This document shows positions 1 to 33,674 of a stretch of 33,674 nt of DNA, in pieces. Every line of letters begins with the position of its first letter. Positions within the stretch are counted from its first letter, which is position 1. Source of the stretch: Akkermansiaceae bacterium (lineage in GTDB: Bacteria > Verrucomicrobiota > Verrucomicrobiia > Verrucomicrobiales > Akkermansiaceae); contig JARWZU010000007.1 of NCBI GenBank assembly GCA_029866215.1, positions 1-33,674 on the forward strand. Reading direction: 5' to 3'. Made by a program: the position numbers and the translations under genes. A model generated the notes under the pieces. The model was given only the letters and a program-made list of their open reading frames with translations. It ran no database searches and was not told where the DNA came from.

Positions 1-10
1 ACAATTGGTT

Positions 11-3000
11 TCATTTTATAGTGGGATTGGATTTTGGATGATTGTACTCTGGAAAAATTGAGGCATCACAATCCAAAGACATACCAAATGAGGCATGCAA
101 GGTTCCACTCTTCAACTCACGGCTCCGTAGCCAGAGGAAGATGACTGGGGTGACAATCAGTATGTGCAAGAGGCTCGAGATCATACCACCGATCACCGGG
201 GTTGCGAGCGGCTTCATGATTTCGGCACCTTGCCGGTGACTCCACATGATCGGCAGAAGGCTGGCGACAATCGTCGCCACCGTCATCACCTTCGGTCGAA
301 GGCGGAGCCGGGCACCATCTTTCACCGCCTGAACGAGGTCTTCGTAGGTGAAGGCCGCACCTTTCGCCGCAAGGCGGGTTTTCACTGTTTCCTCCAGATA
401 GACGACCATGACCACGCCAGTTTGTACGGCGGTACCGAAGAGGGCGATGTAGCCGACCCAAACCGCACCATTAAAATTATAGCCTAACATTTTTTGAAAA
501 AGCACTCCGCCGCTTAGAGCGAATGGCACAGCAAGCATGACGTGTGCCGCTTCCAGTGCACTATGATAGACGAAGTAAAGCAGGACAAAAATTACCATTA
601 GAACGAGCGGGAAGACAAGGATCATGGTCTTGGTGAAGCGCTTCTGATTCTCAAACTCGCCAGTCATCTTGTAAGTCATACCCTCCATATCGATGGTCTT
701 AAGCTTTCGCTCGATTTCTTCGACAAAGCCGCCGAGATCGCGGTCTTGCACGTTGACCTGGACGTAAGAACGCAGAAGGCCGTTCTCAGAGGCGATTTCG
801 TTAGCTCCGATTTCTCGGGTGATCTTCGCAACCATGCCGAGCGGGATGTAGGGAATTTCATTGCCTTCGTTCGCGGGGACTGCGCTGGCGATCGATGCCG
901 TACCAGCTCCCATGCCGCCGCCCATGCCGCCCGCAGGGGTTGTCGGTGCAGCACCCATGCCGGGCTTCGCTGCAACGAGGACGCGGCCGAGATTCTCGAT
1001 GTCGTCGCGCTCACTGCGCTCCACGCGGATCTGAATGGGGAAGCGCTCGCGGCCTTCGATGGTAGTGCTAACATTTTTTCCACCGATGGAAATTTCGACG
1101 GCGTCTAGCACGTCCTTCGCGCTAAGTCCATAGCGGGCCATCGCTTGGCGATCGACCTTAATGTTGAGATAGGGCTTGCCCTGCACGCGGGAGGCGGAGA
1201 CTCCGGTGGAACCATCGATCTCTTTGACAAGCTTCTCGATCTCGAAGGCCTTGCGCTGGATCTTGTCGAGATTGTCACCATAGATTTTAACTCCAACTTG
1301 GGCACGAATACCAGTGTAGAGCATCAGAATGCGGTTCTCGATGGGTTGGAGAAATGCTGGAACATAGCCGGGAACTTGTTTCATTTTCTCCGTAAGCTCG
1401 GCTTTGAGCTTCTCGATGGTCATGCCTTCGCGCCAATCTGGATTGCGCTTCACTCGGAATTTTCCGTTTGGGATGTATTCAGGTTTGAGCATGATAGTGG
1501 TTTCTAACATTTCCGTTGGTGCAGGGTCGGTGGCTGTTTCGAAGCGACCGAGTTTGCCGGCGACGCTGGCGACCTCTGGAGTCTCACTGATGACCTTGTC
1601 CTGCCATGACATGACACGCTGAATTTCCTTGAGTCCGGTTTTCGGAATCATCACGGGCATGAAGAGCAAGCTGCCTTCGTTGAGCGGTGGCATGAATTCT
1701 TTGCCAAATCCGGTAACGAGATCGGCGGTGCGTTCGTAGCCTCTGTCGCGGATTTGTTTCACGATGCTTCGTGGCAGACCAAAAGCTTCTAACAATGCGA
1801 GGCAGAGGATAAGGAATGCGAGGCTAACCACGGTTTTGCGATGTTCCAACGCCCAGTTGAGGGCGGGCTGGTAAAGCCAGAGTAGCAATTTCATGACGAT
1901 GTTCTTGTCCTCCGAGTGGAAGGGGCCACGCACTAACACGGAGCAGAGTACCGGGACGAGAGTGACGGCGAGCAGCGTGGATCCGATCATCGCGAAGGTC
2001 TTGGTGAAGGCGAGTGGGTGGAATAATTTTCCTTCCTGACCGGTCAGTGCGAACACTGGGACGAAGGCGAGGATGATGATGACCATGGCGAAGAAAATGG
2101 GCCGGCCGACTTGTTTGCAGGCGACGAGGGTGGTTTGCCAGGTTTCCTGTGAGGTGAGTTTTGAGCCTTTTTCGTCCTCCGCCTTTTCGCAATGACGCAA
2201 CACATTCTCGGTCACCACGATGGCGGCGTCCACTAGCACACCGATGGCAATTGCGATGCCTGTTAGCGACATGATGTTGCTGGTGATGTCGAACTCTTTC
2301 ATCAGGAGAAACGAGATCAGAATTGAAATAGGCAGCGGCAGCGTGACAATGAGGATACTGCGGAAGTGCCAGAGGAAAAGAATGTGGGCGAGGGTCACCA
2401 ATATGATTTCCTCGATGAGCGCGTGCTTCAGCGTCTCGATCGTATTATCGATGAGCTCGCTACGATCGTAGAAGGATTTGATTGTGATGCCTGGCGGCAA
2501 GCTAGGGGCGATTTGAGCAATCTTTTCCTTCACCCGCTCGATGACCGCCTTCGCGTTTTCACCCGTTCGCATGACTACGGTGCCACCGACGGCTTCGTGG
2601 CCGTTAAGGTCGAGTGCCCCACGGCGATAGTCGCCGCCAATCTGGACGGTGGCGATGTCTTTTAGATAAATCGGCGTGCCGTCTAAGACTTTTACCGCCA
2701 CCAATTCCAAGTCTTCAGCGCTGGTGACGAGACCGATGCCACGCAGGACGAATTCCGCGCCGTTTTCCTCGACGGTCTTGCCGCCGACGTTGAGGTTGGC
2801 GTTTTGGACCGCGGTCATGACTTCCATCAAGGTCACATTGGCGGCGCGCATCTTGGTCGAGGAAAGTTCGATTTGATACTGCTTCACAAACCCACCGATA
2901 CTCGCGACCTCGGCTACTCCTTGGACACTGGCGAGTTGATAGCGGATATACCAATCCTGTACCGAGCGGAGTTTAGCGAGATCGTAGCCGCCGTTTTCGG

Positions 3001-3451
3001 TCTTCTCAGGATCGACGTGGAGATAGTATTGATAGACCCACCCTAGACCGGATGCGTCGGGGCCGAGTTGTGGCGTGACACCCGCAGGCATCGCACTTTG
3101 AAGGAAATTGAGTCGTTCCAAGATTCGCGTCCGAGCGAAGTAGGTATCGACGCCTTCCTCGAAAATGATGGTGCTCAGCGAGAAACCAAACATCGAGGTG
3201 GCGCGGACTTCCTTCACACCGCTGAGTCCTTGCAAACTGGTAGTCAGCGGATAAGTCACTTGGTCTTCGACTTCCTGCGGGCTGCGACCTGCCCAGTCAG
3301 CATAGACGAGCACTTGATTTTCTGTTAGGTCTGGAATGGCGTCTACTGGTGTTAGAAAAACCGCGCGGACGCCGAGTGCGACGAGCAACAAGGTGGCGCA
3401 GCCGACGATGAACCTATTTTTCAAACTCCATTCGATGAGTTTTTCGATCAT
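11..3451 (-). CDS. cusA: CusA/CzcA-family heavy-metal RND efflux pump, probably Cu(I)/Ag(I)
   Basis: This is the inner-membrane, proton-driven pump of a tripartite heavy-metal efflux system that moves metal from periplasm or cytoplasm out through the adaptor and outer-membrane channel. The protein is 1146 aa, normal for HME-RND pumps. It starts MIEKLIEWSLKNRF, a typical N-terminus for the family. The open frame continues upstream to 3580, but the ATG at 3451 overlaps the adaptor stop codon as ATGA and has a GGAGAGGA-like ribosome site, so I chose it. Methionines occur in EGSLLFMPVM (about residue 595), DPAPTEMLETT (about 645) and NRILMLYTGI (about 709), the places where E. coli CusA carries its Cu(I)/Ag(I)-relaying methionines, which favours monovalent copper/silver over zinc or cobalt. 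An unusual Gly/Met-rich loop lies at about residues 825-865. Last gene of the operon; substrate is inferred. Confidence 0.93.
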   Translation of the reverse strand: MIEKLIEWSLKNRFIVGCATLLLVALGVRAVFLTPVDAIPDLTENQVLVYADWAGRSPQEVEDQVTYPLTTSLQGLSGVKEVRATSMFGFSLSTIIFEEGVDTYFARTRILERLNFLQSAMPAGVTPQLGPDASGLGWVYQYYLHVDPEKTENGGYDLAKLRSVQDWYIRYQLASVQGVAEVASIGGFVKQYQIELSSTKMRAANVTLMEVMTAVQNANLNVGGKTVEENGAEFVLRGIGLVTSAEDLELVAVKVLDGTPIYLKDIATVQIGGDYRRGALDLNGHEAVGGTVVMRTGENAKAVIERVKEKIAQIAPSLPPGITIKSFYDRSELIDNTIETLKHALIEEIILVTLAHILFLWHFRSILIVTLPLPISILISFLLMKEFDITSNIMSLTGIAIAIGVLVDAAIVVTENVLRHCEKAEDEKGSKLTSQETWQTTLVACKQVGRPIFFAMVIIILAFVPVFALTGQEGKLFHPLAFTKTFAMIGSTLLAVTLVPVLCSVLVRGPFHSEDKNIVMKLLLWLYQPALNWALEHRKTVVSLAFLILCLALLEAFGLPRSIVKQIRDRGYERTADLVTGFGKEFMPPLNEGSLLFMPVMIPKTGLKEIQRVMSWQDKVISETPEVASVAGKLGRFETATDPAPTEMLETTIMLKPEYIPNGKFRVKRNPDWREGMTIEKLKAELTEKMKQVPGYVPAFLQPIENRILMLYTGIRAQVGVKIYGDNLDKIQRKAFEIEKLVKEIDGSTGVSASRVQGKPYLNIKVDRQAMARYGLSAKDVLDAVEISIGGKNVSTTIEGRERFPIQIRVERSERDDIENLGRVLVAAKPGMGAAPTTPAGGMGGGMGAGTASIASAVPANEGNEIPYIPLGMVAKITREIGANEIASENGLLRSYVQVNVQDRDLGGFVEEIERKLKTIDMEGMTYKMTGEFENQKRFTKTMILVFPLVLMVIFVLLYFVYHSALEAAHVMLAVPFALSGGVLFQKMLGYNFNGAVWVGYIALFGTAVQTGVVMVVYLEETVKTRLAAKGAAFTYEDLVQAVKDGARLRLRPKVMTVATIVASLLPIMWSHRQGAEIMKPLATPVIGGMISSLLHILIVTPVIFLWLRSRELKSGTLHASFGMSLDCDASIFPEYNHPKSNPTIK

Positions 3452-5136
3452 GGTTTGATTTCCTCTCCGCATTCGAGCATTTCGCTGCCGAAGTAAGGGT
3501 TGGCCATGCTTCTGGCACCGGTCTGGATCCATCGACCTTTTTTGGGAGCACCGGGAACACTTTCGTCGACCATCGGGCACTCGTAGATTTTAAATTCGGG
3601 CGTTTGCCCAACTTTGCGCAAAGGCTCGATTGCAGCAGTGGCGGCCATCGAGAATTTGTGGAAGGCGATGCGGGCGCTCTTCAGATCATCGATGCCGTGG
3701 AAGTGTCCGGCTTTGTCGAGGGCATCGAAAGCGTCGAGATTTTCCGCATTCGGGCGGAGGAGTTTGACGGTCATGCCGATGACTTCCATCGCGGTTTCGC
3801 TGGCGGTGTTGAATTTTGCTAGATCATCGGCAGCGAGAGCGGCGGACATGGCATCAGCGAGATTGATGAAGTCGGCGGTGGATTTTTTTTGTTCGTCATT
3901 GAGGGTAGGGGTTGTTTTCTTAGAGATGAAGGTGGATTCAGTAGTGGGCGACATGAAGGCGCGGTTCATTTCTGCTTGGCCGTCTATGAGGAGATTGCCG
4001 TTGGTGACGACTCTGTCGCCTGCTTGGATTCCTGATAGAATTTCAACGAAAGTGTCTCCGTGGCGGCCAAGTTTCACGGGGGTCTGGGCGTAAGCACCAC
4101 CCTCTTGGGCGAGATAGACGACGGCATCGGGACTGGTTTGGATGATGGCGGATCGCTGGACGGTGAGGACGGCAGGCGAGTCCACTTGGACGGCCCCGTC
4201 GGCATAGAGCTTGTGAAGCAACTCGCGACGACCCTCTATTTTTGGATTGGGCAACTCGACACGCACTTTGGTCGAGCGGGTGGCCTCATCGAAATTTGGG
4301 TCGATGAAGGTGATTTTTCCCTCGAAGAATTTTCCTGGAATGGCTGGGGTGGTGATGGCGACGGACTGGCCGATTTTGATCCATGGTAAATCCTGTTCGT
4401 AGGCGCGGAACATGAACCACATGGTGGAGAAATCAGCGATTTCAAAAAGCTTTTCGCCGGTCGCTACATATTGACCTTCATAGACGGTCTGGCCGACGAC
4501 AGTGCCGCCAATAGGAGCGAGGATTTGAGAGTTGAGCGAGTCGGCTGGCTTGCTGGAAACCGCCTCGATCTGTTCGGGTGATAGACCCATTTGGCGGAGC
4601 CGAAGTGCGGTGTTCGTTTTGAGGTCGCCAGCGAGTTGGCGGTATTCGCGCTCGGCTTGCAGGAGATTCGGGCTGTAAAAGTCGGCGAGAGGTTGGCCGC
4701 TTTCGACTTCGGCACCTATGTAGTTGACGTGGAGTTTGTCCACCCGGCCATCGACGTAGGCAGAGATGATGCGATGGCGGCTGGCGTCATCGTCGATCAT
4801 ACCGGCGACTTGCATGGTGCGAACGAGCGGCTGGATTTTCGCTTCTTGAGTCTGCACATGGAGGACTTGGATTTGGCTTTGGGTGAGTACCACCGTGCTG
4901 CCGCCACTAATGGCATCGAAGCCTTTTTCACCTGCATAGACTGGGGTAAGCTCCATCCCACAAATCGTGCATCGGCCTGGTTTGTCGCTCTTGATCCATG
5001 GGTGCATGGCGCTCTGATAGTACATGGGTTTCTGTTGCGAGGGAGCCTCAGGATCATGATAGTCGAAACGCAATGCCCACCAAGTGGCTAAAGCTGCTAG
5101 AAATACAGTGATTAGATAAGACGAGAATTTTTTCAT
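3448..5136 (-). CDS. cusB: CusB-type periplasmic adaptor with heavy-metal-binding and DUF3347 domains
   Basis: Membrane-fusion (adaptor) subunit of the RND efflux system, 562 aa, linking the pump to the outer-membrane channel. An N-terminal anchor or uncleaved signal (residues 1-21) is followed by a heavy-metal-binding module at about 39-67 (AMHP then CTICGMELTPVY), typical of CusB-like adaptors. The barrel-sandwich/lipoyl and beta-barrel region follows at about 100-400. The C-terminal 140 residues form a DUF3347-like domain ending in a CPM...NPYFGSEMLECGE motif that carries further Cys and Met residues. The protein therefore has candidate metal-binding modules at both ends, suggesting direct hand-over of copper to the pump. 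The gene overlaps both neighbours by 4 bp (ATGA), so translation is probably coupled with the channel and pump genes. Confidence 0.92.
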   Translation of the reverse strand: MKKFSSYLITVFLAALATWWALRFDYHDPEAPSQQKPMYYQSAMHPWIKSDKPGRCTICGMELTPVYAGEKGFDAISGGSTVVLTQSQIQVLHVQTQEAKIQPLVRTMQVAGMIDDDASRHRIISAYVDGRVDKLHVNYIGAEVESGQPLADFYSPNLLQAEREYRQLAGDLKTNTALRLRQMGLSPEQIEAVSSKPADSLNSQILAPIGGTVVGQTVYEGQYVATGEKLFEIADFSTMWFMFRAYEQDLPWIKIGQSVAITTPAIPGKFFEGKITFIDPNFDEATRSTKVRVELPNPKIEGRRELLHKLYADGAVQVDSPAVLTVQRSAIIQTSPDAVVYLAQEGGAYAQTPVKLGRHGDTFVEILSGIQAGDRVVTNGNLLIDGQAEMNRAFMSPTTESTFISKKTTPTLNDEQKKSTADFINLADAMSAALAADDLAKFNTASETAMEVIGMTVKLLRPNAENLDAFDALDKAGHFHGIDDLKSARIAFHKFSMAATAAIEPLRKVGQTPEFKIYECPMVDESVPGAPKKGRWIQTGARSMANPYFGSEMLECGEEIKP

Positions 5137-6377
5137 GGACGTTCTGGAACGAGTTTATTGAGTTCTTCGAGCGCGGCCCATTGCATCGCAATGAAACGTC
5201 GGCTTTCAAGCTGGGTGGCGAGCAAGTTTTTGCGTGAGACTAACAGGTCCGAGAGAGAACCCTTGGAGCTGATCCATCGCGCTTCTTCCGCTTGGGATGC
5301 TTGGAGTTCGCGTTGGTAGATTTCGCCAGTGTAAGCCCGTGCTTGAGCATTGGCATTTGCGACTTCGGCCACAGCTGCTAGAACCGCAGATGCCACTGTC
5401 TTGCGGGTCGCCTCCATTTCCATCGCCGCTGACTTTTCGCGGAGCCGAGAGGCCTCCACGGTTGCGGCTGAGGCATTGCGATTAAAATAGGGAAGGCTCA
5501 TTTTAAGCCCCAATGTGGCACTGCGGAAATCACCGCCTGAGTAGATCTCTGCATCGACCGCGACCGAGAGCTGCGGCTGGCGTTCAAGATCGGCAATGCG
5601 TGATTCCGCATTGGCTACGGAAACCATTTCCGCTGCCGAGCGGACCTTGAGGTTTGCACGAGTGATGCGGGCGATTTCCGCACGGGCGATCGGAACTGGC
5701 GGTGGGCTGGTTGAGAGCCTCAGGGCTGGCCATGGTGACTCTAATAAACGACCGAGGTCCAGATTGAGTCGCTGCGCCACGCTCTTACGAGTCCGCTGGG
5801 CGGCATCAAGCACTTGCTTTTCGCGAGCGAGTTCGGCTTCGAGACGAAGTGCGTTGATGCTATTTCCATCTGGGTCGAGGGCGGACTGCTTGGCATCACC
5901 CACCATCGTCACCAGCCATGCGATGAGTTCCGATTGGATTGCGATCGATTCATCGGTCAACGCCAGCTCGATCGCATCACGCGCGGCCGCAGCCCCGATT
6001 TCTATGCGCGAGTTTTGCCAATTGTCGAACTCGGCACGCTGGGCCGCCGAGGCTTTCGCTTCCTTCGCCGCAAAAAGTCCGCGCTTGGGAAGTGCTTGCT
6101 CCCACCCAATGCGGATGTCGCCATCGCTATGGCGTTTTTCAGATTCCGCAGCCATCAGGGCGAGCCCCATCGTTGGGTCATCCCACAGGCGAACTGCACG
6201 CACATCGCTGCTCGCAGCTGATGCACGGAGTGATGCGGCAATAGCAGTTGGATGATGAGCTACGGCTTCAGCTCGTAGTGTAGTGAGAAATGATCCATCA
6301 AGCAGTCGAGATTCCGATGCTTGCAGTATAGTGTTGGCGATAGTGAGTCCGATCGATAGGTAAATGAGCAATTTCAT
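5133..6377 (-). CDS. TolC/CusC-family outer-membrane efflux channel
   Basis: Predicted outer-membrane factor of the metal efflux pump, 414 aa. It begins with a signal peptide (MKLLIYLSIGLTIANTILQA). The rest is rich in Ala, Glu and Arg and consists of long amphipathic helices arranged as two similar halves, as in the OEP/TolC family; the AAAVEASRLREKSAA-type stretches are helical-barrel segments. The length is close to that of CusC/CzcC proteins. Function rests mainly on position: it directly precedes the adaptor gene and overlaps it by 4 bp. I see no Cys placed as a lipobox at the signal cleavage site, so unlike E. coli CusC it may not be lipidated. The metal specificity of the channel cannot be read from the sequence. 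Confidence 0.85.
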   Translation of the reverse strand: MKLLIYLSIGLTIANTILQASESRLLDGSFLTTLRAEAVAHHPTAIAASLRASAASSDVRAVRLWDDPTMGLALMAAESEKRHSDGDIRIGWEQALPKRGLFAAKEAKASAAQRAEFDNWQNSRIEIGAAAARDAIELALTDESIAIQSELIAWLVTMVGDAKQSALDPDGNSINALRLEAELAREKQVLDAAQRTRKSVAQRLNLDLGRLLESPWPALRLSTSPPPVPIARAEIARITRANLKVRSAAEMVSVANAESRIADLERQPQLSVAVDAEIYSGGDFRSATLGLKMSLPYFNRNASAATVEASRLREKSAAMEMEATRKTVASAVLAAVAEVANANAQARAYTGEIYQRELQASQAEEARWISSKGSLSDLLVSRKNLLATQLESRRFIAMQWAALEELNKLVPERP

Positions 6378-6479
6378 AAGTCATAGGAGTGATTGGAGAG
6401 ATTTCCCAAACGCCCGAAACTTGAGGTCTGCTTGGCAGCTCAAAACAAACGGGCACAATGCACCTGCAAGGGTGCAGAC

Positions 6480-6848
6480 TCAGATGACAAAACAACAGAA
6501 CGCCACGGAAAGTAGCACACCCGTGAATCCTGCAAGGGGCTGGATCTGAGTGGCGAAAAACGGCGCCACTTGAGTGTGGACCGAGGCATCAAAACCCCGC
6601 TCGAGACGCATCGCTACTGGGGCAACCCAGCCCTTAAAGCCGACAGATTCAGGAATCAATGGCGCTGGTTTCGGAGCCTGCTCGTTTTTTGCCTCACATG
6701 GGCAAGACTTAAGATCCTTGCAGCAACTCATCGCTTGGCGATCTCCAGCACATGGTTCTGGTGCAGTGGCTGCTTGGCAAGACGACACTTGGGAGAGCTG
6801 GATCACCAGCCCCACCATCAATGCGAGAAATGCTCTTAAGCCCATCAT
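6480..6848 (-). CDS. Small Cys-rich secreted or lipoprotein-like protein at head of cus operon
   Basis: I do not recognise a named family. From the ATG at 6848 the protein is 122 aa; the ATG at 6845 is equally possible, and a TTG at 6905 would add 19 residues before the signal sequence. It begins with a hydrophobic signal (MMGLRAFLALMVGLVIQ) ending in VSSC, which fits a lipobox at Cys24. Five more cysteines follow within about 17 residues (Cys33, a CC pair at 42-43, and Cys48 and Cys50 in SCPCEAK). A hydrophobic C-terminus contains another CC pair. It lies 102 bp upstream of the outer-membrane channel gene on the same strand. The Cys cluster and position suggest a periplasmic copper-binding or sensing role, but that is inference. 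Expression of the ORF is likely rather than certain. Confidence 0.65.
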   Translation of the reverse strand: MMGLRAFLALMVGLVIQLSQVSSCQAATAPEPCAGDRQAMSCCKDLKSCPCEAKNEQAPKPAPLIPESVGFKGWVAPVAMRLERGFDASVHTQVAPFFATQIQPLAGFTGVLLSVAFCCFVI

Positions 6849-6926
6849 CGAGGAAAGTATACGCTGAATTCGCCGGATTTCAAGGTAGATCCGTTCGCCG
6901 ACCAAGGTCAGCAGTTCAGTCCAAAC

Positions 6927-6962
6927 GAAAAAACCGCCTGCGCTTTCGCACAGACGGTTTTC
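6927..6962 (-). terminator. Rho-independent terminator after rpoA-rplQ
   Basis: Read on the minus strand, an AAAACCG...CGGTTTTTT hairpin with an inner stem of about TGCG/CGCA is followed by a run of T. It lies 23 bp after the rplQ stop codon and before the Cys-rich gene of the copper operon, so it should separate the two transcription units. The arms also carry A-runs, so it could work in both directions. Confidence 0.8.
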
Positions 6963-6984
6963 AAAATCGACTTGTTATAGAGTT

Positions 6985-7449
6985 TTACTCTCCGGCGACC
7001 TCAACCACCGTTTCAGAGGCCTTTTTTGCCTTCTTCGGTGCTGGGGTTTCCTCAGCCGCGACCTCTACTGCTGGAGCTTCCTCACTGGCAGCAGGCTGAT
7101 CGACCCACTCGATGATCGCCATCGGGGCGGAGTCGCTCATCCGTGCACCAAGCTTGGTGATCCGGCAATATCCGCCCTGACGGTCCTTCGAAGCAGGTGC
7201 CGTTTCGGCGAAAAGCTTCTTCACGGTCTCCTTCTGATGGAGGAAAGCGATGGCCAAGCGGCGGGAGTGAAGATCATCGCGCTTGGCGAGAGTGATCAAC
7301 TTTTCCGCGACTGGACGAAGCGCCTTCGCTTTGCCGAGGGTGGTTTTGATGCGGCCATGCTCGATGAGGCTGCATGCCAAGTTGGCAAGCAGTGCTCGGC
7401 GGTGCGAGGCGTTGCGTTTAAGTTTTACTGTTTTGCTGCGATGTCTCAT
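6985..7449 (-). CDS. rplQ: 50S ribosomal protein L17 (bL17)
   Basis: Large-subunit ribosomal protein L17, 154 aa. The N-terminus MRHRSKTVKLKRNASHRR and the following LLANLACSLIEHGRIKTT and KALRPVAEKLITLAK segments are hallmark L17 sequence. The conserved domain ends with YCRITKLGARMSDSAPMAIIEW at about residue 115. The remaining roughly 40 residues are an Ala/Glu/Lys-rich extension (EEAPAVEVAAEE, PAPKKAKKA) absent from the shorter E. coli protein, which is about 127 aa. The gene lies 28 bp after rpoA, the usual order, and is followed by a strong terminator. A GGAAG ribosome-binding site precedes the ATG. Confidence 0.97.
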   Translation of the reverse strand: MRHRSKTVKLKRNASHRRALLANLACSLIEHGRIKTTLGKAKALRPVAEKLITLAKRDDLHSRRLAIAFLHQKETVKKLFAETAPASKDRQGGYCRITKLGARMSDSAPMAIIEWVDQPAASEEAPAVEVAAEETPAPKKAKKASETVVEVAGE

Positions 7450-7477
7450 CGGGTGCTTCCGTTTCTAGAGTTTAAGG

Positions 7478-8560
7478 TTAGTCGTCGAGGTTTTGAGCGA
7501 TCAGATCGGCAAGGCCGACGGGTGCTTCGTCTTCCGCACCGAGGCGTGGTCCACGGGATGCGGCGGATGGTCCGGAGAACAGCGATGGCTCGAAGGTCAT
7601 GCCAAGGCCCAGGCCGAGTTCGACCAGCTTGTCCTTGATTTCGTTAAGCGATTTTTTACCGAAGTTGCGGTATTTGAGCATTTCGGCTTCCGACTTCATG
7701 GCGAGCTGGCCGACCGAAGTGATGTTCGCATTGTTGAGGCAGTTGGCGGCGCGGACCGAAAGTTCGATCTCGTTGACCGACATGTTGAGCTTGCGCTTGA
7801 GGTCTGCATTTTCTTCGCTGCATTCGGCAGGAGCTTCTTCGAAGTCCACTGCATTCTCGTCGTAATTGACAAAGACGTCGAGGTGATGACGAAGGATCGC
7901 CGAGGCTTGGAGCAATGCGTCTTGCGGCGTGATGCGACCGTCGGTCCAAACATCGAGGATCAGCTTGTCGAAATCGGTCATCTGACCGATACGAGCAGCT
8001 TCCACCGAGTACTTCACCCGAGTGACAGGCGAGAAAATTGAATCGATGGCGATGACACCAATCGGTTGGTCCTTGCGCTTGTTTTCGTCGCCCGTCGAAA
8101 ATCCACGACCCACGCGAACTTCGAATTCGCACTCAAACTTGACCTTCTTATCAAGGGTGCAGATCACTTGATCCTTGTTGACCACATCATAGATATGATC
8201 TGGGATGATATCGCCAGCGGTAACGACCCCTTCCTTTTCAACCTTAATGGTGAGGATACGTGGGTCTTTTTCGTTGTGGCTGAACTTCACCTTTTTCAGG
8301 TTCAGCACGATGTCTGTGACATCTTCTACCACGCCGGGAAGGCTGGAGAACTCATGCTGAACACCCGCGATGCGGACGGAGGTGATGGATGCGCCTTCCA
8401 GGGAGGAAAGGAGCACGCGGCGGAGAGAGTTACCGATCGTGTGGCCGTATCCGCGCTCGAATGGCTCGGCGGTGAATTGGGCGTAAGTATCGGTCGATGT
8501 TTCCTCGTTGCGAACGAGGCGGTTAGGGAGCTCGAAACGAGCAAGTTTGACTGCTGACAT
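7478..8560 (-). CDS. rpoA: DNA-directed RNA polymerase subunit alpha
   Basis: Alpha subunit of RNA polymerase, 360 aa. The N-terminal assembly domain (about 1-235) carries the signature ERGYGHTIGNSLRRVLLSSL and GASITSVRIAGVQHEF. The C-terminal promoter-contacting domain (about 255-325) has the helix-hairpin-helix stretch ELSVRAANCLNNANITSVGQL and YRNFGKKSLNEIKDKL. About 30 extra residues follow the C-terminal domain (after ELGLGLGM). rplQ follows after 28 bp. The genes for S13, S11 and S4, which often precede rpoA, are not upstream here; instead a divergent small gene begins at 8831, so rpoA-rplQ must have its own promoter within 8561-8830. I could not identify that promoter confidently. Confidence 0.98.
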   Translation of the reverse strand: MSAVKLARFELPNRLVRNEETSTDTYAQFTAEPFERGYGHTIGNSLRRVLLSSLEGASITSVRIAGVQHEFSSLPGVVEDVTDIVLNLKKVKFSHNEKDPRILTIKVEKEGVVTAGDIIPDHIYDVVNKDQVICTLDKKVKFECEFEVRVGRGFSTGDENKRKDQPIGVIAIDSIFSPVTRVKYSVEAARIGQMTDFDKLILDVWTDGRITPQDALLQASAILRHHLDVFVNYDENAVDFEEAPAECSEENADLKRKLNMSVNEIELSVRAANCLNNANITSVGQLAMKSEAEMLKYRNFGKKSLNEIKDKLVELGLGLGMTFEPSLFSGPSAASRGPRLGAEDEAPVGLADLIAQNLDD

Positions 8561-8742
8561 GTATTTAATAGGTTGCCGGGTTACCCTCTTGCGGGTGAGA
8601 AGCCTGCCGAAACAGACGACTCAGAGGACCGACGGCGTTCTCAAGCGATCCGCGGGGGGCGAATTAATGACGAATCGGCGTTTCTTGCAAAGCATTTTTC
8701 ACTGAATCTGCTTGAAAGTCCGAAATGCCTGATTTCGAGAGC

Positions 8743-8760
8743 ATAACCCATCTGGGTTAT
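8743..8760. promoter_or_regulatory. 18-bp palindrome in the rpoA / AP2-like divergent intergenic region
   Basis: ATAACCCA and TGGGTTAT form a perfect 8-bp inverted repeat with a 2-bp spacer, followed on the plus strand by a run of nine A (8762-8770). It lies 183 bp upstream of rpoA and 71 bp upstream of the AP2-like gene. The T-run is on the wrong side for a terminator on either strand, so an operator for a dimeric regulator fits better. Nothing else clear was seen in the 270-bp gap. Confidence 0.4.
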
Positions 8761-8830
8761 TAAAAAAAAACCTTGCGAACCAAGCAGTTTGAAGGATCTT
8801 TGGGATGCTATCCATTAAGCACCTAAATTC

Positions 8831-9124
8831 ATGAAATCCAAACGCAATCTAACTCGCTTCACGTACGAAACTGCTGCTTTTGAAGGCTGGCGCCTTTGCA
8901 TTACCCGTGCAGGGACCACGTTCAGCAAGTATTTTTCGGACAAGCAGTATGGCAGCAGCAAGAAATCCCTGGCGGCGGCTGAAAAGACACTCGCAGAGCT
9001 AAAGCCCCTGATCGATGGCGCCAAGCGTGTCAAAGAAACTGTCGAAGGATCAAAGCCTAAGGACCGCTTGGCTCCGAGCACCCTCAAAAAGGCCGAAAAG
9101 TTTCTGTCGTCGATCAAGGCCTAA
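8831..9124 (+). CDS. Small basic protein with AP2/ERF-like domain
   Basis: Basic protein of 97 aa. The first 55 residues (TRFTYETAAFEGWRLCITR, then FSKYFSDKQYGSSKKSLAAA) resemble the three-strand-plus-helix layout of the AP2/ERF DNA-binding fold, which in bacteria is best known from mobile-element-linked proteins and short stand-alone proteins. The GW.LCITR and KYFSDK..YG..K.SL..A pattern is the part I rely on; the remaining 40 residues are Lys-rich and helical. It is divergent from rpoA and 54 bp upstream of the photolyase gene on the same strand, so they may share a transcript. No Shine-Dalgarno sequence is evident. The family call is by eye and DNA binding is inferred. Confidence 0.6.
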   Translation: MKSKRNLTRFTYETAAFEGWRLCITRAGTTFSKYFSDKQYGSSKKSLAAAEKTLAELKPLIDGAKRVKETVEGSKPKDRLAPSTLKKAEKFLSSIKA

Positions 9125-9178
9125 TCAATAGGCAGTTTCAAGAGCTACAAGTGCCTTGAACCGCCTCTAATTCCATTC

Positions 9179-10600
9179 ATGCCCGCCTCGAAGGCTTCTG
9201 TCATTCATTGGTTTCGCCGCGACCTTAGAGTCACGGACAACACCGCCCTCAGGGGTGCGGCGAGACTTGGGCTTGCCCTTGTGCCCGTTTACATTTTAAG
9301 CGACTGGCATGATTCCCACTCTTGGACGGGGCCGAATCGCCAACATTTTCTTTGTGGCTCGCTTGAGTCGCTGTCCAAAAATCTTGAGGCCCTCGGTGGG
9401 CGTTTGATCGTTCGGCAAGGCAAAGCCGTCGAAGAACTTCGCAAACTGGCGATCGAGGCCCAGGCCGTTGCCATTCATTTCAATGCCGACCCTGATCCTT
9501 TCGGCAAATCCACGGAACAAGCGGTGCGTCGATTGTGCACCGAGCTCGGGATCGAATGCGAAATTTCTGCGGATTCGGCGCTTCACGGCCCAAATGAGGT
9601 TTTGACCCAAAGCGCGCTGCCCTACCGCGTTTACACGCCTTACAGTCGCAATTGGCTCAGCCTGCCCAAGGAAACCCCGCTCGGAAAGCCAACGAGCATC
9701 CAGACGCCAGCCCATCTCAGCTCCTTGCCGCTCCCGACCGTGAGCATCTGGGGATGGCAGCCACCGTCGGGCCATGCGTTGCCAGAACCGGGCGAGCGAG
9801 CGGCTCGCGAGCGGCTAAAACTTGCAGTTCGAGAAAAAATCCAAGCCTATGCCGACAAACGGGACTTTCCGGCGGCATGCGGCACCTCGAGGATTTCACA
9901 AGACCTCCGATTCGGATTGATATCGATCCGCACCGTCTATGCAGAGGCCATGAAGGCTCGTGCCAGGGCCGATCTTGCAGGCCAAATCGGGATTGACATC
10001 TTCGTCAAAGAGCTCGCGTGGCGCGAATTTTATTTCGCCATTCTTCACCATTTTCCAAATGTCCTCGACGAGGAGTTCAACGCTGACTGGCGAGGGCTGC
10101 CTTGGAGTCCGCCGGACGAGCGCTTCGAAGCATGGAAAGAAGGGCGCACCGGCTTCCCGATCGTCGATGCCGGGATGCGCGAGCTCAAGGCCACGGGGTT
10201 CATGCACAACCGCCTGCGAATGATCACCGCGATGTTTCTAACCAAAGACCTCCACATCGACTGGAAGCTCGGCGAATCTTGGTTCATGCAAAATTTGGTC
10301 GATGGTGAAATCGCCTCGAACAACGGCGGCTGGCAGTGGTCAGCTGGCACCGGAGCCGACGCCGCACCCTATTTTCGGATTCAAAATCCATGGTCCCAGA
10401 GCGGTCGCTTCGATGCGGAAGGAGTCTACATCAAGCGATGGGTGCCCGAGCTCGCAAACACTCATCCCAGCCGATTCCTCGAAGCGCCCACCGATGGGAA
10501 ACCGATCGCCGCCAGCTATCCATTGCCCTGTGTGGATCACAAAACCGAGCGAGATCGCACGCTCGCGATCTTTAAAAAACATCGAGAAAACAAGGCTTGA
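9179..10600 (+). CDS. phrB: Deoxyribodipyrimidine photolyase (class I CPD photolyase/cryptochrome family)
   Basis: Light-driven flavoenzyme that splits UV-induced cyclobutane pyrimidine dimers, 473 aa. The N-terminal antenna domain begins VIHWFRRDLRVTDNTAL at about residue 8, the standard opening of the family. The C-terminal FAD-binding domain contains KELAWREFYFAILHHFPN (about 277-294), GFPIVDAGMRELKATGFMHN and NNGGWQWSAGTGADAAPYFR (about 380-399), which includes FAD-contacting and Trp-relay residues. Family features point to a CPD photolyase, not a cryptochrome, but repair activity is inferred. It may be co-transcribed with the AP2-like gene. Its TGA stop directly abuts the stop codon of the convergent gene on the minus strand, forming TGATCA with no spacer. 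Confidence 0.95.
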   Translation: MPASKASVIHWFRRDLRVTDNTALRGAARLGLALVPVYILSDWHDSHSWTGPNRQHFLCGSLESLSKNLEALGGRLIVRQGKAVEELRKLAIEAQAVAIHFNADPDPFGKSTEQAVRRLCTELGIECEISADSALHGPNEVLTQSALPYRVYTPYSRNWLSLPKETPLGKPTSIQTPAHLSSLPLPTVSIWGWQPPSGHALPEPGERAARERLKLAVREKIQAYADKRDFPAACGTSRISQDLRFGLISIRTVYAEAMKARARADLAGQIGIDIFVKELAWREFYFAILHHFPNVLDEEFNADWRGLPWSPPDERFEAWKEGRTGFPIVDAGMRELKATGFMHNRLRMITAMFLTKDLHIDWKLGESWFMQNLVDGEIASNNGGWQWSAGTGADAAPYFRIQNPWSQSGRFDAEGVYIKRWVPELANTHPSRFLEAPTDGKPIAASYPLPCVDHKTERDRTLAIFKKHRENKA

Positions 10601-11581
10601 TCAAGGCTTCGCCTGCTTCATCAACCTTTCGGCCAAGCCCTTGAGCTCCTCGACCGGGATGGCAAAACTCTCTGAGCGATTGGCCCGTGCGATGTTCATT
10701 CCAATGCAGCGGCCATCCAAATCCAGCAACGGCCCGCCCTGCACCGCCCGACTGCCGAGGATGTCGTGCTGAAGGGCTCGTGGAAATCCGCTTCGCCGTG
10801 GTGAAAAATCGCCGCTCATCTGGTCATTGCGATCCATCTGGTCCGTAAACAACTCCGCGCGTGCGGCCAATCGAACATCAACCGATACCTCCTCGCCCTT
10901 TCGGCGAAGCAGTAAATGAACAAGGTTGCCTGCCTTGCCATCCTTGAGAGCATCATTCAGTTCAGTCACTTTTTCGATCTTCTTCCCATCGATCGAGAGG
11001 ATCACATCGTCTTTCTGCAAGCCAGCCTCCTCCGCGCCGCTCTTCTGCTGCACGGCTTCGACCTGCGGCACTTTGGATTTCACCTTGAGAATCACCCCGA
11101 GCGCCGCACCTCCAGAAGCAGGGATTTCACGGGTTTTGGCACTCACGATGCCGGCCAGCAGCCGCCTCGTCGTCCGACTCGTCGCCCCATTCGCCACGAC
11201 CCAGGTCCCCTGCAGCACGTCGCTCGTGGGCGCGTAATCGACTGGAATCAAATCATGTGACTCGATCTTCAAAAGCGCCACATCCCAAACCAAGTCCTCC
11301 GCCAGCACCTTCACCTCATGGTAGTTGGTTTGATTTACCGTCACCGCCAAGCCGCCCGATTTCGGCAGCTCACTCGCCTTGGTTAGAATGTATCCATCGG
11401 CGGAAATCACCACGCCGTATCCAGTTTCTTTTCGTCCATCGAGAATGACCGCGCTCGACTGCTGCAGCACTTGGCGCTGTGCCTCAAAAGCAGCCACTAC
11501 TGCACTTCCGGTAGTCCGGTAGCTCGACTCCAAGCTTTGCTGACCCTTCACCGTGCCCAGCAACCCAGCAAAGACAATCAT
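10601..11581 (-). CDS. Catalytically dead S1C/HtrA-like PDZ protein (pseudoprotease)
   Basis: Secreted or anchored protein of 326 aa related to HtrA-type serine proteases. I start it at the ATG at 11581, ten bases after the previous stop: it has an AGGA ribosome site and gives a signal-like N-terminus (MIVFAGLLGTVKG). The protease fold is visible in GYGVVISADGYILTKASELP (55-73) and WDVALLKIE (99-107). The His position of the ILTxxHV motif is missing, while Asp100 is kept. A PDZ domain follows at about 155-238 (GAEEAGLQKDDVILSIDGKK). The GNSGGPL box appears only after the PDZ, as AVQGGPLLDLDG (279-290), with Gln in place of the catalytic Ser. It probably binds peptides or partners without cleaving them. 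Second gene after an active homologue of the same length. Confidence 0.82.
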   Translation of the reverse strand: MIVFAGLLGTVKGQQSLESSYRTTGSAVVAAFEAQRQVLQQSSAVILDGRKETGYGVVISADGYILTKASELPKSGGLAVTVNQTNYHEVKVLAEDLVWDVALLKIESHDLIPVDYAPTSDVLQGTWVVANGATSRTTRRLLAGIVSAKTREIPASGGAALGVILKVKSKVPQVEAVQQKSGAEEAGLQKDDVILSIDGKKIEKVTELNDALKDGKAGNLVHLLLRRKGEEVSVDVRLAARAELFTDQMDRNDQMSGDFSPRRSGFPRALQHDILGSRAVQGGPLLDLDGRCIGMNIARANRSESFAIPVEELKGLAERLMKQAKP

Positions 11582-11591
11582 CCAAATCCTG

Positions 11592-12572
11592 TTAGCGTTC
11601 ACCGAGGTTGAAGGTAAAAGTTTTCGGTTTTCCACCGCGTTCCATTTCAAGAATAACTTCATCGCCCGCCGCCATCTCCTTCAGCAAATCTTGCATCTGC
11701 TCACGGGTTTCAAGGCTCACATGGTTCAACTTTAACAGCACATCACGCTCACGAATTCCTGCTGCCTCCGCAGGACTTCCATGACCGACCTTGGTCACAC
11801 TCAAGCCACCCTTGGGCCGTGCATCCGTGGCAAGGCCAAGAAAGCCATTCCCTTTCACCGGCTTCTCCGCATACGGGCCCTCGCCGATGAACTCCGCGGC
11901 CAACATTTTATCCCAGTGATCGATGAACACCGCGGTCGGCACATGCATGTTCACCTGCATCTGCGCCCCGACCCTGGAGTGGATCGCAATTAGATTTCCT
12001 GCTAAATCAAATAACGGCCCGCCCGAGTCCCCCCCGATCACCATGCAGTCTGATTGAAAGGTCGAGTCGGCGATGCGGACCAAACGACCCAGCCGAACCA
12101 CCGATCCTCGTTCATGGTCAAATCCCCCTGAATGCCCCAGCGCAAACACCCAGTCACCAAGCTGCGTACTTGCGTCGCGATCCATCTCCACAAAGGGATA
12201 GGTTCCCTTTTCCGTAATTCGCACCATGGCCGCATCCCTGTCCGCGACCAAGCCCAGCGTCTCGGCCTTGAGCCGAGTCCCATCCTCAAGCACCACCGTG
12301 ACCTTCTGCTTCACCCCGGTTGCGACGTGCGCAGCCGTCAAAACCAGCCCATCGGGCGAAACGATCACCCCGCTACCCGACCCACCTTTAATCTCAATGC
12401 AGACCGTAGCCGCGCGCGCTTTTGGCAATGACGCACGCACCGCGTTCTGGATCATCTCAAGATCTTGCCGGTTTTCAGGCGCCTTGTGGTCATTCACCAC
12501 AAGGCGCTCATTTACCGCCATTCCCGAACTCCCCAACAACAGCAGCAGTGAAAAAATCCGTGTGTATCTCAT
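11592..12572 (-). CDS. S1C-family (HtrA/DegP-like) serine protease with C-terminal PDZ domain
   Basis: Predicted periplasmic trypsin-like protease of 326 aa. The open frame runs up to 12791, but the ATG at 12572 gives a clean signal peptide (MRYTRIFSLLLLLGSSGMA), so I use it. The triad is complete: His82 in LTAAHVATG, Asp113 in DRDAAMVRI, and Ser183 in GGDSGGPLFD. One PDZ domain follows at about 242-325 (GSPAEAAGIRERDVLLKLN). The architecture matches DegS-like or short HtrA proteins with one PDZ, and a role in envelope protein quality control is inferred. It lies 46 bp after the methyltransferase gene and 10 bp before the pseudoprotease; the latter junction suggests coupled expression of an active and an inactive partner. 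Confidence 0.9.
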   Translation of the reverse strand: MRYTRIFSLLLLLGSSGMAVNERLVVNDHKAPENRQDLEMIQNAVRASLPKARAATVCIEIKGGSGSGVIVSPDGLVLTAAHVATGVKQKVTVVLEDGTRLKAETLGLVADRDAAMVRITEKGTYPFVEMDRDASTQLGDWVFALGHSGGFDHERGSVVRLGRLVRIADSTFQSDCMVIGGDSGGPLFDLAGNLIAIHSRVGAQMQVNMHVPTAVFIDHWDKMLAAEFIGEGPYAEKPVKGNGFLGLATDARPKGGLSVTKVGHGSPAEAAGIRERDVLLKLNHVSLETREQMQDLLKEMAAGDEVILEMERGGKPKTFTFNLGER

Positions 12573-12618
12573 GGCTTGCTGAGCTTGGAGGCTACGTGCA
12601 TTCGATATCTCGTGCAAC

Positions 12619-13224
12619 TCATGGCTGCGCCCGCTTGCGAAATAGCCCGATCCATTCCCTGCCCTCACGTCCTGCGTATGCCGCGCGAGGAACCCAGCCA
12701 TCGATCCGATCAAACCACGGAGTAAACCACCCGTCCAACTCATCGACCGTCGTGGGAAATGGTGGTCCACATGCCTCCTCGCCTGGATCAAAAGGTGTCA
12801 GGAAAAATACCCCTGCAAGTAACCCACCATCGGTTAGGCAGCCTGCTGCAGCCTCGGCATACTTCGGCCGTTTGCTCGGATCGATTGCACAAAAACACGT
12901 GTGCTCCCACATCGCGGAGAATTTCCTCTCACCCGACCACTCGGGGTCGAGAAAATCGCCCAACTCGTAGGCTTCGTCCGATGCTTGCGGCCATTTCCTC
13001 GCGAGCTCAATCGCGGTTGGCGCGAGATCCACGCCCACGATGGGAATGCCGAGCCTGGTCAGCGCCCGCACGTCGTGCCCCAGCCCGCAGCCGGGCACCA
13101 AGACTGGGCCCATCCCCCATGCGTCCGCTTCGAGCCGATCGAGCAATTCCAGCAGCGGCGGTGCTGCTCGCCCTTTTTCCCACGGCATGTCGGCACTCTG
13201 GTAGCGCATTTCCCAATCGGTCAT
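12619..13224 (-). CDS. SAM-dependent methyltransferase, TPMT (thiopurine methyltransferase) family
   Basis: Class I Rossmann-fold methyltransferase of 201 aa. The N-terminus (WEMRYQSADMPWEKGRAAPPL) is typical of the TPMT-like family, where the Trp-Glu-x-x-Tyr and P-W motifs open the protein. The SAM-binding loop VLVPGCGLGHDVRAL and acidic end of strand 2 (IVGVDLAPTAIELAR) lie at about 41-75, followed by WEHTCFCAID near 106-115, a family motif. Bacterial members act on small thiol, selenium or tellurium compounds; the substrate here cannot be told. First gene of a run of three on the minus strand, with a 171-bp gap to the divergent nuclease gene in which I see no clear promoter. Confidence 0.88.
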   Translation of the reverse strand: MTDWEMRYQSADMPWEKGRAAPPLLELLDRLEADAWGMGPVLVPGCGLGHDVRALTRLGIPIVGVDLAPTAIELARKWPQASDEAYELGDFLDPEWSGERKFSAMWEHTCFCAIDPSKRPKYAEAAAGCLTDGGLLAGVFFLTPFDPGEEACGPPFPTTVDELDGWFTPWFDRIDGWVPRAAYAGREGREWIGLFRKRAQP

Positions 13225-13395
13225 GCCTCAGTCTGGCGGAGCTTGGCCCTTGGCGCAAGCGGTCCGCGTAGCCCTTTTCGCCGTGCGCCGTCCCGCGGCC
13301 TGAATGCTGGCTTCATGGAATTTAGCCCAGCCCTCGGTCCCAAGACCCCATGTTTCTCCTTGGAATTCAACAAATCCCACGCAAGCATCTCTCCG

Positions 13396-13875
13396 ATGTC
13401 AGAACTTGTCCGGGTTGAACCCATTGCTTTAATGCCGACCCAGGCTGGGTGCGCAGTTTTCTTAGGCGACGGGGCAAAATCGATCTTGTTTTACATCGAT
13501 CCTGCGGTGGGCGCGTCGATCAACGCTTCGCTGAGTCAGCACCGTCCGCCCCGCCCGCTCACGCACGATTTGTTTCTCATGACGCTAGAAACCTTTGGCG
13601 CCAAGGTCACTCGGGCCGTCTTGGTCCGAATGGAGGGAGAAATTTACTACGCTCGACTCTTTGTGGAGGCCGAAAATGAAATCATGGAGCGAAAAATCGT
13701 CGAAATCGACGCCCGCCCGTCGGATTGCTTGGCCCTGACGGTCCGCTGCGGCGCCCCATTTTACGTGGTGAAAGCGCTCTGGGATACCCTAGAAGACATG
13801 ACGGGCGTGCTCGCTGACATGAAAGCCGACGCAAGCTCCGTTGAGGAAAATCCACCCAACTCACCATTTGCCTGA
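13396..13875 (+). CDS. Bifunctional nuclease domain protein (DUF151/BFN)
   Basis: Single-domain protein of 159 aa of the bifunctional nuclease family (DUF151), found in bacteria and plants and reported to have RNase and DNase activity. The start is the ATG at 13396 (MSELVRVEPIAL); the open frame extends about 500 bases upstream through the divergent promoter region and the methyltransferase gene, which is not credible as coding. Family features are FLGDGAKSILFYIDPAVGASI, HDLFLMTLETFGAKVTRAVL and the conserved IDARPSDCLALTVRCGAPFYV at about 115-135. A short Asp/Glu/Pro tail closes the protein. The M29-like gene follows 54 bp downstream on the same strand. The in vivo role is not known from the sequence. 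Confidence 0.9.
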   Translation: MSELVRVEPIALMPTQAGCAVFLGDGAKSILFYIDPAVGASINASLSQHRPPRPLTHDLFLMTLETFGAKVTRAVLVRMEGEIYYARLFVEAENEIMERKIVEIDARPSDCLALTVRCGAPFYVVKALWDTLEDMTGVLADMKADASSVEENPPNSPFA

Positions 13876-13929
13876 AGTTTGAGCAATCCCCCCTTGCCGC
13901 AAATCGAATCAGTTTTAATTTCCATCAAC

Positions 13930-15147
13930 ATGTCACAAGTCCTCAATCAAAACTCCCTACCTGACTACTTCCGCGAGGAAATTCTACTCCATCCGGAAAA
14001 TCGACAATTCCCAGCTTTCAGCCTTTCTCGGCTTCTTGGAACGGTCTTTGCCCCGACCGAGGGCTGCAGAGTTTGTATTCTCATTGATTTTGATCAACCG
14101 GAGGCTCTCATCAAAAACTTCGCGTTCCTCAATCACGACGATTTCCCCGTTCAGAAAAATGCCTACAAGCATTTCTATCAAGGCCTCAAGGCCGGCGTGC
14201 TCGACGAGCTTGGCATGACAGGCGGCGAACTGTTCGCCTACCGCTGCACCTACGGCTCAAATCTTGATCTAGCCGATGACGTTTGGGACACCGAAGGCAA
14301 TCACCTCTCCCTAGATGCTGACATTTATTCAAACTACGATTTGATCCTGTGCATCTCGACCTACTCCGCCACCGCGCCCCTGACCGCGAAGTGCAAGCAG
14401 TACGACTTCCGCGGCGCGACCCTTCATGGCCTAAACGATGTGATCCTGAACTCAGGCCTCGCCGTCGACTACCACGAGGTCTCTGTCGACTCAGAACGCC
14501 TGCGCCTCGCCCTCACCAAGGCAGACGCCATCGAGATCGACTTCGCCCTAGAAGACGGCCGCGTCCTCACCGCATGGCTCGGCCTTGATGGCCAAGAGGC
14601 ACAAAAATCCCACGGGCTTTGCCTCGGAAGATCCCCCGACATCGCAAACTTGCCGGCGGGCGAAGTCTATTTCGTGCCCGTGGACGCACGCGGGCAATTC
14701 CCGATGAAATATGAGGATGGAACCCTTGGCGTCCTCGAGGTCAAGGACCGCTGCATCATCCATTCGACCCTCATCGAAGGAAACCAAGCCACGATCGATG
14801 CGCACAACGCGCGCTTGGCCGACGACCCAATGACCGGCACGCTCGGCGAACTGGGATTTGGCACCCAAGTGCTGCCGGTTTCAGGTGCCGACATTCAAGA
14901 CGAAAAAGTCCTCGGAACCTGCCACCTTGCAACAGGCCGTGACGACCATCTTGGTGGCGACATTCTGCCGAGCATGTTTAAAAAACACGAAAACTCGACC
15001 CACGACGACATCCTCTTTGCCCCGCACAAGACCCCGAATTTCAACATCAGCCAAGTCCGGATGAGACGCGGTGCCCAATGCGAGGTGATCATTGAGAATT
15101 TCCGGCCTGCGCGCTATCTGATCGATGCGTTGGCGGCCGATCGTTGA
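13930..15147 (+). CDS. M29-type aminopeptidase-like metalloprotein
   Basis: Protein of 405 aa (from the ATG at 13930; a TTG at 13879 would add 17 residues). The C-terminal half resembles M29 metallo-aminopeptidases (aminopeptidase T/PepS family), which bind two metal ions. Candidate ligands are all present: Glu245 in PAGEVYFVP, Glu307 in GTLGELGFG, His332 in DEKVLGTCHLATG, and His358/Asp360 in STHDDILF. The N-terminal half (about 1-200) shows the alternating strands and helices expected of the family but is weakly conserved by eye (for example CRVCILIDFD, FRGATLHGLND). Activity is probably release of N-terminal amino acids in the cytoplasm, since I see no signal peptide. Annotation pipelines may leave it as hypothetical. 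Confidence 0.75.
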   Translation: MSQVLNQNSLPDYFREEILLHPENRQFPAFSLSRLLGTVFAPTEGCRVCILIDFDQPEALIKNFAFLNHDDFPVQKNAYKHFYQGLKAGVLDELGMTGGELFAYRCTYGSNLDLADDVWDTEGNHLSLDADIYSNYDLILCISTYSATAPLTAKCKQYDFRGATLHGLNDVILNSGLAVDYHEVSVDSERLRLALTKADAIEIDFALEDGRVLTAWLGLDGQEAQKSHGLCLGRSPDIANLPAGEVYFVPVDARGQFPMKYEDGTLGVLEVKDRCIIHSTLIEGNQATIDAHNARLADDPMTGTLGELGFGTQVLPVSGADIQDEKVLGTCHLATGRDDHLGGDILPSMFKKHENSTHDDILFAPHKTPNFNISQVRMRRGAQCEVIIENFRPARYLIDALAADR

Positions 15148-15260
15148 GATTTCGGAAACATCACTGCCGATTCGGTCGTATTGCTCGGGTAACAAAATCT
15201 GCGCCATCGTGGATTTTGTCTTCCCGATTCGCAAACACTCAACCTTCCAAACCGGCCTCA

Positions 15261-16499
15261 ATGAAGATCGCATCTGCCCTGTCCCTTGCCCTTGCGGTCG
15301 GAACCCTCGCTTCCAATGCTGCGCAACCCAAGTTCCGCTCCCTGTTCAACGGCAAGGATCTGACAGGTTGGGTGGGAAATGGCTACGCCGTCGAAAATGG
15401 CACCATCGTCTGCACCCCCGAGGGCAAAAACCTGGTGACTCAAGAGGTCTTCTGCAATTACGTCCTCGAATTTGATTTCAAGCTCCCACCCGGCGGAAAT
15501 AACGGGCTTGGGATCCACTATCCCGGCGCTGGCGATGGCGCTTACACGGGGATGGAACTTCAGATTCTCGACAACACCGACCCCCAGTACAAAGACATCA
15601 AGGACTACCAATACCACGGATCGCTTTACACCATGGCACCCGCGAGGCGGACCGGCCTGAAGCCCGTGGGCGAATGGAACCATGAACGTGTCACGGTCTT
15701 CGATTCATCGGTGACCGTGGTATTGAATGGCGAGACCATCCTTGAGGCAAACCTCGCCGAGCTCAGCGCCACGCATCCAAAACACGAGGGCGTGAAACGT
15801 CGGGCCGGTCAAATCGGCTGGCTAGGCCACGGTGACCGCGTCGCCTTCCGCAACATCGAAATCGCTGAAACGGCGCCCTTACCGAAGCCCGACCGTGAAA
15901 CAGCGTCAGAGTTCACTCCGCTTTTCAATGGCCAGAATCTCGACGGCTGGAAGCATGGCGGCAGCCCCGAATGGACCGTCATCAATGGAATCCTCAAGCA
16001 CAGTGGGAAACCAGGAACCCCATCCGACCTCTGGACAGAAAAGGAATACGGCGACTTCACCCTCGTCTTCGATTGGCGCTGGAGCGGTCGTGGCCCAACC
16101 CAATCGCGACCCAACGTGCTGCCCGATGGCTCCCAGATCGGCCAAAGCGACATCGAAGAACTCGACAGCGGAATCTACCTTCGTGGCAGCAGCAAAAGCC
16201 AAGTCAACCTCTGGAACTGGCCGGTCGGCTCGGGAGAAATTTATGGCTACCGCACCGACCCAGCGATGCCTGCCGCGGTTCGCGCCGGCGCGACGCCGAG
16301 GTCCAAGGCCGACCGCCCCGTCGGCGAATGGAATCACACTTCAATAACGCTCAAAGGTGACCGGATCAGCGTAACACTCAATGGCACAACCGTCATCGAG
16401 AACACCCAATTGCCAAACATCCCGGCACGCGGCGCGATCGGCCTCCAGCACCATGGCTCGCGGATTGATTTCGCGAACATCGCGATCAAAGCCGATTGA
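15261..16499 (+). CDS. Secreted protein with two tandem DUF1080 (3-keto-disaccharide hydrolase-type) domains
   Basis: Predicted secreted protein of 412 aa. The ATG at 15261 gives a signal peptide (MKIASALSLALAVGTLASNA); the frame stays open upstream to 15144, overlapping the previous gene. Two DUF1080 domains follow. The first (about 25-215) opens FRSLFNGKDLTGWVGNG and has NNGLGIHYPG and VGEWNHERVTV. The second (about 228-412) opens FTPLFNGQNLDGWKHGG and has SGIYLRGSS and VGEWNHTSITL. This concanavalin-like fold is very common in Verrucomicrobiota and Planctomycetota. Members are annotated as 3-keto-disaccharide or 3-keto-glycoside hydrolases or as carbohydrate-binding modules. A role in extracellular or periplasmic glycan breakdown is likely; the exact substrate is unknown. 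Confidence 0.9.
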   Translation: MKIASALSLALAVGTLASNAAQPKFRSLFNGKDLTGWVGNGYAVENGTIVCTPEGKNLVTQEVFCNYVLEFDFKLPPGGNNGLGIHYPGAGDGAYTGMELQILDNTDPQYKDIKDYQYHGSLYTMAPARRTGLKPVGEWNHERVTVFDSSVTVVLNGETILEANLAELSATHPKHEGVKRRAGQIGWLGHGDRVAFRNIEIAETAPLPKPDRETASEFTPLFNGQNLDGWKHGGSPEWTVINGILKHSGKPGTPSDLWTEKEYGDFTLVFDWRWSGRGPTQSRPNVLPDGSQIGQSDIEELDSGIYLRGSSKSQVNLWNWPVGSGEIYGYRTDPAMPAAVRAGATPRSKADRPVGEWNHTSITLKGDRISVTLNGTTVIENTQLPNIPARGAIGLQHHGSRIDFANIAIKAD

Positions 16500-16605
16500 A
16501 CCCTCATTTTCCCCCAGCGCACAGGCATTTTCCCCCTCCGCAATCGACGCTTAAGCCCCCGTAACCGCCATTTAAGCTTTCTGCTTTCCAAATTTCCGCT
16601 TTACC

Positions 16606-16896
16606 CTAACCGCCTTTCGCCTTGCGAAACCCGGGCGTCGCGAGGATCTCGATGTAAACCGAGGTGCATTGACCTGCGGCAGCCTGATCAATCGCGGTGG
16701 TCAATTCTTCCACGTGCTTCGGTTCAGGGGCCCCATCGCCCATGCCGATTTTGCAATTAAAATCCCAGAAATCCACCCCTTCCGGCAGCGTCTTTTTCCG
16801 CTCCCGCTTGAGGTATTTCCGCACGTCATTTTTGATCTGCTCGATCACCCGAGCAGGTTGGTGATTGGACGCGCTGAGTGGAAATTGCTTTTTCAT
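16606..16896 (-). CDS. Small DUF6172-like protein of unknown function
   Basis: Protein of 96 aa beginning MKKQFPLSASNHQPARVIEQIK, followed by the strongly basic KYLKRERKKTLPEGVDFWDFNC, a pattern I associate with the DUF6172 family; this recognition is from memory. After that come a region with charged and helical character (HVEELTTAIDQAAAG) and a beta-like end (TSVYIEILATPGF). No catalytic motif or membrane segment is visible. It lies 103 bp downstream of the PEP carboxykinase gene on the same strand and converges with the DUF1080 gene. The 106 bp between the two stops show no clear hairpin terminator. Confidence 0.75.
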   Translation of the reverse strand: MKKQFPLSASNHQPARVIEQIKNDVRKYLKRERKKTLPEGVDFWDFNCKIGMGDGAPEPKHVEELTTAIDQAAAGQCTSVYIEILATPGFRKAKGG

Positions 16897-16999
16897 ACCA
16901 CCCGCTTGTGTCGGGCTGCCACCGATTTGTCTAGGAGATAACCTCGCGACCGACCACCGCGACGAGGGCTGCCACCCCTGACACGATCGATTTTCCGGA

Positions 17000-19900
17000 C
17001 TACACCAACTCGGGATCGGCTCCCACCATGCCCACCAAACTTGCGCGGTAGGCCGCTGCGCTCACCTGATCCAAGGTCAACTTCGCTTCATGAATCCGAT
17101 CTTGGATCCGCAAGCGCTTGAGCTGACCTTGATAGTTTGGCTTCATGAGGAAGCTCTCGAGATAGGCCACGTGGCGTTTCCACAGCGCTTGATCCACCTT
17201 GACCTTCGCATCGAGCCGCGCCTGGTACCAATCCGACTCCACCAGTGACTCGCGGGTGAACAACCCTCGGAGCTCAGGATCTGTGATCGTTTTGCCCTCG
17301 TAATTTCCATAGGCCATGATGTGCAACAGCATCTTGAGCGGAGGGCATGCCACTTCGATGCTTCCGTCGAGGAAGTAGTTGAGCGCCACACTGCGCTGAG
17401 TCCCGATGATGTTGTCCAGCCCGTCGACGAAGTCGTCCATCGATTGCAGCTCTGGCCGAAGCATGTCCTCACTGAAGAGCGTGTCCGCCGCTGAGAAAAT
17501 CCGCCCAAAGAAGGTGGCCACGAAGCTCTCCGTGATCCGATACCCAAGACGGCTCGCTTCGATCAACTTTCCTTCATGCTCGAAATCCTCGATTTTCTCA
17601 AGGTAGCCTTTCTCGATGAGGTAAGCAGGTTCACGCTCTGGGATGAACATGCGCGACCAAACTTCCGGGACGAGCAAGCTGATGTCATGATCCACTCGGT
17701 ACTTCCGGCCAATGTGGCCAGCAGCCGTCGTGAATCCGTGGTAATTTGTCAGCAAAAAGGAAACCAGCGCCGCGTTGAGATCATGGATCGGGAGGATTGC
17801 ATTGAACGGGCCTTTGGTGAGAGCACCCTCGCTGCCAGCCCCAGTGGTCGATGGACTTTTCCCGGTGAGAGACGCGATGAAATCCATGAAGAGCTCAGGC
17901 AGCTCTTGGTAGTGGATCGGGTTGTACACCGCGAGCGCGCGGATCCCTGCCGCTTCGTCCGGCGGGTTGTTGCGCCGTCCCGCAAGAACCGAGTTCACGG
18001 GCATCGGCACTGGCGCTTCGAGCTCAAGGCGGCGAAAGAACCGCGCTCCCAGTGCTGCCAAATACGGCGAGCGAGGATCCTCAAGGTCCGGCCGATTTTG
18101 CAAGTAGCGTGGATTTTTCGTCGGCTTGCCATCGACGATCCGCGGCTGGTGCGAACTCACGACATAATCCGAGCCGCCAGACTCCACAAAGGTCGAAAGC
18201 ATCTTGCGAAGCGGCGAGGTAAATTGCTCGAAGCGAATGGCGTCCTTCACCATCGTCCCAGCATCATCGCGGCAAATCGGTTCGTAATTTGAGAAAAACA
18301 ACCCGCCTTGGCTGAAGTCATGCTCCGTGTGCTTGTCATAGCCACGGACGATCGCATCGTCAGGGCGCTGGAATAAGCGATACTCGCAGTTCTTGATGAA
18401 TTTGAGCGATGGATTGCTGACATCGGGATGGAGTCCCGAAAGTGCACCGTGAGGCACAACCATCGATGCGCTGATATCATCTTCCGTTTGAATTTTTTTG
18501 GCCGGAGCGAAATCCTTGCGGATGCTAAAAGTCCGCCACGTCCCGTCTTCCGTGAATCCAACGCGCAGGTATTGAGTGATCAAGCGCTGGCGCCGATAGA
18601 TCAATTGCCGACCTGGCTGGCCATTGATGAGATCTACGGTGAAGCGCTTGCGCCAGTCCTCGCCCCACGATTCCTTGTGAAACCGCTTGATGATGAACAC
18701 CAGGTCACGGACCGATCTACCAATCGTTCCCAGCCATTGGTTGTACTCATCGGTATAGACAGGATTTGGCGTAAGCAAGCGAACCACCGAACCGAGCGAG
18801 CGCTCATGACTGAGCAAGGGCCGCCCCGATTTCGCAGATTCACCCGAGCCGCGGTAACGACCCGAGAAATCATGGTGAATGATATCCCAAGCGGCATCCA
18901 AATCACGCTTGAGGTCGTGGACCAAAACCGCCCCCGTGATCATCGCGTCGGAGAGAGACTTCGAAATCTCAGATTTCCCGCCCCCAGAAACCGTACACGG
19001 CTTGTGGCAGAACGTCCCCTCGGCAGCCGTGCCGATCAAACGCCAGCGCTGTCCAGCACTCGGCTTCATCATCTCCACCTTGTACCCAGATGGCAGCACG
19101 TAAGTAATCCCAGGCTGCAACGAAACCTTCTGCTCACCTTCAGTATTCGTCCATGTCAAAAACTGGTGATGAAGGTCGATGTGAACATCCTCTGGAACGT
19201 AGTGGATGTTAGAAAAAAGTTTGTCGATGCCGTATCCTTCAGGTTGGAGCGTGAAAATATCACCATAGCGGCTGATGACTTCCGAAAACTTGTGATCAAC
19301 CGGCCGCGAGTAGCCACTGAGTGAAAAGTCTTCACCCAGGTCAAAGCTCGGGAAGGCGATCGCGCCGCCCGCGTGCTCCTCTTCGGCATTGCCAAAAAGA
19401 TTCGCCGCGTAGCTGAGCTGAGTCTTCACCTCTTTTTTACAGTAACCGTAGTAGTTGTCGGCGATGATCGTGACGATGATCCCACGCTTGTCACGGCAGG
19501 TAATTTTGAAGGCACTGCCGTCGTTGTAGAGTTCATCGGGCGAAGCCCAGCACATGCCGTCGCGCTTCTGGAGTTCCGTGGCATCCGCAACGTTCGGCAG
19601 CCCAAGGTCTTTCTTTTTCAGTGTGACCAAGTGAGGCGCAAGGATCACGCAGCCGGTGTGGCCTGACCAATGCTGGGAATCAAGCCGAGCGTCGTTGTCT
19701 GGCAAATAGGGGTCGCCGGCATTGCCGAAAATGCTTTCGACGAAGTCCAGATTGCTCACCAAGTTTCCTGGAGCGAAAAACCGAGTTTCCATCGACTTCT
19801 CGGGTGAAACGCCCGGCACTTCTGGAGCCAAAACCGGCCGGAGAAGCAGCGAGACAAAAACCTTCGCCGGCTCATCGCTCGTTCCCGTGAATGGCAGCGT

Positions 19901-20479
19901 CATGATGTCCGGCGGCGGGACCAGCGCCTGCTTCAACAAGCGGGCAAAGGTGACCTTCGGCACTGATTTTTTGTCGGCGGCGACTGGCAGTCCACCTTCG
20001 GCCACGTGAAAGACCCCCTCGGTTGTCCGGCGGTCACTTGCTGGGTTGTGACACACCCCTTGGTGGACCCGGTACGAACTCAGGATGGAGGACTTGAACT
20101 CATCCTTGTCAGGCGGCAGCGAAAGCATCCGAGCAATCCCGTGGCGCTCCATGATCAATGGGCTGGTAGGCAGCAATGGTCCAGAATCCGGGAAAACCTC
20201 CGCCATGATTTCACTGCCCAAATAATCGCGCAGGAACGCATCGATCGAAGCATCTGCGGGGCATAGATAATCCGATAGAAGCCGCGACTTCTCCTGGAAA
20301 TTTGCAATCAATGAGCGCCCCAGATCGAGGAACGGATAATCCGTTTCATCGCCAACGATCGCGTACCCACGGGCCGCAAGCTTCAAGTTGACGAATTCGC
20401 GGAGGCGATTTTCCTCTGCAGGTGACGCGAGAGCAGGACCATTTGCGGTGAAGCCGATTTTGTCTTTGAGATTAGGCAT
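17000..20479 (-). CDS. PPi-type phosphoenolpyruvate carboxykinase
   Basis: Protein of 1159 aa, roughly twice the length of ATP- or GTP-type PEPCK and matching the PPi-dependent type characterised from Entamoeba and Propionibacterium. That enzyme interconverts oxaloacetate + PPi with PEP + Pi + CO2. Family blocks I recognise are LDFVESIFGNAGDPYLP (244-260), SGHTGCVILAPHL (272-284), DNYYGYCKKEVKTQLSYAAN (341-360), EEEHAGGA (366-373), a P-loop-like SGGGKSEISKS (498-508), NPRYLQNRP (789-797), GRRNNPP (834-840) and GKSPSTTGAGSEGALTKG (873-890). No signal peptide, so cytosolic. It starts MPNLKDKIGF; no good ribosome site is seen. It follows the kinase/pyrophosphorylase fusion by 154 bp and probably has its own promoter. 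Codon use largely avoids TTA and CTA, unlike the fusion gene. Identification is by remembered motif similarity; direction in vivo is unknown. Confidence 0.82.
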   Translation of the reverse strand: MPNLKDKIGFTANGPALASPAEENRLREFVNLKLAARGYAIVGDETDYPFLDLGRSLIANFQEKSRLLSDYLCPADASIDAFLRDYLGSEIMAEVFPDSGPLLPTSPLIMERHGIARMLSLPPDKDEFKSSILSSYRVHQGVCHNPASDRRTTEGVFHVAEGGLPVAADKKSVPKVTFARLLKQALVPPPDIMTLPFTGTSDEPAKVFVSLLLRPVLAPEVPGVSPEKSMETRFFAPGNLVSNLDFVESIFGNAGDPYLPDNDARLDSQHWSGHTGCVILAPHLVTLKKKDLGLPNVADATELQKRDGMCWASPDELYNDGSAFKITCRDKRGIIVTIIADNYYGYCKKEVKTQLSYAANLFGNAEEEHAGGAIAFPSFDLGEDFSLSGYSRPVDHKFSEVISRYGDIFTLQPEGYGIDKLFSNIHYVPEDVHIDLHHQFLTWTNTEGEQKVSLQPGITYVLPSGYKVEMMKPSAGQRWRLIGTAAEGTFCHKPCTVSGGGKSEISKSLSDAMITGAVLVHDLKRDLDAAWDIIHHDFSGRYRGSGESAKSGRPLLSHERSLGSVVRLLTPNPVYTDEYNQWLGTIGRSVRDLVFIIKRFHKESWGEDWRKRFTVDLINGQPGRQLIYRRQRLITQYLRVGFTEDGTWRTFSIRKDFAPAKKIQTEDDISASMVVPHGALSGLHPDVSNPSLKFIKNCEYRLFQRPDDAIVRGYDKHTEHDFSQGGLFFSNYEPICRDDAGTMVKDAIRFEQFTSPLRKMLSTFVESGGSDYVVSSHQPRIVDGKPTKNPRYLQNRPDLEDPRSPYLAALGARFFRRLELEAPVPMPVNSVLAGRRNNPPDEAAGIRALAVYNPIHYQELPELFMDFIASLTGKSPSTTGAGSEGALTKGPFNAILPIHDLNAALVSFLLTNYHGFTTAAGHIGRKYRVDHDISLLVPEVWSRMFIPEREPAYLIEKGYLEKIEDFEHEGKLIEASRLGYRITESFVATFFGRIFSAADTLFSEDMLRPELQSMDDFVDGLDNIIGTQRSVALNYFLDGSIEVACPPLKMLLHIMAYGNYEGKTITDPELRGLFTRESLVESDWYQARLDAKVKVDQALWKRHVAYLESFLMKPNYQGQLKRLRIQDRIHEAKLTLDQVSAAAYRASLVGMVGADPELV

Positions 20480-20547
20480 GGCGGAATTGGGGGCGAATAA
20501 TGAATTTCAGCGCCCAATAAGCAAGCACTGGGCCACAACCGCCCGAA

Positions 20548-20577
20548 ATCTTAGTGGAGACTCACGAAAACAACCAA
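20548..20577 (-). promoter_or_regulatory. Possible sigma70-type promoter for the PEP carboxykinase gene
   Basis: On the minus strand, TTGGTT (20572-20577) and TAAGAT (20548-20553) are separated by 18 bp, within the 154-bp gap before the PEP carboxykinase start. The match to TTGACA/TATAAT is partial, and the consensus in this phylum is not certain, so this is a weak candidate. Confidence 0.25.
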
Positions 20578-20633
20578 TTTTGAACCGCTTGAGAATCTCG
20601 GAGTGCTCACCATTCCCGAATCCACCACGCCCC

Positions 20634-23600
20634 CTACCATTCGCAGAGGGACTCCAAATACGTCGCCGATCCATCGCGGAGCCAGCCGTCAAGCTGCGCT
20701 GGATCCTTGAGCTGCTGACCGCGCTGGCGAGGAACTGCGATGTATTTCGTCTGGATCGACGAGAGCTTACTCATGTCCACCCACAATTTTTCAAACTGGC
20801 AGACTGGAAAAACATCCTCCTGCCCGTGACCCCAACGCTTCTTGACCTCTTTGAGGGTGATGTAAGTGGGCATCCGAGCGGCAAGGGCACGAATGGCCGT
20901 GTTCACTTTTTCCGCATCCCCAAGATCGGAGCGGTTAAGCTGAAAGGCCTCAAGCAAGGCATCGATCTGAATCCAGCAGGTGTTGCTGTTGTAGTACGAA
21001 AGATTGAACTCGTCTTCCTCGCGCGGCATCGCGAGACCTTCCACCAATTGCGGTTGACCATTCACCCGAGCCAAACCACCACCTCGATCCTCCAGTCGGC
21101 GCGTAATCACCTCAAAACTGAGGCCCGCCCGACTTTCAAGGTGATGTCCTAACAACGCCGCGTCCACATTCATACCGACCGTGTCGATGTTATGGAGCAC
21201 CAGCGTTTGAAGCTGCGGCCTTTCATCTAACAGACTTTTCAAAACTCCATTTCTGAAAAGATTTGGGATCTCATACCAGTGCCCGACCGGATGAAGGCAC
21301 TGGAGCGGCAGGTTATCGGTGTAGTCGGATGCCTCACCGGTGGATTCCGCCCACTGAATCAGCGCGCCACGGAGCGATTCACGGACTTTTTGCTGCTGCA
21401 CATCCAGTACCTGCTGAGGCATTTCCTCCCACGCAAAGCGAAGATCCCGCACGGTCGGCACCATGCGCAGTCCGATCGCTCTTCCTTGAGAGAGATAAAG
21501 CGGCCCCTCGTAATGATAGTTGTCGTAGTGACTCAAAAACCGTTCGGTCGGATCATGAGAAAAATGGCTGGTAGTGAAAATGTGTGGCAGCGAAACACCT
21601 GACTCCCTGCTGGTCTTTCGGCTCTTCGCGAGGTGGGTTTCGATAAACGAGCGGTGACGCCCACCCAATTTGCAAAATGGATGCAAGGCCTTAACGACCC
21701 CCGCGCCTTGAGTCCAGCGCGACCCTGCACCCGCAGCGAGAGTCACCACCGCGACCTCACCGTTGCGCAAGGCTGAAACACCAAGCTCCCGAGTCGCCGC
21801 AGAAATATCGGCATATTGTGTTAGATCGGAAGCCTCGACGTCTTCAATCAACGAGCTCACTGGCAAACGATTCTGCGCGAGCCCGATCCGGCCTGCACGG
21901 AGATCCCCGCGGATCTGCTCATGGGCCGTGCGATCGAAGCCAATTTGCTGCAGCAGCTCTGTTAGAGATTGCCCATCCTGCCCGCCCGCGTGGCTGCGCG
22001 GGAAAATAGAATCAAAAAGAGTATGAACCATGCCGTGAAGTTCGGGATGGTCTCGACAAGCCGAGGCAAAGTGGTCCAACTCGACAAGGCGCAATGGCGA
22101 AAGCTCGTGACGGCCTTTCCGCAAAAGCTGCGGAATGATGAAACTGTAATAGCCGGACGGCATCAACGCGTCCTTGCCTACTAACAAATCCGCCCATGTG
22201 CCACGTTCGTTGATCGCAAAATCGTAGACCACTGGCTCCATGGCAAATGGCAGCGCACTGGCCAGCACCTCCTTGGTTTCGGTCATGATCGCTTGAAGCC
22301 GGACTTGGCCTTCGGCCTTCCGCGCTGGATCAAAAATAAAGCCCATCCCGCCGCCAGCCATCCCGCCTAACATCCAGAACCCCCAGAAATCCGCGCCAAA
22401 CTCCGCACTGATTTTTTCAATCAACGTCTCGGTGTAGAGATTGCTCGCCCATGGAATGATCGTCTGGATCGGCTCACGAAAATTCTCCGTGGTGGCCGCA
22501 CCGATCGTCGGAATGTCGCCCGTCTTGAGCGCTTGGAGAATTTTTTCAAGAACCCCGTGGGTTTGCTTGCGCGCGATCCACTCAGGCCCGCTGCGTAGCA
22601 AGTATTTCTCCGTCACCATCTCAAGAATCGGCCCGACATTCTGGGCCATGCCACCATGGACAAGCACCAGCGATTCCTGCAACTTCCGGCGCGCATCGGT
22701 CGGCACGTCGTCCAAATCTAACACCTTGTGCGTTGGCATCAACCGTCCACGAGAAATTCCATACTCGGGATCGCCTTCTTGAGCCTGCGTGCCTTGGATC
22801 AATTTCATCCCAGGCCAGACGCCACCCGAGTCCTGCCACCCACCGCCAGAGCCGCCGAGCCATTCGCCTAACAGCGCTCGAGCGAGGACAATCCGACGCT
22901 CATCTTCCTGCAAGGGCCCGGTCAGCGAACTCGCCTGACCCGTGGCACGCATGCAGACCCCGATGAGGGCCGCGAGGAGATTCGTCGACACCGCGAGACG
23001 CGACCCTTTTGGGATGTTGTTGACGTTAGAAACCAGTTCGATTCCTTTGCCTTGGCCAGCCACCCGTCCTAACAGATCGGCAAGGCTCTGGCCGGATCCC
23101 TCAATCCCAGGCGGGACAAGTCCACTGGCAATCACCGCAGCTTTGAGCAGGCCAAGGTAATCTTTGGCGAAATCAAAGACTTCGTTGAGGCTGGAAATTT
23201 CGGCACTGCATCCGAGGTCCACACTGGTGAGGCGCAACACGGGCTCCTCGATGATCCTGAGGCTCGCTTCGACGGGTGGGCTAGGAACCTTTCCATGCCC
23301 GTGAATGGCGAGATCGATCGAGATGTTTAAGACCCTCGCGCCCTCAGGATAATCCATCCCGAGGAAAAAAATGTCACTCCATCCGCAATGGGTGAGATCC
23401 ATGCGAACGGGCGTGCGTTCACGGAGAATCGGATAGCCCCCGGTGACAGGGTCACACCGGGTCAGCTCTGGCCGGATGCGAAGCGGCTGATCCGCCGGGT
23501 GTCCCATGCGAAACATCCACTGATTCCCTCTCACACTGCGAACACTGCGACGCACTTGATCTGCTAGAGTCTGAAACGCAAGACGCTGATAGACCGAGGC

Positions 23601-23957
23601 AAGCGCACTGGAAATCCCATCGCTGGCTCCCTCGCTCCGCTGCGTTTGAAGGAACACATCGATCGCCTCCTCAAAGCGCCGACCAAGAAGATTCTCATAC
23701 CCTTTGAAAGGAATTGCACCCGGCTTTCCATTCGATTTCACCTGCTCAAGACGCGATGGAAGATGGAAACGGTAAATCGAGTAGAGAAACAACAATGCCC
23801 TCACCCGGTGGTAAAGGTTCTCGCCCGTACGGCGGAATGCATCAAGCGCATCGGCCTCGGCAAGAAGCTCATCGCCAGTCAATTTTTCGCAAGCGCGATC
23901 CAGCGACTGGTCGCGCACGTCGTCGCTCGCAGAGGTAATGAGATTCAGCAGGGTCAT
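20634..23957 (-). CDS. Fusion of fucokinase-like GHMP sugar kinase and UDPGP-type sugar-1-phosphate nucleotidyltransferase
   Basis: Bifunctional enzyme candidate of 1107 aa. After an uncharacterised N-terminal region (1-175), a GHMP kinase domain shows the sugar-binding [20 protein letters not shown] (181-200), an ATP-loop-like [17 protein letters not shown] (315-331), the fucokinase-type [17 protein letters not shown] (371-387) and motif 3 [11 protein letters not shown] (530-540). A linker (560-720) leads to a UDPGP-family pyrophosphorylase domain with [12 protein letters not shown] (737-748), VVKALHPF (754-761), [16 protein letters not shown] (922-937) and [15 protein letters not shown] (983-997). 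Predicted sequence: sugar + ATP to sugar-1-P, then + NTP to NDP-sugar + PPi. Bacteroides Fkp and plant FKGP do this for L-fucose but with the pyrophosphorylase first; here the order is reversed. The sugar and nucleotide cannot be assigned. The ATP loop deviates from the usual GLGSS pattern. Starts 12 bp after the GalU-like gene stop. Confidence 0.8.
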
Positions 23958-23969
23958 GATCCAAATCTG

Positions 23970-24803
23970 TTAGCCATGGGATCGCGCGAGGAGCTCGACG
24001 ATGTTAGAAAGCACCTCGTCGCGATCTTCTCCCGCGAGGCCCAGGGCGAGTTGAGCGGAGAACAGCCCGTAATGCAGGCCAATGTCATGACGGCGGCCCT
24101 TGAGCTCGTGAGCCAAATAGCGCTCACTGCGGGCGATTTCGGCGAGGGCGCTTGATAGATCTGCACGTCCGGCAATCAACTGGCGGCCCAAGATTCTCAT
24201 CACCGCAGCGGTGAGGACGTGGAGTCCAAAAAAGCAAAGGTAATTTCCCGCACGCAGACCCGGAACGATGAGTTTCTGTTCGGCCTCGGTGGGGGTTGGC
24301 TTCTCGACAACCTTCTCAACTTGATAGAGCCGATCGCTCCCCGAGACCCGATGCCCGCCGACCGCACCATAGAGCGGCAGCTTGCTTTCGTGGGTGGCCT
24401 GCACCGCAGAAACGGCGCAGTCTTCGGCCGCTGCCGACTCGAGAAGCTGGGCGACGCAAGATGCCTCCACTTGGCTCAGGTAAAGGTGGTCGCCCACCAT
24501 CAGGAGAAAGGGATCGTCTCCCGTAAAAGTGGCCGCACAATGAACCGCATGACCATAACCCAGCGCCTCCCGCTGAGCAATAAAGCACATGTGGCTTGCA
24601 AATGACCCAGCGGCGGCGGCGTACACTTCCTCATCACCCGGGCAGACAATCACCGCAATTTCCTCGATTCCCGCCGCAATGATTTCGCCCACAAGAATCG
24701 CCAAGACGGATTTTGAAGTCCCATCGCGATCGACCAAGGTTTGGAGAGGCAAGGTGCGCTGGGACTTCCCAGCAGCGGTGATGACGGCTTTTCTAACTTT
24801 CAC
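23970..24803 (-). CDS. GalU-like sugar-1-phosphate nucleotidylyltransferase
   Basis: NTP_transferase-family enzyme of 277 aa, the length of short GalU/RmlA proteins. It opens [17 protein letters not shown], the nucleotide-binding loop, where GalU has AAGLGTRMLPATK: Arg is kept while LGT is replaced by KSQ. It continues with [14 protein letters not shown], the substrate loop [13 protein letters not shown] (GalU: EPLGLGHAV), the metal-binding [11 protein letters not shown], the VEKPTPTEA motif, and a C-terminal [21 protein letters not shown] resembling the GalU closing segment. The likely reaction is sugar-1-P + UTP to UDP-sugar + PPi, with glucose-1-P the best guess. First gene of the run toward the kinase fusion and PEP carboxykinase. 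The 194 bp upstream hold no clear promoter or terminator. Confidence 0.82.
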
Positions 24804-24997
24804 TGAGTTGACTCTGCCAAACTGATAGGTGATGGCAACCCTTGAGATTGGCCCATGGGGCTTTTTCCTTGTAGACCAAACTTTGCCAAGATGAAGGTGA
24901 AGCTAACTACGAAAACATTAGGAATGATTCCCTCGACTTAGGGCAAGCGTGGCGCCAGCCAACGGGCAGCTAACACCCCCCATGCCGCAACCCTCGA

Positions 24998-27427
24998 TCA
25001 AGCGGTCTTGCCATCGGCCTTCGGTTTTCGGAACTTGGGTTCCTTCACCGGCTCTAGTGGAATCATTTTTTCGATGTCTTCCAAAGGCACCCAGCCGCGG
25101 GTTTTGCTCGCAAAAGCAACATAGGCCCAGCGACCGGACTCACGAATGATCTCACAAAGCGAGCCCGGCGGCGCGTCGATCACCTCCGGCGAAGTGCGCG
25201 CGGCGTCCGTGTGCAAGGCCGCCCGATCTGCGACTACCACCGCTTGACGCGGGAGAGGTGCAAACTCGGCATCGTTCGGATAGCTGCTCCAACCGATGGC
25301 GCCTACCAAAACAAGCATGGGAGCAATCACCAACATGCAAACTGCCACAATGCGGAAGCGAGAACTGCGGCAAGTCGCAGGAAAAACCAACAGCGCAATC
25401 AGAACCGACCAAGCCCCGACCCAACAAGTGGCTTGCCACGCCGCCAGCGAGAATCCAGTGATGGCGTGTTGAAAATCAGAGCGATGAACCACGATCGATC
25501 CATGCTTGCGTTCAAGGAAACGGAGATTTTGGCGGGCTTCATGGTGGCTAGGATCTCGGAGCAGTGCCCGGCGATAGTAGAGCGAAGCTTGGCCTGGCGC
25601 ATTGAAACGGTAGCAGGCGTTGCCGATGTTGTAGAGAGCATCTGCGGAAAGTTGATCGTAGGCACCAGCATGAAACCAAAGCCCAACTGCATCCTCGTAC
25701 TTGGCCGCATCGTAAGCTTCAACCGCACGTTCAGAGAGATCCGCCGCATGCGCCAGATTCGTGAAGCCCAGCGCAAAAATGACGAGGCACCCGAGCGCCG
25801 CACGACGTAACAATTTCACAATCTCGTGGCGACGCTCCGTTGCAAGCACCACCATCGATGGGTCAGCACGAAAACAAACCGCATCTCGCTCGTCGAGAAC
25901 TGCTTTCACCTCGGGGCTTGCATCGTTTCCAAGTCGGAGCTCAATGAAGGCGCCAGCCGCTTTGAGAAATGCAACCCCATCCGCAGAGCTAGCATTTTCA
26001 AGTTCGCGCAGTTCACGCTCCCTTGCACTGCGCAGTGGATCTTTTCCTGACCTATATTTCGATCTAACCCAAAAAGCCTTAGCGATCAATCCGAGTGCGA
26101 TCAGCGCGCCCACGAGGTGGACTGACCAAATTCCACCGCCCGGATTCGCGGGCATGACGAGTGGACTGGAGCGGACGATACCAAGGATGTCCGTCATTTT
26201 TTCAATCGGAACTGGCTGGGGTTGAACCGCCACAGGAGGCGCAACGCTCACTGGCCCCGGTTGCATTTTTAATGCGATGGGCTCGGTAGTAACCGTCCGG
26301 TACGCTTGGTCCCTCGGATCAAAGAACACGAACCGGAAGGGCGGGATTTCCGCCTTCATCTCCAGGGGACGGATCGACTGATGGAATACCACCGCGCCAG
26401 AAATTTGTCGGCGTTCATCCCCACGCTGATCGTTCGTGGTACCATAGATCTTCCAGCCCGTTGCATCCTGAAGAGTCGGTGGGCGCAGCGTATCCAGATT
26501 TCCCCTACCGCTGACGACCAAGTCAACGGATACCGGATCACCCTCTTGGAGATCCGTAATCGCAGCTTGAGCCGTCACCTTGAAATTACCCACCGCATTA
26601 TCAAATCCATCGGGAGCTCCCTCAGGCAGAGGCACCGCCTCCATGGCCAACTTGGGGACCTGAAGGTACACTTCTGCGTTCACTTGTTGTGGAAACGGAT
26701 TCATGACCACTTCTCGGGTGGTCAACCGGATCTTCGCAGGGCCGATTCCAATGGCTCCTGTTCGAGTCGGGGTGATCGTGCTCGGATACGCCACCGACAC
26801 ATATCGACTTCCTAACAAATTGATTCGACTCCGCATGAATGACGGTTGAAAACGCCACGCGGTCACCCCATCGCGCTCAAAGTCTGGAATCCCCCAGTCC
26901 TCAACGACCAACTCTTCCGGAACAAAAACCTTGATGTCGGTAGGCACCGTTTCATTTTCAAAAGGCTTATCTTTCATGGCCTTGAAGAAACTTGCGTAGC
27001 GGATGGTTTTGCCACCGGCCTGCACCTCCGACCATTGAAGTTCGTCGGGATTAAAAACCTGAAAATCCAAAGTCTCAGTGAGAGACTTACTGCCATTGAC
27101 CGAAACCTCAATCGGGCCGATCGCGTAAGTGCCGATCTCATAGCTCGAAACGATGTATTCAAAAATGTATTCAAGTTTTCTGCCCGGAAGCATTCTTGCC
27201 TGTGGCCCTCTTCCCGATGGTTGGATCGTCACACGCTCGACCCTGCCGACCTCAGGAATATCATCCGGCTGGCTTCCCACGACCGAAACCTCAAGCAATG
27301 CCTGCTCGCCACGGGCCAAAAACGAACTCGAAAGTCGGCTCGTAATCTGACCGTAAGCAGCTGCCGTTAGAATAAAACAGACAACCAGTGCCTCGGAGGC
27401 TTTTATTAAAAATTTGCTAGTTTTCAT
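24998..27427 (-). CDS. BatD-BatE-type fusion (oxygen-tolerance/aerotolerance protein with TPR and SH3 domains)
   Basis: Envelope protein of 809 aa, starting at the ATG at 27427 just 4 bases after the previous stop, with AAGGA upstream; the frame opens 12 codons earlier. A signal peptide (about 1-27) is followed by BatD-type beta domains (about 30-400; GQITSRLSSSFLARGEQALLEV is a typical BatD opening) and a transmembrane helix at about 434-454. Near residues 542-563 sits RRAALGCLVIFALGFTNLAHAAD, which looks exactly like a second, now internal, signal peptide. It is followed by TPR repeats (568-640: AVEAYDAAKYEDAV, ALYNIGNACYRF), two more membrane helices (about 660-712) and an SH3-like domain (about 727-785). 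The second half matches BatE. Last gene of the moxR-bat operon; the biochemical role of Bat proteins is poorly known. Confidence 0.85.
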   Translation of the reverse strand: MKTSKFLIKASEALVVCFILTAAAYGQITSRLSSSFLARGEQALLEVSVVGSQPDDIPEVGRVERVTIQPSGRGPQARMLPGRKLEYIFEYIVSSYEIGTYAIGPIEVSVNGSKSLTETLDFQVFNPDELQWSEVQAGGKTIRYASFFKAMKDKPFENETVPTDIKVFVPEELVVEDWGIPDFERDGVTAWRFQPSFMRSRINLLGSRYVSVAYPSTITPTRTGAIGIGPAKIRLTTREVVMNPFPQQVNAEVYLQVPKLAMEAVPLPEGAPDGFDNAVGNFKVTAQAAITDLQEGDPVSVDLVVSGRGNLDTLRPPTLQDATGWKIYGTTNDQRGDERRQISGAVVFHQSIRPLEMKAEIPPFRFVFFDPRDQAYRTVTTEPIALKMQPGPVSVAPPVAVQPQPVPIEKMTDILGIVRSSPLVMPANPGGGIWSVHLVGALIALGLIAKAFWVRSKYRSGKDPLRSARERELRELENASSADGVAFLKAAGAFIELRLGNDASPEVKAVLDERDAVCFRADPSMVVLATERRHEIVKLLRRAALGCLVIFALGFTNLAHAADLSERAVEAYDAAKYEDAVGLWFHAGAYDQLSADALYNIGNACYRFNAPGQASLYYRRALLRDPSHHEARQNLRFLERKHGSIVVHRSDFQHAITGFSLAAWQATCWVGAWSVLIALLVFPATCRSSRFRIVAVCMLVIAPMLVLVGAIGWSSYPNDAEFAPLPRQAVVVADRAALHTDAARTSPEVIDAPPGSLCEIIRESGRWAYVAFASKTRGWVPLEDIEKMIPLEPVKEPKFRKPKADGKTA

Positions 27428-27431
27428 CGTG

Positions 27432-29387
27432 TTACCAATCCTTCTCGGGGTCTTTAAACTCACGCTGGCCTGGAGTAAGCGGGCCCTTTTCGAGATCCGA
27501 ATTTTCCTTTAGGATTCGCCGCGCACGTTGTTCGGGCGACTCGTTCGGATCACCATCTCCCTTGTCTTTTTTCTGATCTTTGTCCTTTTCCTTGTCCTTG
27601 CCTTTGCCTTCCCCCTCGTCTTCAGGGTCCTCGCCGTTCTCTTCATCCTTATCGCCCTTGTCGTCTTTCCCGGCGCCTTTCTTATCACTTTTATCGCCGT
27701 TCTTGCCTTCCTTCGGGTCGCCTTCTCCCTCTTGAGGTTGGCCCTTGCCGGGTTGGGGCTGTGGCATCGCTTGCTCCGCTTCCTCTTTCTCCTCCTTCAA
27801 CAGCTCTTCAAACCGCTTAAGATACTTCAATGCCAACTGGCGGTTTCCACCTGCCATCGGATCCGCAGGAGCGAGCTTGAGCACCGATTCGTAGTGCCTG
27901 ACCGCATCCACCCAGTTGGTGATCAGCGACTCGATTTTTGAATAGCCTGCCGAACCACCTTCATCCGAAACATCAGACTCACGGAGCTTGGCAATCGCCT
28001 CCTTGGCGATCGTGTCGAAACGATTGAGATCTGGAATGGCTGCGGGCGGCGCAGGGTAAGGCTCGCCAGACAAGCCCTTCCAGCCCAGTTGAAACAACGT
28101 ATTCGCCATGCCGAGGTGGCCACTCGCGAGAACCTGTAGATCCTCTGATGCCAGGGACTGGGTGAATGCCGTCCGAGCTGCTAGAAAATCCTCAGCCCGA
28201 TACGCTGCGCTTGCCTCTCCAAGCCGGTACCGTGCTTGGCGATCGGGCACCCGAGTGTCCCCAGCGAGTTGACGGTAAAGATCGCGAGCTTTCTCACTGT
28301 CTTTCGCCAGCAGTGCTGATTTGGCCTCAGAAGTCCCGCCAGCCTCGGCATCATGCATTGTTAGAAATCCTGCCGCGATCACCCCCCAGAGACGGATCCC
28401 TTTCCAGCGAGTCCCGGCAATGATCGATAGTGCAAGTAAGACAATCGAAGGCAGAACCAGCCATTGATAGAACTCGACAAAAATACTCCGCTCGCGCGCA
28501 TCCATCTGAAAAGCATCAAGGTCCTTGACCACCGATTTCACCAGTTCCGTAATGTCGAGGCCCGACCCCGCCACCGCGTAGCGCCCCTTGGTCTTTTCCG
28601 CCAACTCGCGCATCACTTCGCCCTGCAATCGACTGATCACCAACTGACCCGAACGATCTAACATCTGGCCGTTCGGTGCATTTGGATCAGGGACGCTACC
28701 ACCATTTTCGGTACCCACCCCGATTGCGATGATGTAGACACCCGATTGCTCAGCCTCTGCGATCATGGACTCAAGATCTCCCGCATGCTTTTCACCATCG
28801 CTGAGGATCACCAGCGCGTTGTTTTTCTGCCCGGTTTTTTTGAGAGTCTCAGTGGCCAAATGAATCGCTGCCGCGAGGTCCGAGCCCCCGAGGGGTGCCC
28901 AAGATTCATCGATCTGCTCGACCGTCTCACGGACCGCGCTATGGTCGACGGTGAGCGGGGCGTATGTGTGGGCGTCTCCCGCGAATCCAATGAAACCGAA
29001 TCGTTCGTTCGGCATCGCTTCTAGCAACTCATAAATGACGACCTTCGCTTGGGTGAGGCGATCGGGCTTCGCGTCGGCGACCCGCATGCTTTTAGAGATA
29101 TCGAGTGCGACCAGCACATTCCGCCCCAAGGTTTTATCCGTCTTAACCCCGGCATCACTTCGGGGACGTGCGAGTGCAAAAATCATCAAGCCACAAGCCG
29201 CGATGAGAAAGAGCAATGCCAACCACCTCGGCAGCGAACTCGAGCGCTTGATCAATGCCGCGCGCAGGCGCGGAGCGGCAAAAGCATTCCATGGGTTCTG
29301 GCTCGCGCGCGCCTTTACCACCGCCGCCACCCCCAGAACTGGGAGCAGGACAAGCAGGACAAGCAAACCTGGTTGGGCGAAATTCAT
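27432..29387 (-). CDS. BatB-BatC-type fusion: membrane VWA domain protein with TPR region and Lys/Asp/Glu-rich tail
   Basis: Membrane-anchored protein of 651 aa. Two N-terminal helices (5-24 and 54-73) precede a von Willebrand A domain with MIDAS motif DISKS at 96-100 and SDGEKH at 196-201, facing the periplasm by analogy with BatB. A third helix lies at about 306-325. It is followed by RLWGVIAAGFLTMHDAEAGG (332-351), which resembles a remnant signal peptide, and then TPR-like helices (355-530), as in BatC. The tail (530-615) is a low-complexity run of Lys, Asp, Glu and Gly (for example GKGKDKEKDKDQKKDKGDGD), ending in an ordered-looking RARRILKENSDLEKGPLTPG. The stop lies 4 bases before batDE; the start lies 4 bases after batA. 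Confidence 0.87.
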   Translation of the reverse strand: MNFAQPGLLVLLVLLPVLGVAAVVKARASQNPWNAFAAPRLRAALIKRSSSLPRWLALLFLIAACGLMIFALARPRSDAGVKTDKTLGRNVLVALDISKSMRVADAKPDRLTQAKVVIYELLEAMPNERFGFIGFAGDAHTYAPLTVDHSAVRETVEQIDESWAPLGGSDLAAAIHLATETLKKTGQKNNALVILSDGEKHAGDLESMIAEAEQSGVYIIAIGVGTENGGSVPDPNAPNGQMLDRSGQLVISRLQGEVMRELAEKTKGRYAVAGSGLDITELVKSVVKDLDAFQMDARERSIFVEFYQWLVLPSIVLLALSIIAGTRWKGIRLWGVIAAGFLTMHDAEAGGTSEAKSALLAKDSEKARDLYRQLAGDTRVPDRQARYRLGEASAAYRAEDFLAARTAFTQSLASEDLQVLASGHLGMANTLFQLGWKGLSGEPYPAPPAAIPDLNRFDTIAKEAIAKLRESDVSDEGGSAGYSKIESLITNWVDAVRHYESVLKLAPADPMAGGNRQLALKYLKRFEELLKEEKEEAEQAMPQPQPGKGQPQEGEGDPKEGKNGDKSDKKGAGKDDKGDKDEENGEDPEDEGEGKGKDKEKDKDQKKDKGDGDPNESPEQRARRILKENSDLEKGPLTPGQREFKDPEKDW

Positions 29388-29391
29388 CGAG

Positions 29392-30408
29392 TCAAATGGC
29401 GTGGGGAGATTTGAAAACTCTATAAATCAACGAGATGAATGCCGCGATCAAGGACAACCCAACGAACCACGGAAACAACTCCGTGTCGTCCACCACCACC
29501 AAGCTTTTCCCGGCGGATTTCTCAAGGTTGTCGATCGTGGTGAAAGTTTTCTTCAGTGTTTCAAGGTCCTGTGCCCAGTAATGTTCACCACCGGTTAGAG
29601 TCGCGATTTTCTGCAAGGTGGGTAAATCGAACTCCTGATAAGGATAGCGCATGATCGTCCTTTCCACGCGGCCCTCGGTCGTACCGATCGCCACCGTATA
29701 GATTTTAATCCCGAGTGTCTTCGCATACTCGGCCGCTTCAAGCGGTGAGATTTTTCCCGAGTTACTCGCTCCATCAGTGATCAGCACGATGACCTTGCTT
29801 TTTGCGTCGCGCGATTCTAACCGAACCGACGCTGCCGCCAAGGCAGATCCGATGGCGGTTCCTTGTTCCTTGATGGTTCCAAGGTCACGTTGATCATTGA
29901 GGCGCAAATCGGCGAGCGAGTTTCTCAGCCAGCGGTGATCCAACGTGATCGGACTGGCGTCCCGCGGCCGCCCCGCAAAGGCAACCAGACCCATCCGGTC
30001 TTCGGTTCTTCGGTTGATGAAGTCATCGACCACTTTCTTTGCCACATCAATGCGTTTCACTCTTTGTCCCTGTTCGATGAAGTCATCGATATCCATCGAG
30101 AGCGAGACGTCGAAGGCGATCATGATGTCGATGCCGCTGGCCGTTCGGCTTTGGTATTCGCTACGCCAAACAGGGCGTGCCATCGACAGGATCGCGAAAA
30201 ACAATGCGGCAAAGGCGAGGGGCAGCCCGAGGTTCCAAGCCACTTGATGAGCACGCCGACCAAGGCTGATGAGTACCGAGAGATTTGGAAAAACGACGGC
30301 AGACTGTGCTCCCCTCCCGCGGCGAAGCACCAGCAAGAACAATGCAGGCAAGAGCAGCAAAAGCCAACCCGGTTGAGCAAAGCGGAAATGTTCGAAAATC
30401 GCGCTCAT
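29392..30408 (-). CDS. batA: BatA-type membrane VWA-domain protein
   Basis: Protein of 338 aa with the standard BatA layout: two N-terminal membrane helices (about 14-28 and 60-78, after the typical FRFAQPGWLLLLLPAL), a von Willebrand A domain with a complete MIDAS start (DVSLS, Asp100-Ser104) and later LITDGASNSG, and one C-terminal helix (WFVGLSLIAAFISLIYRV). BatA and BatB are thought to form a membrane complex served by the MoxR ATPase. The start codon overlaps the stop of the preceding DUF4381-like gene (ATGA), so translation is probably coupled. BatA rather than BatB is assigned from gene order and the absence of a TPR part. Confidence 0.9.
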   Translation of the reverse strand: MSAIFEHFRFAQPGWLLLLLPALFLLVLRRGRGAQSAVVFPNLSVLISLGRRAHQVAWNLGLPLAFAALFFAILSMARPVWRSEYQSRTASGIDIMIAFDVSLSMDIDDFIEQGQRVKRIDVAKKVVDDFINRRTEDRMGLVAFAGRPRDASPITLDHRWLRNSLADLRLNDQRDLGTIKEQGTAIGSALAAASVRLESRDAKSKVIVLITDGASNSGKISPLEAAEYAKTLGIKIYTVAIGTTEGRVERTIMRYPYQEFDLPTLQKIATLTGGEHYWAQDLETLKKTFTTIDNLEKSAGKSLVVVDDTELFPWFVGLSLIAAFISLIYRVFKSPHAI

Positions 30409-30914
30409 CCTTGAAATCCGTGGTGAAGCGTTTCAAGCAGTTGGCGTGACTCAAGCACGATCGTTTCGCTCGAGATGTCCGCATTCATGGGCGAATATTT
30501 TAACGCAGCAAGTCGCGCAAATCCATCATGCGCACTGACTCGAGCCGCATCGGAGAATCCTTTCAGCGCATCATGCCGCGAGAGAGTTTCTTCGTGCGTC
30601 TCAAACAGCGCAGGATCTTTCGCCACGACAGAGAGGTACTTTCTCACGATCAAGGATGACATCACGGCAGCGTCTCGAGGATGACACGCTCCGATGTGGT
30701 CAAAAGATTCGATGGCCACCGCGTGAGCGGCAGCCCGTTGCGACTGAGGGTTGGTTTCTAACACTCTCCGCTTTTTTGTGAGAACAAAAACCACACAGGC
30801 CACGATGAAAAAAGCCACGGCAGCGATCACCCAAGGTGCCACCGGCGCATCAGGAATCAGCGCATCGGGTGAACGCGGCTCCAGCAATTCAAAATTTCCG
30901 GTTTGGTCGTTCAT
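30405..30914 (-). CDS. DUF4381-like single-pass membrane protein of the bat operon
   Basis: Protein of 169 aa from the ATG at 30914 (MNDQTGNFELLEPRSPDALI), placed 7 bp after the DUF58 gene stop; the longer frame to 30986 would overlap that gene. A short Pro-rich N-terminus is followed by one membrane helix (about 25-45, PWVIAAVAFFIVACVVFVLTKK) and a cytoplasmic helical domain. Position and layout match DUF4381 proteins, which normally sit between DUF58 and batA. Function is unknown; it may help assemble the membrane VWA complex. Residue matches to DUF4381 are weak, so the family call leans on synteny. Confidence 0.75.
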   Translation of the reverse strand: MNDQTGNFELLEPRSPDALIPDAPVAPWVIAAVAFFIVACVVFVLTKKRRVLETNPQSQRAAAHAVAIESFDHIGACHPRDAAVMSSLIVRKYLSVVAKDPALFETHEETLSRHDALKGFSDAARVSAHDGFARLAALKYSPMNADISSETIVLESRQLLETLHHGFQG

Positions 30915-30921
30915 CCTCACT

Positions 30922-31815
30922 TCATCCGGAACGTTTGCGGCTACGCTTCTTGAGCAGCCGGTGCAATGCGGCCAGCGTATCACCATGGCTCATGAGATCG
31001 GTGGAATCGATGCCGTGTTTTTTAAAAATGGCATCGCAGCCTTCGAGTTGCCGCGCCATCAGTCGTGCGTATCCCATGCGAACATTCGAGTTGCTCGTGT
31101 TCACCAGCGTTTCAAATCCCGTCTCAGGATCGATCATCACCACCGGGCCAGCCTTCGGCAGCTTGATTTCAAGCGGGTCCAACAAGCGCAGAGCGATGGT
31201 CTCGTGTTTGCATGCGAGCTTGCCAAGCGGTTTTTCTAATGGATCCGAGAAAAAGTCCGAGATCATAAAAACGAGCGACTTGCGCCGCAACGTTCTCACG
31301 AGAAAGTCGCAGGCCTCTGCCACCGAGGTTTTCGGCTTCTCCGGTTTTGCCACGAGGATCTCGCGGATCATGCGGAGCAGGTGGCGACTGCCTTTTTCAG
31401 GTGGGATAAAAAGCACCGCCTCACTTGCGAAGATGAGCAGCCCGACCTTGTCGCCATTGTGCAGCGCGCTGAAGCCCAGAACTGCTGCGGCTTCTGCTGC
31501 CACCTCACGCTTGCTCATCGACACACTCCCATAGTCTGCTGACCCAGAAACATCCACTGCTAGAATGACCGAAAGCTCGCGCTCTTCACGAAATTTCCTA
31601 ACAAATGGCTGGTTCATCCGAGCCGTGACATTCCAGTCGATGAACCGGACCTCATCGCCGTGCTGGTACTCGCGAAAGTCGTCAAAGTCCAAGCCCTGCC
31701 CTTGAAATGACGAACGATACTCACCCGAGAAAGACTCGCGCACCAAACGCCGGGCCTTCAGCTCCAGCTTGCGCACGCGCGCCATCATCTCGTCGATTTG
31801 TGCGTCCGTCAGCAT
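30922..31815 (-). CDS. DUF58 domain protein (VWA-like), MoxR partner
   Basis: Soluble protein of 297 aa. It contains the DUF58 signature in consecutive pieces: EYRSSFQGQGLDFDDFREY (32-50), HGDEVRFIDWNVTARMNQPF (52-71), KFREERELSVILAVDVSGS (74-92). The DVSGS motif is MIDAS-like, so the region after it folds like a VWA domain. Later motifs are GDKVGLLIFASEA and MISDFFSD. DUF58 proteins are almost always encoded next to MoxR ATPases and are thought to be their adaptors or substrates. Its start (MLTDAQIDEMMARVRKLELKARR) is the usual one, 43 bp after moxR. No membrane segment is visible. Confidence 0.92.
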   Translation of the reverse strand: MLTDAQIDEMMARVRKLELKARRLVRESFSGEYRSSFQGQGLDFDDFREYQHGDEVRFIDWNVTARMNQPFVRKFREERELSVILAVDVSGSADYGSVSMSKREVAAEAAAVLGFSALHNGDKVGLLIFASEAVLFIPPEKGSRHLLRMIREILVAKPEKPKTSVAEACDFLVRTLRRKSLVFMISDFFSDPLEKPLGKLACKHETIALRLLDPLEIKLPKAGPVVMIDPETGFETLVNTSNSNVRMGYARLMARQLEGCDAIFKKHGIDSTDLMSHGDTLAALHRLLKKRSRKRSG

Positions 31816-31858
31816 TCGGCATCCACTTTTCCGCTCGTCGTTGTGATTTCTAACACCC

Positions 31859-32842
31859 TCATGGCACGGCGACCTTGCTCATGATTCGCTCGATGACGGA
31901 GTCGGTCGTCATTTCTTCCGCCTCAGCCTCGTAGGTGAGCAGGATCCGGTGACGCAGAACATCGAGCGCCATGTCCTTCACATCCTGGGGCGTGACGAAC
32001 GCGCGACCTTGCATGAAGGCACGCGCACGAGCGGTGAGAGCGAGGTTGATGGTGCCGCGGGGTGAGGCTCCAGCGCGGATGAGGTTTTTCAATGAAGCAT
32101 CCACCGAGCTGGGGAAGCGCGTGGTGTGGATGATTTGCACGATGTACTTGCGGATGGCAGGGTCGATGTAGATCTCATTGACCAGCTCGCGAGATGCCGC
32201 GACTTGGTGCGGCGTTGCGACCGTTTTCGTTTCATACGGCGGGGTGGAAGTCGCCATCCGATCGAGGATTTCCAATTCCTCATCCTTGGTTGGGTAGCCG
32301 ACGTTTACTTTTAGAAGAAAGCGATCGAGTTGGGCCTCCGGGAGTTGGTAGGTTCCCTCTTGGTCGATCGGATTCTGAGTTGCCAGCACGAGAAACGGCT
32401 TTGGCAGCGGATAGGATCGATCGCCCAGGGTGACTTGACGCTCCTGCATCGCCTCCAGCAAGGCGGACTGCACCTTGGCTGGAGCGCGGTTAATCTCGTC
32501 TGCTAGGATTAGATTGTTAAAAATCGGACCCAGCTTCGGTTCAAATCGGGTTTCCTGCGGGTGGTAAACCATCGTTCCCACAAGATCCGCGGGGAGCAGA
32601 TCGGGAGTGAATTGGAAACGGGCAAACGTGGCATCAAGCGAGCCCGACAGCGCCTTCACTGCGAGCGTTTTCGCCAGTCCGGGCACCCCTTCGAGCAAGA
32701 TGTGGCCGTTGCAAAGCATACCGATCAGCAAGCGGTCCACCAGCCGATCTTGACCGACGAGGACCTGCGCCATTTCCTGCTTCACCGCCTGAATCCATCC
32801 GCTCGTCTCCGCGATCCGTTCTTGCAAGTTGTCTGTGGTCAT
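31859..32842 (-). CDS. moxR: MoxR-family AAA+ ATPase
   Basis: MoxR-type AAA+ chaperone ATPase of 327 aa, thought to remodel VWA-domain partners such as the DUF58 and Bat proteins encoded next. I start it at the ATG at 32842 (MTTDNLQERIAE); ATGs at 32866 and 32971 would add 8 or 43 residues that do not look like family sequence, and none has a clear ribosome site. Motifs are Walker A LEGVPGLAKT (50-59), Walker B LILADEINRAP (111-121), sensor 1 LATQNP (153-158), an EAQLDRFLLKV segment with the arginine finger (169-179), and the C-terminal GASPRGTINLALTARARAF typical of MoxR. First gene of a six-gene operon. Confidence 0.93.
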   Translation of the reverse strand: MTTDNLQERIAETSGWIQAVKQEMAQVLVGQDRLVDRLLIGMLCNGHILLEGVPGLAKTLAVKALSGSLDATFARFQFTPDLLPADLVGTMVYHPQETRFEPKLGPIFNNLILADEINRAPAKVQSALLEAMQERQVTLGDRSYPLPKPFLVLATQNPIDQEGTYQLPEAQLDRFLLKVNVGYPTKDEELEILDRMATSTPPYETKTVATPHQVAASRELVNEIYIDPAIRKYIVQIIHTTRFPSSVDASLKNLIRAGASPRGTINLALTARARAFMQGRAFVTPQDVKDMALDVLRHRILLTYEAEAEEMTTDSVIERIMSKVAVP

Positions 32843-32981
32843 TGATTTGTTGCCCGACTTTGGCATGCTCGCGCATCTTCGCAACCGACAAAGCTCGAAA
32901 GGCCGAGGAAATTGCGAAATTTGCACCTTCTCGCGGGTGCCACCTTGCTGATAGATCTCCGGTTGCGGCACCTTGGGAATG

Positions 32982-33014
32982 AAAAAGCCGCCCCGGTTTC
33001 CCGAGGCGGCTTTT
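32982..33014 (-). terminator. Rho-independent terminator after the pyruvate phosphate dikinase gene
   Basis: A strong GC-rich hairpin, AAAAGCCGCC pairing with GGCGGCTTTT around a CGG/CCG inner stem, followed on the minus strand by a T-run (AAAAA on the plus strand at 32982-32986). It starts 40 bp after the ppdK stop and lies upstream of moxR, so it should isolate the two transcription units. Confidence 0.85.
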
Positions 33015-33053
33015 CATGAGTGAGGCATCACGGTTTAGAACCGCGGCCTTGGA

Positions 33054-33674
33054 TTACTTTTTCTTTGCAGCACGCTTTTCCTCAATGGCCGCTTGAGCAG
33101 CTGCGAGGCGAGCGACTGGCACGCGGTATGGCGAGCAGGAAACGTAGGCGAGACCCAACTTGTGGCAGTACACCACCGAATCAGGATCGCCGCCGTGTTC
33201 GCCGCAGATGCCCAACTTGATGTCTGGGCGAGTCTTGCGGCCCTTGGCCACTGCGATTTCCATCAACTGGCCGACGCCGGTCGTGTCGAGCGTTGCAAAC
33301 GGGTTCTTCGCAAAGACATCGTTCTCGACGTATGGGAGAAGGAACGCGCCCATGTCGTCACGGCTGATGCCGAGTGCCGTTTGGGTGAGGTCGTTCGTGC
33401 CGAAGCTGAAGAACTCCGCACCTTCCGCGATTTGATCCGCAGTGAGTGCGCCCCGTGGGACTTCGATCATGGTGCCGACTTGATAGTCGAACTTCACCTT
33501 CGTCTCCGCCATCACTTGCTTCGCCACCTTGTGAACGATTTCCGCTTGGAGATCGAACTCGCGCTTGAAACCGACCAGCGGGATCATCACCTCAGGCTTC
33601 ACTTTGATCTTCTTCTTCGCCACGGCTGCGGCGGCTTCGAAGATGGCGCGTGCCTGCATTTCGGTGATCTCTGG
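33054..33674 (-). CDS. ppdK: Pyruvate, phosphate dikinase, C-terminal part (5' end outside window)
   Basis: The last roughly 206 residues of pyruvate phosphate dikinase, open at the window edge, where the frame reads [15 protein letters not shown] without a start. The enzyme interconverts PEP + AMP + PPi with pyruvate + ATP + Pi. Visible are the PEP/pyruvate-binding barrel motifs [34 protein letters not shown] and [15 protein letters not shown]. The active-site Cys lies in [15 protein letters not shown], followed by the characteristic [22 protein letters not shown]. The C-terminus is a short basic tail. The full protein should be about 900 aa. It is followed by a strong terminator, so it is not co-transcribed with moxR. 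Confidence 0.96.

Follow-up and report, generated by a model that had tools for sequence, protein, structure and literature searches.

A predicted HtrA-type protease and its pseudoprotease neighbour as a probable two-subunit module in Verrucomicrobiota

We analysed two adjacent HtrA-like genes of an Akkermansiaceae bacterium and conclude that they probably encode a two-subunit module, in which a pseudoprotease (the product of gene I) regulates or feeds an active protease (the product of gene A). The window, the whole 33,674-nt stretch of contig JARWZU010000007.1 (assembly GCA_029866215.1) analysed here, carries both open reading frames on the minus strand, where they had originally been predicted. 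That I is a working partner subunit of A is very probable. The original prediction had regarded a regulatory or substrate-presenting role as plausible, and pairing, natural fusions and a two-chain model now support it; whether I activates, inhibits or presents substrate we infer below.

Results

Structure of the two genes

Gene A (P0002; 11592..12572, minus strand) encodes 326 aa, with a hydrophobic, leader-like N-terminus (judged by eye), a Trypsin_2 domain (Pfam, E 7.8e-25) and a C-terminal PDZ domain (Pfam PDZ_2, residues 254-322; 11607..11813, minus strand). As the original prediction had it, the protein retains the catalytic residues His82 (12327..12329), Asp113 (12234..12236) and Ser183 within GGDSGGPLF (12024..12026), all on the minus strand and each placed by the sequence and its relatives. 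The His/Asp/Ser triad was retained in every partner protease, both in the whole-genome set (86/86) and in the named-locus set (79/79), and a PDZ domain was present in 13 of the 15 A members scanned; the two others, L056 and L077, are PDZ-less by alignment. The features that mark the HtrA/Deg (S1C) family, a triad in a trypsin-like domain and a C-terminal PDZ, are both found in A, and its score against TIGR02037 (Do family serine endopeptidase) was 140.6 bits, below the cut-off of 416.2. A is a divergent HtrA-type protease, its activity predicted from the triad.

The downstream gene most likely starts at a GTG at position 11602, which gives a protein of 333 aa (10601..11602, minus strand) and an overlap of 11 nt with the end of the protease gene (11592..11602, minus strand). 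The two proteins had earlier been described as equal in length, 326 aa each, with their genes 10 bp apart; that description used an ATG (10601-11581, minus strand; P0001, whose residue numbers we keep here) and proved to be an artefact of start-codon choice. The ATG at 11581 is not kept, being Val or Ile in L095 and L096, relatives that are 94-95% identical, and the match in length is fortuitous, a product of this non-conserved codon. A GTG that lies in frame with I, 10 nt ahead of the final base of A's stop codon, was found at 44 of 78 loci, among them each of the 29 loci L095-L123. The 11-nt overlap is as expected for translational coupling.

Pfam placed a Trypsin_2 match at residues 54-151 of I and a PDZ_2 match at 160-238 (10868..11104, minus strand), followed by the GGPL box. 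The AF2 model of P0001, built with 78 relatives, had a pLDDT of 83.8 and a pTM of 0.73, and VIA-align superposed it on the protease domain of AlgW with Z 23.7 and rmsd 2.3, matching 185 residues between positions 31 and 325. We relied on VIA-align; whole-chain TM-scores from Foldseek against the PDB were 0.37 or less by query. Since the fold aligned across 31-325, the PDZ domain is an insert in a complete trypsin-like fold, which upholds the original placement of the PDZ between the Asp strand and the GGPL box, and from the Pfam match it would sit within the second barrel. Both domains were found in 28/28 diverse I homologues scanned. It is in their PDZ domains that A and I are most similar (31% identity, E 2e-07). 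Gly162 of I, in the PDZ loop that we take to be the one holding the ligand carboxylate in HtrA PDZ domains, was invariant in 28/28 and 79/79 aligned rows, as was Arg302 of the NIARANR motif (10676..10678, minus strand) in 28/28 and 82/82 aligned homologues.

Loss of the catalytic site in I

Only the Asp of the triad remains in I, in agreement with the original prediction. By alignment, Ser70 (11372..11374) occupies the position of the catalytic His, Asp100 (11282..11284) is retained, and Gln281 in AVQGGPLLD (10739..10741) stands where the nucleophilic Ser was lost, all on the minus strand. The loss is general. In the 87 I copies from whole genomes, His was absent from all 87 (S83 E2 A1 T1) and Ser from 85 (M22 C17 A17 V15 T6 I6 S2 Q1 L1); the two copies with Ser at the aligned nucleophile position, L093 and L220, are both without His. 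The named set had Ser at this position in 0/82 rows and His in 0/78 readable rows, the nucleophile position being V42 M17 T7 I6 Q4 E2 C2 A2. This free variation does not bear out the emphasis that had been placed on a Ser-to-Gln change, and we reject a special role for Gln281 on the rarity of Gln at the site (4/82 in the named set, 1/87 in whole genomes).

Lys68 (11378..11380, minus strand) lies two positions N-terminal to the site of the lost His and varies in step with Asp100. Position 100 was Asp in 85/87 rows and Asn in 2, and the two positions vary only jointly: K,D in 85 rows, with S,N in one of the remaining two and L,N in the other. Thus the only rows without Lys68 (L091 and L094) are the only rows without Asp100, a coincidence with a chance of about 1 in 3,700 if the positions were independent and kinship is ignored. 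The equivalent of Lys68 in the partner proteases was Ala in 86/86. Joint loss of the two residues suggests a salt bridge; a buried Lys68-Asp100 salt bridge probably replaces the old His-Asp pair in I and, if correct, would account for the retention of Asp100. I is, judged from these sequence features, an HtrA-derived pseudoprotease: the trypsin-like fold of the HtrA/Deg (S1C) family is found in it, the catalytic triad and C-terminal PDZ are absent, and its score against TIGR02037 was 124.2 bits (cut-off 416.2).

Conservation of the pair

We compared 80 of 104 confirmed named matches, all with Verrucomicrobia-type names; two of the 80 start at a contig end, and in 78/78 testable loci A lay directly upstream of I on the same strand, in a search whose narrower alignment (A3) favours the window's own kind. 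Among 383 Verrucomicrobiota genomes, I was found in 44 (E 1e-30 or better), which represent 15 genera and, as members of three families of one phylum, are not independent. A partner-type A match of at least 194 bits was present in the same 44 genomes, and the best match in an I-less genome was 172.5 bits, which is the level of ordinary HtrA. Relatives that encode one gene alone, the outcome that had been named as counting against a partnership, were therefore not seen in these sets. These searches scored at most 5-6 candidates per genome, such that distant members may be missed, and the named-locus and whole-genome sets overlap, their counts being not to be summed.

In whole genomes, 85/87 I copies had their own A adjacent or in the same open reading frame. 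The exceptions were the copy in L090, which is not beside its partner, and the copy at 1269-2939 of L228, which lacks an intact A partner of its own. The latter (G395:C73:9900-17000) is a protein of 557 aa that adjoins an A-I fusion; its C-terminal half is the inactive homologue, and its N-terminal ~270 residues were unmatched by the A profile. In genome G234, I is on contig C46 and A on C38, both far from contig ends, so here the two genes have been co-kept without linkage. Neither gene was found at E 1e-30 in ten genomes of genus g2 (G005, G051, G069, G105, G137, G184, G193, G196, G286 and G331; 2.2-2.7 Mb), and 13 other g2 genomes retain two A/I pairs. A plasmid search with P0001 returned 24 records; coverage of the query stayed below 80% in every one and was 31-38% in the 20 that were listed.

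The window's own genome (3.03 Mb, 97.4% complete) holds a second tandem A/I pair, on contig C35, and a further HtrA-like gene on C36. The I tree falls into two main groups, each represented by a copy in most genomes of the window's family; the window's own genome holds both kinds of pair. One I-tree group, of 38 copies, is likewise set apart by a single branch in the A tree, with low support (55), and distances in the two trees correlate (r 0.85). This pattern suggests that whole pairs were duplicated and then diverged together; linkage alone could give matched trees. Between the window and L095, dN/dS was 0.081 in I and 0.107 in A; I is under purifying selection.

Neighbouring genes indicated no pathway for the window's pair, across the 80 named loci and the window. 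Upstream of A on the same strand (12619-13224) is a methyltransferase-like gene (thiopurine-methyltransferase type, by eye), with similar open reading frames in 34 of the 81 sequences (80 named loci and the window); an rpoA-like gene was seen in 29 and an rplQ-like gene in 27. The second, alpha pair is transcribed divergently from a PBP1-type penicillin-binding protein gene (by eye) in L008 (own genome C35:38000-49000), the arrangement covering 2058-4583 and 4455-6707. Of 26 other alpha loci, 18 had a similar gene (43-69% identity) next to A on the other strand, and several of the others were short of upstream sequence; the alpha pair may have a role in the cell wall.

Natural fusions and the distribution of PDZ domains

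In 12 of the 87 copies, I was fused with A in one open reading frame. Ten of these fusions are in the order A-I (L055, L058, L082, L083, L084, L087, L094, L221, L226 and L228) and two in the order I-A (L093 and L233). Mapped on the I tree, fusion must have been gained or lost at least 5 times, a count that is approximate because the tree was built quickly, leaves 19/84 inner branches open and includes several long rows of fused proteins. The L233 fusion (G299:C204:37200-42200) has an in-frame stop at 1451-1453, before the last part of the PDZ of its A half, which reflects either truncation or an assembly error.

Genome G277 encodes two further single chains with A-like and I-like halves, L236 (548 aa; 2335-3978, minus strand) and L237 (935 aa; 1614-4418, plus strand), which fell under the E 1e-30 cut and stand outside the 87 copies. 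In the I half of each, Lys and Asp are retained, and His and Ser are missing. L237 ends in a SASA domain (sialic acid-specific acetylesterase type). A PDZ scan of both chains found no match in either half. The dead protease core, and not the PDZ, is therefore the constant part, and the case for the internal PDZ as an essential sensing part is weakened. The converse arrangement occurs in genus g2, where one pair has a PDZ-less A: its match to the A profile ends at position 211-231 of 319 in 13/13 genomes, and the module's only PDZ there is consequently the one inside I.

A two-chain structural model

Both genes are in one frame in five named loci. Taking one of these (L148), we translated it through the stop codon (stop as Gly) and aligned the resulting A+I chain with 47 other rows, 4 of which span both halves. 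The single-chain AF2 model of 648 residues had a pLDDT of 87.0 and a pTM of 0.82, with pLDDT below 50 at residues 184-188 and in the linker (310-333). By our own estimate, two equal halves without defined placement would give a pTM of ~0.5, and thus A and I appear to be placed together with confidence, judged from the model scores of one pair in an alignment in which only 5 rows (query included) span both halves. VIA-align of this model covered chiefly the A half and is uninformative about the interface. Structure prediction, which had been proposed as a check, has in this way returned a full trypsin-like fold for I and a confident joint model. Physical binding of A to I is well supported by computation, through the natural fusions and the two-chain model; binding in the cell we infer from these.

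Discussion

The account that best fits these observations is that A is the catalytic subunit of a module that is probably exported to the periplasm. I would be translated beside A by way of the gene overlap and would bind A in the manner of a further subunit, its dead protease core serving as the constant partner. The internal PDZ of I, where present, probably recognises a peptide or a substrate tail, and this recognition would allow I to regulate A or feed it. We consider an activator or adaptor more likely than an inhibitor, because of the fusions and the lineages with a PDZ-less A.

An inhibitory I, which occupies the substrate groove or a subunit interface of A until its PDZ is filled or I is degraded, would be equally expected to show the pairing, the fusions and the joint model, and co-translation by gene overlap fits it as well. 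However, permanent fusion in several lineages and in both orders would better suit a positive partner, as would pairs that combine a PDZ-less A with a PDZ-bearing I, and we regard inhibition as unlikely. It is rather improbable, too, that I acts outside any A complex, as a separate chaperone or peptide-binding scaffold co-transcribed for envelope quality control. HtrA proteins are described as serving protein quality control (PMC3640471), and G234 keeps both genes on different contigs; the fusions, which occur in either order, and the model, which places A and I together with confidence, argue instead for a complex.

Two further readings concern I itself. The near-constancy of Lys68 (85/87) and Ser70 (83/87) might point to an enzyme with a changed active site, for example one using these two residues in the old His strand. 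Yet Lys68 varies only with Asp100 and reads as part of a structural salt bridge, and the nucleophile site varies freely. Our search for a replacement triad found no conserved His (best column 50/87 rows), and catalytic residues supplied elsewhere in the chain, which had been raised as a possible objection, were thus not seen as conserved features; we find a surviving enzyme very hard to credit. Least credible of all is a decaying duplicate of A. Loss of the catalytic residues is what decay would produce, but a dN/dS of ~0.08, conserved motifs of its own and the presence of I in all 44 genomes with a strong A match all speak against it; a pseudogene reading is likewise contradicted by the dN/dS and the conservation.

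Returning to I as a positive partner subunit, a more specific form of the proposal is possible, and we offer it tentatively, as something we would not yet expect to hold in full. The module would be an obligate two-component HtrA protease of Verrucomicrobiales, in which I, with its Lys-Asp bridge and internal PDZ, is a fixed subunit of the oligomer and switches A on, in most lineages through a peptide signal read by the PDZ. Where A is without a PDZ, sensing would be wholly outsourced to I. The module would have been duplicated as a unit and fused more than once.

With only two genes, the A/I system is simple and could lend itself to expression and structure determination. It would offer a direct test of the control that a dead copy exerts on a live protease, and of the part played by a PDZ domain that is built into a protease fold instead of attached at its end. 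Among the papers listed in literature searches on HtrA pseudoproteases, inserted PDZ domains and HtrA proteins of Akkermansiaceae or Verrucomicrobia, we found no report of the A/I pair or of its layout.

Inactive homologues serve as structural or regulatory subunits of active proteases in mixed rings such as ClpP/ClpR and FtsH/FtsHi, which differ from A/I in that they have unrelated protease folds and are ATP-dependent. Within the HtrA/Deg (S1C) family, A and I share the trypsin-like fold and PDZ of DegP, DegQ, DegS and AlgW, with the triad and C-terminal PDZ in A and a fold that aligns to AlgW in I. HtrA proteins are described with PDZ domains at the C-terminal end (PMC3640471), whereas I carries its PDZ inside the fold and has lost catalysis. 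Arabidopsis Deg5/Deg8, as presented in the same source, are two HtrA relatives in the thylakoid lumen, one of them described as without a PDZ or detected protease activity; Deg5 has kept its catalytic Ser and His and has no PDZ, in contrast to I, which has lost His and Ser and has an internal PDZ (PMC3640471).

The closest precedent is MamE/MamO (PMC4794232), like A/I a retained pairing of an active trypsin-like HtrA relative with a degenerate one. The account of that system describes MamO as needed for MamE-dependent proteolysis with its catalytic triad dispensable, reports that inactive partners arose repeatedly in magnetotactic bacteria, and argues that the active/inactive pairing there reflects selective pressure (PMC4794232). 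The likeness extends to the keeping together of an intact and a degenerate trypsin-like protein and does not amount to membership: I scored 26.1 bits as MamO (NF040961) and A 63.5 bits as MamE (NF040960), against a cut-off of 800 for each. MamO is described with a C-terminal TauE domain and metal binding (PMC4794232), whereas I has a PDZ inside its protease fold and gave no TauE match, and A/I differ from MamE/MamO in belonging to another phylum, with gene overlap and fusions. If our reading is true, A/I would be a further, separate case of an active/inactive HtrA pair, in another phylum, with natural fusions and a different domain layout.
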